A stretch of 64,000 bases of DNA from Chryseobacterium sp. H1D6B (GCF_029892445.1 NZ_JARXVJ010000001.1:248001-312000); one strand, 5' to 3'; positions 1 to 64,000 are shown, counted from the first letter of the stretch. The notes: a model not told the origin generated them from the letters alone. Numbers and translations are program-made.

Positions 1-680
1 AGATCGATCGCAACTTTTGTTTTAAGATCGTCTCCTATTCTTTCAAAATCCGGATCAGCAGGAATACTGAATGTGACATATAAATCTCCATTGGGACCTC
101 CATTGAACCCCGGATTTCCATGTCCTTTTAATTTAATCTGCTGGCCGTCATAGACTCCTCCAGGAATTGTAATTCTGACCTTTTTACCGTTAATTTCAAA
201 CGTCTGCGGATGTGTTTTCGCGGCATCTCTTAAATTTAAAGTCAGTTCGGCCTGAACATCCTGCCCTTTGAATTTTCCTGAAGCGCTTCCACGGGAACTT
301 CTTCCAAATCCCCCGCCTCCATTACCGCCAAACATATTTTGGAAAAAATCTGAGAAATCTTCTCCTTCTCCAAAATCAGCTCCCGAATATCCGCCTCCAT
401 AATTCTGACTCTGAGACTGTCTTTGCTGCCGCTGTGCTTTTTCGTATTCTTCACCGTGTTTCCAGTTTTCGCCGTACTTGTCATACTTTTTACGATTTTC
501 GGCATTGCTTAACACTTCATTGGCCTCATTCAGTTCTTTGAATTGTTTTTCAGCATCTTTATCATCTGGATTAAGATCTGGATGTAATTTTCTAGCCCGC
601 TTTCGGTAGGCTTTCTTAATTTCATCTTGTGTTGCGTTTTTGTCTACGCCCAAAATTTTATAGTAATCTATATAAGCCAT
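1..680 (-). CDS. J-domain co-chaperone, DnaJ/CbpA type (C-terminus beyond window)
   Basis: A curved-DNA-binding/DnaJ-like Hsp40 that would stimulate DnaK ATPase activity and deliver client proteins in the cytoplasm. The reading frame opens with ATG at 680 and runs off the left edge, giving about 226 residues. Residues 1-65 are a J domain with the HPD motif at 33-35. A Gly/Phe-rich linker follows at about 95-135 with [11 protein letters not shown]. The start of the C-terminal substrate-binding beta domain follows ([20 protein letters not shown]). No CxxCxGxG zinc-finger repeats occur between linker and C-domain, so this is the CbpA/type II class rather than canonical DnaJ. The gene stands divergent to the symporter at 774. 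Confidence 0.93.
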
Positions 681-752
681 AGAAGGGATTATTTACTCAA
701 ATTTAAAGAATTTATGCCTGAAAATAATACAATAGAATGTTAAAAATAAACT

Positions 753-760
753 TATCTTTG
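753..760 (+). promoter_or_regulatory. -7 promoter element of the symporter gene
   Basis: TATCTTTG matches the Bacteroidota -7 consensus TAnnTTTG. It lies 13 bases upstream of the ATG at 774, which would leave a very short leader. I see no good -33 TTG at the usual spacing, so the assignment rests on the -7 box alone. Confidence 0.4.
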
Positions 761-773
761 ATAAAAACACTCA

Positions 774-1976
774 ATGAAAGAGGTATTTAAAAACTACTCT
801 GGAATAATACTTTTACTGTTAGGAATCACTGCAGGAAGCATTATCGGAATCACGATGCCCAGTTTCGTAGGCTATATTAAACCATTAGGTGACATTTTCC
901 TTAATCTTCTTTTTGTAAGTGTAGTTCCTCTCGTATTCTTTGCGGTTTCAAATTCAATAGCTTCGTTGGAACAGCAGTCAAAATTTGGGAGAATACTCCT
1001 GGTCATGTCGCTCACTTTCCTATTCTTTATCTTAACCGCCGCCGTTTTTACAATATGTGTTGTCTATCTATTCCCGGTTTCATCTATTTCTGGCAGTTCA
1101 CAAATAGTTACTGAAAATGCAGCTGCTACCGATACGTGGGGGAACAGGATTGTAGGTTTCTTTACCGTTGGCGAATTTACCGAGTTATTCTCAAGAAAGA
1201 ATATGCTGGCTCTCCTGATATTTGCATTCTTAACAGGTTTTGCGGCAAGAAAATCTGGAGAAAAAGGACAGGTATTCAGATCTTTTATCGCTTCCGGATA
1301 CGAGGTAATGAAGGAACTGCTTCTTTTAGTAATGAAACTAGCACCGATCGGTTTAGGAGCTTATTTTGCATTTCAGGTAGCTACGTTGGGCCCTCAGCTT
1401 TTCGGATTTTACGGAAAACCGCTTGGCTTATATTACATTGCAGGAATCATTTATTTCTTAGTGTTTTTTTCACTGTATGCATTTATGGCAGATGGACAGA
1501 AAGGTGTTAAAAGTTTCTGGACAAATGCAATTTATCCCAGCCTTACTGCGATAAGTACCTGCAGCAGCTTTGCAACCATGCCTGCTAATTTACAAGCTGC
1601 ATCAAAGATCGGGATTCCGAGTGCCATTGCAAATCTTGTGATTCCAATCGGTACAACCCTGCATAAAAATGGTTCTTCGATGTCTTCTATTATTAAAATT
1701 TATGTGGCATTTTTAATTATCGGAAGAGATTTTTTTGATCCGATGAACCTTCTTTTAGCATTAGGAATTACAGTTTTTGTAAGTATTGTAGCCGGCGGTA
1801 TTCCAAATGGAGGCTATATTGGTGAAATGCTCATGATCTCTGTATATAAATTACCCCAGGAAGCGATTCCCGCAGTGATGATTATCGGAACACTGGTAGA
1901 TCCTCTGGCAACTGTTTTAAATGCAGTAGGAGATATTGTTGCCGCTATGTTTGTCAACCGGTTTGTGAAGGTCTGA
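774..1976 (+). CDS. Dicarboxylate/amino acid:cation symporter (DAACS family)
   Basis: A 400-residue inner-membrane secondary transporter of the glutamate/aspartate/C4-dicarboxylate:H+ or Na+ symporter family (GltP/DctA-like). The protein is almost entirely hydrophobic with about eight membrane helices plus re-entrant loops. The family's serine-rich re-entrant loop is visible near residue 260 (TAISTCSSFATMPA). The substrate/cation-binding helix follows at about 285-300 (NLVIPIGTTLHKNGSSM), where many family members have NMDGT. The final helix carries DPLATVLNAVGD, matching the family's D-x-x-x-T-x-x-N-x-x-G-D substrate motif. Length is typical. The substrate cannot be decided from sequence. 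It is monocistronic, with a short AT-rich stretch before the convergent DUF779 gene. Confidence 0.93.
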   Translation: MKEVFKNYSGIILLLLGITAGSIIGITMPSFVGYIKPLGDIFLNLLFVSVVPLVFFAVSNSIASLEQQSKFGRILLVMSLTFLFFILTAAVFTICVVYLFPVSSISGSSQIVTENAAATDTWGNRIVGFFTVGEFTELFSRKNMLALLIFAFLTGFAARKSGEKGQVFRSFIASGYEVMKELLLLVMKLAPIGLGAYFAFQVATLGPQLFGFYGKPLGLYYIAGIIYFLVFFSLYAFMADGQKGVKSFWTNAIYPSLTAISTCSSFATMPANLQAASKIGIPSAIANLVIPIGTTLHKNGSSMSSIIKIYVAFLIIGRDFFDPMNLLLALGITVFVSIVAGGIPNGGYIGEMLMISVYKLPQEAIPAVMIIGTLVDPLATVLNAVGDIVAAMFVNRFVKV

Positions 1977-2042
1977 TAAAATAGTCTTAATTTTATTGTC
2001 TATAAGATTATTTAACCACAGATTACAAGAATTTACACAGAT

Positions 2043-2426
2043 TTATTCACTCCGTTTTACGGGTTCTAAGTTTTCGAATTCTTCAGGGGTGAAAAGTGTA
2101 TATTCCACTTTGAAAGTTTTCCCAAGCGGTGTTTCTAAAGAGAATCCTCCCGGACCGAATCCGTCTGTTACATCTAATGTAAAATGTGAATATTTCCAGT
2201 ATTCAAATAAATCACGGTCGATCCAAAACTCATTGCCGTTGATGGTTCCTATCATGGCATCATTCATTCTTGGATAGAAGCCTCCCTTTTCAAAACATTG
2301 CGGCTGGGTTCCTTCACAGCATCCGCCTGCCTGATAAAACATAAGGGCGCCGTATTTTTTTTCTAACTCCCAGATCACCTCAAGTGCTTTTTCCGTCACG
2401 GATACTCTGGATATTTTTGTTTCCAT
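2043..2426 (-). CDS. DUF779 family protein (aldehyde-dehydrogenase-associated)
   Basis: A 127-residue cytoplasmic protein of the DUF779 family. It carries the family's cysteine cluster AGGCCEGTQPQC near residues 34-45, a plausible metal or redox site, and a conserved DGFGPGGFSLE segment near 88-98. Members of this family are repeatedly encoded beside NAD-dependent aldehyde dehydrogenases, and here an alcohol and an aldehyde dehydrogenase lie directly upstream on the same strand. The biochemical role is unknown. Context suggests an accessory to alcohol or aldehyde oxidation. The start ATG at 2426 is supported by a stop-rich AT tract upstream. Confidence 0.85.
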   Translation of the reverse strand: METKISRVSVTEKALEVIWELEKKYGALMFYQAGGCCEGTQPQCFEKGGFYPRMNDAMIGTINGNEFWIDRDLFEYWKYSHFTLDVTDGFGPGGFSLETPLGKTFKVEYTLFTPEEFENLEPVKRSE

Positions 2427-2616
2427 TTTTTCTGTTCTTTTTTAGTTAATTTATAAATTTCTATCATTGATAAAAATTCTGTATCCTAATAAAACTTTTA
2501 CTTTACAATTTTGCGGCATTGCATTTAATTTTTAAATCACCCGCCTTTTTGTTTTATTAAAGTTAAAAAAAACCTGGCAGAATAAACTTACCAGGCTTAC
2601 ATCATCTCATTATCAA

Positions 2617-3651
2617 TTAATTCGAACCAGCAATATCGAGTACAATCCTGCCGTCAATCTGTCCTTTTTTCATTTTATCGAATACTTCATTGATATCTTC
2701 AAGCTTTGCGGCGGTAACAGTAGCTTTTACCAGCCCTTCATTGGCGAAATCTAAAGCTTCCTGAAGATCTTTTCTTGTTCCTACAATTGAGCCTCTTACC
2801 GTAATTCTTTTTAAAACTGTTTCAAAAATAGGCAGTTCAAAAGAGCCTGGCGGAAGTCCGTTGAGGGCAATCGTTCCTTTTCTTCTCAATACATCGATTC
2901 CCTGTTTAAAAGCGATTGGGGAAACTGCTGTAATCAATGCACCGTGCATTCCTCCCACTTCTTTATGCAGATACTCTCCTGGATCTGTTGTTTTTGCATT
3001 CACTACAAGATCAGCACCCAGCTTTTTGGCTAATTCTAATTTATCATCGGACACATCAATGGCGGCAACATGCATTCCCATTGCTTTTGCATACTGAACT
3101 GCAACGTGTCCCAATCCTCCTATTCCAGAAATAGCAACCCATTCTCCAGGTTTGGTTTCCGTTTCTTTCAACCCTTTATAAACCGTTACTCCAGCACATA
3201 AAATAGGGGCAATTTCTAAAAAGTTGACATTCGATTTTAAATGTCCCACATATCTCGAATCCGCAATCACATATTCTGCAAAGCCTCCGTCTACGCTGTA
3301 TCCTCCATTTTTCTGAGCTTCACAAAGTGTTTCCCAGCCGGTGATACAATAATCACAGCATCCGCAGGCACTGTACAGCCACGGAACTCCTACCGCATCG
3401 CCTTCTTTTACGTACGCTTCCGGACCGCAGGCTACAACAATTCCCACTCCTTCATGTCCAGGGATTAAAGGCATTTTTGGTTTTACAGGCCAGTCGCCGT
3501 CTATTGCATGCAGGTCTGTATGACAAACCCCGCAGGCCATAACTTTTACCAGTACTTCATATCTTCCGGGTACTTTTACAGGAACTTCTTCAATTTTCAG
3601 AGGCTGCCCGTAGCCTTGAACTACTGCAGCTTTCATTGTTTTTGGAATCAT
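2617..3651 (-). CDS. adhP: Zinc-dependent alcohol dehydrogenase, AdhP type
   Basis: Medium-chain NAD-dependent alcohol dehydrogenase (344 residues) oxidising primary alcohols to aldehydes, or the reverse. The N-terminal GroES-like domain shows the catalytic zinc ligands in [10 protein letters not shown] (near residue 40) and GHEGVG (near 66). The structural zinc lobe is [15 protein letters not shown]. The Rossmann fold follows with [17 protein letters not shown] near 175-190. Length and motifs match bacterial AdhP. It lies between an aldehyde dehydrogenase (upstream, same strand) and a DUF779 gene (downstream). These three form a plausible alcohol-to-acid pathway, although a GC-rich structured repeat separates it from the aldehyde dehydrogenase, so it may have its own promoter in 3652-3726. 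Confidence 0.93.
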
Positions 3652-3726
3652 ATTTTATTTTTGAGTTGGTTTAATTTGGGTAATAAGATAACAGCTCATC
3701 CGAAAAAGTTCAGATAAGATACCTAA

Positions 3727-3863
3727 GTGCTGCGTGAGGGATGGTAAGGGCGGCGAGGAACGAGCCGGTGCGGAATGAAATGGAGCACCGAAACGAAGTG
3801 AAGCCCTGAACAGCCCGACCGTTCTGCCCCGTTACTATAACGGGGCAGACGGGCACGCCCTTA
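3727..3863. repeat. GC-rich multi-hairpin intergenic repeat element
   Basis: This stretch is markedly GC-rich in an AT-rich chromosome and is full of self-complementary segments. CTGCCCCGTT (3824-3833) pairs with AACGGGGCAG (3839-3848) across a 5-base loop. CGGTGC (3766-3771) pairs with GCACCG (3785-3790). TAAGGGCG (3745-3752) pairs with CGCCCTTA (3856-3863), closing the whole unit. It sits between the aldehyde dehydrogenase stop and the adhP promoter region, and has no coding frame. It could be a dispersed intergenic repeat, a terminator or processing element, or a structured RNA. I favour a dispersed repeat from its composition but cannot count copies elsewhere. Confidence 0.6.
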
Positions 3864-3874
3864 ATATTTAAAAA

Positions 3875-5404
3875 TTAAAAGAAACCTAATTTGTTTTTGT
3901 TGTAAGAAATCAACATATTTTTGGTCTGACGGTAATGGTCGAGCATCATTTTATGGTTCTCTCTACCAATCCCTGACTGCTTATACCCTCCAAAAGGTGC
4001 TCCGGCAGGGTAAGAATGATATTGGTTCACCCAGACTCTTCCAGCCTGGATCTGACGAGGAACATTGTACAGCTGATGAGCATCTCTAGTCCAAACCCCG
4101 GCTCCAAGTCCGTAAATGGTGTCATTTGCAATTTTCACAGCTTCTTCTTCATCTTTGAAGGTCGTGAAAGCCAGAACGGGTCCGAAAATCTCTTCCTGGA
4201 AGATTCTCATTCTATTGTTGCCTTTGAAGATTGTCGGCTGAATGTAATATCCTTCATCTAAGCCTTCTCCAACATGGTTGACTTCTCCTCCCACCAAAAC
4301 TTCTGCTCCTTCTTCTTTTCCTAATTTGATGTAAGAAAGAATTTTATCTTTTTGAATTTTTGAAGCCTGAGCTCCCATCATTACTGTTTTATCCAGAGGG
4401 TTTCCAACTTTAATGGCCTTTACTCTTTCGATTACTTTTGCAATAAATTCATCCGCAATATCTTCCTGAACCAGTAATCTTGAAGGGCAGGTACAGATCT
4501 CGCCTTGATTTAGAGCGAAAAGAACTGCTCCTTCAATGGCTTTATCTAAAAATTCATCATCTGCATCCATCACTGAACTGAAGAAAACATTCGGAGATTT
4601 CCCGCCTAATTCCAATGTTACAGGAATAATATTTTCTGTTGCATACTGCATCACCATACGCCCTGTAGCTGTAGATCCTGTAAAAGCAGCTTTTGCTACT
4701 TTTGGATTTGTAACTAAAGCTCTTCCTAATTCTGCTCCGAAACCGTTTACGATGTTAATAACTCCTGCAGGAAGGAGATCTCCTACAATCTCCATTAAGA
4801 CAAGAATTGAAATCGGAGTACTTTCTGCTGGTTTCAGCACGACACAGTTTCCAGCCGCTAAAGCAGGTGCCAGTTTCCAGACTGCCATTAATATTGGAAA
4901 GTTCCAAGGAATAATTTGAGCGATCACTCCAAGCGGCTCATGAACGATAAGAGAAACGGTATCTTTATCTAATTCATTGTGAGAGCCTTCATCTGCACGG
5001 ATCACTGATGCAAAATAACGAAAATGGTCTACTGCAAGCGGTAAATCTGCGGCCAGCGTTTCTCTAACGGCTTTACCGTTGTCGATTGTTTCTACTGTGG
5101 CAAGGTATTCAAGATTCTGCTCTATCCTGTCTGCTATTTTATTTAATATAACACTTCTTTCTGTAGACGACGTATTTTTCCAGGTCTGGAATGCTTTTTC
5201 TGCTGCATTTACGGCAAGCTCTAAATCTTCTTTGGACGAATGTGCTGCCTGGGTGAAAACTTTTCCGTTAATGGGTGAAACTACATCAAAATACTGTCCG
5301 TTCACCGGTGCGGTAAATTTGCCGTCGATGTAGTTATTATATTGGCTTTTGAATTCAGGCCATTGTAATTCAGTTCCTGATTTTGGTTCTGTTATTGTGC
5401 TCAT
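3875..5404 (-). CDS. NAD-dependent aldehyde dehydrogenase (ExaC/AldB-like)
   Basis: Oxidises aldehydes to carboxylic acids with NAD(P)+ in the cytoplasm; 509 residues from the ATG at 5404. A TTG eleven codons upstream keeps the frame open, but MSTITEP is the natural N-terminus and resembles AldB/ExaC homologues. Visible motifs are the cofactor-binding IPWNFPILMAVWKLAPALAAGN, whose first part is IPWNFP; the general-base region LELGGKSPN; and the catalytic cysteine in NQGEICTCPSR. EEIFGPVLAF and PFGGYKQSGIGRE are near the C-terminus. It heads a minus-strand set with adhP and DUF779 and is divergent from an AraC regulator 181 bases away, which probably controls it. Confidence 0.93.
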   Translation of the reverse strand: MSTITEPKSGTELQWPEFKSQYNNYIDGKFTAPVNGQYFDVVSPINGKVFTQAAHSSKEDLELAVNAAEKAFQTWKNTSSTERSVILNKIADRIEQNLEYLATVETIDNGKAVRETLAADLPLAVDHFRYFASVIRADEGSHNELDKDTVSLIVHEPLGVIAQIIPWNFPILMAVWKLAPALAAGNCVVLKPAESTPISILVLMEIVGDLLPAGVINIVNGFGAELGRALVTNPKVAKAAFTGSTATGRMVMQYATENIIPVTLELGGKSPNVFFSSVMDADDEFLDKAIEGAVLFALNQGEICTCPSRLLVQEDIADEFIAKVIERVKAIKVGNPLDKTVMMGAQASKIQKDKILSYIKLGKEEGAEVLVGGEVNHVGEGLDEGYYIQPTIFKGNNRMRIFQEEIFGPVLAFTTFKDEEEAVKIANDTIYGLGAGVWTRDAHQLYNVPRQIQAGRVWVNQYHSYPAGAPFGGYKQSGIGRENHKMMLDHYRQTKNMLISYNKNKLGFF

Positions 5405-5549
5405 ATTAAGTATTTTTTTAATTTTCTGTAATGCCAAATTACATCTACATTCAGATAAATAGATAGCATAATCCTACAAAAAAACATGAAAATAGTGCAG
5501 GCTCTGAATTTTATCATTTTCTTAACAGTAACATAGTTTGATATTTTCT

Positions 5550-5557
5550 TATATTTG
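5550..5557 (+). promoter_or_regulatory. -7 promoter element of the AraC-family gene
   Basis: TATATTTG fits the Bacteroidota TAnnTTTG -7 consensus, 28 bases before the ATG at 5586. The nearby TTTG at 5537-5540 is too close to act as its -33 partner, so only the -7 box is supported. Confidence 0.4.
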
Positions 5558-5585
5558 ATAGAATAGGCAACAAAAATGTTTAGAA

Positions 5586-6509
5586 ATGAATAATAATAAA
5601 TTTTTATTGAATACTCCTGAACTAAAGAAGGAAAATCAACTATTGAGCCTAATTGAAAACCAGACGAAATTCAATCTAAACAACTGTGAATTCAGTATCT
5701 ATGAAACTCATAAGGCGGCTTTCGACGTAAAACTGCATTTCGACAACATCGCTTTTACAGCCATGCTTCAGGGAAAGAAATGGATGAAACTGGAAAATAA
5801 AACCAATTATTTTAATTATCTGCCTGGAGAAAGCATTTTAGTAGCACCCGGGGAAACAATGGTTATCGACTTTCCTGAAGCTGATGATACGCCTTCGCAG
5901 TGTATTTCTTTAAGCCTTAATCCAGATTTTATTGAAGATTCTCTCAACCATCTCAATTATACAATGCCTAAAGTGGATGAAACTTCCCAGTGGAATATTC
6001 AGCTGGATGAATTTTTTCTTTTTAATAATAAATCTCTTGCCTCCGCCACCAACAATATCATGAGAATCGCTATGGATGATAATTCCCAAAAGGATATCAT
6101 GGCCGATTTCGCTTTAAAAGAACTCCTGATACGCCTTATGCAGACCCAGGCGAGAAGTATGGTAGAGAAGAATATTGCTAAGAATAGATCAAGGATAGGT
6201 TTTGCCGTAGATTACATCCGAAAAAATCTCCACCAAAAATTATCTATTGACAGTATTGCAAAGCTGGCATATGTAAGCAAATCTAATTTCTTTAAAATGT
6301 TTAAAGATGAGCTTGGTACTTCTCCCAATGATTTTATCCTGCAGGAAAGAATCAGCAGAGCTAAGGAATTATTAGCCGGCCAGAACAGCATTAAAGAAAC
6401 GGCTTACCAGACAGGCTTTTCTGATACTAATTATTTTTCAAGAGTATTTAAACAGCTAGTAGGCGTGACACCCAAAAGCTATCAGAATAAAGTGATTCTG
6501 CTTGAATAG
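5586..6509 (+). CDS. AraC-family transcriptional regulator
   Basis: A 307-residue regulator. Residues about 20-175 form an AraC_N-type sensor domain (LQGKKWMKLENKTNYFNY, VAPGETMVIDFPEA). Residues about 205-300 hold the two helix-turn-helix motifs of an AraC DNA-binding domain (LSIDSIAKLAYVSKSNFFKMF and IKETAYQTGFSDTNYFSRVFK). The gene is divergent from the aldehyde dehydrogenase at 5404 and shares a 181-base intergenic region with it. The simplest reading is an activator of the alcohol/aldehyde cluster responding to a substrate or intermediate. That target is inference. The hydrolase gene at 6555 follows 45 bases downstream on the same strand. Confidence 0.92.
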   Translation: MNNNKFLLNTPELKKENQLLSLIENQTKFNLNNCEFSIYETHKAAFDVKLHFDNIAFTAMLQGKKWMKLENKTNYFNYLPGESILVAPGETMVIDFPEADDTPSQCISLSLNPDFIEDSLNHLNYTMPKVDETSQWNIQLDEFFLFNNKSLASATNNIMRIAMDDNSQKDIMADFALKELLIRLMQTQARSMVEKNIAKNRSRIGFAVDYIRKNLHQKLSIDSIAKLAYVSKSNFFKMFKDELGTSPNDFILQERISRAKELLAGQNSIKETAYQTGFSDTNYFSRVFKQLVGVTPKSYQNKVILLE

Positions 6510-6554
6510 ATATTTATATATTTAAATTTCATTAAGCATCCAGAGTATCAGCCT

Positions 6555-7490
6555 ATGAAAACAATCATTTCTTTTATCTTACTGCTGTTTTTCACAAGCA
6601 ACAGATATGATGCTCAAACTAAAAATTTTCAAATCTCTCCAGATCTGCAGCAAATTCCTCTGTGGCCAAAGTCTATGCCTGACAAAAGCGGCTCGAGAGA
6701 TCCAGAAATAATAACCTCTCAAGGCTCTGTTACTAATGTATCGATCCCGCGGTTAATTGTACATATACCCAAAAATCCTAATGGAGCAGCAATTTTAGTG
6801 ATCAGCGGCGGCGGATATGCTCACATTGAATTAGGAAAAGAAAGTACACCTGCTGCTAACTGGCTTCAGTCGGAAGGAGTAACTGCTTTTGAGCTGATCT
6901 ACAGACTGCCTCAGGAAAACTGGAAAACTACAAATGTACCTTTTGAAGATGCCCAGCGTGCTGTACGGATCATCCGCAGCCTTGCATCAAAGTATGGGAT
7001 TGATAAAAATAAAATAGGCATATTAGGATTTTCCGCAGGCGGACATCTGGCAGGTTTTACAGCAACTCAGCCTGACAAAAAAATTTATGACCCTGTTGAC
7101 ATAATAGATTCTTTGTCAGCAAGACCAGATTTTGCAGGATTAATTTATCCCGTTATTTCAATGCTTCCGCCTAATAATAAAACCCATTCAAACAAAAGCA
7201 TTCTCGGAGACAACCCTACTACAGCAGAAGAAACAGCATTTTCCGTAGAGAAACAAGTGAATGCTGCGACCCCACCCACTTTTTTAGCTCAGGCACAGGA
7301 TGATCGGGTCTCCCCTATTGACAACAGCATATTAATGGATAAAGCTTTAAAAAAAGCTGATGTTACTGTGGAAATACACGTTTTTCAGACCGGAGGGCAC
7401 GGCTGGGGAATGGGTAAGAAAGGAAGTCCTACTGCAGCGTGGCCGGAACTTTTTAAAGCTTGGTGCCGGCACAACAGTTTTTGGAAATAA
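6555..7490 (+). CDS. Secreted alpha/beta-hydrolase (esterase, BD-FAE/acetylxylan-esterase-like)
   Basis: A 311-residue hydrolase with an N-terminal signal peptide (about residues 1-20, ending near DAQT), so periplasmic or exported. The alpha/beta fold carries the oxyanion motif VISGGGYAH (about 78-86), the nucleophile elbow GFSAGG (about 158-163), and a late TGGHGWGMG supplying the catalytic histidine. An acid is plausibly in AQDDRVSP. The sequence resembles Bacteroidota carboxylesterases annotated as acetylxylan esterase or dienelactone-hydrolase-like proteins. The substrate is uncertain: a sugar or plant ester is possible. It follows the AraC gene, and a terminator hairpin at 7540 closes the unit. 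Confidence 0.85.
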   Translation: MKTIISFILLLFFTSNRYDAQTKNFQISPDLQQIPLWPKSMPDKSGSRDPEIITSQGSVTNVSIPRLIVHIPKNPNGAAILVISGGGYAHIELGKESTPAANWLQSEGVTAFELIYRLPQENWKTTNVPFEDAQRAVRIIRSLASKYGIDKNKIGILGFSAGGHLAGFTATQPDKKIYDPVDIIDSLSARPDFAGLIYPVISMLPPNNKTHSNKSILGDNPTTAEETAFSVEKQVNAATPPTFLAQAQDDRVSPIDNSILMDKALKKADVTVEIHVFQTGGHGWGMGKKGSPTAAWPELFKAWCRHNSFWK

Positions 7491-7539
7491 ATTATTAGAA
7501 TTTATCTAATTTTCGATAAAATAGACACGAATAAAAAAT

Positions 7540-7571
7540 GGAATCTTAATCAAGATTCCTTTTTTTATTAT
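7540..7571 (+). terminator. Rho-independent terminator
   Basis: GGAATCTT (7540-7547) and AAGATTCC (7552-7559) form a perfect 8-bp stem with an AATC loop, followed by a T-run from 7560. An A-run precedes the stem, so it can also terminate the convergent gene whose stop is at 7568. Confidence 0.8.
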
Positions 7572-8395
7572 TTTTTTTCTGAGAGAAGTTTCTCTAATTT
7601 CTTTTCTAATTTTTCAATCTTGTCAGACTGCTGTTTCAACATTTTATTTTCTTCCTGCAGGTTTTTGATCTGCTTGTTCTGCTCTATCGAATAAAGGGTA
7701 AGTTCTTCAATTTTTTGCAAAAGCTTGATCTGGAATTCACCTACATTTACCCCTTCTTTCTCCATGACTTCTGCAGAAGCAATTTCCGGTAAGTGTTTAT
7801 TTTCTTTAATGTGCTTTTCAACGTCTTCTAGCTTTGGAAGAGCATAATCTTTTTCAAATACAAAGTCAGCGGTCGGCGTAAGGGTAACTTTTATTTCTTT
7901 TGCTTCAAATTTTCCTTGAAGAGCAGCGTTTCCATTTCTATTAATTACAAACTGCTGCGCTCCTGCATAACCTCCTGTAGATACTGCAAATACATCCGCA
8001 TGAAGATTCCCAAAAAACCAATTATCACTGCCGTCGGAAAGTCTTGTCTGGATTCCCTGTACATAACCTCCATTATTAACATTTCTATCTAAGTAGATAA
8101 TTGGAGAATAAGATTTAATTCTGAGATCCCCGGCAACTTCCAGCTTTGCCTGCGGATCAGCCGTTCCAATTCCTACATTTCCATTATTTAATATTTGTAC
8201 TCCAAGCCCGCCAGAAGTACTAAGCCTGATCCCGCCGTACCAATTAATATCTAATCCGTCAGAACTAGGAACAGGATAATGTCCTAAATAATAATTTGCA
8301 GGATCCGAGTTTCCATATAACTTATCAAATGCAATGTTTTGAGAAAATAGTGATCCAAATGCAATTAAGCCAATAATTGAAAGTGCTTTTTTCAT
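7568..8395 (-). CDS. Secreted tail-fibre-like repeat protein with C-terminal coiled coil
   Basis: A 275-residue protein with a signal peptide (residues 1-19, ending SLFSQ). The centre holds the 'GNVGIGTADPQAKLEVAGDL' motif common in Bacteroidota surface proteins that resemble phage tail fibres. A conserved ALPKLEDVEKHIKENKHLPE segment lies near 190-210. The last 60 residues form a long charged heptad coiled coil (QKIEELTLYSIEQNKQIK onward), reminiscent of trimerising stalks. Related GxGTxxPxxxLE motifs recur in the three tandem paralogues at 58.8-62.7 kb. The function is unknown. A trimeric surface appendage or adhesin is an inference. It is monocistronic. Confidence 0.75.
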   Translation of the reverse strand: MKKALSIIGLIAFGSLFSQNIAFDKLYGNSDPANYYLGHYPVPSSDGLDINWYGGIRLSTSGGLGVQILNNGNVGIGTADPQAKLEVAGDLRIKSYSPIIYLDRNVNNGGYVQGIQTRLSDGSDNWFFGNLHADVFAVSTGGYAGAQQFVINRNGNAALQGKFEAKEIKVTLTPTADFVFEKDYALPKLEDVEKHIKENKHLPEIASAEVMEKEGVNVGEFQIKLLQKIEELTLYSIEQNKQIKNLQEENKMLKQQSDKIEKLEKKLEKLLSEKK

Positions 8396-8561
8396 AAAAA
8401 TGTCTAAAATTATTTGTTATTAGTTTTTAAACTGAAAGTTATCAGTAATGCTGACAAATTTAACTTTTTTAACTAAAAAAATATAATTTTTCACATAATG
8501 TTGATAAAAATTAATACTAAAAACAAAAAATATTTTTGTAAACATTGAAATAGAAATAAAT

Positions 8562-8591
8562 CAAAAAAAAGGGCTGTAATAAATACAGCCC
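8562..8591 (-). terminator. Rho-independent terminator of the SusCD operon
   Basis: Read on the minus strand, GGGCTGTA (8591-8584) pairs with TACAGCCC (8578-8571) across a 5-base loop and is followed by a run of T (8570-8562). It lies about 54 bases past the susD-like stop. Confidence 0.85.
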
Positions 8592-8644
8592 AGTATGAAA
8601 ATCAACTTTTCTTAAGTCTTTTTTAATATGTATAATCCTAAATT

Positions 8645-10111
8645 TTAATATCCGGGATTTTGTACTAAGTTCGGATTCAGGTTAATGGCATCCTGAGGAA
8701 TAGGCAATACAAATCTAAAGTTACCTGCTGGAAGTGTTTTTAAAGCTCCAGCCGGCACATCTGTTCCTCCTCCATTGGCAGCGGAACCATAGTCTGACCT
8801 TACAACGGATTGTCCTAATCTTTTTATGGTCCAGAACCTGTCATTCTCAAATGCTAACTCTAATCTTCTTTCATTGTATACAGCATTTAATAATGCCGTC
8901 CCCGTTTCTGTTCCCGGCGTGTAAGAAGTATAACGCTGCATTCTTAATGTATTAAGCAAAGCAAGTGCTCTTGCCTGATCCGGAGCGGATGATTTCATAT
9001 ATGCTTCCGCAACATTAAGATATACCTCAGCAGCTCTTAAAAATTTAACATCTACAACCTGTGCTGCAGACGAGCCAGCTCTTGATCTGTATTTAATAAC
9101 ATTATTATACGGAGTGCTTCCAAAATTAGCAGTAAGAATATAAGCTTCTTTTCTAATATCTGAAGTTCCATATTTTGTAAACAGATCATAATTTACATTA
9201 TATTCTGGACGAATACCAGATGAATTTTGATTATAAGCTACCCCAACAGTTACATTATCAGACCCTAAATTAGAATTTAAAATAGTAAATAATTCTCCAT
9301 CATCTGTAGCATCCCTCCAAATATTTACAAAATTTGTATTTGTTCCTACAGATGAAGAAGCAGCAATACACTGTTCACCATATTGTACTGCTTTGTCATA
9401 CTCTCCTTTATATAAATAAACACGGGATAGAATCCCTAATACTGATGTTTTATTTAATCTTCCTACCGTTGAATTTGAAGTATTAATTTTAGCCAGTGCA
9501 TCCTGGAGATCAGCAATAATTTTATCATAAGTAACTGTTACCGATGCATCTCTTGCTGGTTTTATTTCGGGATCAAAAGCTGTTACATAGGCAATTCCTA
9601 AAGACGATGAAGCGTCACTGCTTTGTGTAGGAATCTTTGCATAGGCTCTTACAAGATCAAAATGAGCAATAGCTCTTACTGCTTTAGCTTCGCCTTCTAT
9701 ATTTTTCATGTAATCTGTATAAGGAACTTTATTAATGTTAACCAAAATATTATTCGCTCTAGAGATCACTTTATATGCAGAAGTATACAAAGCCGTAACA
9801 GCACTTGTCTGCGGGGTGTATGACCATTCATAAGCAGATTTATTAGTCTGTCTTCCCTGGGTATTTAAAATCAGGTTATCTGCCAGTACATCACCGAGTA
9901 TTATAGAACTTCCTGTATCACCGTTATAGTAGGTAGGACTTTTGAAAGCATCATAAGTACCGTCCATCACCACTCTAAAATTGGATTCCGATGTAAAAAT
10001 ATTAGACGGCGAATCTTGATCGTTGGGAAGGACATCAAATCTTTCATCACTGCACTGAAGTGATAAAAAAGATACTAGTGATACAATTGCTATATTAATT
10101 ATTTTTCTCAT
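8645..10111 (-). CDS. RagB/SusD-family nutrient-binding lipoprotein
   Basis: A 488-residue outer-membrane lipoprotein that caps its SusC partner and captures substrate at the cell surface. A lipoprotein signal ends in LSLQC at about residue 20. SusD features are visible: the N-terminal TPR-containing half (ISRANNILVNINKVPY; EGEAKAVRAIAHFDLVRAYAK) and the C-terminal SusD domain with YLNVAEAYMKS, ALLNTLRMQR, YNERRLELAFENDRFWTIKRLG and PIPQDAINLNPNLVQNPGY. Each of these is a hallmark of the family. It starts 13 bases after its SusC gene. No glycosidase, protease or regulator is adjacent, so the imported substrate cannot be predicted. Confidence 0.95.
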   Translation of the reverse strand: MRKIINIAIVSLVSFLSLQCSDERFDVLPNDQDSPSNIFTSESNFRVVMDGTYDAFKSPTYYNGDTGSSIILGDVLADNLILNTQGRQTNKSAYEWSYTPQTSAVTALYTSAYKVISRANNILVNINKVPYTDYMKNIEGEAKAVRAIAHFDLVRAYAKIPTQSSDASSSLGIAYVTAFDPEIKPARDASVTVTYDKIIADLQDALAKINTSNSTVGRLNKTSVLGILSRVYLYKGEYDKAVQYGEQCIAASSSVGTNTNFVNIWRDATDDGELFTILNSNLGSDNVTVGVAYNQNSSGIRPEYNVNYDLFTKYGTSDIRKEAYILTANFGSTPYNNVIKYRSRAGSSAAQVVDVKFLRAAEVYLNVAEAYMKSSAPDQARALALLNTLRMQRYTSYTPGTETGTALLNAVYNERRLELAFENDRFWTIKRLGQSVVRSDYGSAANGGGTDVPAGALKTLPAGNFRFVLPIPQDAINLNPNLVQNPGY

Positions 10112-10124
10112 AATGTATTGTGTT

Positions 10125-12956
10125 TTAAAATTCTACTTCTATTCCGAACAAATATGTTTTTACAGCAGGATAGCTGTATAAAGAAAATGCTCCGCTTATA
10201 AATGTCTGTCCCGCTCCTGTCTGATTTTCTCCAGAACCTACAGAAACTTCCGGATCTCCTTCAAATTTTGTCCATGTGGCCAAATTCTGTCCTGTAACAG
10301 ACAACCTGATTCTATTTACAGGAAAATCTTCACCCAATATTTTCTTATCAAGTGTATATCCAATACTTACATTTCTTAATCTTAAATAGGATGCATTCTG
10401 TAAAAACCGGTCTGTAGTCTGCAGTCCTGTAATTCCGCCAGGCGCATTTGCTGTATTGTTTGGTCTCGGCAGTACATTGGTCTGCCCAGGAGCTGTCCAA
10501 TAATTTGCGGCATCGGCTCTCAGGTTGCCGGTAGTTCCGTTTGTATAATTCAACATATCAAGCGCCATGTTGTTATAGGTATAATTCCCTGACTTATAAC
10601 TAAAATCTGCCTGCAGATCTAGGCCTTTGTAAGAGACACTGGTCCCAAAACCTCCAAAAAATTTCGGAAGCGGTGATTTACCTTCTATTAAAACGGCATC
10701 ATTAGAATTATATATTTCTGTAGTTCCTCCGTTTTTAGTATAATATATTTCGTTTCCATTATCAGGATTAATTCCTGCACTTCTTACCAGATAAAATGAA
10801 AACGGCTCATATCCCTCTCTTAAAATATTAGATCCGTAAATTCTTTCTGTTTCTCCGTCTCTTAATTTATTGAGTCTATAACTCATTATACTTGTATTAG
10901 CCCGGATGCTCCAGTTAAAATCTTTAGTCTTAATAATATCGGCAGAAAGACTGATTTCAAACCCTTTATTGGTAAGATCCCCTGCATTAATATATTTTGA
11001 ATAGCCTCCGCCCTCTGAGCTGAGTTCAGGTATTGATAATATGAAATCTTTTTTCTGATCAATAAAATAATCTAAGGTTCCTTTAATTCTGTTCTTTAAA
11101 AAGCCAAATTCAGCTCCATAATTTTGAGATTTTGTTACTTCCCATTTAAGATCTGGGTTTCCATAGACATTATTTAATGCTACTGTCGGAAAGCCCCCAT
11201 ATCCTCCTCCTGACATTAATATATTATTTAGATTGAGGCCGATATTATTATATCCTCTCGTTCCAATAGATGCTCTAAGTTTTAAAAGAGATAAAACATT
11301 ATTATCTTTTAAGAAATCTTCATTGGACACATTCCATGCACCGCTTAATGACCAAAAAGGTTCAGATGTTACATTATTTTTTCCAAATCTGGAATCTTTA
11401 TCCTGTCTAGCAGAAGCTGTTACAATATATTTTTTAGCGTAATCATACGTTAAAAAAGCTCCGTAAGAGAATGTTCGGTATAACTCATTATAACCCGCTA
11501 CGGCAAAAGGAGTTGAAGCATTACCCAGTTCACTTGAGGTAGGAATGGCGAAATTTCTTCCTGTACCGCTGATATAGTCGTTTCTAAACTCTGTATATTC
11601 CACTAACCCTAATAAGTCAATACTATGTCTTCCAAATGATTTTACATAATTCAATGTATTAGAATTGGTATATCTAAAACGGTTCTGGTTTTGTTCTGTG
11701 GCACTACCACCGATTCCCAAAACTGTATCAAGGTAAGATCCCCTCAAGATCTTAGAAGTTCTTCTTACATTATTGTAATATCCTCCCAGCTGTGTTTTAA
11801 AGTTTAAGCCATTTATAATTTTATACTGAGCAAAAATATTTCCGTCAAAAATTAATGAATTAATATTCTCAGGATTATTCTTAAGAGCTTCTAAAACGGG
11901 AAATCCCTGTTGTGTAGGATTATAACTTCCATCTGCATTAAAGACTGGTTCATAAGGATTATAAGAATACATTGCTTTAAATGGATTCTGTGTATTATTC
12001 CTGTCTCTTATTTCCTGAGACGTACTGTAATTCACTCCAGTGGATACTCCAAAACTCAGCCTGTCAGTGGGTGAAGCTTCATATTTTATCCTTCCTGTGT
12101 ATTTTTTATAAGCATCAATATTCTGTACAATTCCATTATCTGAATCGTATCCTAGTGAAAATGTATATTTAGATTTTTCATTCCCTCCTCTTATGCCTAT
12201 TTGGTAAGATTCGATGGCCGATCTCCTCAAAATATCTTTCTGCCAGTCATGATCTAATGCCAGAGCCGCCGCGGCATCTTTATCAGTCCAGTCAGAATAT
12301 CCCGCTATTCCTAGCGCGAACATTTTTTTCTCATAGTCTATCTTTTCCGCGGCATTCATCATCCGGAAATTAATGTCCTTAATTTTCTCAGAGAAACCTA
12401 TCCGGGAGCTTAATGTAATGACAGGTTTCCCGGATTTACCGCTTTTTGTAGTCAATACAATCACTCCATTAGCCCCCTGCGAACCGTAAATAGCGGCAGC
12501 GGCAGCATCTTTCAGCACCGATATACTTTCATAATCGGCAGGATTTATAGAGTTAAAGACATCCTGGGCTCTTTGGTCATTTCCCACAATAAACCCGTCA
12601 ATTACAAATAATGGATTAGAAGCTCCTACGCTGGCAGTCACATTTCCCAACCCCCGGATATTAATTGCTGATCCAGCACCCGGCTTGCCATTCAATGCTG
12701 ATATATCTAAACCAGCGGCTTTTCCCTGCAGTGCATTAGTTCCCAATGTAGAGGAAGAAAAATTTGACAGTGATTTTCCTGAAACAACGGTAATGGCAGA
12801 AGTCACCTCATCTTTGCTTTTCTTCTGATATCCGGTGATTATGACTTCATCAATTTTCGCTTCTTTTACAGAGTCGTTAGCTTTTTTTTGAGCATTTACA
12901 CACTGACCTGTAAAAAACAAAGCAGCAGTTGTTAAAATGCATAATTTCAAATTCAT
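10125..12956 (-). CDS. SusC/RagA-family TonB-linked outer-membrane protein
   Basis: A 943-residue TonB-dependent outer-membrane channel importing the ligand captured by the adjacent SusD-like protein. The signal peptide is residues 1-22 (ending VNAQ). A TonB-box-like segment IDEVIITGYQ follows directly, then the plug domain with AAAAAIYGSQGANGVIVLTTK (motif core AIYGSQGANGVI), and a long beta-barrel rich in alternating Y/F residues ending in aromatic F. Most SusC proteins have a CarboxypepD_reg-like domain between signal and TonB box. It is absent here, making the protein shorter than the usual 1000 residues or more. It is first in the operon with the SusD gene. Confidence 0.95.
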   Translation of the reverse strand: MNLKLCILTTAALFFTGQCVNAQKKANDSVKEAKIDEVIITGYQKKSKDEVTSAITVVSGKSLSNFSSSTLGTNALQGKAAGLDISALNGKPGAGSAINIRGLGNVTASVGASNPLFVIDGFIVGNDQRAQDVFNSINPADYESISVLKDAAAAAIYGSQGANGVIVLTTKSGKSGKPVITLSSRIGFSEKIKDINFRMMNAAEKIDYEKKMFALGIAGYSDWTDKDAAAALALDHDWQKDILRRSAIESYQIGIRGGNEKSKYTFSLGYDSDNGIVQNIDAYKKYTGRIKYEASPTDRLSFGVSTGVNYSTSQEIRDRNNTQNPFKAMYSYNPYEPVFNADGSYNPTQQGFPVLEALKNNPENINSLIFDGNIFAQYKIINGLNFKTQLGGYYNNVRRTSKILRGSYLDTVLGIGGSATEQNQNRFRYTNSNTLNYVKSFGRHSIDLLGLVEYTEFRNDYISGTGRNFAIPTSSELGNASTPFAVAGYNELYRTFSYGAFLTYDYAKKYIVTASARQDKDSRFGKNNVTSEPFWSLSGAWNVSNEDFLKDNNVLSLLKLRASIGTRGYNNIGLNLNNILMSGGGYGGFPTVALNNVYGNPDLKWEVTKSQNYGAEFGFLKNRIKGTLDYFIDQKKDFILSIPELSSEGGGYSKYINAGDLTNKGFEISLSADIIKTKDFNWSIRANTSIMSYRLNKLRDGETERIYGSNILREGYEPFSFYLVRSAGINPDNGNEIYYTKNGGTTEIYNSNDAVLIEGKSPLPKFFGGFGTSVSYKGLDLQADFSYKSGNYTYNNMALDMLNYTNGTTGNLRADAANYWTAPGQTNVLPRPNNTANAPGGITGLQTTDRFLQNASYLRLRNVSIGYTLDKKILGEDFPVNRIRLSVTGQNLATWTKFEGDPEVSVGSGENQTGAGQTFISGAFSLYSYPAVKTYLFGIEVEF

Positions 12957-13406
12957 CTTTCTTTATTTAGTGTTTTATGTGAGCAAATATGTTAATAAGC
13001 AATAACAATAGCAACTCATAAAACACTGTAAAACAACATACTAAACCTTAATAATTTTCATTAAGATTATTAAGAGTGAACAATTATATACATCTTATTA
13101 GAAAGAAGAAAGAAAAAAAATCTTCATAAACGTTTTTTTAACGTTTTTTCAGCAACAAAAAAAAGAAATTAAAATACTTTAAATGTCTTTTAATCTGAAA
13201 AAAAATCAATAAATAGAAACAATATTAGTTAATTAATTAAATAACCCATTCAACATATTATTTAAAAAAAAATAGAAATTCAGTTAACAATCAGCTATTA
13301 AAATAACCTAAAAGTTAAAAATTAAATTCAAAAAAGATTTATTTTAATACAAATTTATTAATGAGGCAAAATATAGTATCCATAAAATATTTCGTTATAT
13401 AAAACA
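12957..13406. other. AT-rich intergenic region upstream of the SusC gene
   Basis: About 450 bases without a credible gene. The stretch is extremely AT-rich with many A- and T-runs and stops in all frames. It must hold the SusCD promoter, but no convincing TTG/TAnnTTTG pair stands out. It has no obvious hairpin apart from the HMG-CoA synthase terminator at its far end. Confidence 0.6.
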
Positions 13407-13432
13407 AAAGCCGGCTGTAAACAGCCGGCTTT
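13407..13432 (-). terminator. Rho-independent terminator downstream of HMG-CoA synthase
   Basis: AAAGCCGGCTGT (13407-13418) and ACAGCCGGCTTT (13421-13432) form a perfect 12-bp stem with a 2-base loop. On the minus strand a T-rich tail follows. It is 21 bases past the stop at 13453. Confidence 0.88.
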
Positions 13433-13452
13433 CAATGTATTTTTATCAAAAC

Positions 13453-14781
13453 TTATTTTTGATAATTATAGTATCTCGCTCCTTTTAAAACAGGGTTTTC
13501 TAATTCTACATGGGTAAGCCCAAACCCTTTATAATTCTGATTTACAGACTTATCAATCTGTTTTCTATGAAGCTTTTCATAAGTTTCAAAATCAACAGCT
13601 GTTCTATTATTGAGGTTTTCAAATAAATTCCATTTTGAAACTACTGATTTCCAGTTTTCTGAAACTTTTCCTGCAAAAACTTTAGATTTAGATCCGCTTC
13701 CGTAGCCAAAGAATCCTATTTCCGCTCCGGAAAGTTCTTCATTTTCGTTAAAAGCAGTTTGTAAAGCTGAAAGAAGTGCCATAAAAATAGAAGCCGTATA
13801 CATATTTCCGATCTCTGATGATGCTCTTTGTGATGTTTCAATTTTATCACTGATCAATTTTAAGTATTCCTCAGATTTCGACACCGTTTTTTGTTCATCA
13901 ATAGTTGAATAGGAAAGTCCGTTTTCCAGGCTGTAAATTTCCGTAAAAACCCTTTTCCCGTGAAAGGCATAAGGAAGATGGAAAATAAGGTATTTCCAAT
14001 CTTCATAAGGCTTATTCCGGCCTGTAATTTTTTTATAATGATGGTATGCTTCTCTGATTCTATCCTGATAACACTGGTTAGAATACTGCCCGTCAAAAAC
14101 CGGTTCATCTGTAAAAATTTCGATTTTATCAGGAAATCCTTCCGGAGCATTCTTTAGATCTTCTTTTTTAAAGTAACGTCTAGGTTTAAAAAAATCAAAA
14201 ACACTTTCAGCAGCCACTCCCCATTGGTTTTCAATTTCCAGCAGATCAGGCTTTGAAGAAACCAGTAAAGCGACTGCACCTCCACCTTGTGTATATTCAC
14301 CAGAAGAATCCAATTCATATTTAGCATAATCACTGGCAATAACAACTGCTTTTTTATCAGGATTTACTCTTACAAAATCGAGGGAGTTATGAAGAGCGTC
14401 TACAGCGCCGATGCATGCGAAAGTCATATCTACCACATCACAGTTTTTAAAACATCTTTCACCGAATTCTGCTTCCAATATTTTTTCTACCATCTGCACT
14501 GCATAAGCAGCCGTAGGTTTAGCGGCATCCAATGCACTTTCAGTTCCTAAGTATATTCTCGATATCTCTTTGGGATTAATCGTATAATCATTAATTAATT
14601 TTAATAATGCTTCTGCGGCAAAAGTAGCAGCATCTTCATGAACATCTGGAAATCCCATTTTATGGAGTCCTAGTCCTTTTTCAAGTTTCGCAGGTTCAAT
14701 ACCTCTTTTTTCTGCCAGCTGTTTAATTTCTAAATATAAAGAAGGTACATAATAGCCCGCTGCTTCAATTCCAAAACTCAT
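13453..14781 (-). CDS. Hydroxymethylglutaryl-CoA synthase (mevalonate pathway)
   Basis: Condenses acetoacetyl-CoA and acetyl-CoA to HMG-CoA, the committed entry to the mevalonate route for isoprenoids. The ATG at 14781 gives 442 residues beginning MSFGIEAAGYYVP, as in homologues; a TTG three codons upstream is less likely. The thiolase-like fold shows the catalytic acid in YLGTES (Glu81), the acyl-accepting cysteine in MTFACIGA (Cys123), and the histidine region LIFHLPYAFHGKR. A C-terminal FGYGSGSKSKVF completes the active site. Flavobacteriia typically use the mevalonate route. It is flanked by terminators on both sides, so probably monocistronic. Confidence 0.93.
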   Translation of the reverse strand: MSFGIEAAGYYVPSLYLEIKQLAEKRGIEPAKLEKGLGLHKMGFPDVHEDAATFAAEALLKLINDYTINPKEISRIYLGTESALDAAKPTAAYAVQMVEKILEAEFGERCFKNCDVVDMTFACIGAVDALHNSLDFVRVNPDKKAVVIASDYAKYELDSSGEYTQGGGAVALLVSSKPDLLEIENQWGVAAESVFDFFKPRRYFKKEDLKNAPEGFPDKIEIFTDEPVFDGQYSNQCYQDRIREAYHHYKKITGRNKPYEDWKYLIFHLPYAFHGKRVFTEIYSLENGLSYSTIDEQKTVSKSEEYLKLISDKIETSQRASSEIGNMYTASIFMALLSALQTAFNENEELSGAEIGFFGYGSGSKSKVFAGKVSENWKSVVSKWNLFENLNNRTAVDFETYEKLHRKQIDKSVNQNYKGFGLTHVELENPVLKGARYYNYQK

Positions 14782-14878
14782 AATTCTCAAATTTTCATAC
14801 GAATTTATAAAAGAAAACTGTATTAAGCATTCCTTATCGATGAATTTTTAGGATGACTTTTGTCAATTTTATAATTAA

Positions 14879-14905
14879 AAAAGCACTTCTAAAAGAAGTG
14901 CTTTT
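14879..14905 (-). terminator. Rho-independent terminator of the M1 peptidase operon
   Basis: AAAAGCACTTCT (14879-14890) and AGAAGTGCTTTT (14894-14905) form a 12-bp stem with an AAA loop, immediately beyond the peptidase stop at 14909. The A-run on the far side reads as U-rich tail on the minus strand. Confidence 0.85.
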
Positions 14906-14908
14906 GAT

Positions 14909-17419
14909 TTATTTAAAACTTTCAATTGCTTTATTTATAGCATCTATCTGGAGGTTGATACTCGCTGCATTTTGTGGGTTCTGTTTCAGCAGATCCATTT
15001 TTTTATTAAGACCGTCTTTCAGCATCTGAGAGATCATCATTTTGACCTGCGGGTTATCTCCCATCTGGCTTTTTGCCTGTACCAAAAGCTTTGTAATGCT
15101 TTCAGTGGCTTTCAAGTTATCAGAAGTCATGATCCAGTTGTACCCTTCTTCAGCTGTTTTCCCCAATTCAGGATTCTGGAATTTTATGAATGGATAAAAT
15201 GCCACCAGTGGAGCAATATTGGCCATTTGAGAGGTCACTTTATTTTTAACAACAACTGGCAGCAATAATGTCAGCAAGTCATCGGAAGCATTCTCAAGAT
15301 CAATCTTATCTGCCAGGCCGGCTGCTCTTGAAGGATCAATAGCTGCAAGACCACCTAGAGAACTTCCTTTTACCGAATTAGAAACAGCATTTATTCCTTT
15401 TTCAAAAATCGGAAGGTATTTTTTATCTTTAGTTTTCGTTAAAGCAGTAATTGCAGCGGCCTGAACCAATGTTTTAGGATCATTAACAGCTAATTTCTCA
15501 ACATCGCTGATCAGAGCTTTGGACTGATCAGAGTTTGATAAATCCATTAATTCCAACGCTTTCATTCTTACTCTGAAATAAGGATCTTTTAATGCGGCAC
15601 CAAGTAATTTTGTTGCTGCAGGATTTTTGCCTACCTGATCTTTAATTGCGGTTAAAGCACTATACCTGCTCTTCAACTCTTTAGAATTGATGAACTGCAG
15701 TAAATATTGCTCTGGTGTTTTAGTATCTGTAATATCTGACACTAATATTCCATCTGCATTGATGTTGACCAGATCAGGATTTTTAGAAACATCAAAATTA
15801 AATGTATTTTTAGCTTCTGCATTTACCCATACATTATATCTTTTCGGTTTTCCGCTGTCGTACACATCAATTGCTAAAGGAAATTCGAATGGAAGTTCCT
15901 GAGACTGGTTGATATTCACGGTAACCTGCTTTTTAACGGGTTCGAAAGTATAAGTGTAATTCAGTTTTGGGTTGCCGCTTCCGAAATACCATTGGTTAAA
16001 GAACCAGTTCAGATCTTTTCCGGAAACTTTTTCAAATGATAATCTTAATTGGTGGGCTTCAGCATTTTGATACTCATTAGCTTTCAAGTAGTCATTCATC
16101 CCGGCAAAAAATGCATCATCCCCTAAATAATTTCTCAGCATATGTAAGATTCCGCCTCCTTTTTGGTAGGTCACCAAATCAAAAACATCCTCACGGGACT
16201 CATAATTAAAACGAACAAGATTTTTCTTGAAGTCAGCAGGGCTGTGAATGTACATATCTACATCTGTCATCTGATGATAATCAGCCTGGTCTTTTCCGTA
16301 TTTATATTCGTTCCAAAGGTATTCTGAATAATTAGCGAAAGATTCATTTACTGTTAAGTTACTCCAGCTTTCTGCCGTCACTAAATCTCCAAACCAGTGG
16401 TGGAATAATTCGTGCGCAATGGTATCTTCCCATTTGTTTTCATCTATTAACTGCCCGGGTTTTTGTAAAACACCGTTCCCGTGAAGGGTTGCAGTTGTAT
16501 TTTCCATCGCTCCGCTCACGTAATCTCTTCCGGAGATCTGTGCATATTTTGCCCAAGGATAATCATATCCCATTTTCTTTGAAAAGAAATCGATCATTTC
16601 CGGAGTATTTCCGTAGATCTGCTTTGCATAAGGCTCATATTCTTTTTCTACGTAATAGTCTACCGGAACATTTTTCCATTTGTCTTTAACAACAGCGTAT
16701 TCTCCCACTCCCATAAAGAAAAGGTATGTCGAATGTCTTTTATCCATTACCCAATGGTCTGTTCTTAATCCGTTTGATTCTTTTTGGGAATCTTTCATTA
16801 TCCCGTTGGAAAGAGTCACATATTTATCAGGAACGGTCATGTAAATTTCCTGTGTGGTCTTCTGATTGGGTTTGTCAATGGTCGGGAACCATGCTGAAGA
16901 AGATTCTGTTTCTCCCTGAGTCCAGATCTGCGTCGGTTTATCAGGATCTTTTCCTTGTGCATTGATGAAATACAGTCCTTTCGCATCATTAATGGCCATA
17001 CTTCCGGCCTGTTTTACCTCGCTCGGGCGGGATGTATATTTAATGTAAACGGTGTAATCCTGATTCTTCTGATAAGTTTTATCAAGATTGATCGTTAATA
17101 CATCATTTTTATACTCATATTTTAAAGGCGATCTTTTTCCATTGTTATCTAAGGCTACTTCATGAACCAGCATTCCTTTTGCATCCAATGTCAATTCATT
17201 TGTAGGATAAAAGTAAGGAGAGGCTGTTAACCATTCTTCACCGTTCATCTGCTCTTTCTGATAATCGAAATTTACTTTTAATTTGGTGTGTTTCAGCTCC
17301 GTTACTTTGGTATGTGTTGCTCTGTATACTTTTTCTCTTCCTGAGGTATCGGTTTGTGCTGCAACACTTCCGGAAAATAACATCCCAAGAACAGCAATAG
17401 ATAAAATGACCTTTTTCAT
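14909..17419 (-). CDS. M1-family zinc aminopeptidase, exported
   Basis: An 836-residue peptidase removing N-terminal residues from peptides. A signal peptide (residues 1-21, ending VAAQ) sends it to the periplasm or outside. An N-terminal beta-saddle domain is followed by the thermolysin-like catalytic domain with the substrate-anchoring GAMEN motif (VSGAMENTTATLH). The zinc site HELFHHWFGDLVT follows, with the third ligand in NESFANYSEYLW. The C-terminal third is helical with HEAT-like repeats (PYFRVRMKALELMDL; DPKTLVQAAAITALTK). All catalytic residues are present. It is last in a run with the 75-residue protein (2 bases upstream) and a serine hydrolase. Confidence 0.93.
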   Translation of the reverse strand: MKKVILSIAVLGMLFSGSVAAQTDTSGREKVYRATHTKVTELKHTKLKVNFDYQKEQMNGEEWLTASPYFYPTNELTLDAKGMLVHEVALDNNGKRSPLKYEYKNDVLTINLDKTYQKNQDYTVYIKYTSRPSEVKQAGSMAINDAKGLYFINAQGKDPDKPTQIWTQGETESSSAWFPTIDKPNQKTTQEIYMTVPDKYVTLSNGIMKDSQKESNGLRTDHWVMDKRHSTYLFFMGVGEYAVVKDKWKNVPVDYYVEKEYEPYAKQIYGNTPEMIDFFSKKMGYDYPWAKYAQISGRDYVSGAMENTTATLHGNGVLQKPGQLIDENKWEDTIAHELFHHWFGDLVTAESWSNLTVNESFANYSEYLWNEYKYGKDQADYHQMTDVDMYIHSPADFKKNLVRFNYESREDVFDLVTYQKGGGILHMLRNYLGDDAFFAGMNDYLKANEYQNAEAHQLRLSFEKVSGKDLNWFFNQWYFGSGNPKLNYTYTFEPVKKQVTVNINQSQELPFEFPLAIDVYDSGKPKRYNVWVNAEAKNTFNFDVSKNPDLVNINADGILVSDITDTKTPEQYLLQFINSKELKSRYSALTAIKDQVGKNPAATKLLGAALKDPYFRVRMKALELMDLSNSDQSKALISDVEKLAVNDPKTLVQAAAITALTKTKDKKYLPIFEKGINAVSNSVKGSSLGGLAAIDPSRAAGLADKIDLENASDDLLTLLLPVVVKNKVTSQMANIAPLVAFYPFIKFQNPELGKTAEEGYNWIMTSDNLKATESITKLLVQAKSQMGDNPQVKMMISQMLKDGLNKKMDLLKQNPQNAASINLQIDAINKAIESFK

Positions 17420-17421
17420 TA

Positions 17422-17649
17422 TTATTTTGAATTATTTTTTGTTAAGATATCAAAAATATCGTTGACCAGCGTCTCATAATCACCCTTTTTAAGCTGTTCT
17501 TTAGTTTTAGCAAAAGCTTTCTTCAGCTCACTGTCTGGGTTTTCATCATCAATGATCTCCACTGAATCTACTCCTTTTAATTGAAGCAGAGCATTTTTCA
17601 GTGCTTCAAGATCAGCTTTTTCTTCAGTAGTTATTTTTAAATATTTCAT
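17422..17649 (-). CDS. Small conserved-looking acidic protein, unknown function
   Basis: A 75-residue protein with no domain I can name confidently. The N-terminal half looks like a small alpha/beta unit (ITTEEKADLEALKNALLQL then GVDSVEIID). The C-terminal half is helical and charged (DSELKKAFAKTKEQLKKG). The mix and size recall antitoxin or RHH-type partner proteins, but no toxin lies beside it. It fits between a serine hydrolase stop at 17654 and the M1 peptidase start at 17419 with 2-4 base gaps. It is therefore almost certainly translated as part of that operon. Confidence 0.7.
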   Translation of the reverse strand: MKYLKITTEEKADLEALKNALLQLKGVDSVEIIDDENPDSELKKAFAKTKEQLKKGDYETLVNDIFDILTKNNSK

Positions 17650-17653
17650 TGTA

Positions 17654-18976
17654 TTATTCTTTTGTAAAAGTGGTTGATGTACCTGCCTGTGAGATCACAA
17701 ACATTTTTTTCGCAGGGTCAAAATCAATTACGATTCCTGCCATATCAAATTTAAAACTTGTTTTGGAAACCGGTTCCAGCGGAAAGGCACTCTGTCCGTC
17801 AGCCTGTGCCATTACTGTATTGTCTTTAACAAAAATATTAAATTTTATCGGAATCTCCTTATTAGAATATATTCCTGCCAAAGGCTGAAGATCACTTTCA
17901 GAAAGAGCCAATGTAAAATCCGGAACTGAGAAATCTTGTCCATAAGCAGCACTTAACGCGGCGATAGAAATATTGTTGTTATCATAATTCGTCTGATTAG
18001 TAATCATGGCAAAAGTTTTTTCGCCCTCTGGAAAATAATACAATACAGAATTAAAGCTGTCTATTCCGCCGTTGTGCCCAAAACCCAGCTTTCCATTAAA
18101 AGGAACTTCCGTCAGCCCAAAACCATAATGATCTTTAAACTGGCGCATTTTATTAAAACTTTCTTTAGAAATAAGTTTTCCAGACACCAGGGCATCCATA
18201 AAAATGACAAGTTCAGAAGGGGTAGAAACCAGATTCCCCGCTCCGATAGAAACCGACATATCAGTTTCCGAACTTTTCACATATTTATTATCATTGTAAG
18301 TATAAGAGGAAGCGTTATTTTTTGAAACATCAATTTTTCCGCCGGCTTTAGTATATTTTAGTTGTAAAGGCTTAGTAATATATTCTTCTATCAGCTGTGA
18401 ATATTTCTTTTTATAAACTTTTTCCAAAATAAAGGCTAATAAAGAATAATTAGAATTGCTGTAACTGAATTTAGAATCCGGTTCAAAATCTGAACCGCCT
18501 TTTGCAATAGCTTCTACTAATTTCTGCTCTGAAACCGGCTGTGTATAATAAGTTTGATACAATTCATCGTCTGTGAAATTATGGATTCCGCTTCTGTGGT
18601 TCAGCAGGTATTCAATTTTGATCTTATCAGCATTTTTGATTTGCGGGAAGAATTTGCTTAAACTGGTGTTTAATGCCAGTTTTTTATCTTCCGCCGCTTT
18701 CATAACTAAAACAGCAGTAAAAGTTTTAGAGATAGAACCGATTCTATAAATGGTATTTGCATCTGCTTTCTTCTTATTTTCAACATCAGAAAAGCCGACA
18801 GCATTGGTATAGATGATACTGCCTTTATCAGCGACAGCAAAGCTTCCCATCACTTTATGATTTTCATCCAGAGCTTTGAAATAATGATCTAGTTTCTGTT
18901 TATCGAGATTTTGAGCACTACTCAGACTAAAAATTCCTAAGGAAAAACTAAAAAATATTTTTTTCAACATACTCAT
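17654..18976 (-). CDS. Exported class C beta-lactamase-fold serine hydrolase
   Basis: A 440-residue penicillin-binding/beta-lactamase-fold hydrolase (peptidase S12-like), exported by a signal peptide ending near SSAQ. The catalytic SxxK is in RIGSISKTFTAVL (about residues 75-87), the YxN equivalent in FSYSNSNYSLL (about 165-175), and the third box is HNGG (about 300) in place of KTG. A beta-barrel lipocalin-like C-terminal domain occupies the last 100 residues. Homologues include esterases, D-aminopeptidases and peptidoglycan enzymes, so the substrate cannot be assigned. Two in-frame ATGs (18976 and 18970) both precede the signal peptide. First gene of an operon with the 75-residue protein and the M1 peptidase. 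Confidence 0.88.
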   Translation of the reverse strand: MSMLKKIFFSFSLGIFSLSSAQNLDKQKLDHYFKALDENHKVMGSFAVADKGSIIYTNAVGFSDVENKKKADANTIYRIGSISKTFTAVLVMKAAEDKKLALNTSLSKFFPQIKNADKIKIEYLLNHRSGIHNFTDDELYQTYYTQPVSEQKLVEAIAKGGSDFEPDSKFSYSNSNYSLLAFILEKVYKKKYSQLIEEYITKPLQLKYTKAGGKIDVSKNNASSYTYNDNKYVKSSETDMSVSIGAGNLVSTPSELVIFMDALVSGKLISKESFNKMRQFKDHYGFGLTEVPFNGKLGFGHNGGIDSFNSVLYYFPEGEKTFAMITNQTNYDNNNISIAALSAAYGQDFSVPDFTLALSESDLQPLAGIYSNKEIPIKFNIFVKDNTVMAQADGQSAFPLEPVSKTSFKFDMAGIVIDFDPAKKMFVISQAGTSTTFTKE

Positions 18977-19013
18977 AAAATTTGATTAATAAGTAGCAGA
19001 ATAAGAGGATTCG

Positions 19014-19808
19014 TTACACCGCTACAGGTGCTTTGATCCCTGGATGCGGGTCATAATTTTCCAAGGTGAAATCTTCAAAATTGAAATCAAAAATATTTTT
19101 AATTGCAGGATTTAATTTCATGACTGGAAGAGGTTTCGGATCTCTTGAAAGCTGTCTGTTTACCTGTTCAAAATGGTTGTTATAAATATGAACATCACCA
19201 AAACTATGAACATAATCCCCAACCTCCAGATCACAAACCTGAGCAACCATCATCAGCAGCAATGCGTAACTCGCAATATTAAACGGTACTCCAAGAAAAA
19301 TATCCGCACTTCTCTGATACAGCTGCAGCGACAGTTTCCCATCTGCTACATAAAACTGAAACAGTGCGTGGCAGGGTGCTAAAGCCATATTCGGGATTTC
19401 TGCAACATTCCATGCAGAGACAATTAATCTTCTTGAATCCGGATTTTTTTTGATTTGATCGATCAGCTCTGTAATCTGATCCACCACTTTATGATCCGCC
19501 CCTTTCCAGCTTCTCCACTGAGCTCCGTAAACAGGACCTAAATCTCCGTTTTCATCTGCCCATTCATCCCAAATCTTCACCCCGTTATCATTAAGATATT
19601 TTATATTGGTGTCTCCTTTTAAGAACCAAAGCAGTTCATAAATAATAGATTTCAAATGCACTTTTTTGGTAGTAACCAAAGGAAAACCTTTCGACAGATC
19701 ATATCTTAACTGATATCCGAAAACACTTCTTGTTCCTGTTCCTGTTCTATCAGTTTTATCTGTTCCGTTATCTAAAATATGTTGTAAAAGGTCTAAGTAA
19801 TTTTGCAT
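19014..19808 (-). CDS. thyA: Thymidylate synthase
   Basis: Makes dTMP from dUMP using 5,10-methylene-tetrahydrofolate. Translation from the ATG at 19808 gives 264 residues, the same length as the Escherichia coli enzyme. The catalytic cysteine falls at the same number (Cys146 in [10 protein letters not shown]). A TTG eight codons upstream would add a non-homologous extension and is rejected. Other conserved segments are [11 protein letters not shown] (dUMP phosphate loop), RRLIVSAWN and [20 protein letters not shown] (first part [13 protein letters not shown]). Monocistronic. Confidence 0.97.
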
Positions 19809-20000
19809 TTCAAAGCTGTTTTGATGGTTCAAATTTAGTGAAAATTCATCATCCAGATCGTAAAAAAAGCATCCATTTTCATGAATGCTTTAGTATAGAG
19901 AATTAGCTTTTTGATTAGATGTATGTTCTTTTGTCTTGAAATCGAAGATTCGATGTAGACCAAAATTTTAACAGGACAATCAATTTTTTCTCTTTAAGTT

Positions 20001-20750
20001 TTATACAGCTGTATAGCCCCCGTCTACAAGATAGTAAGCACCTGTCATAAAAGAAGATTTATCTGAACTTAGGAATAATACTAATTCTGCAACTTCCTGA
20101 GCGGTACCTAAACGTCCGATCGGATGTTTTCCAATGAGAGCTTCTTTCGCGTCACCGCTCATTTCTTCAAGAAGCGGAGTTTCAATATAACCGGGACCGA
20201 CTGCATTGCACCGGATATTCTTTTGTCCGTATTCGGCTCCGATATTTTTTGTAAGACCTACAACTGCGTGTTTTGCTGTGGTATAAGCTGATGAAAGCGG
20301 TGCGGCTACTGAACCATGGATTGAAGAGATGTTTACAATAACACCGCCTCCGTTTTTTTCCATTTGATTAATCTCATATTTACAGCCGTAAAATACCCCG
20401 TCCAAGTTTACACTTAATACTTTTCTCCAGCTGTCGAGACTGTAATCGCCTGTTAAAGCTGCTTCCCCTCCAATTCCAGCATTGTTACATGCAATATCTA
20501 ATCTGCCGTATATTTCCACCGTTGTCTTTACTAACGCTTCTACCTGTTTAGGATCAGAGGTATCTGCTTTTACGAAAGAAGCATCTCCGCCTGACGATTT
20601 GATCTGTTCTACAGCCTGTCTTCCGTGTTCTTCATTAATATCAGATACAATTACTTTTGCTCCTTCCTTCGCATACGTATGAGCAATTGCCAATCCTATT
20701 CCTGAACCAGCTCCTGTTACTAGAGCAACTTTGTTTTCTAAAATTCCCAT
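20001..20750 (-). CDS. Short-chain dehydrogenase/reductase (SDR family)
   Basis: A 249-residue classical SDR oxidoreductase using NAD(P)H. The cofactor motif TGAGSGIG is at residues 12-19. The stabilising NNAG sits near 90, the catalytic serine in NISSIHGS (about 142), and the YxxxK pair in SAYTTAKHA (about 155). An Asp at the end of the second strand (VIVSDINEEH) favours NAD over NADP. The sequence resembles glucose 1-dehydrogenase-like or 3-oxoacyl-ACP-reductase-like SDRs, but the substrate is not predictable. It has no operon partners. The 233-base region upstream is AT-rich and shows nothing clear. Confidence 0.9.
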   Translation of the reverse strand: MGILENKVALVTGAGSGIGLAIAHTYAKEGAKVIVSDINEEHGRQAVEQIKSSGGDASFVKADTSDPKQVEALVKTTVEIYGRLDIACNNAGIGGEAALTGDYSLDSWRKVLSVNLDGVFYGCKYEINQMEKNGGGVIVNISSIHGSVAAPLSSAYTTAKHAVVGLTKNIGAEYGQKNIRCNAVGPGYIETPLLEEMSGDAKEALIGKHPIGRLGTAQEVAELVLFLSSDKSSFMTGAYYLVDGGYTAV

Positions 20751-20983
20751 ATTGATAAAATTTTATATGATTTAATTAAATAACTACATCTAATTTACGA
20801 AGATTATTATGCAGCATATTCAATTTTAACAATAAAATTTTCTTAATTTTACACGGATAATACTAAATTGTTATAATTTAATATTTTAAAAACAGAATAT
20901 ATTCAAATAGTACAAAAACGCAACATTACATTCTACAGATATTTAGTGATCTTTTAATTATAATAAAATAACTAAGAAAATCC

Positions 20984-21424
20984 TTACCAAACCTGTTTAA
21001 TCGTCTGAGGATTATTATTGACTTCAAATACATCATCTTTTTCTCTGCCTAACATTGCTTTGGCCAATGGTGACTCTGCTGAAACAGTCATGATCTTGTT
21101 ATTTTCAACTAAGATTTCACCTACTGAAGCGGCAATATAGAACAGACCTTTATCCGTTTTCACTAATGCTCCGTTTTGTACTTTAGAAGAAGTGTCTGAA
21201 GTTATTTTCTGAATAACAGCCTGCTGGTTTAAAGCTTCATTAAGCTGTCTCTGCAGGTTATTAATTTCCTGCTGTACCATTTCACGGCTTGTCTCATATT
21301 TGTCGCCCATTGAGCTTTTAGTTTCATTATTTGAAGCTCTGGTTTCTGCAATCAGTTTTTCAAATTTTTGAATTTTATCTAAAAGTTTTGTTTTGATAAG
21401 GTTTAATAATATTTGTTTATCCAT
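20984..21424 (-). CDS. GreA/GreB-like transcription elongation factor family protein
   Basis: A 146-residue protein with the GreA layout: an N-terminal coiled-coil hairpin (about residues 1-80, with MGDKYETSREMVQQEINNLQ; core GDKYETSREMV) followed by an FKBP-like C-terminal domain. The latter ends SPLAKAMLGREKDDVFEV, closely matching the GreA signature 'SP(I/L)A(K/R)A(L/M)xGxxxGDxxEV'. Gre factors rescue backtracked RNA polymerase by stimulating transcript cleavage. Flavobacterial homologues are sometimes labelled 3-oxoacyl-ACP synthase, which nothing in this sequence supports. Whether the coiled-coil tip keeps the acidic pair needed for cleavage is uncertain; it has E-T-R-A-S-N-N-E-T-K-S-S there. 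Confidence 0.8.
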   Translation of the reverse strand: MDKQILLNLIKTKLLDKIQKFEKLIAETRASNNETKSSMGDKYETSREMVQQEINNLQRQLNEALNQQAVIQKITSDTSSKVQNGALVKTDKGLFYIAASVGEILVENNKIMTVSAESPLAKAMLGREKDDVFEVNNNPQTIKQVW

Positions 21425-21427
21425 GTT

Positions 21428-21490
21428 AGCTTTTGGCTGAAGCCTGTTTTATTTCAAACTAAAAGCGGACTAAAGTCCGCCTCTATTGAT
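21428..21490. repeat. REP-like palindromic element (solo copy)
   Basis: A two-part palindromic element just upstream of the GreA-like gene. TTTTGGCTGAAGCC (21431-21444) contains the hairpin GGCT-GA-AGCC. It is followed after about 20 bases by GCGGACT-AA-AGTCCGC (21465-21480) and then CTCTATTGAT. The same two-part layout, including the CTATTGAT tail, occurs beside the RAYT transposase at 47.6-48.0 kb. This suggests a dispersed non-autonomous REP family. Confidence 0.7.
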
Positions 21491-21516
21491 AGTTGTACTT
21501 ATTTTTATCTCCTTGA

Positions 21517-22863
21517 TTATTTTTCAAATACTGCGTAATCTGAAACATTGAAATTGAAATCTTTTCCTGTATTAAAGTCTCTTTTAGTAGTGTCAAATAC
21601 ATTTTTGAATACTCCAGATAAATGTTCATCCTGAATACTGAAATCCACAGGTTCTTTTGACAAATTCAAAATAACAAGAACTTCATCGCTTCCGTTTTTT
21701 CTTATATATGCCAATATTTTATCATCTGCTGTTGTATTCAGAAGATAAGTAGTAACATTGGAATCTCCTCCTCTTAATGCGGGATTTGATGATTTTAAAT
21801 TTAATAAAGTTCTATAAAAATCAGCTTCTTTGCAATGGGGAGTCCATTCAATCGCGTCCTTTTCAAAAAACTCCAGTCTTTTCATATTGGGAAGCTCTTG
21901 TCCGGAATATAATAAAGGAACACCATTCCAAGTGGCAGAGAATACTGCCATAGGCTTGGTGGTTACTCCATATTTTTCATATTCTGTTCCGTTCCAGGAA
22001 TTTTCATCATGATTTGAAGTGAACCATGCTCTCATGGAAGAGTCTCCGATAGCAGAATATTTTTTTAATAAATCTTTAAGGTCTTGTAAAGGCAGGTTTT
22101 TCTTGTAATAGTCTTCTGATGTGTGCATCCACTTCCACGAATAGCTTGTATCGAACACTTTTCCATATTCCGGATTTTCAAGTTCATCAAATTCACCTAG
22201 CCAGAAAAGAGGTTTTAAGGTTTCTACTTCCGGACGGGCCTGCTGCCAGAAATCTACTTCTACCCAAGAGGCCAGATCACATCTGAAACCGTCAATATTG
22301 GTTTCTTTGACCCAGAATTTCATCGCATCGATCATTGCCTTCCTCATGTCCTGATTTTTATAATCCAGCTCAATGATATCATCCATTCCAGAAGCTTTAT
22401 GAAATTGTCCGTCGGGATCTTTTAAATAAAATTCAGGATGTGTTTTTGTCCATACATGATCCCATCCTGTGTGGTTGGCTACCCAATCGATAATCACTTT
22501 GAAACCAAGCCTGTGGGCCTCGTTTACCATATGTTTAAAATCATTTAGTGTTCCAAACTCAGGATTGATTGAAGTATAATCTGACGCTGCATAAGGGCTT
22601 CCCAAGCTTCCCTTTTTGTTCTGCTGGGCAATGGGGGTTATCGGCATGAACCAAAGTGTTTTCACTCCCATTGTTTTCAGGCGGGGCATTTCTTTTTCAA
22701 ATGCTTTAAAGGTTCCTTCCTGAGTATATTGTCTTATATTGACTTCATAAATATTAGTAGTATGTTTCCATTCTCTTGGCTGATCCATCATCTTATTTGT
22801 ATTTTTAGTAGCACAGGAAACAATTCCCAGACCAATTACCGTGAATAAAAGTAATTTTTTCAT
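21517..22863 (-). CDS. GH13 alpha-amylase-family lipoprotein
   Basis: A 448-residue glycoside hydrolase family 13 enzyme acting on alpha-glucans (starch, glycogen or maltodextrin). A lipoprotein signal ends at GIVSC (Cys17), so it is membrane anchored in the periplasm or on the surface. The (beta/alpha)8 barrel shows the family motifs: VIIDWVANHTGWDH (region I), GFRCDLASWV with the nucleophile Asp (region II), FWLGEFDE with the acid/base Glu (region III) and FTSNHDENSW with the transition-state Asp (region IV). All three catalytic carboxylates are intact. It is not beside the SusCD pair at 8-13 kb, so a shared polysaccharide locus is not supported. Confidence 0.93.
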   Translation of the reverse strand: MKKLLLFTVIGLGIVSCATKNTNKMMDQPREWKHTTNIYEVNIRQYTQEGTFKAFEKEMPRLKTMGVKTLWFMPITPIAQQNKKGSLGSPYAASDYTSINPEFGTLNDFKHMVNEAHRLGFKVIIDWVANHTGWDHVWTKTHPEFYLKDPDGQFHKASGMDDIIELDYKNQDMRKAMIDAMKFWVKETNIDGFRCDLASWVEVDFWQQARPEVETLKPLFWLGEFDELENPEYGKVFDTSYSWKWMHTSEDYYKKNLPLQDLKDLLKKYSAIGDSSMRAWFTSNHDENSWNGTEYEKYGVTTKPMAVFSATWNGVPLLYSGQELPNMKRLEFFEKDAIEWTPHCKEADFYRTLLNLKSSNPALRGGDSNVTTYLLNTTADDKILAYIRKNGSDEVLVILNLSKEPVDFSIQDEHLSGVFKNVFDTTKRDFNTGKDFNFNVSDYAVFEK

Positions 22864-22912
22864 TCATCAACTTTTAACAAAAATAGGAATTGTATTTTAA
22901 ACTTTTCTCCAT

Positions 22913-22939
22913 AAAAAAACCCTGAATTTTTATTCAGGG
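22913..22939 (-). terminator. Rho-independent terminator
   Basis: CCCTGAAT (22920-22927) and ATTCAGGG (22932-22939) form an 8-bp stem with a TTTT loop. On the minus strand it is followed by seven U residues. It closes the gene ending at 22954. Confidence 0.85.
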
Positions 22940-22953
22940 CTGTTTTTTATATT

Positions 22954-23544
22954 TTATGCTTCCTCGCTGTCATCTTCTTCTTCGAAGAAATCATCGTTGT
23001 AGTCATCTTCTTCTTCGTCATCAAAATTATCATCTTCGTCTGCAAAGTTACCGCCTCCGCCAAGATCATCATCAAATCCAAAATCATCATCTATTAAAGG
23101 CATTACCGATTTTTTATTTTTGGATCCTCCTGAGCTTTTACTAGGAGCTTTTAAAGGAACATTCCCAAATCTGTAAACTGTAATAGGATAATTAACTCCT
23201 TTTTTTTCATCGATTATCTCAACAAGCTCACAGAAGAATTCCCAAAGATCAAGAAATCCATACTGAAACTGTGCTTTGTCTCCCTGTCCTGCAAATGCTT
23301 CATCAATATAAACATCCGACATAATTTCACCATCACCATCATCACTCATGTCTTCCAATGGAACGCTCTTTACAATTGTACCATCATCTTCCAGTAAATT
23401 AAAAGTTGAAAGCTCATCTCCTTGAAGACTGAACGCGCTTTTAATTCCTAAGTGTAAGTTCCATAATGTCTGTTTTCCCTTAATTTCTATATCACGGAAA
23501 ATATCTTCTTTCGCATCTAATATTACGCGGATTTTGTAAACCAT
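22954..23544 (-). CDS. pRiA4b ORF-3-like (IS1096 TnpR-passenger family) protein with acidic tail
   Basis: A 196-residue cytoplasmic protein. Residues 1-130 match the 'plasmid pRiA4b ORF-3-like' fold (VYKIRVILDAKEDIFRDIEI, TLWNLHLGIKSAF, FQYGFLDLWEFFCELVEI). This family was first noted as a passenger in IS1096 but is now common in chromosomes. The final 50 residues are an extreme acidic tail of Asp/Glu interrupted by Phe (DDNFDDEEEDDYNDDFFEEE). No insertion sequence is nearby, so the family name does not imply mobility. The function is unknown. The acidic tail suggests binding to a basic partner. It is monocistronic and terminated at 22913-22939. Confidence 0.8.
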   Translation of the reverse strand: MVYKIRVILDAKEDIFRDIEIKGKQTLWNLHLGIKSAFSLQGDELSTFNLLEDDGTIVKSVPLEDMSDDGDGEIMSDVYIDEAFAGQGDKAQFQYGFLDLWEFFCELVEIIDEKKGVNYPITVYRFGNVPLKAPSKSSGGSKNKKSVMPLIDDDFGFDDDLGGGGNFADEDDNFDDEEEDDYNDDFFEEEDDSEEA

Positions 23545-23677
23545 ATCAGTTTTTAAAATATTTTTTTGCCTTTTTTATTATGATAAATTTCTGTTGCAAA
23601 TATATAATAAATGAGAGGTGACAAAAAAATATTTAAAGATTTTTTAAAATATTTTTTTTTCTTAAATTTTGCCGGAA

Positions 23678-24709
23678 TTATTTACTTTTCTCAAGCATAA
23701 AGCTAAATTTCGTTCCTTCCAGATACACACTTTCTACTGTAATGTTTTCGTTATGAGCTTCTAATATGTGCTTTACGATGGCTAATCCTAAGCCTGATCC
23801 TCCTTCTCTTCTGCTTCTGCTGGTTTCTACCCTGTAAAATCTTTCGAAAATTCTTGGGAGGAGTTCAGATTTTATTCCCATGCCGTTGTCTATGACCTCA
23901 ATCAGCACTTTGTTTTTCAGGACACTGGTTTTCACCACTACTTTTGCTTCCTGGCGGTTGGCATAATGAATAGCATTGGAAATAAGGTTGATAAAGACCT
24001 GTGATACTTTCTGTTTATCTGCTTCCACAAAAATTTGAGAATGTAATGTCTGCAGCTGTAAGCTGGTATTATGCTTCTCGGCTTCAAGATCAAGGAGATC
24101 AAAAATTTCTTTTACAAGAAAATTGACATCAAATTTTGAAACCGTAAGATTGATCTCTCCGGCTTCAAGTCTGTTGATCATATCCAGATCGGTAACAATT
24201 GCAATAAGTCTCTCTACAGAAATATCTATTCTTTCTAAATACTTATCACGGATACTCAAATTCTCGACTCCGCCTTCTCTTAATGTCTCGACATATCCTT
24301 GGATGGAAAACAACGGTGTTTTAAGCTCATGGGAAACGTTTCCGATATATTCTTTCCGATAGCTTTCCATCTCTTTCATCATATCGATTTGAGAAACTTT
24401 CTGCTGGTTCAGGTCGGAAAACCTCTCTCCCAATTCTTTAATGGTAATATTTTCGTCATTATCATTAACAATTTCCTGGGGTAAAATCTCAGAAAGCCCG
24501 CGAACCTGCTTCTTACCATAATAGTTGAAAAGCAGCTCCAGCACGACATAATTAATGATAAATATAAGAACAAGACATATGAACAGTCCTATTTTAAAGA
24601 AAGGAGTCTGATAATATAAATCCTTCAGTGAATCAAAAATGATCACTAATAGAAACATCACCAATGTCAGCAGACACGAGGCGACAAGAGTAAGCCTGTA
24701 AAATTTCAA
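23678..24709 (-). CDS. Sensor histidine kinase, PhoR-like
   Basis: A 343-residue inner-membrane kinase. Two membrane helices lie near residues 8-26 and 38-62 with almost no periplasmic loop. The dimerisation/phosphoacceptor H-box is SHELKTPLFSIQGY (about 128-141). The ATPase domain shows the N box QVFINLISNAIHYA, the G1 box IEVIDNGMGI and the G2 box GGSGLGLAIV. With the response regulator 47 bases upstream on the same strand it forms a two-component system of the PhoR/PhoB type. The short sensor region implies sensing within the membrane or through a partner protein. The signal is unproven; phosphate limitation is a reasonable guess from the family. Confidence 0.93.
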   Translation of the reverse strand: MKFYRLTLVASCLLTLVMFLLVIIFDSLKDLYYQTPFFKIGLFICLVLIFIINYVVLELLFNYYGKKQVRGLSEILPQEIVNDNDENITIKELGERFSDLNQQKVSQIDMMKEMESYRKEYIGNVSHELKTPLFSIQGYVETLREGGVENLSIRDKYLERIDISVERLIAIVTDLDMINRLEAGEINLTVSKFDVNFLVKEIFDLLDLEAEKHNTSLQLQTLHSQIFVEADKQKVSQVFINLISNAIHYANRQEAKVVVKTSVLKNKVLIEVIDNGMGIKSELLPRIFERFYRVETSRSRREGGSGLGLAIVKHILEAHNENITVESVYLEGTKFSFMLEKSK

Positions 24710-24756
24710 TTTTACAATTTTTTAATGGTTAAAATGTAAAGTTAGGATATTTTGAT

Positions 24757-25434
24757 TTAAACTATAAGCTTATACCCGATTCCTTTTAAGGTCTGAATGG
24801 TATTAATCCCTAGCTTTTCTCTTAATCTCCTGATATGAACATCTATTGTTCTTTCCCCTACAATAACATCGTTCCCCCATACTTTTTCCAGAATCTCTTC
24901 TCTTTTGAAAACTTTCTCTGTGTTTGAAGCTAAAAGATAAAGTAAATCAAATTCTTTTTTGGGAAGTAAAAACTGCTGCCCGCTTTTAGAAACTCTGAAA
25001 TTATCTTTATCAATGATTAAATCTCCAATTTCGATCAATTTTGCATTATCAGAAACCTGAGATGTTAATTGAAGCAGCGCATTTACTTTAGAAATAAGAA
25101 TTTTTGGCTTGATGAGCTTTACGATATAATCATTAGCTCCGGCCTGAAACCCTGCTAATTGAGAAAACTCTTCACTTCTTGCGGAAAGGAAAACAATAAG
25201 TGTTTTTTGAAGTTCTTTCACTTTACGAAGTTCCTGGCAAGTTTCAATCCCGTCTTTTTCAGGCATCATTACATCTAGTAATATAAGATCCGGAATGATT
25301 TCTTTAGCTTTTGCTATTCCTTCATTACCATTTGTAGCGGTAGTGATGTCATAACCTTCCTTTTCTAAATTGTAAGACAGAATCTCTAAAATATCCAGTT
25401 CATCGTCTATTAAGAGTATTTTCTTTTGGTTCAT
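24757..25434 (-). CDS. OmpR/PhoB-family response regulator with K-L in place of K-P
   Basis: A 225-residue DNA-binding regulator phosphorylated by the neighbouring kinase. The receiver domain has the acidic pocket LLIDDE (Asp10/11) and phosphoacceptor Asp54 in ILLDVMMPEKDG. The winged-helix domain occupies about 130-225, with GERTIDVHIRRLREKLG and a final GIGYKLIV. An oddity: the conserved lysine is followed by Leu (YIVKLIKPK, Lys106-Leu107, codon CTC), where receiver domains normally have a K-P cis-peptide. A single C-to-T change would explain it. The next gene, a TonB receptor, is divergent and carries phased TTAA repeats in the shared intergenic region. Confidence 0.93.
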   Translation of the reverse strand: MNQKKILLIDDELDILEILSYNLEKEGYDITTATNGNEGIAKAKEIIPDLILLDVMMPEKDGIETCQELRKVKELQKTLIVFLSARSEEFSQLAGFQAGANDYIVKLIKPKILISKVNALLQLTSQVSDNAKLIEIGDLIIDKDNFRVSKSGQQFLLPKKEFDLLYLLASNTEKVFKREEILEKVWGNDVIVGERTIDVHIRRLREKLGINTIQTLKGIGYKLIV

Positions 25435-25456
25435 TTTTATTTTTTACTGAGTCAAA

Positions 25457-25555
25457 GTTAACAATTTTTAACTGACAGATTAATAAATTGGTTATCGTTC
25501 ATATAAAGTTAACAATAACTACGTTTTGTTAATGTTTAGTTAAGGAAAAATTAAA
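25457..25555. promoter_or_regulatory. Phased TTAA repeats, candidate response-regulator binding region
   Basis: TTAA-centred words recur at 25458, 25468, 25480, 25509, 25529, 25540 and 25551. The last three are exactly 11 bases apart: GTTAATG-TTTA-GTTAAGG-AAAA-ATTAAAT, that is, 7-base half-sites with 4-base spacers. That is the spacing of PhoB/OmpR-family direct repeats. They lie between the response-regulator gene and the divergent TonB receptor gene. The AT-rich background makes TTAA common, so only the phasing is notable. Confidence 0.45.
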
Positions 25556-25628
25556 TTTCCCTAAACCATTTACACCACTAATGTTTTATTTCTTTGCATC
25601 GAAAGAATCTTCTAAAGTAAAGTAAATA

Positions 25629-28259
25629 ATGAAAATCGACAAACTAAGTGTTGCGGTCATATTTTTGTCCGGATCTCTATTCTATGCCCAAGAAATCAGG
25701 CAGGATACAGTAAAGAAGGAAAAGAGAATTGAAGGCGTAGTCATCCAAGGAAACAGTAACAAGAAAACTGAAACTGCCGTATTAGGAGAACAAAAGAAAG
25801 CCATTATTCAGAAACAGGCTGTAAGTGCTGAAGAAATCTCCAGAAAAGGAATCTCTAATGTAGAACAAGGCCTTACAAAAGTAACAGGAATTACTACTGT
25901 AGAAGGAAGAGGACTTTTTGTAAGAGGTTTGGAAGAAAGATATAACTATCTTTTGATTAACGGACTCGGATCTCCTTCTAACAACCCATTTCAAAAAATT
26001 ATTGCCTTAAAACAGTTCCCGACTGATGTGGTAGGTAAATTGAATATCTACAAAACATTCAACTCTAACCTTTACGGAGATTTCGCAGGAGCTACTTTCG
26101 ATATTGAGACTTTGACGATTGATAAATCTTTTTCTAAAATTGAGTTCAGTATTGGAGTAAATACCTTAAGTACATTCAGAGATGATTTTAAAATTTCTGA
26201 AGGAGCCAGTGGAATTAAAGGATATTTAGGACTTAACTCTGAAGACAAAAAATTACCGTCAGCGATCAGAGATTCCAGACCTAACAACTACAAGTTTTCA
26301 GCAAGCGAATCTTTGTCTCAATTTAAAGACAGCTGGAATGTAGATCAAGTAAAATCTTTACCTAACACCAGTATAGGATTTACCACCGTACAGAAAATGA
26401 AAGCTGGAGAAAGCGGAAGTCTTGGGGTTTTATTTTCATTAAATCAAAGCAGCGAATATTCTTATAAAGAAGGAGCAAAAAACCAGTTTAAAGATTTCGG
26501 AGGGGTCATCAATCTTAATAATGATCTATTAAGAAAACAGTATAACTACGAAATTGAGTCTTCAGCATTATTAGGTTTTGCCTATAAAAATAGAGGAACA
26601 GCGGTCAACTTAAACGCCATGTACCTTCAAAACGTAAATAATATAATAGAGGATTATTACGGATATAAAAACAATCAGGTTCAAAATAAGGATGTAGGAT
26701 TTTTCCGTACAAACCAGCAGGATTTATCCAGATTCCTGAATATACAGCTTACCGGCTCTCAAAAAATTGATGACAGACAACAGGTTAAAGCAGGAGGAAG
26801 TTATGTTATTAATAACTACCAGCAGCCGGACAGAAAAATATTAGAAGGAAGCCGCCAGGATCTTAATGGGAATAATTTACCAGACAACCAATTGCTTTTA
26901 GCATACGGAGGAAATAACATTATCCGCCAGTATCTGGATGTAAATTCTAGATTTTATGGCTCTGCTTATGGAGAGTATTCAATTTTCTTAGGAGAAAAAG
27001 GAGACAAAAAAGATTATCCGATGCAGCTGTCTGTTGGTTATAATGGATTTGCAGACCTTAGAAAGACTTCATACCGTTTCCTTTTCGGAAAGCCTAACGG
27101 AACAGCGGGACAAAGCTTTTTAATTGATAAAAACTCTCCTCAGGCTAAATTTGATCAGGACTTAGCCAATAATTTATTTTATTTCCAAGAAGAATCTGAC
27201 GGATCTAAGTTTTTCACAAGCATGTATCAGTTTGTAAATGCAGGTTATATTAATTTCAATTATAAACCGTCTGAAACTTGGGATATCTTATTAGGAGCCC
27301 GTTACGAAAATGACATGACGCTTATCCGTTTCTCTGAGCAGGGAGCTGCTAAGAAAACTAATTTAGATAAACAAAGAAATTTATTCCTGCCGTCAGTTTC
27401 CATCAAAAAAGCAGTTAACAGCAAAAACAACTTAAGATTTGCATTCAGCAAGACGGTAACCAGACCAGTTCTTATTGAAACGATGGATATCGATTACATC
27501 AATCCAGATAATGAAACGATCAGGGGTAATCCAAATATCGAAAACAGTGATAACTATAACTTCGATTTAAAATGGGAATATTTCCCAAGCAACAAGGAAA
27601 TGTTTGCTGTAAACTTATTCGCAAAAAGAATTAATAATGCGATCGAAAGATCATTTGTTTCTTCTGGAGATGCAAACGGAGTAACGGTTACTTTTTACAA
27701 TGCTAAAAAAGCAGACCTTGCCGGTATTGAATTAGAAGGAATCATCAGTTTAGGAAGAATTTCTGAATCACTAGACAAATTTACTCTAGGTGCCAATGCT
27801 ACTTTCATGTATACAGATGTTGAAAGAAGCCAGCAACAACTGGAACTTGAACAGCCTAATCCTAACTACTATAAAGGAGACTTACACAAAAGAGGTCTTC
27901 AGGGAGCTTCTCCATATACAATCAATGCCGATTTGAAGTATGAGATGAAAACTAAAAACAGCCTTACCAGAACATTATCTTTAGTATATAATGTTTCAGG
28001 ATCTAAAATATATGCTGTAGGAACTTCAGGAGCCGACAATTACTATGAAAAGCCATTCCATCAATTAGATTTTGTTTATCAGGAACAAGTTACTAAGAAC
28101 TGGAACATTAAAGCCGGCGTTCAAAACATCTTAAACAACAGATACAAAATTTTACTTGGAGACAAGAGCTATTATAATGTTGATACAAACGGAATCAATA
28201 CTTATACAGACTACTTCAGAGGGGTAAATTTTAACCTAACAGTAGGTTACACATTTTAA
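25629..28259 (+). CDS. TonB-dependent outer-membrane receptor
   Basis: An 876-residue outer-membrane transporter. The signal peptide covers about residues 1-20 (ending FYAQ). A TonB-box-like stretch (KRIEGVVIQG) is followed by a plug domain (EISRKGISNVEQGLTKVTGI, then LFVRGLEERYNYLLING) and a long 22-strand-type barrel ending in GVNFNLTVGYTF with the terminal Phe needed for outer-membrane insertion. No CarboxypepD_reg or SusC features occur. The companion lipoprotein gene begins 54 bases downstream, separated by a 7-base tandem repeat. The divergent two-component system and phased repeats upstream suggest PhoB-like control. The ligand is unknown. Confidence 0.92.
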   Translation: MKIDKLSVAVIFLSGSLFYAQEIRQDTVKKEKRIEGVVIQGNSNKKTETAVLGEQKKAIIQKQAVSAEEISRKGISNVEQGLTKVTGITTVEGRGLFVRGLEERYNYLLINGLGSPSNNPFQKIIALKQFPTDVVGKLNIYKTFNSNLYGDFAGATFDIETLTIDKSFSKIEFSIGVNTLSTFRDDFKISEGASGIKGYLGLNSEDKKLPSAIRDSRPNNYKFSASESLSQFKDSWNVDQVKSLPNTSIGFTTVQKMKAGESGSLGVLFSLNQSSEYSYKEGAKNQFKDFGGVINLNNDLLRKQYNYEIESSALLGFAYKNRGTAVNLNAMYLQNVNNIIEDYYGYKNNQVQNKDVGFFRTNQQDLSRFLNIQLTGSQKIDDRQQVKAGGSYVINNYQQPDRKILEGSRQDLNGNNLPDNQLLLAYGGNNIIRQYLDVNSRFYGSAYGEYSIFLGEKGDKKDYPMQLSVGYNGFADLRKTSYRFLFGKPNGTAGQSFLIDKNSPQAKFDQDLANNLFYFQEESDGSKFFTSMYQFVNAGYINFNYKPSETWDILLGARYENDMTLIRFSEQGAAKKTNLDKQRNLFLPSVSIKKAVNSKNNLRFAFSKTVTRPVLIETMDIDYINPDNETIRGNPNIENSDNYNFDLKWEYFPSNKEMFAVNLFAKRINNAIERSFVSSGDANGVTVTFYNAKKADLAGIELEGIISLGRISESLDKFTLGANATFMYTDVERSQQQLELEQPNPNYYKGDLHKRGLQGASPYTINADLKYEMKTKNSLTRTLSLVYNVSGSKIYAVGTSGADNYYEKPFHQLDFVYQEQVTKNWNIKAGVQNILNNRYKILLGDKSYYNVDTNGINTYTDYFRGVNFNLTVGYTF

Positions 28260-28260
28260 T

Positions 28261-28295
28261 AAAGAATAAAGAATAAAGAATAAAGAATAAAGAAT
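28261..28295. repeat. 7-bp tandem repeat (AAAGAAT x5)
   Basis: Five perfect, adjacent copies of AAAGAAT occupy the spacer between the TonB receptor stop and the lipoprotein start at 28314. A partial unit precedes them. Such short tandem arrays can gain or lose units by strand slippage. Confidence 0.9.
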
Positions 28296-28313
28296 TAAAA
28301 AATAAGAATAAAA

Positions 28314-29531
28314 ATGAAAAGAAGATTTTTAACATTGTTATCGTTAACATTTGTGTTAGCTGCCTTAAACTCATGTACTATTGATGTAAATGACGGTTTA
28401 GGAGAAGGAACAGTAACCACTCCGGGAACTACAGAAAGCGTACTCAGCGGAACCGGAACATTATCTGGAATTATCTCAAAAGACCTTTTAATTAAAAAAG
28501 GAAATTATACACTGAAAGGTATTGTAAAGATTACAGGAAATGCAACGCTTACAATAGAAGCTGGAGCTAACTTCACTGTTGACACTTCTACAAACAGCAG
28601 TTTAGTGGTTCTTCAAGACGGAAAAATCAATGCTGTGGGTACTGCTTCTGAGCCAATTGTATTCACAACTTCTACTAAAACCCCTGGAGACTGGGGAGGA
28701 ATTACTCTTTACGGAAACGCTCCTATCAAAGCAATAAATGGAACTTCTACTGCCCTTTCTGAAGATGGAAACGCAGTATATTACGGAGGAAATGATGCCA
28801 ATTCAAACTCTGGTACCATGAAATTTGTACGTGTAGAATATGCTGGCAAAAAAATCGGTGACGGTACTTCTGAAACAAACTCTATGACTTTCTACGCTGT
28901 AGGAGCAGGAACTACTCTAGAAAATCTTGTTACCTATAAAGGAACGGATGACGGATATGAATTCTTCGGAGGAACTGTAAGCGCTAAGAATATTGTTTCT
29001 TACGGTAACTATGATGATTCATTCGACTGGCAGGATGCTTGGAGCGGACAGAACAATACAAACTGGTATGCTTTCCAGACAGGTGTTGGTAACTTCGGAA
29101 TGGAAATTGAGTCTTCCAGCAACATAGACAACACGGCTCCAAAGATTTCAAATATTACATTAATCAGAGATACAAATACTAATCCTGAAGTAGCTAACTC
29201 TCCAGAGATCTCAGCTATTCAGTTCAAAAAACAAGGAACAGGAATTTTCTCTAATGTATATATCAGCGGTTATAAAAACATCGGTAACCAAAAAGCGTAT
29301 TCAGTTCTTATCCAAGATGCTCCTACAGAAACAAGCCAGGTGAATACTGGTAAAGTTGTAGTTGCTCCTCTTACATATCTGAACTCTGATAATGCTGCAG
29401 TTTGGGGATATGCCTACAGTCCAAACGGTGGAAAAACTTTCACTAACACAGCTACTGTTACAAAAGTATCTTTAACTCCTGGAGCTTGGGCTACAGTAGA
29501 CGGTATCAACCTTTTGGCTGGATTAAATTAA
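28314..29531 (+). CDS. Surface lipoprotein with predicted beta-helix, partner of the TonB receptor
   Basis: A 405-residue lipoprotein; the signal ends at ALNSC (Cys21). After a Thr/Gly-rich linker the sequence is made of short beta segments with Asn/Gly turns (ITGNATLTIEAGANFTV, LVVLQDGKINAVGTASEPIV; ENLVTYKGTDDGYEFFGGTV). This pattern suggests a right-handed parallel beta-helix. Related Bacteroidota proteins are annotated only as hypothetical or, misleadingly, as transporters. Its position directly after a TonB receptor gene and before a strong terminator suggests a surface-exposed binding partner for the same nutrient. The ligand is not visible in the sequence. A phosphate-linked role is inferred only from the PhoR/PhoB-like neighbours. 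Confidence 0.75.
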   Translation: MKRRFLTLLSLTFVLAALNSCTIDVNDGLGEGTVTTPGTTESVLSGTGTLSGIISKDLLIKKGNYTLKGIVKITGNATLTIEAGANFTVDTSTNSSLVVLQDGKINAVGTASEPIVFTTSTKTPGDWGGITLYGNAPIKAINGTSTALSEDGNAVYYGGNDANSNSGTMKFVRVEYAGKKIGDGTSETNSMTFYAVGAGTTLENLVTYKGTDDGYEFFGGTVSAKNIVSYGNYDDSFDWQDAWSGQNNTNWYAFQTGVGNFGMEIESSSNIDNTAPKISNITLIRDTNTNPEVANSPEISAIQFKKQGTGIFSNVYISGYKNIGNQKAYSVLIQDAPTETSQVNTGKVVVAPLTYLNSDNAAVWGYAYSPNGGKTFTNTATVTKVSLTPGAWATVDGINLLAGLN

Positions 29532-29557
29532 GTAATTAGTTCATCATATCAGTAAAA

Positions 29558-29592
29558 AAAGCCGTTGGGAATTTAACTTCTCAACGGCTTTT
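29558..29592 (+). terminator. Rho-independent terminator
   Basis: AAAGCCGTTG (29558-29567) pairs with CAACGGCTTT (29582-29591), extended by further partial pairing inside, and is followed by T residues. It ends the TonB receptor-lipoprotein unit. Confidence 0.82.
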
Positions 29593-29811
29593 GATTACAA
29601 AGACAAGTATTAAAAAATATATATTATATTTTAATATTTATCAAAAAATCCTCTTCATTAATTTAACTTCCTATTTAGACATTCCAACATCATTACCTGC
29701 CAACAACCTGTCTAAAAATATGATAAGCTTCATTCCCAACTTCTTGAAGCAACAAAGGTACAGGCTTAAAAATTCAGCCTGCTGTACAGATTATATCATT
29801 ATTTGTATAGA

Positions 29812-30657
29812 TTATTCTTTAAACTGCGAAGGAGTCATTCCAGTCTGAGCTTTGAAGAATTTAGAAAAACTGGCGTGGTCATAAAAACCTAAATCGTACA
29901 CAATATCTTTTACAGACATTTCTGAAACTTTCAAAAGCCTTTTGGATTCTAATAAAATCCGGTTCTGAATAACGGAAGAAGCCGAAACATTTAGATTCTT
30001 TTTACAGACAATATTTAAATAATTAGCAGAAATATTAAGTTTATCTGCGTAAAACGAAACAGAACGGTCAGATTTAAAATGATGGTCAATTAAAGCCAAA
30101 AATTTAGAAATAATAGGATTCGAATGGTAAATTTCAAAATCTTTAAAAGCACCCTCTACTGTTTTACTCACCAATAAACCGATCAGCTCACTCCGTTTTT
30201 GAATAAGTTCCCAAAAGATATTTTTTTCATTCAGTTCTTTTTTAACCGATTCAAATTCATATAAAAAAGAATTGAAAATTTTCTCTGAAACCTCAATCAC
30301 AGGATGGTTTTGGTAATAAGAAGCAGAAAACCTCAGCGCAGGCAGAAAACTTTCAAACCAGCCTCTGGTAATCATCAGCTGGTATCCGATTGTTTCTTTT
30401 TCAATAATCCATTGATGCACCTGATCCGGAAAGACCAGATGAATTTGATGATCTTCAACCGGGTATTCCACAAAATCAATGGTATGGGTACCTTTTCCTC
30501 TTTTAAAAAGGTTAATAATAAAAAAATCATGTTTGTGGGGCTTATCAATAGAACGTTCACCATTCAGTTCATTAAACAGCAGATGACATCCATGCGATTT
30601 ATTTTCACTGAATTCATGAATACCTAAAACGGGAAAATAATCTGACTGCTGTCCCAC
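29812..30657 (-). CDS. AraC-family transcriptional regulator with cupin sensor domain
   Basis: A 281-residue regulator. The N-terminal half is a cupin-like AraC-ligand domain (DKPHKHDFFIINLFKRGKGTH; core PHKHDFFIINLF) with the usual YPVEDHQIHLVFPDQVHQW segment. The C-terminal 100 residues carry two helix-turn-helix motifs (SVSFYADKLNISANYLNIVCK and VKDIVYDLGFYDHASFSKFFK). Bacteroidota regulators of this layout usually control one neighbouring metabolic gene. The amidohydrolase gene lies 58 bases upstream on the same strand, so the two may be co-transcribed. The target and ligand are unknown. Confidence 0.9.
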   Translation of the reverse strand: MGQQSDYFPVLGIHEFSENKSHGCHLLFNELNGERSIDKPHKHDFFIINLFKRGKGTHTIDFVEYPVEDHQIHLVFPDQVHQWIIEKETIGYQLMITRGWFESFLPALRFSASYYQNHPVIEVSEKIFNSFLYEFESVKKELNEKNIFWELIQKRSELIGLLVSKTVEGAFKDFEIYHSNPIISKFLALIDHHFKSDRSVSFYADKLNISANYLNIVCKKNLNVSASSVIQNRILLESKRLLKVSEMSVKDIVYDLGFYDHASFSKFFKAQTGMTPSQFKE

Positions 30658-30715
30658 ATTGTGAATTTACTTCCTAAAATAAGTAAATTTTATGAGAGTA
30701 GTAGAAAATTCAGCG

Positions 30716-32047
30716 CTAAAACACAATATTTCCCTGATGGATTAATGACTCCACTTGAGAAATCCTTGAAACAGCTTCCGCTGAACAGCCCGCATTTAAG
30801 AAAACCAAATCTGCGCGGTCTCCAACTTTCGGCCACTGCTGATTTCCTTTATCATCTAGTGGAAGAATATTAGCTGTGGCTAATTTTAAACTTCTGGAAA
30901 GCAGAAATTCAGTTGAATATCCATAAAGCTGTGCCATTAAATTCGCCTTCTGCAGTACGCTTCCCGTTCCAAATGTATTCCAATGGTCAACAATACTGTC
31001 ATTACCTGTCAAAACTGTTACTCCATGTTTATATAAAATAGGAATCGGCATTATTAAGCTTCCAAATGGAACCGTAGAGACAATTCCAATTTGTGCCGCC
31101 CCTAATTTCTCAGCCGTTTCCTCCTGTTTTACTTTATCTATCTTTCCTAAAATAAAACAGTGGCTCAGGTAAGTCTTTCCTTTTAAAGCCGGGTTTTCAT
31201 TAACCTTATCTATTAAATATTCAACAGTTTTCAAGCCGGATTCTCCCGTTTCATGAAGGTGAATATCAATTCCTTTATTATGATCTAAAGCCAGCTGAAC
31301 CGTGAAATCTATTGTTTTTTCAATGGCTCCGTCAATGCTGGAAGGATCCAGCCCTCCTATGAAATCAATATCCATTGCTGCCGCTTCTTTTAAATAAGGC
31401 ACCGAATCTGTATAAAACACGCCATGCTGAGGGAAAGCTACAAGTTCAGCCTCAAAGCCGCTTTTTTTATTCTCTAAAGCTTTCTGTAAATTTTTTAAAG
31501 AATCTAACTTTGAAGTCGGTTCAATATTAACATGGCTTCTCGCAAAAGAAGTTCCTTTTGACTGCAGTAATTCAATTAATTTTTCTGCTTTATAGGTTGA
31601 GTTTTTCAGCATCTCTGGAAGGATCTGCTGTTCCAGAGCAATCATTCCTTTCACTCCGCCTGTTCTTTTTCTTACTGCCTGCCATTGCCCTCCATAAAAC
31701 GTTTTATCCAAATGAATATGCATATCTTTAAAGGCCGGAAGCATCAGAAATCCTTTGGCATCAACCGCTTTTGCATTCGGCTGGTTTGGAGAAACTGCAG
31801 TGATCTTTCCGTTTTCAATTTCAACACAAAACAGATCTGTTTTTGTAGCAGCCACTTCTCCTTCTTCATACTCAAACCCTGTTTCTAAACGGACATTTTT
31901 AAGGCTCAACTTCCCTTTTGTCAAAATATTTTTATCATCTGAAGTAACAGCGGCATTCATCATAGCAGGAGTTAAAGTAAGCCCGCCAAGTGCTAAAGCA
32001 GAGTTTTTAATAAAATCTTTTCTTGATATATTGTTAAATGGATTCAA
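30716..32047 (-). CDS. Amidohydrolase, cytosine-deaminase-like, with Tat-like leader
   Basis: A 443-residue metal-dependent deaminase/amidohydrolase related to cytosine deaminase and N-isopropylammelide hydrolases. Metal-site motifs are DMHIHLDKTF (HxH), HLHETG, SHC and TGNDSI with the final Asp. The N-terminus NISRKDFIKNSALALGG resembles a Tat signal with Arg-Lys in place of Arg-Arg, followed by a hydrophobic stretch to about residue 30. The only start that keeps this leader is TTG at 32047, since an in-frame stop lies just upstream. The first ATG would begin inside the hydrophobic segment. The protein is therefore probably periplasmic. The substrate is unknown. Confidence 0.85.
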   Translation of the reverse strand: MNPFNNISRKDFIKNSALALGGLTLTPAMMNAAVTSDDKNILTKGKLSLKNVRLETGFEYEEGEVAATKTDLFCVEIENGKITAVSPNQPNAKAVDAKGFLMLPAFKDMHIHLDKTFYGGQWQAVRKRTGGVKGMIALEQQILPEMLKNSTYKAEKLIELLQSKGTSFARSHVNIEPTSKLDSLKNLQKALENKKSGFEAELVAFPQHGVFYTDSVPYLKEAAAMDIDFIGGLDPSSIDGAIEKTIDFTVQLALDHNKGIDIHLHETGESGLKTVEYLIDKVNENPALKGKTYLSHCFILGKIDKVKQEETAEKLGAAQIGIVSTVPFGSLIMPIPILYKHGVTVLTGNDSIVDHWNTFGTGSVLQKANLMAQLYGYSTEFLLSRSLKLATANILPLDDKGNQQWPKVGDRADLVFLNAGCSAEAVSRISQVESLIHQGNIVF

Positions 32048-32608
32048 TTTGAATAGTATTTAGTACAAAAATAAAATTAAGTAAAATGAATACTGGGTAT
32101 GGTTTATAACAATATTTGTATGATTTATTGAATTTGTATTTACATCAATAGCAACAGGGTTTAACCAAAATTTAATTGCACAACAAATTTTATCGGAGAT
32201 AAAATCTTTGCGATTTACAGCATCCTCATAATCTACTTCTGCGCCTTTGCGCTTAATACAATTTTCTCTGTTCTTTTGTCTTGAAACAAAAGAAACAAAA
32301 GTTCAAGACTGGAAACTCCTGCTGAAAACGAATACTGTTCTCTAAAAACTCTAAAACTCGTGCGGAATCGATGCAGATCTGTTTTCAATTTTTGCCCCGC
32401 ACTCAGACAGCAGCATTTTCTTTACGTTCACAGCATTCATTTTCTTTACGCCTCCGGTTTCTAGGTGGTTTTAAACAAAGCCTGTATAATTCCAAATTTG
32501 GTTTTTATATCAATATAAACAGCTCAGCCATTTTATACATTACAAATAATCAATCCGGCTTCAGCCAAAATTTATTGAATATTTTTTTTACATCTAGACA
32601 ATCAAAAA
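32048..32608. other. Long intergenic region with inverted repeats, no credible gene
   Basis: About 560 bases between the amidohydrolase and hemL. An 82-codon frame at 32371-32619 has no ribosome-binding context and an unnatural composition. The part near 32210-32470 is less AT-rich and contains interlocking inverted repeats at 32273-32309. It has the feel of a decayed dispersed element. The promoter of the amidohydrolase must lie at its left end. I see nothing else definable. Confidence 0.5.
32273..32309. repeat. Two interlocking inverted repeats
   Basis: CTTTTGT (32273-32279) can pair with ACAAAAG (32286-32292), and the overlapping GTCTTGAA (32278-32285) with TTCAAGAC (32302-32309). The two hairpins share bases and exclude each other. 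Confidence 0.65.
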
Positions 32609-32640
32609 AAATAGGATGAGATTTAAACCTCATCCTATTT
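32609..32640 (-). terminator. Rho-independent terminator of hemL
   Basis: AAATAGGATGAG (32609-32620) and CTCATCCTATTT (32629-32640) form a 12-bp stem with an 8-base loop. On the minus strand a U-run follows (32608-32604). It is 24 bases past the hemL stop. Confidence 0.88.
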
Positions 32641-32663
32641 TAATTTATATGTAAAATTTAATT

Positions 32664-33947
32664 TTAAGAATATTCAAATTTTCTGACAGCCTCTAAAGTC
32701 ATATCAATTTCTTTTTCTTTGATCGCATCACTGATGAAATAGGTCTCATAGCCGCTTGGCGGAAGATAAATTCCATTATTTAACATCTGATGGAAAAAAT
32801 TATTGAATAATGAATGGTTGGCTCTCTCCGCTTCATCAAAATTAGAAACGGCATTGATGTGGAAGAAAACGGACATCATTGATCCTTTTCTGTTGATTCT
32901 ATGTGCAATTCCTTTTTCATTTAAAATTTTTCCGATTTCAAAATCTAAAGTTTCTGCTGTTTTATTGATTCTGTTGAAAAAGTTTTCGTCATTTTTAATG
33001 ATCTGAAGTGTTTTCAAACCTGCTCTCATAGCTAAGGGATTTCCGCTTAATGTTCCCGCTTGATAAACCGCTCCTTTCGGTGCTAAATGATCCATAATCT
33101 CGTTTCTTCCGGCAAAAGCACCCACCGGCAGTCCGCCGCCGATCACTTTTCCATAGGTCACTAAATCTGCTTTAACATTGAATAGTTCCTGAGCACCGCC
33201 AAAAGCTAATCTGAAACCAGTCATCACCTCATCAAAAATTAATAAAGCACCATTCTCATCACAGATTCTTCTCAGGTTTTGTAAGAAGTTATTTTCAGGA
33301 AGTACACAGCCCATATTTCCAGCTACAGGTTCGATAATTACAGCTGCAATTTCGCCTTGATTATGACGGAATAGATCTTCTACCTGCTCAAAATCATTAT
33401 AACGGGCTAAAAGAGTATCTTTTGCTGTACCTTCTGTCACTCCCGGCGAATTTGGATTTCCAAAAGTTGCGGCACCGCTTCCTGCTTTGATCAGAAAAGA
33501 ATCTGAATGACCGTGGTAGCAGCCTTCAAATTTTACAATTTTATCTCTTCCTGTAAAACCTCTTGCCAGTCTTACAGCGCTCATACAAGCTTCTGTTCCT
33601 GAAGAAACCATTCTGATCTGGTCAATATTCGGAACATTTTCTACGATGAATTTAGCAATTTCGGTTTCCAGCTCTGTCGGTGCTCCGAAAGAAAACCCTT
33701 TTTCAGCCTGAAGTTTTAATGCCTCCAGTACTTCAGGATGGGTATGTCCTAAAATAGCCGGGCCCCAAGAGTTGATATAGTCGATGTATGTATTATCATC
33801 TGCATCGGTAAGGTAAGCCCCTTTTGCAGATTTCATAAATACAGGGACTCCTCCTACTGATTTGAATGCTCTTACCGGAGAATTTACTCCTCCGGGAATG
33901 TATTTGTAAGCTTCATCGAATAAAGCTGAACTTCTTTGGTATTTCAT
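32664..33947 (-). CDS. hemL: Glutamate-1-semialdehyde 2,1-aminomutase
   Basis: A PLP enzyme that converts glutamate-1-semialdehyde to 5-aminolevulinate in the C5 route to haem. Its 427 residues match the family length. Motifs include the N-terminal [11 protein letters not shown] (about 19-29), [27 protein letters not shown], and [11 protein letters not shown] with the PLP-contacting Asp. The Schiff-base lysine is in [15 protein letters not shown] (about residue 267), and [13 protein letters not shown] follows. All hallmark residues are intact. The gene is monocistronic, ended by a strong hairpin. Confidence 0.97.
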
Positions 33948-34027
33948 AATTTATAGCATCAAGTCGACAGTATTAAAGTGTCGGCTGATAATATTAGCGG
34001 CCGGCATTCATAAACTGTCAACAAAAA

Positions 34028-35086
34028 TTAGTTTCTAGGTTTTTTGTCTATCAGATAAATCAATTGCCCTGCAGACGGCTTCTGCCCGTCATCCATTCTA
34101 TTTTTGGCGTACAATTTATTTAGTTTGATTCCGAATTTCTGGGCGATATCGTGCATATCTTCACCTTCTTCCGCTTTATAGGTTGCTGTATTTCCAGCAG
34201 AATTTTTAGATTCCAAGAAAACAATATCGTTCTTTTTTAGAACGTCGCTTTCCAGCTCATTCCATTTTATTAATCGGCTTTCGCTTATTTTAAACTTAGC
34301 CGCAATGTACTGAACATTGGTATCGTCAGGAATTACAATATATTTTAAGCCGTCATTAGGATGGCTTTTAATCAAAATTGAATTAAGGATTTCAGCTTTG
34401 GTTTTTATTCTTTCTACCCTTTTTTGCTGCTGGGCATAAGAAGTCTGTTTATAAGGAACCTTAACAGTTACCGGTTCTTTTTTTTCTTTAACAGGGTCTA
34501 ATCTGGCCATAAAAGATCTGTCATCTTTAAGATCCGGGTACATCTTAAGAACTGCGTAAAGAACATCTTTTGAATTGGTCTCATCGAACTCGTAAAGTTT
34601 ATATCTTTCAATCTTGCCGATCAGAATCGAAGCATAACGGGGATTGGTTGCATATCCTGCTTTTTTAAGACCATAAGCCCAGGCTTTATAATCTTTCATA
34701 TCTAAGTTGAAAAGATTTGTATAGTATTTTCTGGTAGATAAAAATATGGAATGGTCTTCGTAAGACTGTCTTGGATCTTCATATACACGGAAGCACTCGT
34801 TGGGAGCATCATCAGTGTGTTTCATGGTTTTCCCTGTCCAGTCTTCTTTACATTTTATACCAAAGTGATTTTTTCCTTCCAAAGCCAGACGGCTCTGCCC
34901 TCCTCCAGTCTCTAAAAGACCTTGAGCAAGTGTAATAGAAGCCGGAATTTTATACTTTTCCATCTCTTCTACCGCATACTGGGCAAATTTTTGAATATAC
35001 TGATCTTCTGTAGCCCACGTTTGAGCCGAGAATTTTGATAAAACTAAAAGGCTTATTAGCAAGAAAAGTCTTTTCATGTTTTTCAA
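34028..35086 (-). CDS. Exported glucosaminidase (GH73-like) with two LysM domains
   Basis: A 352-residue peptidoglycan hydrolase with a signal peptide ending near KFSAQ. Residues about 30-175 are a mannosyl-glycoprotein endo-beta-N-acetylglucosaminidase domain: ITLAQGLLETGGGQSRLA with the catalytic Glu, NHFGIKC, YEDPRQSYEDHS, and YATNPRYASILIGKIE (motif YATNPRYA). Two C-terminal LysM domains follow near 245-295 (YIVIPDDTNVQYIAAKF) and 305-350 (YKAEEGEDMHDIAQKFGI), which bind glycan chains. Its role is probably cell-wall remodelling in the periplasm. The upstream deaminase gene ends only 2 bases before the start, so the two are co-transcribed. Confidence 0.9.
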   Translation of the reverse strand: MKNMKRLFLLISLLVLSKFSAQTWATEDQYIQKFAQYAVEEMEKYKIPASITLAQGLLETGGGQSRLALEGKNHFGIKCKEDWTGKTMKHTDDAPNECFRVYEDPRQSYEDHSIFLSTRKYYTNLFNLDMKDYKAWAYGLKKAGYATNPRYASILIGKIERYKLYEFDETNSKDVLYAVLKMYPDLKDDRSFMARLDPVKEKKEPVTVKVPYKQTSYAQQQKRVERIKTKAEILNSILIKSHPNDGLKYIVIPDDTNVQYIAAKFKISESRLIKWNELESDVLKKNDIVFLESKNSAGNTATYKAEEGEDMHDIAQKFGIKLNKLYAKNRMDDGQKPSAGQLIYLIDKKPRN

Positions 35087-35088
35087 TT

Positions 35089-35997
35089 TTATATAATTAA
35101 TTTTCTATTTTGTTTTTCTAAAAGCATATTTGCACCTTCAATACCCTGTAAACCGCCGGTATGAAAACACAAAATTCTACTGTGTGCAGGAAAATATCCT
35201 TCTTCTATCATTTCAAAAATCCGCTGCATCATTTTCCCTGTATAGATTGGTTCTAAAGCAATATTGAACCGCTCTTTAAATTCATTAATAAAACGAATAT
35301 TTTCATCGTTTATTTTACCATAACCTCCAAAGCTCGAATCTATTAGATTAAAGTTTTTCTTTAAGGTTAATTCCTCTATTTTATTTTGTAAAGAAGAGTC
35401 GTCAACTACTTTAAAACCTATAACTTTCTGATTTTCTTCACAAAACTTGGAAATTCCGGCAATTGTTCCTCCTGTTCCGACTGCGGTACAAAGATAATCA
35501 AAATCTTTTGTTTCGTTATTCAGCATCATTTTTACGCCCTCTACTGCCTCTTCATTGGTTCCGCCCTCTGGAATGATCAATGCGTCTGGGAATTCCTGCT
35601 GTAAAAATTCAGTTAATTTTTCTTTATTCCGGTATTCTTCACGGGTTATAAATTTAAATTTCATTCCGTTCCCTGATGCGAAACTTAAGGTAGGATTGTC
35701 CCGCCATCTGCTTTCCAGCTCCTCTCCTCTTATTAATCCTAGTGTGGGAGTTTCAGATAATTTACCTGCAACGGCAACGGCTGCGATATGATTTGAAAAA
35801 GCTCCGCCAAAGGTAATAATGAATGGGTTGTCTGGTTTTCTGCTGATATAATTATTGATATTATTAAAAAGTTTCCAGTATTTATTTCCTGAAATTTGAG
35901 GATGAACTAAATCTTCTCTTTTAATAAAAAGCTTTATATTTTTATTGATTGTAATTTCCTGAATAGGAACAGGTTCAGAAGGAATTTTTAAAAACAT
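35089..35997 (-). CDS. PLP-dependent deaminase, ACC deaminase/D-cysteine desulfhydrase family
   Basis: A 302-residue tryptophan-synthase-beta-fold PLP enzyme. The Schiff-base lysine is in ISGNKYWKL (about residue 39). GGAFSNHIAAVA forms the cofactor/substrate loop, and TAVGTGGTIAGISKF the phosphate-binding glycine loop. The family splits into 1-aminocyclopropane-1-carboxylate deaminases and D-cysteine desulfhydrases. Bacteroidota members are more often the latter, but the specificity residues cannot be judged here. It is followed 2 bases later by the LysM glucosaminidase gene. The functional link between the two is not obvious. Confidence 0.85.
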   Translation of the reverse strand: MFLKIPSEPVPIQEITINKNIKLFIKREDLVHPQISGNKYWKLFNNINNYISRKPDNPFIITFGGAFSNHIAAVAVAGKLSETPTLGLIRGEELESRWRDNPTLSFASGNGMKFKFITREEYRNKEKLTEFLQQEFPDALIIPEGGTNEEAVEGVKMMLNNETKDFDYLCTAVGTGGTIAGISKFCEENQKVIGFKVVDDSSLQNKIEELTLKKNFNLIDSSFGGYGKINDENIRFINEFKERFNIALEPIYTGKMMQRIFEMIEEGYFPAHSRILCFHTGGLQGIEGANMLLEKQNRKLII

Positions 35998-36189
35998 TTT
36001 AATTTTAAATTACATTCTCATAGATTCCACAAAGTTACACAGAATATTTTTTGTGTTTGTGATGATGAGAAATTGTAAGTACATCAAGTCTTTAATAGTA
36101 GGTTTTGACTGAAACTGATGATTTTGTCTGTTTTCCTTTATGCTATTATTGATATAGGGAAATAAAATTCAAAGGATCCTGTTAATTAT

Positions 36190-36516
36190 TTACAAATATT
36201 TCCTGAAACTCCAGAATTTTCTTTTTTGAAGATAGTCCAGATCATTTTCCATTGCGTATGCTTCTCTTTCAAATGAGATCCGTTTATAGGCGAGATAGCC
36301 GTCTTTTAATTTAAAAAGCCAGTAGTAATATTCTGCCACATAGAAGATATAAAAGAAAATAACCAGGAGTTCTAACTGCTGTCTTAAATGAATTTTCTCG
36401 TGATTGATAAGAACATTATTTTCCTTATCTTCGGGTTTCCTAATGAAGATAAAGGGAAAAAGAGCAATACCATTAATTTTCAATTTTTTTAATGGCTTTT
36501 GGCACACAATTATCAT
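36190..36516 (-). CDS. Small membrane protein with HExxH motif, unknown function
   Basis: Translated from the ATG at 36516 the protein has 108 residues. A longer frame back to 36564 would overlap the divergent DUF5522 start and is less likely. The N-terminus is hydrophobic. The motif INHEKIHLRQQLE carries HExxH, the zinc-binding helix of gluzincins. A second membrane helix follows (LLVIFFYIFYVAEYYYWLF), then a conserved-looking FEREAYAMENDLDYL whose Glu could be a third ligand. The layout recalls the core of M56/BlaR1-type membrane peptidases, in miniature. The function is unknown and zinc binding is inference. Confidence 0.6.
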   Translation of the reverse strand: MIIVCQKPLKKLKINGIALFPFIFIRKPEDKENNVLINHEKIHLRQQLELLVIFFYIFYVAEYYYWLFKLKDGYLAYKRISFEREAYAMENDLDYLQKRKFWSFRKYL

Positions 36517-36552
36517 GATAACAAATATAAAAGTTTTTGATTTAAGATTTAA

Positions 36553-36738
<186 letters not shown>

Positions 36739-36739
36739 A

Positions 36740-37264
36740 ATGAGAAAATACATTTTTATTTTGTTAGTGGCAACCTTGGGCTTAACTTCTTGCAGCCCTT
36801 TCCAAGTACGTTCAGATTACGCTGAAACTGCCAATTTCACTTCTTATAAAACGTATAAAATAAGAATTGATGACTTAAAGTTGAATGATATTGATAAAGA
36901 CAGAGTTTTGAATGAGTTATCAAGACAATTACAAAGCAAAGGTCTTACATCCGGAGAAAATCCTGATTTAATTGTAAATGTAAAAGCCAATCATAAAAAA
37001 GTAACCGATATTACGAACAGTTCCCCTTACGGAATGTACGGATGGGGCGGTCCTTTTGGATGGGGCATTGGTATGAGCAGAACATGGACAAGCAATTATA
37101 ATGAAGGAGCAATCATTGTTGATCTTGTAGATGCCAGAAGCCAAAAATTAGTTTGGCAGGGAATAGGAAGCGGAATTTCCGTAGATTCTCCTAAAGCCAA
37201 ACAAAGACAGATCCCTGAAATCATGGCAGAAATCATGAAAAACTATCCTCCTCAGAGAAAATAA
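36740..37264 (+). CDS. DUF4136 domain lipoprotein
   Basis: A 174-residue lipoprotein; the signal ends at GLTSC (Cys18). The DUF4136 domain shows DYAETANFTSYKTYKI (about 25-40), the mid-domain LNELSRQLQSKGLTSGENPDLIVNV (core LQSKGLTSGENPDLIVN), and the closing region EGAIIVDLVDARSQKLVWQG. Such proteins sit in the outer or inner membrane of many Gram-negatives with no known activity. A glycine/tryptophan-rich insert (YGMYGWGGPFGWGIGM) is typical of the family. A terminator follows at 37286. Confidence 0.88.
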   Translation: MRKYIFILLVATLGLTSCSPFQVRSDYAETANFTSYKTYKIRIDDLKLNDIDKDRVLNELSRQLQSKGLTSGENPDLIVNVKANHKKVTDITNSSPYGMYGWGGPFGWGIGMSRTWTSNYNEGAIIVDLVDARSQKLVWQGIGSGISVDSPKAKQRQIPEIMAEIMKNYPPQRK

Positions 37265-37285
37265 AGATTTTTAAATTCTATATAG

Positions 37286-37317
37286 AGCCAATGCATATTT
37301 TTGTGTTGGCTTTTTTT
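37286..37317 (+). terminator. Rho-independent terminator
   Basis: AGCCAA (37286-37291) pairs with TTGGCT (37306-37311), followed by seven T residues. The loop is long (14 bases), so the stem is modest. Confidence 0.65.
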
Positions 37318-37533
37318 ATGTATGTCTTTACCTAAATTCGTACGGTAAATAAGTCTTCTTAATACAATGAAAAAAATATATAGAGACCTCTATGATTAAA
37401 AATTTCTCGATACGATTCTTGCAAAATCTGTTCGAAATAACGGATAATACATTAATGCACAGCATTCAAATTTAACAATAATGTAATTTTTCATTCAAAA
37501 AAATATAGTAATCTTACTGGAAATTATATTTAT

Positions 37534-39330
37534 ATGAAAAAAATTATCTTATTTCTTTTCTTGGGCGGTGCAGCGAATGCACAGGCTCCTTCAGGATATT
37601 ATTCATCTGCCAATGGATTATCAGGCGCTCCTTTAAAAACAGCATTAAGTTCGATTATTACCAACGGACATCAGGACAAAGGGTACAACGGACTCTGGAC
37701 AGGCTACAAAACCACTGACATTGATAAAACCTATGAAAATGACGGTTCTATCATGGATATTTATTCCGAAAAGCCTTCTGGAGCTGATCCCTATAAATTT
37801 ACTCCCGGAACCAGCCAGTGCGGTACTTACTCTGTAGAAGGTGACTGCTACAACCGTGAGCATATTGTTCCTCAAAGTTTATTCAACGAATCTTCGCCAA
37901 TGGTTGCTGACATCCATTTTATCAGAGCAACTGATGGAAAGGTCAACGGTATGAGAAGTAATTACCCCTATGGAAAAGTAGGAACAGCTACTTTCACTTC
38001 TAAAAACGGTTCAAAGCTAGGAAATTCTGTTTCTTCAGGATATTCAGGGGTTGTTTTTGAACCGATCGATGAGTTTAAAGGCGATGTTGCCCGTATGATC
38101 TTCTATTTCGTTACCCGTTATCAAAGCAAACTGTCTACTTTCTCTTCCGGAAATATGCTGGGAAATACTACTTTCCCGGGATTACAGACATGGGAGCTGA
38201 ATGTTTTATTAGCCTGGAATAATCAAGATCCTGTTTCTCAAGCTGAGATCACTAGAAACAATGCTTCTTATACTTATCAGGGAAATAGAAACCCATTCAT
38301 CGATAACCCTAGTTATGTAAATCTCATCTGGGGATCTCAGCAGCCTTCATCAGATACACAGGCTCCAGCAGCTGTTACCGGCTTGAATGTTTCAGGAAAG
38401 ACGTCCAGCAGTATTTCTCTTGCATGGAATGCCTCAACAGATAATGTAGGAGTTACTTCATATGCCGTTTACATGAATGGAAGCCTGAAAACTACCGTAA
38501 GTTCAACTTCAACAACGATCACAGGATTAAGTTCTTCAACAGCCTATAACTTCTATGTTACAGCAAAAGATGCAGCAGGAAATTCTTCTGCGAACAGCTC
38601 AACAGTTTCCGGAACTACCAGCTCCGGCACTTCTACTCCAGCATCCAACTGCGTGAATGAAACTTTTGAAACCATTCCAGCAGGTATTACATCATATTCT
38701 ACACAGACATGGACCAACAGCGGTATTACATGGACAGCAACAGATTCAAGAACAGATCAGACCATTTCAAATAAAGCCATTACTGTAAGAAGCGGTTCGT
38801 TGAAATCAAGCACGTCAGGCAGTGGTATTGGTTCTTTAACAGTAACCACTCAATTGAAATTTTCTGGCAGCAATGGTACTTTTGATGTACAGGTGAACGG
38901 CGTGAAAGTAGGAACTGTTCCTTACGGTTCAACTGCAGCCACGACTACAATCAACAATATTAATATTTCAGGAAATGTTGCGGTGGCACTTGTTAACACT
39001 TCATCAAGCGACAGAGTTGCTTTAGATAATTTAAGCTGGACATGTTATTCCGGAACGACAAAACAAAACAGTACACTTTCTGCTGAATTAAAATCAAATT
39101 CTCAAGAGCTTCAGATATCTCCTAATCCAATTTCTAATCAGGAAATATTCGTTAAAGGAGATATTAAAAGTATCAAGAAAGCAGAGATCTACAACCTGCA
39201 GGGAAAAGTAATACAGACTATTAACAATCCTTTCAGCAGAGATAGAAATTCAATTAAAATTAAAAACTTAGAACAGGGAGTTTATATTTTAAAACTAGAT
39301 AATACTGCGCTGAAGTTTATTGTTAAATAG
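37534..39330 (+). CDS. T9SS-exported endonuclease I-family nuclease with FN3 domain
   Basis: A 598-residue secreted nuclease. A signal peptide (1-16, ending ANAQ) leads into an endonuclease I domain (about 20-265) with the catalytic CYNREHIVPQSLF, whose His is the general base, plus DIHFIRATDGKVNGMRSNYP (core DIHFIRATDGKVN). A fibronectin type III domain occupies about 275-365 (APAAVTGLNVSGKTSSSISL; WNASTDNVGVTSYAVYM). A beta-sandwich region is next. The last 75 residues are a T9SS type A sorting domain (ISPNPISNQEIFVKG, IYNLQGKVIQTI, LEQGVYILKLD). It probably degrades extracellular DNA or RNA for nutrients. Monocistronic. Confidence 0.92.
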   Translation: MKKIILFLFLGGAANAQAPSGYYSSANGLSGAPLKTALSSIITNGHQDKGYNGLWTGYKTTDIDKTYENDGSIMDIYSEKPSGADPYKFTPGTSQCGTYSVEGDCYNREHIVPQSLFNESSPMVADIHFIRATDGKVNGMRSNYPYGKVGTATFTSKNGSKLGNSVSSGYSGVVFEPIDEFKGDVARMIFYFVTRYQSKLSTFSSGNMLGNTTFPGLQTWELNVLLAWNNQDPVSQAEITRNNASYTYQGNRNPFIDNPSYVNLIWGSQQPSSDTQAPAAVTGLNVSGKTSSSISLAWNASTDNVGVTSYAVYMNGSLKTTVSSTSTTITGLSSSTAYNFYVTAKDAAGNSSANSSTVSGTTSSGTSTPASNCVNETFETIPAGITSYSTQTWTNSGITWTATDSRTDQTISNKAITVRSGSLKSSTSGSGIGSLTVTTQLKFSGSNGTFDVQVNGVKVGTVPYGSTAATTTINNINISGNVAVALVNTSSSDRVALDNLSWTCYSGTTKQNSTLSAELKSNSQELQISPNPISNQEIFVKGDIKSIKKAEIYNLQGKVIQTINNPFSRDRNSIKIKNLEQGVYILKLDNTALKFIVK

Positions 39331-39354
39331 AAATCAGTTATGATCATAAAAAAA

Positions 39355-39378
39355 GACCGCAAATTGCGGTCTTTTTTT
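39355..39378. terminator. Bidirectional terminator between convergent genes
   Basis: GACCGCAA (39355-39362) and TTGCGGTC (39364-39371) form an 8-bp stem, with an A-run on the left and a T-run on the right. It serves both the endonuclease (+) and the CCC-motif protein (-). Confidence 0.88.
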
Positions 39379-39394
39379 ATGAAATAATTTTTGA

Positions 39395-39721
39395 TTATTG
39401 TCTTCCCATTTTAGATATCTCCTGAATCTGCTGCATATAAGCATCCCATCCTCCTGTAGCGATAACGATGATCATATAAAGTATTTGTAAACCTCCTAAT
39501 ACAAGGCCTATAATGCATAAAATACGTCCAGTATTCAAGTTATTGAAATCTGAATACAACCCTGGATTTTGGTCGTAAAGCATTTTATCTTTTTTATACT
39601 TGTTCATACCAATAAGGCCGCAAATAATTCCTACTAAACCTGTACAGCAGCAAGTTCCTACAATAGAAACAATTCCTAGAATAAGCACCGTCTGTGCATT
39701 TGGTAATTTTTGTTGATCCAT
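39395..39721 (-). CDS. CCC-motif membrane protein
   Basis: A 108-residue inner-membrane protein with two or three helices. It shows the family's triple-cysteine motif in GTCCCTGLVGIICGLIGMNKY (core GTCCCTGLVGIIC) near residues 22-34. A second helix near 68-90 is ILCIIGLVLGGLQILYMIIV. The function is unknown. In Flavobacteriia such genes commonly neighbour DUF2752 genes, as here: the DUF2752 gene starts 335 bases upstream and ends 41 bases from this start, on the same strand. Confidence 0.85.
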   Translation of the reverse strand: MDQQKLPNAQTVLILGIVSIVGTCCCTGLVGIICGLIGMNKYKKDKMLYDQNPGLYSDFNNLNTGRILCIIGLVLGGLQILYMIIVIATGGWDAYMQQIQEISKMGRQ

Positions 39722-39762
39722 AGTTATAATTTTAATGTTTGTGTTGAATTTATATTTTATTT

Positions 39763-40056
39763 TTAGTGTAAATTTAAATATAGATGTTTGTAAAAGTAAG
39801 CAATTACCATTATAACTGAATTAATTATAGCCAAAAAAACGAGTGCATTTCCGTAATTTCTTTTTTTATCAATAAAATTCAGTGCTACCATACAGAAAAA
39901 CAGCAGTAAGGTATATACTGCCGGAAACATATGAAAAGCTTCCGCAAATCTCCCTTCAAAAACCAAAACTATCGCTCTCTGGGTACCGCATCCAAAACAT
40001 TCTATTCCTAAGAATTTTTTGCTTGGGCAGGGCAACATAAAGTCTTCAATTTTCAT
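39763..40056 (-). CDS. DUF2752 membrane protein
   Basis: A 97-residue membrane protein with the DUF2752 signature CPSKKFLGIECFGCGTQRA near residues 10-28, where the cysteines CPxxxxxGxxCxGCGxxRA are characteristic. Two or three hydrophobic helices follow. The function is unknown. The paired cysteines suggest a metal or redox role. It is encoded just upstream of the CCC-motif gene and downstream of the old yellow enzyme, in a likely three-gene transcript. Confidence 0.87.
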   Translation of the reverse strand: MKIEDFMLPCPSKKFLGIECFGCGTQRAIVLVFEGRFAEAFHMFPAVYTLLLFFCMVALNFIDKKRNYGNALVFLAIINSVIMVIAYFYKHLYLNLH

Positions 40057-40090
40057 TTTTATTGTTTTTCAAGTAATTAATGCTGTAAAA

Positions 40091-41143
40091 CTAAGAAGAA
40101 ATTTTCGCTCTTAAATATTGATGCGGGAAAAAACATTCTTCTTTCATTTCAAACGATCCCTGAACTGCAATATAAGGATTTCTTAAAATTTCTCTGGCTA
40201 TAAATATTAAATCTGCTTCCCCTTTTTGTAAGATCTCTTCGGCCTGTTCTACTTTTGTAATCAGTCCTACCGCAGCAGTTCTCACTTCTGCTTCATTTCT
40301 TACTTCTGAAGAAAATGGAACCTGGTACCCCTCAAAAACTGAAATTTTAGCTCCATGAATATTGCCGCCGCTTGAAACATCTACTACATCTACCGAATGC
40401 TTTTTCAATTCTTTAGCTAATAGTGCACTATCCTGAACGTTCCAGCCGTTTTCAGCATATTCTGTTCCGGAGATCCGCACAAAAAGTGCTGTGTTCTCGT
40501 TTAATTCTTCATTTACAGCATCTACTATTTCTAATAAAAAACGGATCCTGTTTTCAAAGCTTCCTCCGTATTCATCTGTTCTTACATTAGAAAGCGGAGA
40601 TAGAAACTGATGGACCAAATACCCGTGGGCTCCATGAATTTCAATCACATCAAAACCGGCTTTTACAGCTCTTCTCGTTGCTTCCTTAAAATTCTGTACT
40701 TGGTTTTTAATTTCCTCTGCAGTCAATTCATGTGGAATTCTTTCACTCGGATGATAAGGAATCGGACTTGGTGCAACGGTTTCCCAGCCCTCTTCTATTG
40801 AAATCTGAATATTATTCCATGTAGATCCTTTTCTTCCGGCATGCGCGATTTGAATTCCTATTTTACTATCGGAATTAGAATGGACAAATTCAACAATTTT
40901 CTGAAGTTTTTCAGCCTGTCCGTCATTCCATATGCCCATACATTTATTGGTGATTCTTCCGCGGGGTTCCACTCCGGTTGCTTCAACCATAATTAATCCT
41001 GTTCCGCCCTGTGACCTGCTTCCGTAATGTACAAAATGAAAATCATTTGCCATTCCGTTTTCAGAAGAGTACATGCACATTGGAGACATTACCCAGCGGT
41101 TTTTCAGTTCAACATTTCTAAATTTTATTGGAGTATATAACAT
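40091..41143 (-). CDS. Old yellow enzyme family NADPH:flavin oxidoreductase (NamA/YqjM-like)
   Basis: A 350-residue FMN-dependent ene-reductase from the ATG at 41143 (MLYTPIKFRNVELKNR). An upstream in-frame start at 41188 would add an unlikely hydrophobic extension. The TIM barrel shows RWVMSPMCMYSSENG with the flavin-proximal cysteine of the YqjM subclass. Other motifs are QIAHAGRKGS, IEIHGAHGYLVHQFLSP with the substrate-binding His-Gly-Ala-His, and NRIRFLLEIVDAV; LIFIAREILRNPY closes the phosphate site. It probably reduces alpha,beta-unsaturated carbonyls. Divergent from cytidine deaminase. Confidence 0.93.
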   Translation of the reverse strand: MLYTPIKFRNVELKNRWVMSPMCMYSSENGMANDFHFVHYGSRSQGGTGLIMVEATGVEPRGRITNKCMGIWNDGQAEKLQKIVEFVHSNSDSKIGIQIAHAGRKGSTWNNIQISIEEGWETVAPSPIPYHPSERIPHELTAEEIKNQVQNFKEATRRAVKAGFDVIEIHGAHGYLVHQFLSPLSNVRTDEYGGSFENRIRFLLEIVDAVNEELNENTALFVRISGTEYAENGWNVQDSALLAKELKKHSVDVVDVSSGGNIHGAKISVFEGYQVPFSSEVRNEAEVRTAAVGLITKVEQAEEILQKGEADLIFIAREILRNPYIAVQGSFEMKEECFFPHQYLRAKISS

Positions 41144-41192
41144 GTTTGGTATTTTTAAAATTTTAAATCGAACAGCTAAGAGAAACAAAATA

Positions 41193-41223
41193 TTGCCTAC
41201 CTGATTAAAAAGAAGTAATTTTG
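41193..41223 (+). promoter_or_regulatory. Promoter of the cytidine deaminase gene
   Basis: TTG (41193-41195), a 20-base spacer, then TAATTTTG (41216-41223) match the Bacteroidota -33/-7 pattern (TTTG/TAnnTTTG). The box ends 24 bases before the ATG at 41248. This supports that start over the TTG at 41221. Confidence 0.6.
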
Positions 41224-41247
41224 TCCCCCTTTTTTAGCCCACAATAT

Positions 41248-41730
41248 ATGAAAAAAGACATTCAAATCAGTTACGAGCAATTTAAAAATAGTACGGAACT
41301 GAACGATATAGAAAAAAGACTTTTTGAAAGAGCAAAACAAGCACGTGAAAACGCTTATGCACCCTATTCTAATTTTTTGGTGGGCTGTGCAGTCCTGCTG
41401 GAAAATGGAGAGATATTCTCCGGTAACAACCAAGAGAATGCAGCTTATCCTTCCGGACTTTGTGCCGAAAGAACAACTTTGTTCTGGGTAGCCGCGAACT
41501 TTCCTAATGAAAAAGTAAAAAAAATATTCGTAGTAGGCGGTCCTAAAGCAGTTTCTCCGGAAGACCCTCCTATTCCGCCATGCGGAGCCTGCAGACAGAG
41601 CTTAATAGAATATGAGACAAAGCAGAATGAGAATATTGATCTTTACTTTTCAAGTATGAATGAAGAGGTGGTAAAAGTACATTCTATTAAAGATCTGCTT
41701 CCATTTTATTTTGACGCTACATTTTTATAA
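41248..41730 (+). CDS. cdd: Cytidine deaminase
   Basis: Deaminates cytidine and deoxycytidine to uridine forms in pyrimidine salvage; 160 residues from the ATG at 41248. The zinc site is complete: SGLCAERTTLFW supplies the first Cys and catalytic Glu, and PPCGACRQ the other two Cys ligands. YAPYSNFLVGCAVLLENG is the typical N-terminal substrate region. The length is that of the homotetrameric class. The gene has its own promoter and is divergent from the old yellow enzyme. The cobalamin riboswitch promoter follows about 65-90 bases past the stop. Confidence 0.95.
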   Translation: MKKDIQISYEQFKNSTELNDIEKRLFERAKQARENAYAPYSNFLVGCAVLLENGEIFSGNNQENAAYPSGLCAERTTLFWVAANFPNEKVKKIFVVGGPKAVSPEDPPIPPCGACRQSLIEYETKQNENIDLYFSSMNEEVVKVHSIKDLLPFYFDATFL

Positions 41731-41795
41731 ACATCTATCAATACAGTATTTTTCCTGAATTTAAAACAGGGAAAAGTGATATTTGGTTAAATAAG

Positions 41796-41825
41796 TTGTT
41801 GATTCTTCTTAAAGAACTATCTTTG
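41796..41825 (+). promoter_or_regulatory. Promoter of the cobalamin-riboswitch transcript
   Basis: Overlapping TTG words (41796-41801) and TATCTTTG (41818-41825) give a Bacteroidota -33/-7 pair. It would start transcription near 41832, right at the 5' edge of the riboswitch. Confidence 0.65.
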
Positions 41826-41830
41826 CAAAA

Positions 41831-41980
41831 ATTTTGGTTTCCAATATGTTGGAAATAAATAGGGAATTAGGCGAAAATCCTAAACTGTCCCCGCAACTGT
41901 AAATCGCAAACAAAATTTCTACAGCAAACCACTGTGAAAACGGGAAGGTGTAGAAAGTGAAAGTCAGGAGACCTGCCAAA
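41831..41980 (+). promoter_or_regulatory. Cobalamin (adenosylcobalamin-class) riboswitch
   Basis: The leader carries the conserved core of B12 riboswitches. GGGAATTAGGCGAAAATCC (41862-41880) is followed by CTGTCCCCGCAACTGTAAA (41885-41903), and the B12 box AGTCAGGAGACCTGCC is at 41962-41977. Order and spacing match the family. Binding of cobalamin should shut off the downstream receptor gene, probably by hiding its ribosome-binding region. A GGAGG at 42011-42015 lies 14 bases before the ATG at 42030 and could be the controlled element, though Bacteroidota rarely depend on such sequences. Confidence 0.93.
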
Positions 41981-42029
41981 ATTTTAAATCAAAAAAAATA
42001 TATTGCTTTCGGAGGAAAAGTAAAATAGT

Positions 42030-43853
42030 ATGAAAAAAACTTTAATACTGATTTTATCGTCTTACGGCTGTTTTCTTTTTGGACAAGAGAAAGGCATTGA
42101 TACTGTGTATGTTTTTGACAGTCAAATGAAGAAAGTAAAACTTTTTCATAAGGTTAATACCATAACACCTCAAGATGTTGAGAAAAATTCCACCAACCTT
42201 TCGGAACTTTTGCGTTACCAAACCCCTGTTTATATTAAAGAAAATGGGCGCGGAGCTGTTTCGTCACCTTCATTCCGGGGAACCAGTGCACAGCAGACCG
42301 CATTTGTCTGGAACGGGATCAATATCAATTCTAATTTCCTAGGACAGGGAGACATTAATAACATTCCTCTTTTTGGATATGACCAGATAGAAGTAAAGCC
42401 CGGAGGCGGAAGTGTAATTTATGGAAGCGGTGCTATTGGAGGAAGCATACACCTCAATAATGACTTAAGTTTTAATAAAGGTTTCAAAGGATCTTTATTT
42501 ACTGAAATCGCTTCTTTTGATACCTATAATAATTTTGCAAAGGCTTCTTACAGCAATGACAAATTCAGTTTCAATGTTTCAGGAAGCTATTCTATCAGCC
42601 AGAATGATTATGAGGTAGAAGAAAAAGATTATATTAACAGAAACGGCAGATATTATAATACTTCTTTTAATGCAGGAGCCGCTTATAAAATTGCTGACCA
42701 CCAAACAATATCCTGGCAGAGCCAGTTTTTCGATGCATCCCAGTACTATCCTATTTTTGTAGAAAACGGCAACAAAACAAAATATGGCGCTCAAAGCACC
42801 AGAAGTTTGATTTCCTGGGATATTAATACCAATAAGCTTTCCAATAGTCTGAAGGCAGCCTACGCAGAAGAAAACTTTCAATATTTTGGTGATATTAACA
42901 CTCCAAAAACAAGCGGCGGAACTGGAAAAAATTACATTTTCAAAAACGATTTCAACTATTTTATCCTCCCTAAATTAAATGTAAACGTTATCACTGAGTT
43001 TCAAGTAAACAAAGGAGAAGGATATAGTTCAGGAATTGAAAGCATCAGTAGAAATGTAGGTTCTTTAGCGGGTTTATTAAGATATTTTCCAACCAAAGAG
43101 CTGCGTTTTGAAGCAGGAATTAAGAAAGATTTTGTAGAAGATATCAGTTCACCGGTTTTATATTCTTTTTCAGGAAAATGGACTCCTCTGCAATGGTATA
43201 ATGTAGGTTTGAATTTTTCAAAAAACTTCAGATTTCCTTCCTTTAATGATCTTTACTGGAATCCCGGAGGAAATTTAGATCTAAAACCAGAAACTTCTAT
43301 TCAAGCTGATATGGATCACGAGTTTAAGTTTGGAGATTTCAAGCTGAATATAAGTCCTTATTATATGCGGATTTCAGATATGATCCGATGGCTGCCTACC
43401 CCTTATGGATATTGGGGAGCTCATAATACCAATAAAGTAGAATCTTACGGGCTGGAATCCCAATTAACTTATAATAAAGAGTTTAATAAAAAAAACAGTT
43501 TAAGACTGAATGTGGGATATTCTTTCTCAAAATCAATAGATCTAGAAACAAAAAATCAGCTGATGTATGTACCTATCCATAAAGTTTTCGGAAATGCAGA
43601 CTACCGGTATGATTTCTTTAAAATTTTTGTTCAGGGGATGTTCAACGGACTTACCTACACTACCTCTGATGAAAAGAGAAGTGATGCTTTAAATCCTTAT
43701 TTCGTTTTGAACGCTGGTATTTCTGCAACTGTTTTAAAGAAATACACTTTAGGGTTTAAGATGAACAATATTACAAATACTGTTTATGAAACAACCGCAT
43801 ATTATCCTTTACCAAAAAGAAATTACAGTATTTTTGCAACCATTAATTTTTAA
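42030..43853 (+). CDS. BtuB-like TonB-dependent cobalamin receptor
   Basis: A 607-residue outer-membrane TonB-dependent transporter, about the size of E. coli BtuB. The signal peptide covers residues 1-19 (ending LFGQ). The plug contains LLRYQTPVYIKENGRGAVSS, FRGTSAQQTAFVWNGININS (core FRGTSAQQTAFVWNG) and GSVIYGSGAIGGSIHL. A 22-strand-type barrel ends with YSIFATINF and a terminal Phe. Placement directly under a cobalamin riboswitch makes vitamin B12 or another corrinoid the likely substrate. A BtuG-like lipoprotein gene follows after 12 bases. No BtuCDF inner-membrane ABC genes are in this window. Confidence 0.93.
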   Translation: MKKTLILILSSYGCFLFGQEKGIDTVYVFDSQMKKVKLFHKVNTITPQDVEKNSTNLSELLRYQTPVYIKENGRGAVSSPSFRGTSAQQTAFVWNGININSNFLGQGDINNIPLFGYDQIEVKPGGGSVIYGSGAIGGSIHLNNDLSFNKGFKGSLFTEIASFDTYNNFAKASYSNDKFSFNVSGSYSISQNDYEVEEKDYINRNGRYYNTSFNAGAAYKIADHQTISWQSQFFDASQYYPIFVENGNKTKYGAQSTRSLISWDINTNKLSNSLKAAYAEENFQYFGDINTPKTSGGTGKNYIFKNDFNYFILPKLNVNVITEFQVNKGEGYSSGIESISRNVGSLAGLLRYFPTKELRFEAGIKKDFVEDISSPVLYSFSGKWTPLQWYNVGLNFSKNFRFPSFNDLYWNPGGNLDLKPETSIQADMDHEFKFGDFKLNISPYYMRISDMIRWLPTPYGYWGAHNTNKVESYGLESQLTYNKEFNKKNSLRLNVGYSFSKSIDLETKNQLMYVPIHKVFGNADYRYDFFKIFVQGMFNGLTYTTSDEKRSDALNPYFVLNAGISATVLKKYTLGFKMNNITNTVYETTAYYPLPKRNYSIFATINF

Positions 43854-43865
43854 ATTAAAAATATT

Positions 43866-44900
43866 ATGAAAATGAACAGACTTTTACAACTTTTCTTCGC
43901 CTTACTGTTATTATTCAATATTTCATGTAACAGCGACTCTGAATTCACTCAAGATGTATTTTATGGAAATGGAATCTTGATTGCTAATGAGGGTAACTTT
44001 GGGACACCTAATGCAGATGTAACTTTTCTATCAGGAGATCTTAACCTTAAACAAGATAATATTTTCTCAAGCAACAACAGCGGAGCAAATTTAGGTGACG
44101 TTCTACAAAGCATAACTTTCAACGGAGGGAGAGCTTTTCTTTTACTTAATAATTCTAATAAAATACAGGTAGTTGACCGTTATACCTTTAAAAAATTAGG
44201 GGAAATTACAGAACAGCTTAGTTCACCGCGTTATATGGCTATTGCCAACAATTTCATTTATGTAACCAATGATAAATACAACGGCGAAAAATATGTAACC
44301 GTTTATAATGCAGGAAGTTTTTCATTTGTAAAGAAAATTCCTTTCACTGACACCGCTGAAAGAATAGTGGAAGCAGGAGGAAATGTTTTCGTACAGAATG
44401 CTTCTTTCGGTTTTGGAAACAAAATAACTTCTATTAACACTTCAACCAATTCGATTCTGTCTGTAATTACGCTTCCCAACGGAAATATTAATAAAACAAT
44501 TTCAAGCAATTCAAATGTATATACAATTGCTGCAGGAACAGCAGATTCTTACATTTATCAGATTTCAAACGCTGGAAACATTGTAAAGACTACTACTTTA
44601 ACAGGTATCACAAACGCTACCAATCTTGAAATTTATAATGGAAAATACTATTTCAGCTCAGGAAATAATGTTTATGCAATGGATATGAATGCAACAGCAG
44701 TTCCAACAACTCCATTGTTTACTGTTACTGCAAATTCGTATTCTACTTTATATGGATTCAATATTGTAAACGGATTGATCTTTACGTCTGATGCTAACGG
44801 ATTTACTCAAGACAGTAAAATCACAGTATATTCAGCTGCAGGGGCTTTAATTAAGACTTTTACTGCCGGGAAAAGTTCAAACGGATTCTATCAGAATTAA
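43866..44900 (+). CDS. BtuG-like DUF5074 beta-propeller lipoprotein
   Basis: A 344-residue surface lipoprotein; the signal ends at NISC. The family's opening motif GILIANEGNFGTPNADVTFL (near residues 38-57) marks a DUF5074/YncE-like beta-propeller. The repeats continue with short strands (IQVVDRYTFKKLGEI, YVTVYNAGSFSFVKKI, ITSINTSTNSILSVI). In Bacteroides, BtuG is such a propeller that binds cobalamin with high affinity over the BtuB channel. Here the gene is directly behind a BtuB-like gene under a B12 riboswitch. The same role is therefore a strong inference, though ligand contacts cannot be checked. A terminator follows at 44961. Confidence 0.85.
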   Translation: MKMNRLLQLFFALLLLFNISCNSDSEFTQDVFYGNGILIANEGNFGTPNADVTFLSGDLNLKQDNIFSSNNSGANLGDVLQSITFNGGRAFLLLNNSNKIQVVDRYTFKKLGEITEQLSSPRYMAIANNFIYVTNDKYNGEKYVTVYNAGSFSFVKKIPFTDTAERIVEAGGNVFVQNASFGFGNKITSINTSTNSILSVITLPNGNINKTISSNSNVYTIAAGTADSYIYQISNAGNIVKTTTLTGITNATNLEIYNGKYYFSSGNNVYAMDMNATAVPTTPLFTVTANSYSTLYGFNIVNGLIFTSDANGFTQDSKITVYSAAGALIKTFTAGKSSNGFYQN

Positions 44901-44960
44901 GAAATTTATACTTCGGTATATCTATAAATTTTATTTTTTTTTCATCATTTGTGTTTTTAT

Positions 44961-44987
44961 CAGGGCTGTTTCTTTGAAACAGCCCTG
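44961..44987. terminator. Bidirectional terminator between the B12 unit and the CCA-adding enzyme
   Basis: CAGGGCTGTTTC (44961-44972) and GAAACAGCCCTG (44976-44987) make a perfect 12-bp stem with a TTT loop, with T-rich flanks on both sides. It separates the convergent btuG-like and CCA-enzyme genes. Confidence 0.85.
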
Positions 44988-45007
44988 ATTTATTTTACAA
45001 GATGAAC

Positions 45008-46429
45008 TTATACTTTCTGCAGTCCCAGCTTTTCAGCTTCTAGAATTACAAATTTTTCAGCTTCTTCTTTTTCGTTCGGAATGATTCCTTCCAAAATTGC
45101 TTCTTTTACTTTTTCCTTTAAAATTCCAATTTCACGCCCGGGTTTAAGATTAAACATTCCCATGATTTCTTCTCCGGAAATCGGCGGCTGGAAATTTCTT
45201 ACATGGTCTTTCTCTTCCACCTCTTTTATCTTTACCGCAACATATTCAAAGTTCTTTTTAAACTTGTCCTGTTTTCTGGAATTCTTAGTCGTGATATCAG
45301 CTTTACAAAGGGTAAATAAATCTTCCAGATCTTCACCGGCATCGAATAACAGTCTCCTCAATGCCGCATCGGACGCATCATCTGTAATCAAAGCGATAGG
45401 ACGTGAAGAAAGTTTGACCATTTTCTGAACATATTTCATATCATTTCCCAAAGGAAGCTTCAGTTTCTGGAAAAGTGTTTTTGTCATTTTTGAACCTAAA
45501 AACTCATGTCCATGGAAAGTCCAGCCCGTTCCTTCAACAAATTTTTTCGTAGGTGCTTTTCCTACGTCATGAAGCAGCGCAGACCATCTCAGCCAAAGAT
45601 TATCTGTATTCTTTGAAATATTATCTACAACTTCCAGCGTATGATAAAAATTGTCTTTGTGAGTCTGGCCTTCTACCTCTTCTACTCCTTTTAATTCTAT
45701 TAATTCTGGAATAATAAGTTTTAAGAGTCCGGTTTCTTCCATCAGCTGCAGGCCGACGGAGGGTTTTTCAGAAAGCATGATCTTATTGAATTCAACCATA
45801 ATCCTTTCCATAGAAACAATTTTGATTCTTTCCGCTTCCTGCTCTATGGCTTCTAATGAATTCTTTTCAATTTTAAAATTTAAAGTAGAAGCAAAACGAA
45901 CGGCTCTCATCATTCTCAAAGGATCATCCGAATACGTCTGTGCCGGTTCTAAAGGTGTCCTTAAGATTTCATTTTTTAAATCCTCTACTCCATTGAACGG
46001 ATCAATAAGTTCACCGAAATTGTCTTTATTTAAAGAAATCGCCATTGCATTAATGGTAAAATCTCTTCTCTTCTGATCGTCTTCAAGCGTTCCCCCTTCT
46101 ACCTCAGGTTTTCTGCTGTCTTCGGTATAGCTTTCTTTTCTGGCACCTACAAACTCAAGCTCCAGATCTTTATACTTGATCATCGCTGTTCCGTACGTTT
46201 TAAAGACCGAAACTTTCATTTTTGGATCAATTTCTTTAGCAACACTCCCTGCAAGCTCAATACCGCTCTGCTCAGTAACAAAATCAATATCTGTAGAAGC
46301 TTTTCTCTTCATCAATAAATCCCGAACATATCCCCCAACAATGTATACAGACTGGTTATTTCTTGAGGCAACCTCAGAAATTATTTTAAAAAGCTTTAAA
46401 TTTTTATTTTGATTAAGATTAATGAGCAT
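45008..46429 (-). CDS. tRNA nucleotidyltransferase (CCA-adding or poly(A) polymerase family) with HD domain
   Basis: A 473-residue class II nucleotidyltransferase adding CCA to tRNA 3' ends. The head domain carries YIVGGYVRDLLMKRKASTDIDFV (core GGYVRDLLM and the metal-binding STDIDFV at about 40-47). FTINAMAISL and the neck motif DDPLRMMRAVRFAS follow. An HD-type phosphohydrolase domain lies near 255-330 with LLHDVGKAPTK, and the tail is about 130 residues. Class II enzymes with an HD domain are common in this phylum. It is monocistronic between terminators. Confidence 0.93.
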   Translation of the reverse strand: MLINLNQNKNLKLFKIISEVASRNNQSVYIVGGYVRDLLMKRKASTDIDFVTEQSGIELAGSVAKEIDPKMKVSVFKTYGTAMIKYKDLELEFVGARKESYTEDSRKPEVEGGTLEDDQKRRDFTINAMAISLNKDNFGELIDPFNGVEDLKNEILRTPLEPAQTYSDDPLRMMRAVRFASTLNFKIEKNSLEAIEQEAERIKIVSMERIMVEFNKIMLSEKPSVGLQLMEETGLLKLIIPELIELKGVEEVEGQTHKDNFYHTLEVVDNISKNTDNLWLRWSALLHDVGKAPTKKFVEGTGWTFHGHEFLGSKMTKTLFQKLKLPLGNDMKYVQKMVKLSSRPIALITDDASDAALRRLLFDAGEDLEDLFTLCKADITTKNSRKQDKFKKNFEYVAVKIKEVEEKDHVRNFQPPISGEEIMGMFNLKPGREIGILKEKVKEAILEGIIPNEKEEAEKFVILEAEKLGLQKV

Positions 46430-46542
46430 GTTTATTATTTAATTGAAAACCATTAAGGAATTAAATGTATCAAGTGCTGGCTCAATATTTTTAATGCCTT
46501 AATGGTTAAATGATTTTTGCAAAGATAATTAAATCTTATATT

Positions 46543-47091
46543 TTATTCCCGAAGAACTTTTATTCTGTTGTCACTCCATATTTTTATAACCGAAGATCCT
46601 GAATATTTTGAAACTTTTTCACGGTCTTCTTCCACTGCATAATCTACCAGATCAATAATTTCTTTGGAGACATCTGAAAATTTCAAAGGACTTTTATCCC
46701 CGCTGAAATTTGCTGAAGTAGAAACCAATGGTCTATTAAGTTTTGTGATCAGTTTTTTACAGAAATCATTCTTTACCAGACGAATACCGATACTTCCATC
46801 TTCTGCCAGCAATTCTTTCGGAAGACCTTTTGGGTTTTCATAAACAAGAGTTACTGGTTTTTCACTTAGATCCATAATTTCCCAGGCCATTTCCGGAACA
46901 TCTACCAAATCCTGCAATCTCTTTTCAGTCTCCACCAAAATGATCATGGATTTGTTCTTCTCACGCTTTTTGATATCAAAGATCTTATTGACCGCTTCTA
47001 CATTGGTAGCATCACATCCTAATCCCCAGATCGTATCTGTAGGATAAAGAATGGTTCCTCCGGATTTTAATATTTCGATTATTTTTTCCAT
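46543..47091 (-). CDS. L-threonylcarbamoyladenylate synthase (TsaC/Sua5/YrdC family)
   Basis: A 182-residue enzyme making threonylcarbamoyl-AMP from threonine, bicarbonate and ATP for the t6A37 modification of tRNA. The YrdC domain spans the whole protein. Diagnostic motifs are GGTILYPTDTIWGLGCDA (about 12-29), FDIKKREKNKSMIILV with the KxR...S substrate loop, and PLVSTSANFSGDKSP with the conserved S-T-S-A-N. The C-terminal Sua5 domain is absent, so it is the short TsaC form, and the partner genes tsaB/D/E are elsewhere. It lies between the CCA-adding enzyme and the RAYT locus. Confidence 0.93.
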   Translation of the reverse strand: MEKIIEILKSGGTILYPTDTIWGLGCDATNVEAVNKIFDIKKREKNKSMIILVETEKRLQDLVDVPEMAWEIMDLSEKPVTLVYENPKGLPKELLAEDGSIGIRLVKNDFCKKLITKLNRPLVSTSANFSGDKSPLKFSDVSKEIIDLVDYAVEEDREKVSKYSGSSVIKIWSDNRIKVLRE

Positions 47092-47100
47092 AATTCAATA

Positions 47101-47155
47101 GGCATGCTTCAGCCCGTTCATAAAAATAAAAAATCTATTGACTTCCGCCAAAAAT
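47101..47155. repeat. Degenerate REP-like remnant on the 3' side of the transposase
   Basis: GCTTCAGCCCGTTC (47106-47119) repeats one arm and flank of the hairpins at 47.66-47.98 kb, followed by ATCTATTG and a CCGCCAAAAA word. The second arm is missing, so it looks like a decayed copy in inverted orientation. It sits 8 bases before the transposase stop. Confidence 0.5.
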
Positions 47156-47162
47156 TACCGTC

Positions 47163-47585
47163 TCAAAAATTATATTTTTCAATAAATTCCTGATATTCCA
47201 CTGTAAAAGTTTTCTTTTGATGATGCTTCTCCTGGTTTTTAATATAGTTTCTTACCGTATCTATCTTCGATTCTGAAACTGAAACCGCAAGATATTCATC
47301 CTGCCAGGAAAATTTTTCAGTTGTCAATTGGTTTTTATTGATCCAATGTGAAGATTCACCTTTTAATAATTGTGCAATTTTTTCTATGTTCTGCCCAGAA
47401 CCTAATGAAATCAAACAATGACAATGATCTGAATAACCATTCACCATATCTAAGTAAATATCTTTTTGCGAAGCATTTTCTTTAATATGTTTCCAAACTT
47501 TTATTCTTAGATCAGGTGTATTTAAGTAGGGATTTCTATTTTTTGTGGAGAAAACGACGTGGATATAAATTTTGATAAAGGACAT
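47163..47585 (-). CDS. REP-associated tyrosine transposase (RAYT, IS200/IS605 Y1 family)
   Basis: A 140-residue single-stranded DNA transposase/nuclease from the ATG at 47585 (MSFIKIYIHVVFSTKNRNPYL); a longer frame adds twelve unrelated residues. The Y1 fold shows VFSTKNR, the metal-binding HUH pair as DHCHCL (His54, Cys55, His56), and the catalytic tyrosine in VRNYIKNQEKHH (Tyr114). ILAN-type elements also show SWQDEYLAVSVS, a conserved RAYT segment (here WQDEYLAVSVS). The gene is surrounded by palindromic repeats rather than true insertion-sequence ends. This is the RAYT arrangement, in which a domesticated transposase maintains REP sequences. It is intact. Confidence 0.9.
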   Translation of the reverse strand: MSFIKIYIHVVFSTKNRNPYLNTPDLRIKVWKHIKENASQKDIYLDMVNGYSDHCHCLISLGSGQNIEKIAQLLKGESSHWINKNQLTTEKFSWQDEYLAVSVSESKIDTVRNYIKNQEKHHQKKTFTVEYQEFIEKYNF

Positions 47586-47667
47586 TGTGTTTTTTATCAA
47601 AAATAAGAATTTCTTCATCAAATTAAGTTTTGGCTGAAGCCAATTTGAAATTATGATAATATAAAAA

Positions 47668-47757
47668 CGGGCTAAAGCCCGTTCCTATTGATGTGAAAAT
47701 TATAAAAAACTGCTATTCTATTTTTTGATGACTACCTGCTTTATAATTTTTTTAGGG
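47668..47757. repeat. 90-bp direct repeat, copy 1
   Basis: It begins with the hairpin CGGGCT-AA-AGCCCG, then TTCCTATTGATGTG, and ends TTTTTTTAGGG. By eye it differs from copy 2 at two positions only. Confidence 0.9.
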
Positions 47758-47826
47758 CAAAACCTACATATAATTGATTAAAATAAATTTCGGATCAAGC
47801 CAATCGAATTTCCGTAAAATAATAAA

Positions 47827-47916
47827 CGGGCTGAAGCCCGTTCCTATTGATGTGAAAATGATAAAAAACTGCTATTCTATTTTTTGATGACTACCTGCTT
47901 TATAATTTTTTTAGGG
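47827..47916. repeat. 90-bp direct repeat, copy 2
   Basis: Same sequence as copy 1 except loop GA instead of AA and one T-to-G change further along. The two copies start 159 bases apart in the same orientation. Confidence 0.9.
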
Positions 47917-47939
47917 TGAAACAAAATATTGCAGTGTTT

Positions 47940-47977
47940 CATTATTATAGACGGGCTGAAGCCCGTCTATAATAATG
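47940..47977. repeat. 38-base near-perfect palindrome
   Basis: Arms of 18 bases (47940-47957 and 47960-47977) flank a 2-base GA loop and contain the same ACGGGCT/AGCCCGT core as the 90-bp repeats, here with longer AT arms. Confidence 0.9.
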
Positions 47978-48023
47978 AACATGCCATTGGCTTCAGCCAA
48001 AACTTAACAAATTTCTTTAATTC

Positions 48024-48530
48024 CTATTTTACCAAAGGCAAATACCTTTCTTCAATCACTGTCAAATGATGATAATTATGCCCTACAATCAATTTTCCGA
48101 TGGTTTCTACAGCGATCTCATTTCCGTTGGCATTTCCTGTATTTTTTAAAGCAGAGGGATTAAGGGTTTCAAAAAACAATTGTGAGGATTTCCTTACCAG
48201 CTTATATTCTTCTAGTAAAGAGTCTAAACTTCTTTCATTCGCAAAAGAGTTTTCAACATAATCATTTTCGTCAAAACCAGGGAGTCCGGCTTTTTCTTTT
48301 CTTGCAAATGCTAAAGCGCGGTATTGAAATATTCTTTCTGTATCAGATAAATGCAAAAGCAGTTCTTTCAGTGTCCATTTTTCTTCAGCATAGGCGAAAT
48401 GAGACTGCTCTTCTGTAAGACCAGCATACAATTCAATAGTTTTTTCACCTGATGTTGTCATTTCCTTCATCCAGTTTTCTGAAGGAACCTGGTCTAAGTA
48501 TCTCTGGATATATTTTTGAAATTCAGTCAT
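48024..48530 (-). CDS. DinB family protein
   Basis: A 168-residue four-helix-bundle protein of the DinB/YfiT metal-binding superfamily. The family's helix AEEKWTLKELLLHLSDTERIFQYRAL (core KWTLKELLLHLSDTE) supplies the first His (about residue 60). The closing GHNYHHLTVIEERYL supplies two more, giving a three-histidine site. Members act as metal-dependent thiol transferases or as stress-induced proteins of unknown activity. The substrate is unknown. A GNAT acetyltransferase gene lies 48 bases upstream on the same strand. Confidence 0.9.
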   Translation of the reverse strand: MTEFQKYIQRYLDQVPSENWMKEMTTSGEKTIELYAGLTEEQSHFAYAEEKWTLKELLLHLSDTERIFQYRALAFARKEKAGLPGFDENDYVENSFANERSLDSLLEEYKLVRKSSQLFFETLNPSALKNTGNANGNEIAVETIGKLIVGHNYHHLTVIEERYLPLVK

Positions 48531-48578
48531 ATTAATATGAGTAATGAATGATGGGTAATTAGTACTATTTAATTGAAT

Positions 48579-49031
48579 CTATGATTCTGGGTTTGTCCAT
48601 TCGTAGAAATTGACGGAATCATATAATTCGAAACCGCAGGATGGATATAATTGGTTTCCGATATCATTGCTTTTGCTTGTTTCAAGCAGTACACCTGAAG
48701 CTTTTGTTGCTCTGCATAATTCTTTAGCTTCTTCAATCAGTTGTTTTGAATATCCTTTTCCTCTGTAATTTTCATTAACATACAGATCATTCAGTATCCA
48801 GTAACGTTTCATTCTGGTTGAAGAAAACAAGGGATACAGCTGGACAAAACCTATTAAAGTTCCATTTTCTTCTGCTGCAAAAATTTCAGAATCTTTATTT
48901 TCAATTCTTTCTTTTAAAAAACTTTGGGCACCCGGAATATCAGATTCTTTATGATAAAAAACTCTGTACTGATCAAATAATTCTGACAGCTGCTCTAAAT
49001 CATGCAAAACTGCTTTTCTTGTATTTTTCAT
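48579..49031 (-). CDS. GNAT-family N-acetyltransferase
   Basis: A 150-residue acetyl-CoA-dependent N-acetyltransferase. The pyrophosphate-binding loop is in NENYRGKGYSKQLIEEAK (Q/RxxGxG/A form RGKGYS, about residue 95). The downstream strand ASGVLLETSKSNDIGNQLY is followed by SCGFELYDSVNFYEW at the C-terminus. Its acceptor is not predictable. The start ATG at 49031 lies 2 bases from the end of the degraded NTF2-like gene. The two were probably once an operon. Confidence 0.9.
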   Translation of the reverse strand: MKNTRKAVLHDLEQLSELFDQYRVFYHKESDIPGAQSFLKERIENKDSEIFAAEENGTLIGFVQLYPLFSSTRMKRYWILNDLYVNENYRGKGYSKQLIEEAKELCRATKASGVLLETSKSNDIGNQLYPSCGFELYDSVNFYEWTNPES

Positions 49032-49032
49032 A

Positions 49033-49373
49033 TCAATTAAGGGATTTATGATCGTAACTTAGAACACGCTTCAGCTTCCATTTACCGTCTTCTAAAATCC
49101 ACAGATGGGTAAATTTAGCTCTCCCGGTTTTATTCCATTTTCCTTTATTAAGTCTGAAAAATTCGTGATTTCCTTCCTGTATCATGGTAGAATTCAAGAT
49201 CATTGCTTATTATTGAAATATAATGAGTAAGATTACACTTATTAAATCCTTTATCGAAGACCAAACTATCCAGCTTCTTTACCGTTTTATAAAGTTCATC
49301 ACTTTCCTTAACCTAAGCATATACTATTTGTCCAAAAAAGATAAAGGCCAATAAAAATCTAATCTTACTCATT
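49033..49373 (-). pseudogene. Degraded NTF2-like (DUF4440/SnoaL type) secreted protein gene
   Basis: From the ATG at 49373 the frame encodes a signal peptide (MSKIRFLLAFIFFGQIVYA) and then meets an in-frame TAG where AQ or AK would be expected. It continues in frame as VKESDELYKTVKKLDSLVFD and ISNDLEFYHDTG before another stop. A different frame then gives EGNHEFFRLNKGKWNKTGRA and FTHLWILEDGKWKLKRVLSYDH, the usual C-terminal core of this family, stopping at 49033. About 40 residues that normally join these parts are missing. One nonsense change, one frameshift and an internal deletion therefore inactivate it. Confidence 0.75.
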
Positions 49374-49381
49374 ATTTTATT

Positions 49382-50521
49382 TTATGAAAATGCTTTTTCT
49401 AAATCAGCGATCAAATCTTCTTTATCTTCGATCCCTACACTTAGACGAACCAGATCATCTGTAATACCTAATTCTGCACGTTTTTCAGCAGGAATTGAAG
49501 CGTGTGTCATTAATGCCGGGTGGTTGGCTAAGGATTCTACACCGCCTAAAGATTCAGCCAGAGTGAAAACTCTTACTTTTTCTAAAAACTTAACAGCATC
49601 TTCTTTTTTTCCTGATTTAAAAGTAAAAGAAACCATTCCTCCAGCTTCTCTCATCTGAGATTTTGCTAATTCATACTGCGGATGAGATTCTAATCCCGGA
49701 TAGATTACTTTATCTACAGCAGGATGAGATTCAAGATATTTCGCTACTTCAAGTCCGTTGTCAGAGTGTCTCTGCATTCTCAATGCCAGTGTTTTAATTC
49801 CTCTTAATACCAGATAAGAATCGTGAGGGCCTAAAATACCACCGCTTGCAAATTGAATAAAGTGAAGTTTTTCTCCTAATTCAGCATCTTTTGCAATAAG
49901 TGCTCCTGCAATGACATCTGAATGACCGCCCAAATATTTTGTAGCCGAGTGCATCACGATGTCTGCCCCTAAATCTATTGGTCTTTGGATATACGGCGTT
50001 GCAAAAGTATTATCAACAGCAACCAGGATATCTTTTCCTTTTGCTATTTCTACAACTGCTTTAATATCTACAAGCTTCATTAACGGATTAGTTGGTGTTT
50101 CAATCCAGATCAGCTTTGTTTTATCTGTAATAACATCATTAATCTTTGAAACATCATCAAAATTCACGAAAGTAAATTTCAACTGATATTTCTCAAAAAG
50201 TCTTGTGAACATTCTGTAGGTACCGCCGTATAAATCATCTACAGCAACAACCTCATCACCTGGATTTAATAATTTTAAAACACAGTCTATCGCGGCAAGA
50301 CCGGAACCGAAAGCCAGGCCTCTTGCTCCATTTTCAATACTAGCCAGAGAATCTTCCAATGCCTGACGTGTAGGGTTTGCCGCTCTTGAATATTCATAAC
50401 CGGAATGAACTCCCGGGCTTTTCTGTGCAAATGTGGAAGTTAAAAAAACAGGAACATTTACAGAACCTGTTGCAGACTCATGATGCTGCCCTCCGTGAAT
50501 AACTTTTGTATTAAAATTCAT
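49382..50521 (-). CDS. metB: Cystathionine gamma-synthase / PLP-dependent trans-sulfuration enzyme
   Basis: A 379-residue Cys/Met-metabolism PLP enzyme. The motif set is complete: YEYSRAANPTRQALEDSLAS (cofactor Tyr/Arg pair in the N-terminal arm; core YSRAANPTRQALE), GLAFGSGLAAIDCVLKLL, and DNTFATPYIQRP. The Schiff-base lysine is in MHSATKYLGGHSDVIAGAL (core SATKYLGGHSD, about residue 197). SLGGVESLANHPALMTHAS follows near the C-terminus (core LGGVESLANHPALM). Cystathionine gamma-synthase, gamma-lyase and O-acetylhomoserine sulfhydrylase are hard to separate by sequence. The name follows the usual assignment for this family. Its step is sulfur transfer into methionine or cysteine. Monocistronic. 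Confidence 0.85.
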   Translation of the reverse strand: MNFNTKVIHGGQHHESATGSVNVPVFLTSTFAQKSPGVHSGYEYSRAANPTRQALEDSLASIENGARGLAFGSGLAAIDCVLKLLNPGDEVVAVDDLYGGTYRMFTRLFEKYQLKFTFVNFDDVSKINDVITDKTKLIWIETPTNPLMKLVDIKAVVEIAKGKDILVAVDNTFATPYIQRPIDLGADIVMHSATKYLGGHSDVIAGALIAKDAELGEKLHFIQFASGGILGPHDSYLVLRGIKTLALRMQRHSDNGLEVAKYLESHPAVDKVIYPGLESHPQYELAKSQMREAGGMVSFTFKSGKKEDAVKFLEKVRVFTLAESLGGVESLANHPALMTHASIPAEKRAELGITDDLVRLSVGIEDKEDLIADLEKAFS

Positions 50522-50610
50522 GATTTAAAATTTAACAATTAATAAGGTAACAATTTAACAATAATAATGCCCTTAATGAGAACACTTTTAAATTATTACA
50601 CTTTGTATTT

Positions 50611-50937
50611 TTACATTTTTATTGCTGATTTTACAGCAAATTCCTCTGCAATTTCTTCCATCCACTGAGCAACATCTTCTTCTCCGGTAGCTCGCTGGTA
50701 GGTATTTCCTAAAGAAACTAAAATCTGGTGAATAAACATTTTCATCTGGTCAACAGGCATTTCTTTTGTCCAAAGATCAATTCTCAATGCTTCCATCTTT
50801 TTCTCATCCCAAACGGAAATCATCGTTGCTTTAGTTTCTTCTTTTTCAATACCGCCGTCTTCAGCATTCCAAGTGATCGTTTCTGGAATGTGGTTTTCAT
50901 CCAGCTCTACATCTATCGTTATTTGAGTCTTTCTCAT
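50611..50937 (-). CDS. gldC: Gliding motility protein GldC
   Basis: A 108-residue cytoplasmic protein matching GldC, which supports gliding motility in Flavobacteriia. The start at 50937 (MRKTQITIDVELDENHIPET; core MRKTQITIDVELDEN) fits homologues; an in-frame ATG-less extension to 50961 is unlikely. The body shows EKKMEALRIDLWTKEMPVDQMK (core LRIDLWTKEMPVDQM) and the C-terminal IHQILVSLGNTYQRATGEED (core SLGNTYQRATG). Its exact biochemical role is unknown. gldB lies 3.3 kb upstream on the same strand, separated by an ABC exporter. Confidence 0.93.
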   Translation of the reverse strand: MRKTQITIDVELDENHIPETITWNAEDGGIEKEETKATMISVWDEKKMEALRIDLWTKEMPVDQMKMFIHQILVSLGNTYQRATGEEDVAQWMEEIAEEFAVKSAIKM

Positions 50938-50963
50938 ATCAATTCTAAAATTTTTCCGCAAAG

Positions 50964-53165
50964 TTAATACTTCTTAAGCTTATCTAAAATTTCTATGAAG
51001 TTATCTTCATCAGGAAAAGGAGTATTAAAGTTAAAAATCTTTCCTTCCGGGTCTATAATAATGAATCTTGGAATAGACTGGATTTTGTATTTATTCATAA
51101 ACTGTTCTGCATTTTGCAGCCAGTACTGCGGAATATTAGATGGTTTTGTTTTTAAATAGTTCAGCCATTTTGATTTATCCTGATCCAGGCTTATAGAAAT
51201 AAATTGAATATTACTGTAATATCTATACTGATGACTTCTGGTTTCAAATACAGGACGGATCTGTTTACACGGTCCGCACCAGCTTGCCCAAAAATCTACC
51301 ACAACATATTTCCCTCTGTATTTTGAGAACTTCTCTGATACTTCTTTATTATTTGAAAGGACAAGATCCGGAAATGAAGAGCCTTTTTGAGAGCTGTTGA
51401 TCTGCTCAATTTTAGAGAAAAGCAGCTGTTTATAATCTTTATTCTTAATGGTATTGATCTCAGCGGCAAAAAGGCTGTTTCTGGATGTACTGTCTGTTTC
51501 CAGCTCTATACTTTTCGCTAGATGTTTTGCCATCAGCTGGTCTTTGGCTTTACCTTCCTTCAGGGCATTGATCTTTACAAAAAGAATGCTGTCTGGATTG
51601 GAAAGCTGGTCTTTTTCAGTTAACATCTCATCAAGCTTATACTGAAGATAGCTGTCATTTTTACTTAAAAGCTGTGCGGGGTTTTGAATATTCCCATTCA
51701 GGTCGCTTAAAAATGATTTAGGAGGTGCAAACCTTGGGTCATTCCAAGAGGTCATTTTTCGGTAGGCATTGATTTCATTTAAATACTGAATCGCCAGCAG
51801 CTGTCTTCTATAGGTTTTATAGTCTTCTGAAAGTGCGTTGTTTTCCGGATCTGCAAAAACATCGAGTATTCTTTTGCTGGATTTCCAGTCGGACTGTGCA
51901 AGATCATAAAACTTCTGCGGATTGTCATTATAATTCTGCTCTTCCAAAGCGTACATAAATTCTCTTCCGAAATAGTTTTCTGTATTTTGATAATACAGAT
52001 CTGCTTTTCTATTTGAATTTACGGAAGATCTAAGATCCAAACTGTTACATTGAATAGTAAAATCAAACCAGTCGCCGCCTGCCATTACAAGATCAAGTTT
52101 TTTATTTCCAAATTCTAAAGTATATTCATCCAGCGGAAGATTTTCTGTGGTCGTCCAGTTAAAATAATTATTTTTCACAGCGGCGGCTCCTATTCTTTTA
52201 TGAAAATCTTTAGAATAAATTTTTACTGAATCTATCTTAAGGTCAGTCTGTAATTTTCCTTTAATTGATATTCCCGTCCCTTCGCTCTGATAAGGTTTTG
52301 GTTTCTCAAGCATATAAAATACTCCCGCCGCGGTTATCAGAAAAAGCGAAGAAAATACTATTTTCTTTTTATCCTTTAAAAAAGCATTTTTAAACCCTTT
52401 TCTGCTGTACCAAAAATATCCTGTTATTAAGAATACAACCATCCAGAATAAGCTCATATATTCCGAAAAAGAGATAAAATTGTTCAGGCTTTTAATATTG
52501 GGAGCATTCCAAAATATGTATAAAGAGCTGTACGGATTAAAGAAATAAGCTTCTTTTTGTACCAGTGAAGCAATATTAGATCCCAGCCCTAAAATTCCTA
52601 TAAGAAAAGACCATATAAATCCTTGGAAAGCAACAGAAATACATAATTGAAGTGCGGCTATTCCTAAAGTAAGCATACAGACCCTGACATAAGTTTTTAA
52701 GATCCACAGCGTATCAAAATCAAGTATTTTAGCAGGATTGGGATGTATATAATAATCGATTGAAGATAATAAAATGTTGAAAACAAAATAGGATGCAACA
52801 CATAAAAATCCCAGAAAGACCAGAGTAATATATTTTGAAAGATAAAGCTGAAACTTCCCGACAGGCTGAGTTTCCATAAGCTGCCAGCCGTTATTTTTAT
52901 GATCTGTCTGGGCAATTCTGTTCGCGGCAACGATAATAAACAGGAGCAGTATAAAAAAAACAAAATATTTAATGCTTTCCCCTCCAATTGATTCTTCAAA
53001 AATTGAATAACTCAGTTCTCCCTCTTTTACCAATTCTGATGAGAAAAGACCATTAAAAAAGCCCACTAAAGGAATCAGACCACCTAAAATAAGAGCAATA
53101 TAAATCAGCCCCAACCCTTTTATTTTCAGCCATTCTGTTCCGGCTGCAGTAATTAATTTATTCAT
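50964..53165 (-). CDS. ABC-2-type permease fused to a C-terminal thioredoxin (TlpA-like) domain
   Basis: A 733-residue fusion. Residues 1-290 resemble an ABC-2 permease of the lantibiotic/bacitracin-export class, with about six or seven membrane helices (GLIYIALILGGLIPLVGFFN first, segment LIYIALILGGLIPLVG). Residues about 300-580 are a soluble helical region with no recognised domain, partly resembling the DUF4369/alpha-helical spacer of TlpA proteins. Residues about 590-733 are a TlpA-type thioredoxin domain with VVDFWASWCGPCKQIRP (first active Cys at 630) and cis-proline in SIPRFIIIDPEG. The redox domain would face the periplasm. The ATPase gene is 11 bases upstream. Such fusions join export to disulfide chemistry, but no substrate is known. 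Confidence 0.85.
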   Translation of the reverse strand: MNKLITAAGTEWLKIKGLGLIYIALILGGLIPLVGFFNGLFSSELVKEGELSYSIFEESIGGESIKYFVFFILLLFIIVAANRIAQTDHKNNGWQLMETQPVGKFQLYLSKYITLVFLGFLCVASYFVFNILLSSIDYYIHPNPAKILDFDTLWILKTYVRVCMLTLGIAALQLCISVAFQGFIWSFLIGILGLGSNIASLVQKEAYFFNPYSSLYIFWNAPNIKSLNNFISFSEYMSLFWMVVFLITGYFWYSRKGFKNAFLKDKKKIVFSSLFLITAAGVFYMLEKPKPYQSEGTGISIKGKLQTDLKIDSVKIYSKDFHKRIGAAAVKNNYFNWTTTENLPLDEYTLEFGNKKLDLVMAGGDWFDFTIQCNSLDLRSSVNSNRKADLYYQNTENYFGREFMYALEEQNYNDNPQKFYDLAQSDWKSSKRILDVFADPENNALSEDYKTYRRQLLAIQYLNEINAYRKMTSWNDPRFAPPKSFLSDLNGNIQNPAQLLSKNDSYLQYKLDEMLTEKDQLSNPDSILFVKINALKEGKAKDQLMAKHLAKSIELETDSTSRNSLFAAEINTIKNKDYKQLLFSKIEQINSSQKGSSFPDLVLSNNKEVSEKFSKYRGKYVVVDFWASWCGPCKQIRPVFETRSHQYRYYSNIQFISISLDQDKSKWLNYLKTKPSNIPQYWLQNAEQFMNKYKIQSIPRFIIIDPEGKIFNFNTPFPDEDNFIEILDKLKKY

Positions 53166-53176
53166 GTTGTGTCTTT

Positions 53177-54079
53177 TTAATTTTTTGTAATTTCCATAAA
53201 CCAGTCTTCTAATCCGCCGCTGCTCTTGATTTCAAAAATCTCAGCATTATTCATTACCAGTTGCTTTACAAGTCCTGCAATATCTTCTTTTGATTCTACC
53301 GTAATTTCTAAAGCATTTTCATCTATCAGTCTGGAAGCATAATGCTCGGGAATTTCTTGTATAAAATGAGCAGCATTATTCATACTTATTTTAATATGAT
53401 TATATCTGTACAGCTCATTCAGGTCTTTTATACTTCCTGTAAATTTTATTTTACCGTGCGAAATAATAGCAAGATGGGTAATCATTTTTTCAATCTCCTG
53501 CAGCAGGTGGCTTGAGATAAATATGGTCACTCCTTCTTCTCTATTAAGTTTAATTAGAAGTTCACGTATTTCCATCATCCCATTAGGATCTAATCCATTT
53601 ACAGGTTCATCAAGAATCAGCAGTTCAGGTTTTCCCAGCAGTGTCATAGCTATAGCGAGCCTCTGTTTCATTCCCAGAGAATATCTTTTCATCTTCATAT
53701 TTCTGCTTTCCCACAAATCTACAAGATGCAGTACCCTTTCGCATTCTGATTCTGGAAGATTTCTGAGCCTGGAAATGACAAGCAGATTATCCCAGCCTGA
53801 TAAATGGTCATAAAAAGCGGCGGAATCAATGAGGCTTCCAATTTTATTAAACCCTTCCGGATAAAGGCCTGACAAATTTTGACCAAAAATCTTCACTGTG
53901 TTACTGTCATCAGGGATACTTCCTATAAGAAGTTTCATCGTGGTAGATTTTCCAGCACCGTTTGCGCCCAGAAAACCAAAAATACTCCCCTTTGGAACTG
54001 AAAGATCAATGTTTTTAAGAACCGGCTTATGTTTGGAAAATTCAAAATTCAAATTCCGGATATCAATTATATTCTCCAT
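53177..54079 (-). CDS. ABC transporter ATP-binding protein (BcrA/NatA-like export class)
   Basis: A 300-residue cytoplasmic ATPase of an ABC exporter. Walker A is FGFLGANGAGKSTTMKLL (about 36-53), the Q-loop region is FNKIGSLIDSAAFYDHLSG, the signature RYSLGMKQRLAIAM, Walker B LLILDEPVNGLDPNG and the H-loop IFISSHLLQE. The first domain is followed by about 80 residues typical of drug- and bacteriocin-immunity ATPases (MNNAAHFIQEIPEHYA). It drives the adjacent permease-thioredoxin fusion. It is not GldA: the N-terminus and C-terminal extension differ, although it lies between gldB and gldC. Confidence 0.92.
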   Translation of the reverse strand: MENIIDIRNLNFEFSKHKPVLKNIDLSVPKGSIFGFLGANGAGKSTTMKLLIGSIPDDSNTVKIFGQNLSGLYPEGFNKIGSLIDSAAFYDHLSGWDNLLVISRLRNLPESECERVLHLVDLWESRNMKMKRYSLGMKQRLAIAMTLLGKPELLILDEPVNGLDPNGMMEIRELLIKLNREEGVTIFISSHLLQEIEKMITHLAIISHGKIKFTGSIKDLNELYRYNHIKISMNNAAHFIQEIPEHYASRLIDENALEITVESKEDIAGLVKQLVMNNAEIFEIKSSGGLEDWFMEITKN

Positions 54080-54164
54080 AATGTGTTTGCTATTTAAAGC
54101 AAATATATAAAATAAATAGTATTATGCAATACAAAGTAGCTTGTTTTTCATATCATAAAAAAAA

Positions 54165-54187
54165 ACCTTCAGAAAAATTCTGAAGGT
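54165..54187 (-). terminator. Rho-independent terminator of gldB
   Basis: ACCTTCAGAA (54165-54174) and TTCTGAAGGT (54178-54187) form a 10-bp stem with an AAA loop. A long A-run on the left gives the U-tract on the minus strand. Confidence 0.9.
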
Positions 54188-54209
54188 CTACTTATTTATT
54201 ATGTTTTTA

Positions 54210-55190
54210 TTAAAGTTTAGGTTTGTACCCTGATTCATTGAAAATTTTGGTTGTATCCATTTTAAGGAAATCAGCCAGTTTAGTATCAGGTTTCTGTTTA
54301 AAATATTCTTTACAGATCTGCCATCCTGTAAAAATTCCGATCTGAGGTGAAGATTCGTTGTCAATTTCAGTATAGAATTTAGAAAACGGTCCCGGCGAAA
54401 TAAACCGTTCCTGCAGTCTATGGTCATCTCCGAAAATCAGATTGTTTTCTACGAAATAATTCCAGACATTGGCCTCATTACCCACTGCCCAGTCGTATTG
54501 TTTTTTTGTATAGTTCATTTTAAGATAATCTGGGAAATTTGGTAAAAAGGCATCCTGAAGAATCATAATTTTACCGTTAAGAACCAATTGGTCTATAAAT
54601 TTCTGATGATCTGAAGATTCTGTCACTATGTTTTCTGCAAAGATCTGTGATACTTTTGGGACTATATTCTGCGGATTCATCGATTTTTGAAAATACAATT
54701 CTAATCCTCTATAATTAGCGTTTCCATCTCCCATAAATCCTGTAATATCTATGAACAGAAGATTTCCTTTTGAATCATAAAATATGGGATCCTGAACCAT
54801 CTGCAGTGCTGATGAAAAAAGATATACTTTCGGACTCTTGAACTGAGGGAAATAATATTTTATATGAGAGAACAGCTCCTGAAGTTCTTTTTGAAGCTTT
54901 TTCTGGTCGATTTTTGATACTGCTTCTTTATAAATTTTTATTTCTTCAGCATCTGTTCTTCTTTTCACAAAATCTTCATCGCTCACTGTTCCCTGAAACC
55001 AAGGAAACTGAGCTTTAAACTTCTCCAATGGAACGTTTTGATCATAGAACTCTTTGGAAATGTCTGTGACCGCCAATTTTTCTGCAGGGCTTTTTACTTC
55101 TACATTCCATTGGTTCTGGGATTCTTTTTTGCATGAAGCAAGACTCGCTGCTAAAATGAAAGAAACTGTTATAATTCTAAAAATCTTCAT
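54210..55190 (-). CDS. gldB: Gliding motility lipoprotein GldB
   Basis: A 326-residue lipoprotein required for flavobacterial gliding and, in some species, chitin utilisation. The lipoprotein signal ends at SLASC (Cys20). GldB-type segments are EKFKAQFPWFQGTVSDEDF (core QFPWFQGTVSDE), NLLFIDITGFMGDGNANYRG (core DITGFMGDGNANYRG) and SPGPFSKFYTEIDNESSPQIG (core NESSPQIGIFTGWQI). Localisation is the outer leaflet of a membrane. A strong terminator lies right after it, so it is transcribed apart from the ABC exporter and gldC that follow. Confidence 0.93.
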   Translation of the reverse strand: MKIFRIITVSFILAASLASCKKESQNQWNVEVKSPAEKLAVTDISKEFYDQNVPLEKFKAQFPWFQGTVSDEDFVKRRTDAEEIKIYKEAVSKIDQKKLQKELQELFSHIKYYFPQFKSPKVYLFSSALQMVQDPIFYDSKGNLLFIDITGFMGDGNANYRGLELYFQKSMNPQNIVPKVSQIFAENIVTESSDHQKFIDQLVLNGKIMILQDAFLPNFPDYLKMNYTKKQYDWAVGNEANVWNYFVENNLIFGDDHRLQERFISPGPFSKFYTEIDNESSPQIGIFTGWQICKEYFKQKPDTKLADFLKMDTTKIFNESGYKPKL

Positions 55191-55243
55191 TATTTTTACA
55201 TGAAATTTAAGTCAACAAAAATAACGATTAAAAACACAATTTA

Positions 55244-55885
55244 ATGATGAAAAAGAAAATATTTATAATGCTCGGTTTCGTCACGGCACTTCCTTTTTTT
55301 CAGAGTCAAAAGCTGAATTTCAAGGATAAAAACCTAGAAAAAGCAGTGTTAGAAAATTTTGACCTTAACAAAAACGGATCTCTCGAGCAGCTGGAAGCCG
55401 ATATGATTACGAACCTTTTTTTAGTTCAAAAAGGTATTGCTTCAACAGATGATCTAAGTTTCTTCAAAAATGCTAAAATGATTGTTCTGGATGATAATAC
55501 AATTCCGAATGCTTTTGTAAAAAATCTTCCTAATCTTCAGCTTTTTTCATGCACCGGCTGTAAAATATCTATTTTTAAAGCTGAAAATCTCAACACTTTG
55601 GCATCATTGTATCTCGATAATAATCTTATTGAAAATATTTCGTTGAAAGACCTTCCAAGGATTGACCAATTAACTTTATCTTTAAATAAATTAAAATCGA
55701 TTGACTTAATTCCACTTAAGAATTTAAGAAAATTAAATCTTGAACACAATCAAATTCAAAAGCTGGATATCTCTGGAAATCCGCAGCTTCAGACCTTAAA
55801 TTTAGGAGGAAATAAAATAAAAGAATCAGATATAAAAAAAGGATCTGCAGCTGGTCTTACTATTTTCGGAACTGCACAGGAATAA
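55244..55885 (+). CDS. Exported leucine-rich-repeat protein
   Basis: A 213-residue protein with a signal peptide (about residues 1-20, ending FFQSQ). From about residue 85 onward there are five or six leucine-rich repeats of the internalin/LRR type (LASLYLDNNLIENISLKD; LKSIDLIPLKNLRKLNLEHN; NPQLQTLNLGGNKI, consensus LxxLxLxxNxL). The part before them (residues 25-60) has EKAVLENFDLNKNGSLEQLE, which looks like an EF-hand-like DxNxNG loop. LRR domains bind proteins. The partner is unknown. It is divergent from gldB and 17 bases upstream of a GNAT gene. Confidence 0.85.
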   Translation: MMKKKIFIMLGFVTALPFFQSQKLNFKDKNLEKAVLENFDLNKNGSLEQLEADMITNLFLVQKGIASTDDLSFFKNAKMIVLDDNTIPNAFVKNLPNLQLFSCTGCKISIFKAENLNTLASLYLDNNLIENISLKDLPRIDQLTLSLNKLKSIDLIPLKNLRKLNLEHNQIQKLDISGNPQLQTLNLGGNKIKESDIKKGSAAGLTIFGTAQE

Positions 55886-55902
55886 TTAATTAACCGCAAA
55901 TA

Positions 55903-56421
55903 ATGATAGAAACGAAAAGATTAATATTAAGAAAAATCCTCAATACTGATGCCGAGAGGCTGTTTCTTCTCGACTCTAATCCTGAAGTCATGAAGTATGT
56001 CGGCGTTCCTGTGTTAAATGAAATAAAAGAATCTGAAAAGAGTATTAAAATGATCCAGCAGCAGTATATTGTCAACGGAGTAGGAAGACTGGCCGTTATT
56101 GAAAAGGAGAGCAATTTACTGATCGGCTGGAGCGGTTTAAAACTTCTTACTGAAGAGATAAACGGTTATAATAATGTCTACGAACTAGGCTACCGTTTTC
56201 TTCCTGAATCTTGGGGGAAAGGATATGCTGTAGAGGCGGCGGAAGCTTCTTTAGAATATGGTTTTAACGTATTAAAAGCAGATACAATCTATGCTAATGC
56301 CCATTCTGAAAATGGAGCCTCAAACCATATTTTGAAAAAGATAGGCTTTGAAAAAACTGGAGAGTTTACTGAACCGGACGGATTATGTTTCTGGTATGAA
56401 TTAAAAAAAAAATATCTCTAA
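55903..56421 (+). CDS. GNAT acetyltransferase, RimJ/RimL-like
   Basis: A 172-residue N-acetyltransferase of the ribosomal-protein-acetylase type. The N-terminal ETKRLILRKILNTDAERLFLL (core ETKRLILRKILNTDAE) is characteristic. The acetyl-CoA loop is FLPESWGKGYAVEAAEASLEYG (core SWGKGYAVEAAEA, about 95-107). Near the C-terminus ANAHSENGASNHILKKIGFEK (core SENGASNHILKKIGFEK) matches the family's N-x-x-S-x-x-x-L-E-K-x-G-F. The acceptor is unknown. It ends before a fragment of another GNAT gene and then nadE. Confidence 0.9.
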   Translation: MIETKRLILRKILNTDAERLFLLDSNPEVMKYVGVPVLNEIKESEKSIKMIQQQYIVNGVGRLAVIEKESNLLIGWSGLKLLTEEINGYNNVYELGYRFLPESWGKGYAVEAAEASLEYGFNVLKADTIYANAHSENGASNHILKKIGFEKTGEFTEPDGLCFWYELKKKYL

Positions 56422-56449
56422 AACTAATGATTATACTGTTGCTGAAAAC

Positions 56450-56583
56450 TAGATTTTCAATTTGTGATTATTATAGGCGATGAAAATTACGGCCCTAAGT
56501 TTGGATACAAAAAATCCAGTAAATTTGGAATTTCTTTTCCACCTGAAGTTCCTGAAGAAAACGGAACGGCTAAGATCTGGTAA
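56450..56583 (+). pseudogene. C-terminal fragment of a second GNAT acetyltransferase
   Basis: The frame reads FVIIIGDENYGPKFGYKKSS and then FGISFPPEVPEENGTAKIW, ending at a TAA. This matches the last third of YhbS-like acetyltransferases (pattern GxxxYxxxFGF...PFEVPEE). Upstream, stops in this frame remove the acetyl-CoA-binding part, so it is a remnant. It fills the otherwise empty 238 bases before nadE. Confidence 0.65.
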
Positions 56584-56659
56584 AAGAAAACTTAAAAATA
56601 TAAAAAGGATGGTAAAAATATCCTAAAGAATTTGGAATAGACTAAAAAATAAATAAACA

Positions 56660-57454
56660 ATGCAGACACAGAAAGTAATAGATCATATTGTAAACTGGCT
56701 GAAAGAATACGCTGTAAAAGCAAATGTAAACGGTTATGTAATCGGAGTTTCAGGAGGAGTAGATTCTGGAGTAGTTTCTACATTAGCAGCGATGACAGGA
56801 ATGAAAACACTGTTAATCGAAATGCCGATCCGCCAGAAAGAAGACCAAGTAAACCGTGCCTGGGAACATATGAATGATCTAAAATCAAAATTCTCTAACG
56901 TAGAAGTGATGTCGGTAAATCTCACTCCTGCTTTTGAAGAGCTGTATAAAACTTTCGATGTAAAGGAAGACCTGTTTCCAAACGAAAAGTTAGCTTTTGC
57001 AAATACCAGAGCACGTTTAAGAATGCTTACATTATATTATTACGGGCAGATCAACAGTTTATTAGTGTGCGGGACAGGAAATAAAGTAGAAGATTTTGGT
57101 ATTGGTTTTTATACAAAATACGGTGACGGAGGCGTTGACGTCTCTCCTATCGCCGATCTTTATAAAACTGAAGTTTATAAGCTTGCAACGGCATTAAATC
57201 TAGTAAAAAATATTCAGGAAGCGATTCCTACAGACGGGCTCTGGGATGCCGAAAGGACGGATGAACAGCAGATCGGTGCTACATACCCTGAATTAGAAAA
57301 AATTCAGAAAGAATACGGAACTAAAACAGCAGATGACTACGAAGGCCGTGATAAAGAAGTATTCTTAATTTTCGAAAGAATGCATAAAGCAGCCCAGCAT
57401 AAAATAAACCCTATTCCGGTATGCGACATCCCTGAGGAATGGAGAAATGATTAA
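56660..57454 (+). CDS. nadE: NAD+ synthase (ammonia-dependent)
   Basis: Converts deamido-NAD to NAD using ammonia and ATP, the last step of NAD synthesis. The 264-residue length lacks a glutaminase domain, so it is the NH3-dependent form. The PP-loop is YVIGVSGGVDSGVVSTLAAM (core VSGGVDSGVV, about 31-40). Other motifs are NTRARLRMLTLYYYGQ and GTGNKVEDFGIGFYTKYGDGGVDVSPIADLYKTEV (core GTGNKVEDFGIGFYTKYGDG), which contact deamido-NAD. The barnase-like gene starts 5 bases after the stop, so those genes share a transcript. In F. johnsoniae nadE is also linked to gliding genes. Confidence 0.95.
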   Translation: MQTQKVIDHIVNWLKEYAVKANVNGYVIGVSGGVDSGVVSTLAAMTGMKTLLIEMPIRQKEDQVNRAWEHMNDLKSKFSNVEVMSVNLTPAFEELYKTFDVKEDLFPNEKLAFANTRARLRMLTLYYYGQINSLLVCGTGNKVEDFGIGFYTKYGDGGVDVSPIADLYKTEVYKLATALNLVKNIQEAIPTDGLWDAERTDEQQIGATYPELEKIQKEYGTKTADDYEGRDKEVFLIFERMHKAAQHKINPIPVCDIPEEWRND

Positions 57455-57459
57455 TAATT

Positions 57460-57978
57460 ATGAATAATAAACTAAGACTTTTCGGTTTTGCCTTCACAGG
57501 ACTTTTCTTTGGAATGTTCGTCATGTACCTTTTCAACCATTATACAATTGAAAAGAAAGGCAATACAGAAACTCCAAAAACTGAGAAGGTAAGCTATGGG
57601 AGCACATCAGATACATCTCAAGATACCCCAATATCCCAGTCAGACCAGCAGTCTATTGATCAGTTAACGGATGAGAAAACAGTCATTAGATATGTGAAAC
57701 AAAATCACAAACTTCCTGATTATTACATCACCAAAAACGAAGCAAGAAAGCAAGGCTGGAATCCTTCACAGGGAAATCTCTGCGATGTTTTACCTGGGAG
57801 AGCAATCGGCGGCGACAAATTCAATAACAGAGAAGGAAATCTTCCTCAAGGTGAAAAATATTTTGAAGCAGATGTGAATTATCACTGTAAAAACCGAAAT
57901 GCAGACCGTATTATCTTCACCCGAAGCGGCGATGTTTATCTTACTAAAAACCATTATAAAAGTTTTGAAAAGCAGTAA
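57460..57978 (+). CDS. Barnase-like guanyl-specific ribonuclease with membrane anchor
   Basis: A 172-residue ribonuclease. Residues 6-25 form one membrane helix or uncleaved signal (FGFAFTGLFFGMFVMYLF). A Ser/Thr/Gln-rich linker leads to a barnase-type domain at about 65-172. Barnase residues are all in place: general base Glu136 (FEADVNY), Arg150 (NADRIIFTRSG) and general acid His165 (TKNHYKSF). The N-terminal segment KLPDYYITKNEARKQGW also matches barnase. The domain would face the periplasm or exterior. A barstar-like gene 414 bases further on supplies the presumed inhibitor. Between them lies a GIY-YIG nuclease cassette, probably a later insertion. Confidence 0.93.
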   Translation: MNNKLRLFGFAFTGLFFGMFVMYLFNHYTIEKKGNTETPKTEKVSYGSTSDTSQDTPISQSDQQSIDQLTDEKTVIRYVKQNHKLPDYYITKNEARKQGWNPSQGNLCDVLPGRAIGGDKFNNREGNLPQGEKYFEADVNYHCKNRNADRIIFTRSGDVYLTKNHYKSFEKQ

Positions 57979-57987
57979 TAAAAGCTT

Positions 57988-58371
57988 GTCATTGCGAGGA
58001 GCGAAGCGACAAAGCAATCTTTATCAATAAATGAAACCCGGCTTTATCTATATAATGACCAATAAGAAGAATACTACTCTTTATACGGGAGTAACATCAA
58101 ACTTATTCAAAAGAGTTCAAGAACATAAAGAAAAATTTCATCAACAAAGCTTTACATCAAGATATAATCTTAAAAAACTAGTATATTGGGAATCTTTCCA
58201 TGAAATTGGAGATGCTATTTACCAGGAGAAACAAATAAAAGCAGATTCAAGACAAAAAAAATTAGATATTATTAATTCAATAAATCCTGAATGGGAAGAT
58301 TTAATAGACAATATAAAACATAGTACAGATGCATACTGAGATTGCATCGTCACTTAGTTCCTCGCAATGAC
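57988..58371. mobile_element. 384-bp GIY-YIG cassette bounded by 33-bp inverted repeats
   Basis: The left repeat (57988-58020) and the inverted right repeat (58339-58371) both begin GTCATTGCGAGGA and end GCAATCT when read from outside inward. They agree at 28 of 33 positions by eye. They hold nothing but the GIY-YIG gene: its ATG is 11 bases from the left repeat and its stop codon overlaps the right repeat by one base. The cassette interrupts the barnase/barstar pair. I see no clear target-site duplication. How it moves, if it does, is unknown. Confidence 0.75.
58031..58339 (+). CDS. Single-domain GIY-YIG endonuclease
   Basis: A 102-residue nuclease of the UPF0213/YhbQ-like single-domain type. 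The GIY and YIG motifs appear as IYIMTNKKNTTLYTGVT (Tyr7 and Tyr18-Gly20). The catalytic Arg is in LFKRVQEHK (Arg28), and the metal-binding Glu in DAIYQEKQIK (Glu66). The last part is basic and helical (DSRQKKLDIINSINPEWEDL). It lacks any DNA-binding extension. It is the only gene in the repeat-bounded cassette, and probably acts on that DNA or on structured RNA/DNA. Function is inferred from the fold only. Confidence 0.9.
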   Translation: MKPGFIYIMTNKKNTTLYTGVTSNLFKRVQEHKEKFHQQSFTSRYNLKKLVYWESFHEIGDAIYQEKQIKADSRQKKLDIINSINPEWEDLIDNIKHSTDAY

Positions 58372-58392
58372 ATAATAATTTAAATAAAAAAA

Positions 58393-58701
58393 ATGAAAAC
58401 AATATATATAGACTTTATCAACATAGGAGATTACGAAGATTTTTACACCCAGCTAAAAGAAAAGCTGACCCTTCCTGATTATTTTGGAGACAATTTAGAT
58501 GCTCTTTCAGATGTTATCTCTGGAGAACTGGAAATGCCCCTGCATATTGAATTTGTAAATATGAGTGTAGATCAGCTGGAAATTTTCGAAGATTTATTAG
58601 TGACTTTAGAAGATGCTGAAGAAGAAGTTGAAGGCTTCAGTTTTGCTTATTATCTGGAGCAGTATGAAGATGAGGAAGAGGCTGAAAATGAGGAAGAATA
58701 A
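58393..58701 (+). CDS. Barstar-family ribonuclease inhibitor
   Basis: A 102-residue cytoplasmic inhibitor. The barstar signature YFGDNLDALSDVISGELE (residues 30-47) corresponds to the YGNNLDALWDCLTG helix that plugs the barnase active site. The last third is strongly acidic (DAEEEVEGF and the Asp/Glu-rich tail), suited to a basic nuclease. It pairs with the barnase-like gene at 57460, whose product is exported. The inhibitor therefore probably protects the cytoplasm from misdirected enzyme or from neighbours' RNases. It begins 22 bases after the GIY-YIG cassette. Confidence 0.92.
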   Translation: MKTIYIDFINIGDYEDFYTQLKEKLTLPDYFGDNLDALSDVISGELEMPLHIEFVNMSVDQLEIFEDLLVTLEDAEEEVEGFSFAYYLEQYEDEEEAENEEE

Positions 58702-58819
58702 TTAAAGACACAAACTATAGTAATTTAATAAAATATCATTCTCTTTTTTAGGTTATTTTACAAATAAAAGATTAATCTTTGCAATATTGCAATCATTAAT
58801 CTAATTGTAAAACTAAACC

Positions 58820-60070
58820 ATGAAAAGAGTACAGCTTTCTCTTATATTCTTATTTACTAATTTTGTTTTCACTATTGCTCAAGTTGGCATCAACAATCCA
58901 TCTCCCGTTTCCACACTAGATATCAGTGCTAAAAATGCCACAGGAACTTCCACTGATATTGATGGACTGTTAATACCCAGAGTAGACAGACTGAGAGCAC
59001 AAAACATGTCCGCAGTTCCCGTATCCACGCTGATCTATGTGAACAGCACTGCTACGGGAACGCCAGCCGGCACTGCAGCAAATATTGATGCTGCAGGATA
59101 TTATTATTTTAATGGAACAGTATGGACAAAGCTTGTCACCTCACTGAATATTTATAATTCTGACGGAACTTTATCCGATAATCGAACTGTCACTACCAAC
59201 GGAAATCTTTTAAACTTCATTAATGGAGCAAACAGTGTAAAAGTGATCACCTCAGCAACTGAAGGGGCGCTGGCTGCCAACGGTTCATCAAGAGGGTGGT
59301 TAAATCTTGTCGGAGGCTCCGCCAACGTTGATTATCTTGTACAGATTGATGGTATTGCCCAATTAAATTCTTATGGAAATTCTACTCAATTAAGTATCGG
59401 CTCTACCAACGCCAGTCCTCTTGCTTTAAAAACAAACGGAATCGAAAGACTTACCATCCTAAGGGGCGGCAATGTAGGTGTAGGAACTGCAGCACCCAAT
59501 ACAAAGCTGGAAATTTCTTCCGGCACAGCTAATACTTCAGGCGCAAGATTTACAAATCTTACTTCAGTATCTCCAATCAGTACAGGACAGACTTTGGGAG
59601 TGGATGCGGCAGGAAATGTAATTACAGTTGCCAACCCATCCCCTGCCAGTGTGACTACTGCTTCAGTAAACAGTACCACCGGAGCCAGCTTTAACGTAAA
59701 TGATACTGCCGTGATTATGGTACCGGGAACTTCACAGTCCGTGGCTGTTCCTACAGGTGGAAAAGCTTTATTTATCAATTTTATGCTGGGAATAGACTAC
59801 GGAAGCAATCCGGCAGGAAGCGGCTCTTCCTATTATGAAGCAAGACTTTACATAGACGGCACTGCTACAGACTGCTATATGCGCACTCAGGAATATGGCC
59901 CCGGCGGATACAGTGCTCAATTCAGCTTTAATACGGTAAAATTTCTTACGGCAGGAAATCACACGATAGATGTAAGGATGACGAGAACTTTTAATAACGG
60001 AGTTGCTTCGGGTGTAAATATGCTTTGTATTCCGATTTCTATGTCATTTAATGCTACTTATTTAAATTAA
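58820..60070 (+). CDS. Secreted repeat-type surface protein, paralogue 1 of 3
   Basis: A 416-residue exported protein; the signal peptide ends near FTIAQ. An N-terminal segment STLDISAKNATGTSTDIDG is followed by LIPRVDRLRAQNMS and a Tyr-rich AAGYYYFNGTVWTKL. The centre carries GNVGVGTAAPNTKLEISSG, a motif of Bacteroidota tail-fibre-like proteins. A conserved C-terminal domain follows, with FINFMLGIDYGSNPAGSGSS, ARLYIDGTATDCYMRTQE and FLTAGNHTIDVRM, predicted to be a beta-sandwich. Two close paralogues follow in tandem (50-80 base gaps). Function unknown; a structural or adhesive surface protein is inferred. Confidence 0.8.
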   Translation: MKRVQLSLIFLFTNFVFTIAQVGINNPSPVSTLDISAKNATGTSTDIDGLLIPRVDRLRAQNMSAVPVSTLIYVNSTATGTPAGTAANIDAAGYYYFNGTVWTKLVTSLNIYNSDGTLSDNRTVTTNGNLLNFINGANSVKVITSATEGALAANGSSRGWLNLVGGSANVDYLVQIDGIAQLNSYGNSTQLSIGSTNASPLALKTNGIERLTILRGGNVGVGTAAPNTKLEISSGTANTSGARFTNLTSVSPISTGQTLGVDAAGNVITVANPSPASVTTASVNSTTGASFNVNDTAVIMVPGTSQSVAVPTGGKALFINFMLGIDYGSNPAGSGSSYYEARLYIDGTATDCYMRTQEYGPGGYSAQFSFNTVKFLTAGNHTIDVRMTRTFNNGVASGVNMLCIPISMSFNATYLN

Positions 60071-60146
60071 TTTAAATAATATCCATCCCAAAAATTACAG
60101 TTTTTTATTCTAAACGATAATGAATAATCGTCTTAAAACATTTCCC

Positions 60147-61385
60147 ATGAAAAGAATCCAACTTTCTATTCTATTGACCATTACTGCTTATTCTATGATC
60201 TTCGCACAGATGGGGATCAATACTAGTACTCCTCTTTCCACGCTAGATATTAATGCTAAAAATTCTACAGGAACCTCTGCCAGTGCAGACGGAATATTGA
60301 TACCAAGAGTAGACAGACAAAGAGCACAAAATATGAGCGGTACTCCAGTTTCTACAATGGTCTACATCAACAGTATTGCGACCGGAAGCCCAACCGGAAC
60401 CGCTGTCAACATAGATACAATAGGATATTATTATTACAATGGAACTTCCTGGATAAAATTAAATCCATCTGTCAATATATACACTTCAGACGGTACTTTA
60501 AGTAATTTCAGATCAATAACGACCAATGGAAATTCCTTAAATTTTGTAAACGGAACCAGTAATGTAGGCATTAATATGAGCGAAACAAATGGGGGATTTT
60601 CTGCAAATGGCTCAACAAGAGGAACATTAACTTTATCCGCAGGCACAAATAGTATAGATACTTATGTAGACAATGCCAATGCTGCACAAATGAATGCTTC
60701 GGGAACTACTTCAAAATTCAGTATTGGAACTACCAATACAACTCCTCTCGGCCTCAAAACAAATGGAACAGAAAAACTGACTATGCTGAGTAATGGAAAT
60801 GTAGGTATAGGAACTACTGCTCCTAATACAGCATTAGAATTAGCCTCAGGAACACCCAATTCATCAGGCTTAAGATTTACTAATCTTACTTCTGCCTCGC
60901 CTATAACTGCCGGACAGGCATTGGGAGTAGATGGAGCAGGAAATATAGTGACCGTTGCCAACCCCAGCCCGACTAACGTAAATACTTCCTCGGTGAACGG
61001 CACAACTGAGGCCAGCTTCAATGTAAATGATCTTGTTGCTGCTGTCACCTCACAATCTATTAATATTCCTGCTGGAGGAAAAGCTTTATTCATCAATTTT
61101 ATGCTTGGAGTAGATTATATCAATAATCCTTCAGGAAGCGGAACCGCTTATTATGAAGCTAGGTTATATATAGATGGAGCCGCTACCGACTGTTATATGC
61201 GCACACAAGAAATCGGGATCAGTGCAAATGCCTTTTTCAGCATCAGTACCATTAAGTTTCTGGCTGCAGGAAATCACACAATTGATGTAAGAATGCAGCG
61301 GACATTCAACAATGGTACCGCTTCCGGTGCCAATATGCTCTGTACTCCAATTTCAATGTCATTTAATGCCTCTTATTTAAACTAG
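60147..61385 (+). CDS. Secreted repeat-type surface protein, paralogue 2 of 3
   Basis: A 412-residue paralogue of its neighbours. The ATG at 60147 (MKRIQLSILL) is chosen because it aligns with the MKRVQLS and MKRFQLL starts of the other two; an upstream ATG at 60120 would add nine extra residues before the signal peptide. It shares the STLDINAKNSTGTSASADG opening, the LIPRVDRQRAQNMS block, a GNVGIGTTAPNTALE motif and the ARLYIDGAATDCYMRTQE C-domain. Differences from paralogue 1 concentrate in the middle (about residues 125-190). Same unknown function. Confidence 0.8.
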   Translation: MKRIQLSILLTITAYSMIFAQMGINTSTPLSTLDINAKNSTGTSASADGILIPRVDRQRAQNMSGTPVSTMVYINSIATGSPTGTAVNIDTIGYYYYNGTSWIKLNPSVNIYTSDGTLSNFRSITTNGNSLNFVNGTSNVGINMSETNGGFSANGSTRGTLTLSAGTNSIDTYVDNANAAQMNASGTTSKFSIGTTNTTPLGLKTNGTEKLTMLSNGNVGIGTTAPNTALELASGTPNSSGLRFTNLTSASPITAGQALGVDGAGNIVTVANPSPTNVNTSSVNGTTEASFNVNDLVAAVTSQSINIPAGGKALFINFMLGVDYINNPSGSGTAYYEARLYIDGAATDCYMRTQEIGISANAFFSISTIKFLAAGNHTIDVRMQRTFNNGTASGANMLCTPISMSFNASYLN

Positions 61386-61450
61386 GCTTACCGAAAAGGT
61401 ACAGCAATTTAAGTAATGAAAAAATTAATCATTCAATCAAAACATACTCC

Positions 61451-62698
61451 ATGAAACGATTTCAACTCTTAATCATATTTTTATTTACAGCGGTTTCACT
61501 TGCCTCAGCACAAATGGGAATTAATAATAACCTAGCTTTTTCTACCCTTGATATTACTGCTAAAAACGCTGCAGGCACCAGTACGAATGTCGATGGATTA
61601 CTGATTCCGCGAGTTGACAGAGAAAGGGCACAAAGCATGACATCTGTTCCTGCTTCAACATTAATTTACGTCAACAGCATTGCTACCGGAACATTAACAG
61701 GAACTGCCGCCAATATAGATGCTGCAGGATATTATTATTTTAACGGAACTGCCTGGGCAAAATTTGGTACATCTGTCAATATCTATAACTCAAACGGTAC
61801 ATTAACCGGTGCAAGAACCGTCACAACCAACGGAAACCCGCTTCTTTTTGTAAATGGAACAACGAATGTCGCCATTGTAACAAGCTCAGTACTGGGAACA
61901 CTTGCTTCAAGCGGATCTGCAAAAATATCTATGGCTTTAGCCGGAGGATCTGCCAATCTGGACATTTTTGCGGATGATGCCAATCAAAGCCAGGTCAATT
62001 CTTATGGAAATTCAACAAAACTGAGTATCGGCACCACCAATGCTGCTCCTCTTGCCTTAAAAACTAACGACATAGAAAAATTCACAATATTGAGTAACGG
62101 AAATGCAGGTATAGGAACCACAGCTCCCAATGCAAAACTTGAAGTATCTTCAGGTACTGCCAATGTCTCCGGACTAAGGTTAACCAATCTTACCTCAGCT
62201 TCTCCAATAGGTACGGGACAGTCCATAGGCGTTGATGAATCAGGAAATATAATCACTGTAGCGAACCCGGCTCCGGCCAGCATTAATACAGCCGCAGTGA
62301 ACAGCACTACTGGTGCTGATTTTAATGTGACTGATCTTGCTGCGGCTATCATAACAGGGACATCACAATCTGTTACAGTTCCTACCGGCGGTAAAACTTT
62401 ATTTATTAATTTCATGCTGGGAATCGATTATGTAGGTCTTCCTGCAGGAAGCGGACAAGCAACGTATGAAGCAAGATTATATATTGACGGAGCAGCAACA
62501 GACTGCTATCTGCGGACTCAGGAAACAACAGCCGGAACCAGTACTCAATTCACCATCAATACAGTAAAATTTCTCACCGCAGGAACTCATACTTTAGATG
62601 TAAGAATGATAAGAGCTGTTAATAACGGAACAACATCCGGTGTGAATATGCCCTGCAGACCTATTTCAATGTCTTTTAACGCTTCATATATTAATTAG
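61451..62698 (+). CDS. Secreted repeat-type surface protein, paralogue 3 of 3
   Basis: A 415-residue third copy, starting MKRFQLLIIFLFTAVSLASA with a signal peptide ending SAQ. Family blocks are STLDITAKNAAGTSTNVDG, LIPRVDRERAQSM, AGYYYFNGTAWAKF, GNAGIGTTAPNAKLEVSSG and ARLYIDGAATDCYLRTQE. Its mid-region is again the most divergent (residues about 120-190: SSGSAKISMALAGGSANLDI). Each copy ends SFNA(S/T)Y(L/I)N at its exact C-terminus, so the array arose by whole-gene duplication. No terminator separates the copies. One strong hairpin closes the array at 62829, shared with pafA. Confidence 0.8.
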   Translation: MKRFQLLIIFLFTAVSLASAQMGINNNLAFSTLDITAKNAAGTSTNVDGLLIPRVDRERAQSMTSVPASTLIYVNSIATGTLTGTAANIDAAGYYYFNGTAWAKFGTSVNIYNSNGTLTGARTVTTNGNPLLFVNGTTNVAIVTSSVLGTLASSGSAKISMALAGGSANLDIFADDANQSQVNSYGNSTKLSIGTTNAAPLALKTNDIEKFTILSNGNAGIGTTAPNAKLEVSSGTANVSGLRLTNLTSASPIGTGQSIGVDESGNIITVANPAPASINTAAVNSTTGADFNVTDLAAAIITGTSQSVTVPTGGKTLFINFMLGIDYVGLPAGSGQATYEARLYIDGAATDCYLRTQETTAGTSTQFTINTVKFLTAGTHTLDVRMIRAVNNGTTSGVNMPCRPISMSFNASYIN

Positions 62699-62828
62699 AG
62701 CTCAAGGAGGAAGACTATGTAAAATAAATATTATATAATAAACCTCCTTACCCTGCATTCTGTAAATAACTCAAAACCAAAGCAGTAAAATCCAATAATA
62801 CGAACCCCCAATAATCCAAGCATAAAAA

Positions 62829-62850
62829 AAACCGCAGATTATGCGGTTTT
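62829..62850. terminator. Bidirectional terminator between the paralogue array and pafA
   Basis: AAACCGCA (62829-62836) pairs with TGCGGTTT (62842-62849) over a 5-base loop, with A-run and T-run flanks. It serves both convergent units. Confidence 0.88.
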
Positions 62851-62870
62851 TTTATTTATACTTTGATGTG

Positions 62871-64000
62871 TTATTTTCCAATAACCTCAGTAATCGGACT
62901 GCCGATGTTTCCACTTGGGAACTGAATTTTCAATAATGCAGAAACAGTAGGGGCAATATCCGTCATGTTGTAAGCTTTATTACTTTCACCATGCTGAATT
63001 CCCCATCCCATGAACAATAACGGAATATGAGAATCATAAGAATTCCATACACTGTGTGTCGTTCCTGTTTTAGCATAAGGAGGCAGCATAGAATCATGAG
63101 AAATCAATTGAATATCTCCGCTTCTCTGTCTGTTGATCCCGTTAATAATTCTTTGTTTAATGGGTTCTGGAATAGTTGCATTCTGAACGTTTGTCACAGA
63201 AACAGCATATAAAACTGTAGGATCTTTTTCCAATTCAGAAATCGTAAAATCTCTTACGGCATCCAACTCTATTTTATTGTCTTTCAGTAATTTTCTATCA
63301 AAATAAACCTGATAATTATCTACAGCATTGATCAGCTTATCAACCCCAAATTTTTCTTTCAATTTCTGATTGATGTCCTTTTCCATTCCTTCTCCAAAGA
63401 AACCTGTCGTGATTTTATGTTCTTGTAAAAACCCTACAGAATGTGCTCCGCCATGGTCGGCAGAAAGGAAAACAGTATATTGTCCTTTTCCTACTTTAGA
63501 ATCCAGATAATTGAAAAATTCGGCTAAATCTTTATCTAATCTTAAATACACATCTTCTACTTCAATAGAGTTCGGACCGTACTTATGTCCTGCATAATCC
63601 GTAGAAGCTAAATTGATAGCAAGAAAATCTGTAATGGCATCACTTCCCATCTTTTCTCCTTCTACAGAAGCTTCAGCCAGTTTTAATGTCAATGTATTTC
63701 CAAAAGGAGTATAACGGATGTTGTCTCTTTTTTCTTTATAATCTTTTGCTAAATTACTGTAAGGGAAAGTAGGTGTTTTAGCACTTCCTAACAAGCCTTC
63801 CCAAGCCGAATTGTCTGGTGAACTTTCTGTATACTGATTGATCGGAAGCATTGTATTCCAGCCGTCCGCTACTAATTTCTCCGGTAAATTCTGAGAATTG
63901 AAAGACTTAACCCACTGAGGCAGCTCATTCATGTACCAAGAACTTGTGATAAAGTTTCCGGTAGAATCGTCGAACCAGAAAGCTCCTGTCGGGGTATGTC
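62871..64000 (-). CDS. pafA: PafA-type alkaline phosphatase (N-terminus beyond window)
   Basis: A phosphate-irrepressible phosphomonoesterase of the alkaline-phosphatase superfamily. The 376 visible residues are C-terminal. An internal ATG at 63932 is not the start, because the frame continues upstream through HTPTGAFWFDDSTGNFITSSWY to the window edge. Metal-site motifs are TDYAGHKYGPNS (Asp and His), SADHGGAHSVG (Asp-His pair) and KTGTHSVWNSYDSHIPL with the last His. In Elizabethkingia meningoseptica PafA releases phosphate from many esters. The nucleophile and signal peptide lie outside the window. A terminator at 62829 is shared with the paralogue array. Confidence 0.93.
   Translation of the reverse strand, partial: HTPTGAFWFDDSTGNFITSSWYMNELPQWVKSFNSQNLPEKLVADGWNTMLPINQYTESSPDNSAWEGLLGSAKTPTFPYSNLAKDYKEKRDNIRYTPFGNTLTLKLAEASVEGEKMGSDAITDFLAINLASTDYAGHKYGPNSIEVEDVYLRLDKDLAEFFNYLDSKVGKGQYTVFLSADHGGAHSVGFLQEHKITTGFFGEGMEKDINQKLKEKFGVDKLINAVDNYQVYFDRKLLKDNKIELDAVRDFTISELEKDPTVLYAVSVTNVQNATIPEPIKQRIINGINRQRSGDIQLISHDSMLPPYAKTGTTHSVWNSYDSHIPLLFMGWGIQHGESNKAYNMTDIAPTVSALLKIQFPSGNIGSPITEVIGK

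Follow-up and report, generated by a model that had tools for sequence, protein, structure and literature searches.

A riboswitch-linked operon for a predicted BtuB-BtuG-type corrinoid capture pair in Chryseobacterium

Do Flavobacteriia capture corrinoids at the cell surface with a TonB-dependent receptor and a lipoprotein lid, as Bacteroides of the gut do? The question is raised by a 64,000-nucleotide stretch of the Chryseobacterium sp. H1D6B genome (GCF_029892445.1 NZ_JARXVJ010000001.1:248001-312000; hereafter, the window), in which a first-pass annotation had placed a BtuB-BtuG pair at positions 41796-44900 and had proposed that the strategy extends to this class. An earlier study, which searched human-gut genomes, reported btuG from no phylum other than Bacteroidetes (Wexler et al. 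2018; PMC6143338), so that an extension to Flavobacteriia would be expected rather than startling. Here, a corrinoid capture pair of this kind in Flavobacteriia is supported alike by sequence and predicted structure, by gene order and riboswitch linkage, and by wide conservation, and we infer corrinoid binding from that agreement. The unit is very probably a B12-repressed corrinoid-uptake operon with a BtuB receptor and a BtuG lid.

A two-gene operon behind a full-length cobalamin riboswitch

The sole Rfam match within the 64-kb window is a cobalamin riboswitch (RF00174), which scores 105.5 bits with the covariance model (gathering score 31.5; E = 2.1e-25) and covers its full length, positions 1-189. 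Directly 5' of the aptamer the sequence reads TTG-N19-TATCTTTG; TTG followed by TAnnTTTG is the usual promoter form in Bacteroidota (Bacteroides/Flavobacterium consensus). Among the 15 genus loci examined, all have the TAnnTTTG -7 box no more than 1 nt from the aptamer start (chance per locus ~0.003), and 11 have the complete TTG-N17-21-TAnnTTTG promoter. Since the -7 box overlaps the first aptamer model positions, transcription is expected to start at or just inside helix P1.

Two ORFs follow the riboswitch, separated by 12 bp, and a predicted intrinsic terminator lies behind them (stem -24.3 kcal/mol, z -7.6; Table 1). The boundaries first given for the unit were right, as were its riboswitch and promoter; the short intergenic gap and the terminator stem at 44959-44989 complete the operon. 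Judged from their translations, the upstream neighbour is cytidine-deaminase-like and the downstream neighbour, on the opposite strand, is tRNA-nucleotidyltransferase-like; no corrinoid genes adjoining the operon were seen when the neighbouring translations in the window were read.

Table 1. Features of the window operon, in positions of the window, and the riboswitch-controlled loci of the genome
Feature	Position	Strand	Basis or content
Bacteroidota-type promoter	41796..41825	+	TTG 41796-41798, 19-bp spacer, TATCTTTG 41818-41825
Cobalamin riboswitch aptamer (RF00174)	41818..41994	+	105.5 bits; riboswitches at the equivalent site in relatives
Aptamer loop L5 (UCCCCG), proposed L13 partner (inferred)	41888..41893	+	loop complementarity
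Expression-platform hairpin P13	42003..42023	+	UUGCUUU / CGGAGGA loop / AAAGUAA; ends 6 nt 5' of ATG
btuB-type TonB-dependent corrinoid receptor (predicted), 607 aa	42030..43853	+	PF07715 + PF00593
EL8 region, receptor codons 444-470 (ISDMIRWLPTPYGYWGAHN)	43359..43439	+	alignment to BtuB2/BtuB3 and relatives
btuG-type lipoprotein (predicted surface), 344 aa, predicted seven-bladed beta-propeller	43866..44900	+	BtuG2 match, model
Intrinsic terminator	44959..44999	+	14-bp perfect stem 44959-44972/44976-44989, then T-rich
Riboswitch-controlled locus, window operon			btuB-btuG
Riboswitch-controlled locus L006			YciA-type 4HBT acyl-CoA thioesterase
Riboswitch-controlled locus L007			exported protein, no Pfam domain
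Riboswitch-controlled locus L008			BtuB1-like receptor, DUF5074 BtuG-like, BtuH-like, 760-aa BtuK1-like propeller with T9SS tail
Riboswitch-controlled locus L009			metE

Both products match one BtuB-BtuG complex

The first product was called BtuB-like at first pass, and this identification held: it combines a Plug with a TonB barrel domain, and its best PDB sequence match is BtuB2 (8bmx_C, 3.4e-35), followed by BtuB3 (8p97/8p98) and then BtuB1. The best match of the lipoprotein is BtuG2 in the same entry, the BtuB2-BtuG2 complex (8bmx_D, 6.4e-20; nine BtuG-type sequences between 6e-20 and 1.4e-17), at an identity of only ~25%. E. coli BtuB, like the predicted window receptor a TonB-dependent B12 receptor under a cobalamin riboswitch, is absent from the receptor's PDB matches at E 0.001 and, unlike the window pair, has no lipoprotein lid (PMC6143338). 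In the model for Bacteroides, B12 is displaced from BtuG by receptor loop EL8; the aromatic residue of this loop is Tyr538 in BtuB3, Phe in BtuB2 and Trp in BtuB1 (PMC10404256). The alignment sets ISDMIRWLPTPYGYWGAHN of the window receptor against INDWIIWLPTSKGFYSPVN of BtuB3, and a Trp occupies the Tyr538 position; the motif D-x-I-x-W-L-P-T-x-x-G-aromatic-aromatic is kept, and its Trp, Pro and aromatic positions are conserved among most relatives.

The second product carries a lipobox, with Cys21 behind a hydrophobic signal segment, so that lipidation is expected; this Cys is conserved in 33 of 37 aligned rows, and the residues from it onwards read CNSDSE, the surface location being predicted. 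An AlphaFold (AF2) model built from 32 homologues (pLDDT 91.9) is a propeller for which both Foldseek and VIA-align return BtuG entries first. In VIA-align, the structural comparison with Bacteroides BtuG that had been suggested at first pass, the top 11 entries are BtuG (Z 34.0-35.0, rmsd 2.6-2.9 over 297-305 residues), after which come BtuK1 (Z 28.1) and unrelated propellers (27.4 or less). The first-pass label DUF5074 is right for the family but inexact for this protein: the window lipoprotein has no match to DUF5074 (PF16819) even at E = 10, although BtuG2 (73.9 bits) and a 75%-identical genus orthologue (40.4 bits) both match, and it is therefore best described as diverging from the family's listed members while related to them.

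Residue conservation was read, in BtuG2 numbering, from an alignment of the window lipoprotein with BtuG2 and 35 homologues. Invariant positions include N54, G56, N84, G89, Q93 and R133, and Y316, a ligand-pocket residue, is almost invariant and kept in the window protein. The pocket aromatics W194 and Y335 of BtuG2 are Phe here, and Y239 and W272 fall in blade-5 loops that the window protein lacks, the alignment being gapped in this blade. The mature protein contains no Trp and has a net charge of -2, against about -19 for BtuG2; Chryseobacterium proteins in general have 0-1 Trp and net charges of -1 to -6, and homologues in other families mostly -8 to -32. Ligand capture by BtuG2 has been modelled as long-range electrostatics combined with an aromatic-lined pocket (PMC10404256). 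Given the near-neutral charge, the scarcity of Trp and the absent blade-5 ligand loops, femtomolar affinity is not to be assumed for the window protein, and that model, including its long-range electrostatics, may not apply.

Compared with BtuB2-BtuG2 and BtuB3-BtuG3 of B. thetaiotaomicron (PDB 8bmx, 8p97/8p98, 8okv; PMC10404256, PMC6143338), which are the best sequence and fold matches of both partners, the window locus shares riboswitch control, adjacent btuB and btuG, a predicted seven-bladed propeller lipoprotein with conserved propeller motifs, and the EL8 motif with its aromatic. Beyond the divergence of the lipoprotein described above, it differs in having no btuF/C/D or other corrinoid genes alongside, and in a hairpin before the ATG that is conserved throughout the genus. 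The window operon is a somewhat divergent member of the BtuBG kind known from Bacteroides; the newer biology is in the wider regulon.

The riboswitch-btuB-btuG arrangement recurs in the genus and order

Across 59 genomes of the genus and order, a homologue of the lipoprotein was found in 52 and a cobalamin riboswitch in 54, and in nearly all of 40 fetched regions btuB adjoins btuG. Each of the 15 genus loci examined shows the complete riboswitch-btuB-btuG arrangement, as do 14 of the 16 homologue-bearing genomes of the order outside the genus, and it recurs in most of the families sampled. In genomes from outside the genus, the homologue and the cobalamin riboswitch tend to occur together (16/16 versus 2/7; Fisher p = 0.0006). 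Named relatives of the lipoprotein come from Chryseobacterium species (59-75% identity), Kaistella and Flavobacterium humi. At the level of the phylum, 89 of 148 sampled genomes yielded profile matches with strengths from 1e-131 to 1e-4, the weaker part of which will include other propellers. Lid-assisted B12 capture would accordingly not be confined to the gut.

Ligand, lid and mode of control

Could the pair import something else, such as haem, a siderophore or a glycan, with the B12 riboswitch coincidental or adopted? TonB receptors with surface-lipoprotein caps are common in Bacteroidota, Bacteroides having them for glycans and iron-siderophores (PMC12578637), and the window receptor also scores with NCBIfam haem and siderophore receptor families. 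Its best NCBIfam family, however, is TIGR01779 TonB-B12 (100.6 bits, under the curated equivalog cut-off of 599.7), the top PDB matches of the two partners are B12 receptors and B12-binding lids, far ahead of the rest, and the riboswitch linkage is kept across many families; we regard a different ligand as highly improbable. A weightier alternative retains the corrinoid but makes the lipoprotein a lid of lower affinity or modified binding mode, for example for another corrinoid, owing to the loss of the blade-5 ligand loops, of all Trp and of most negative charge, while a second operon of BtuB1 type performs high-affinity capture. The residue and charge differences are common to the genus, and the genome does contain a full operon of BtuB1-BtuG-BtuH-BtuK type with a riboswitch to itself. 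On the other hand, the polar residues in the first blades are the best conserved part of the protein, all 13 hydrogen bonds of BtuG2 to B12 come from blades 1-4 (PMC10404256), and several genus members (e.g. G008, G009 and G011) have the pair with no BtuG1-type copy detected. A weakened or altered lid seems unlikely to us, though it deserves to be taken seriously. The features credited with capture in Bacteroides (Trp residues, blade-5 loops and negative charge) are missing from Chryseobacterium BtuG, which makes it a natural experiment on what matters in a BtuG.

As to the mode of control, hairpin P13 includes TTGCTTTCGGAGGAA, which is identical at all 15 genus loci, and the hairpin alone is weak (-4 kcal/mol, z -2.3). 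Its loop L13 (CGGAGGA) can pair with L5 (UCCCCG) with one bulged A, and the letters of the two loops covary in paralogues (e.g. UCGCG/CGCGA at the thioesterase riboswitch). This covariation is suggestive only: in a shuffle test of 15 riboswitches with hand-picked loops, 862 of 20,000 shuffles were equally well matched. From the sequence, translational control through an L5-L13 contact appears the most likely mode. Many cobalamin riboswitches are transcription terminators, and that precedent favours termination here too; yet the interval from aptamer to ATG contains no T-run terminator hairpin, and P13, the sole hairpin in it, is conserved and ends close to the start codon, which makes termination improbable.

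Under the corrinoid-uptake reading, the start site of btuB would stay accessible when corrinoid is scarce, and both genes would be expressed, whereas bound corrinoid would close the aptamer and, most likely through the L5-L13 contact with the pre-ATG hairpin, block btuB translation. The lipoprotein would be exported to the cell surface and cap the BtuB barrel as a lid, binding corrinoid on its inner face and then closing; EL8 of BtuB would displace the ligand into the barrel, with TonB driving import.

A five-riboswitch cobalamin regulon

Family searches, on which all genome-wide statements rest, identified five cobalamin riboswitches (Table 1). The first-pass view of a stand-alone operon therefore applies to the chromosome, where no corrinoid genes are adjacent, and not to the cell, in which the operon shares riboswitch control with four other transcripts. 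One of these, L008, lies ~1.55 Mb from the window locus and is of the BtuB1-BtuG-BtuH-BtuK type: its receptor matches BtuB1 at 4e-129, and its BtuH-like protein matches the BtuG1 H-domain at 2e-68 and BtuH2 at 5e-43. It is of the same type as B. thetaiotaomicron locus 1 (BtuK1/K2-BtuH1-BtuB1-BtuGH-BtuJ1; PMC12751083), unlike which it encodes BtuG and BtuH as separate genes and a 760-aa BtuK-like protein that has a T9SS tail together with an N-terminal domain outside Pfam.

The host is apparently a user and not a maker of B12: MetH, methylmalonyl-CoA mutase and IcmF are present, as is a PduO-type adenosyltransferase, and family searches of the genome did not find CbiC or CobS. Three BtuF candidates for an inner-membrane B12 importer were looked at and no assignment was reached; one was set aside as it adjoins an HmuY-like protein and a BtuC/FecC-type permease and so resembles haem uptake, and a candidate of 243 aa with no visible signal peptide scores as 'helical backbone metal receptor'.

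Exported proteins and the thioesterase of the regulon

The exported protein of L007 appears frameshifted before its T9SS tail in this genome; intact relatives of ~370 aa have the tail and lie directly behind a riboswitch. The protein contains two tandem repeats (hhalign 98%, E 5.5e-15), a further copy of which occurs in the 760-aa BtuK-like protein, and sequence searches of it against PDB and Pfam returned nothing. Its AlphaFold prediction is of moderate quality (mean pLDDT 71; 47-71 across the five models), and residues 172-276 of it match the cobalamin-binding beta-domain of transcobalamin, intrinsic factor and haptocorrin, which fills the top 14 places (Z 11.3-12.4; rmsd 2.2-2.4 for ~95 residues) ahead of a structure at Z 10.1; Foldseek alone ranks these matches lower (E about 0.01). 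By its predicted fold, then, the domain resembles the transcobalamin beta-domain.

In several families, the BtuG encoded next to a riboswitch-linked BtuB lacks a lipobox and carries a T9SS-type sorting domain at its C-terminus instead (L067, L150-L155, L157 and L158); the tails were tested with Pfam for L055 and L067 and otherwise recognised by reading C-termini. Within Chryseobacterium, one such T9SS-tailed BtuG and the lipoprotein form are sisters (support 97/82), and a Flavobacterium lipoprotein lies outside them; the anchor has therefore probably been exchanged at least once.

In the papers searched we found no direct precedent, which does not prove absence, for a flavobacterial BtuG, for T9SS-linked B12 propellers, for cobalamin-riboswitch control of a thioesterase or for bacterial transcobalamin-like proteins. 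Taken together, the transcobalamin-like exported protein, the T9SS-tailed BtuG and the thioesterase point to secreted corrinoid carriers, of which we found no description in the literature searched. One tentative and rather doubtful joint reading is a five-riboswitch scavenging regulon in which a T9SS-exported carrier with a tandem pair of transcobalamin beta-like domains, a fold shared with animal intrinsic factor, would pass corrinoid to lidded receptors, the lid would be held by a lipid anchor or a T9SS tail depending on lineage, and a B12-repressed acyl-CoA thioesterase would ease the build-up of acyl-CoA when mutases are without cofactor. Short upstream ORFs between riboswitch and thioesterase were dropped as not conserved; the riboswitch-thioesterase link itself recurs in at least 12 other genomes of the genus.

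Further riboswitch-controlled loci

Besides the riboswitch-BtuB-BtuG unit of the window, the genome carries a second corrinoid operon (L008), in which a riboswitch is accompanied by genes for BtuB1-like, BtuG-like and BtuH-like proteins and a 760-aa BtuK1-like propeller with a T9SS tail and one N-terminal copy of a transcobalamin-like repeat. Two such repeats stand in tandem in the protein encoded at another riboswitch locus, L007. The predicted fold of the repeat corresponds, at Z 11-12, to the beta-domain with which transcobalamin/intrinsic factor binds cobalamin. In this genome the L007 gene looks frameshifted upstream of its T9SS tail.

The highest-scoring cobalamin riboswitch of the genome (112 bits; L006) directly precedes a gene for a YciA-like 4HBT acyl-CoA thioesterase, an arrangement kept in at least 12 further Chryseobacterium-group genomes. 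The enzyme might relieve accumulation of methylmalonyl-/propionyl-CoA under B12 shortage. Many thioesterase leaders contain a possible terminator, formed by the inverted repeat CAGGAA...TTCCTG with T-rich sequence behind it. Genes that, read from their sequence, putatively encode class I ribonucleotide reductase lie 3' of a cobalamin riboswitch in a different family of the order (L100; G038 C1:25204-27201).

Coordinates of the riboswitch-linked features and their relatives
Feature	Locus	Genome position	Strand	Remark
Second corrinoid operon	L008 2405-9379	C1:1839404-1846378		
Transcobalamin-like protein gene	L007 10454-11257	C1:2966456-2967256	-	riboswitch-controlled, predicted T9SS export
Intact relatives of L007 protein	L095-L098			
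Cobalamin riboswitch and thioesterase	L006 2320-2996			also L083-L094
T9SS-tailed BtuG homologues	L067, L150-L155, L157, L158, L055-L057, L149 4093-5379			

Variants of the BtuB-BtuG unit

The tabulated BtuG homologues, which adjoin riboswitch-linked BtuB, carry a C-terminal T9SS sorting domain and no lipobox; Flavobacterium humi encodes a lipoprotein and a T9SS copy within one operon. Gene order is reversed (riboswitch, BtuG, BtuB) in a distant genome (G098, L161 4042-7487). Within the window, a minus-strand ORF (47163-47621) reads like a putative IS200/REP-associated transposase.
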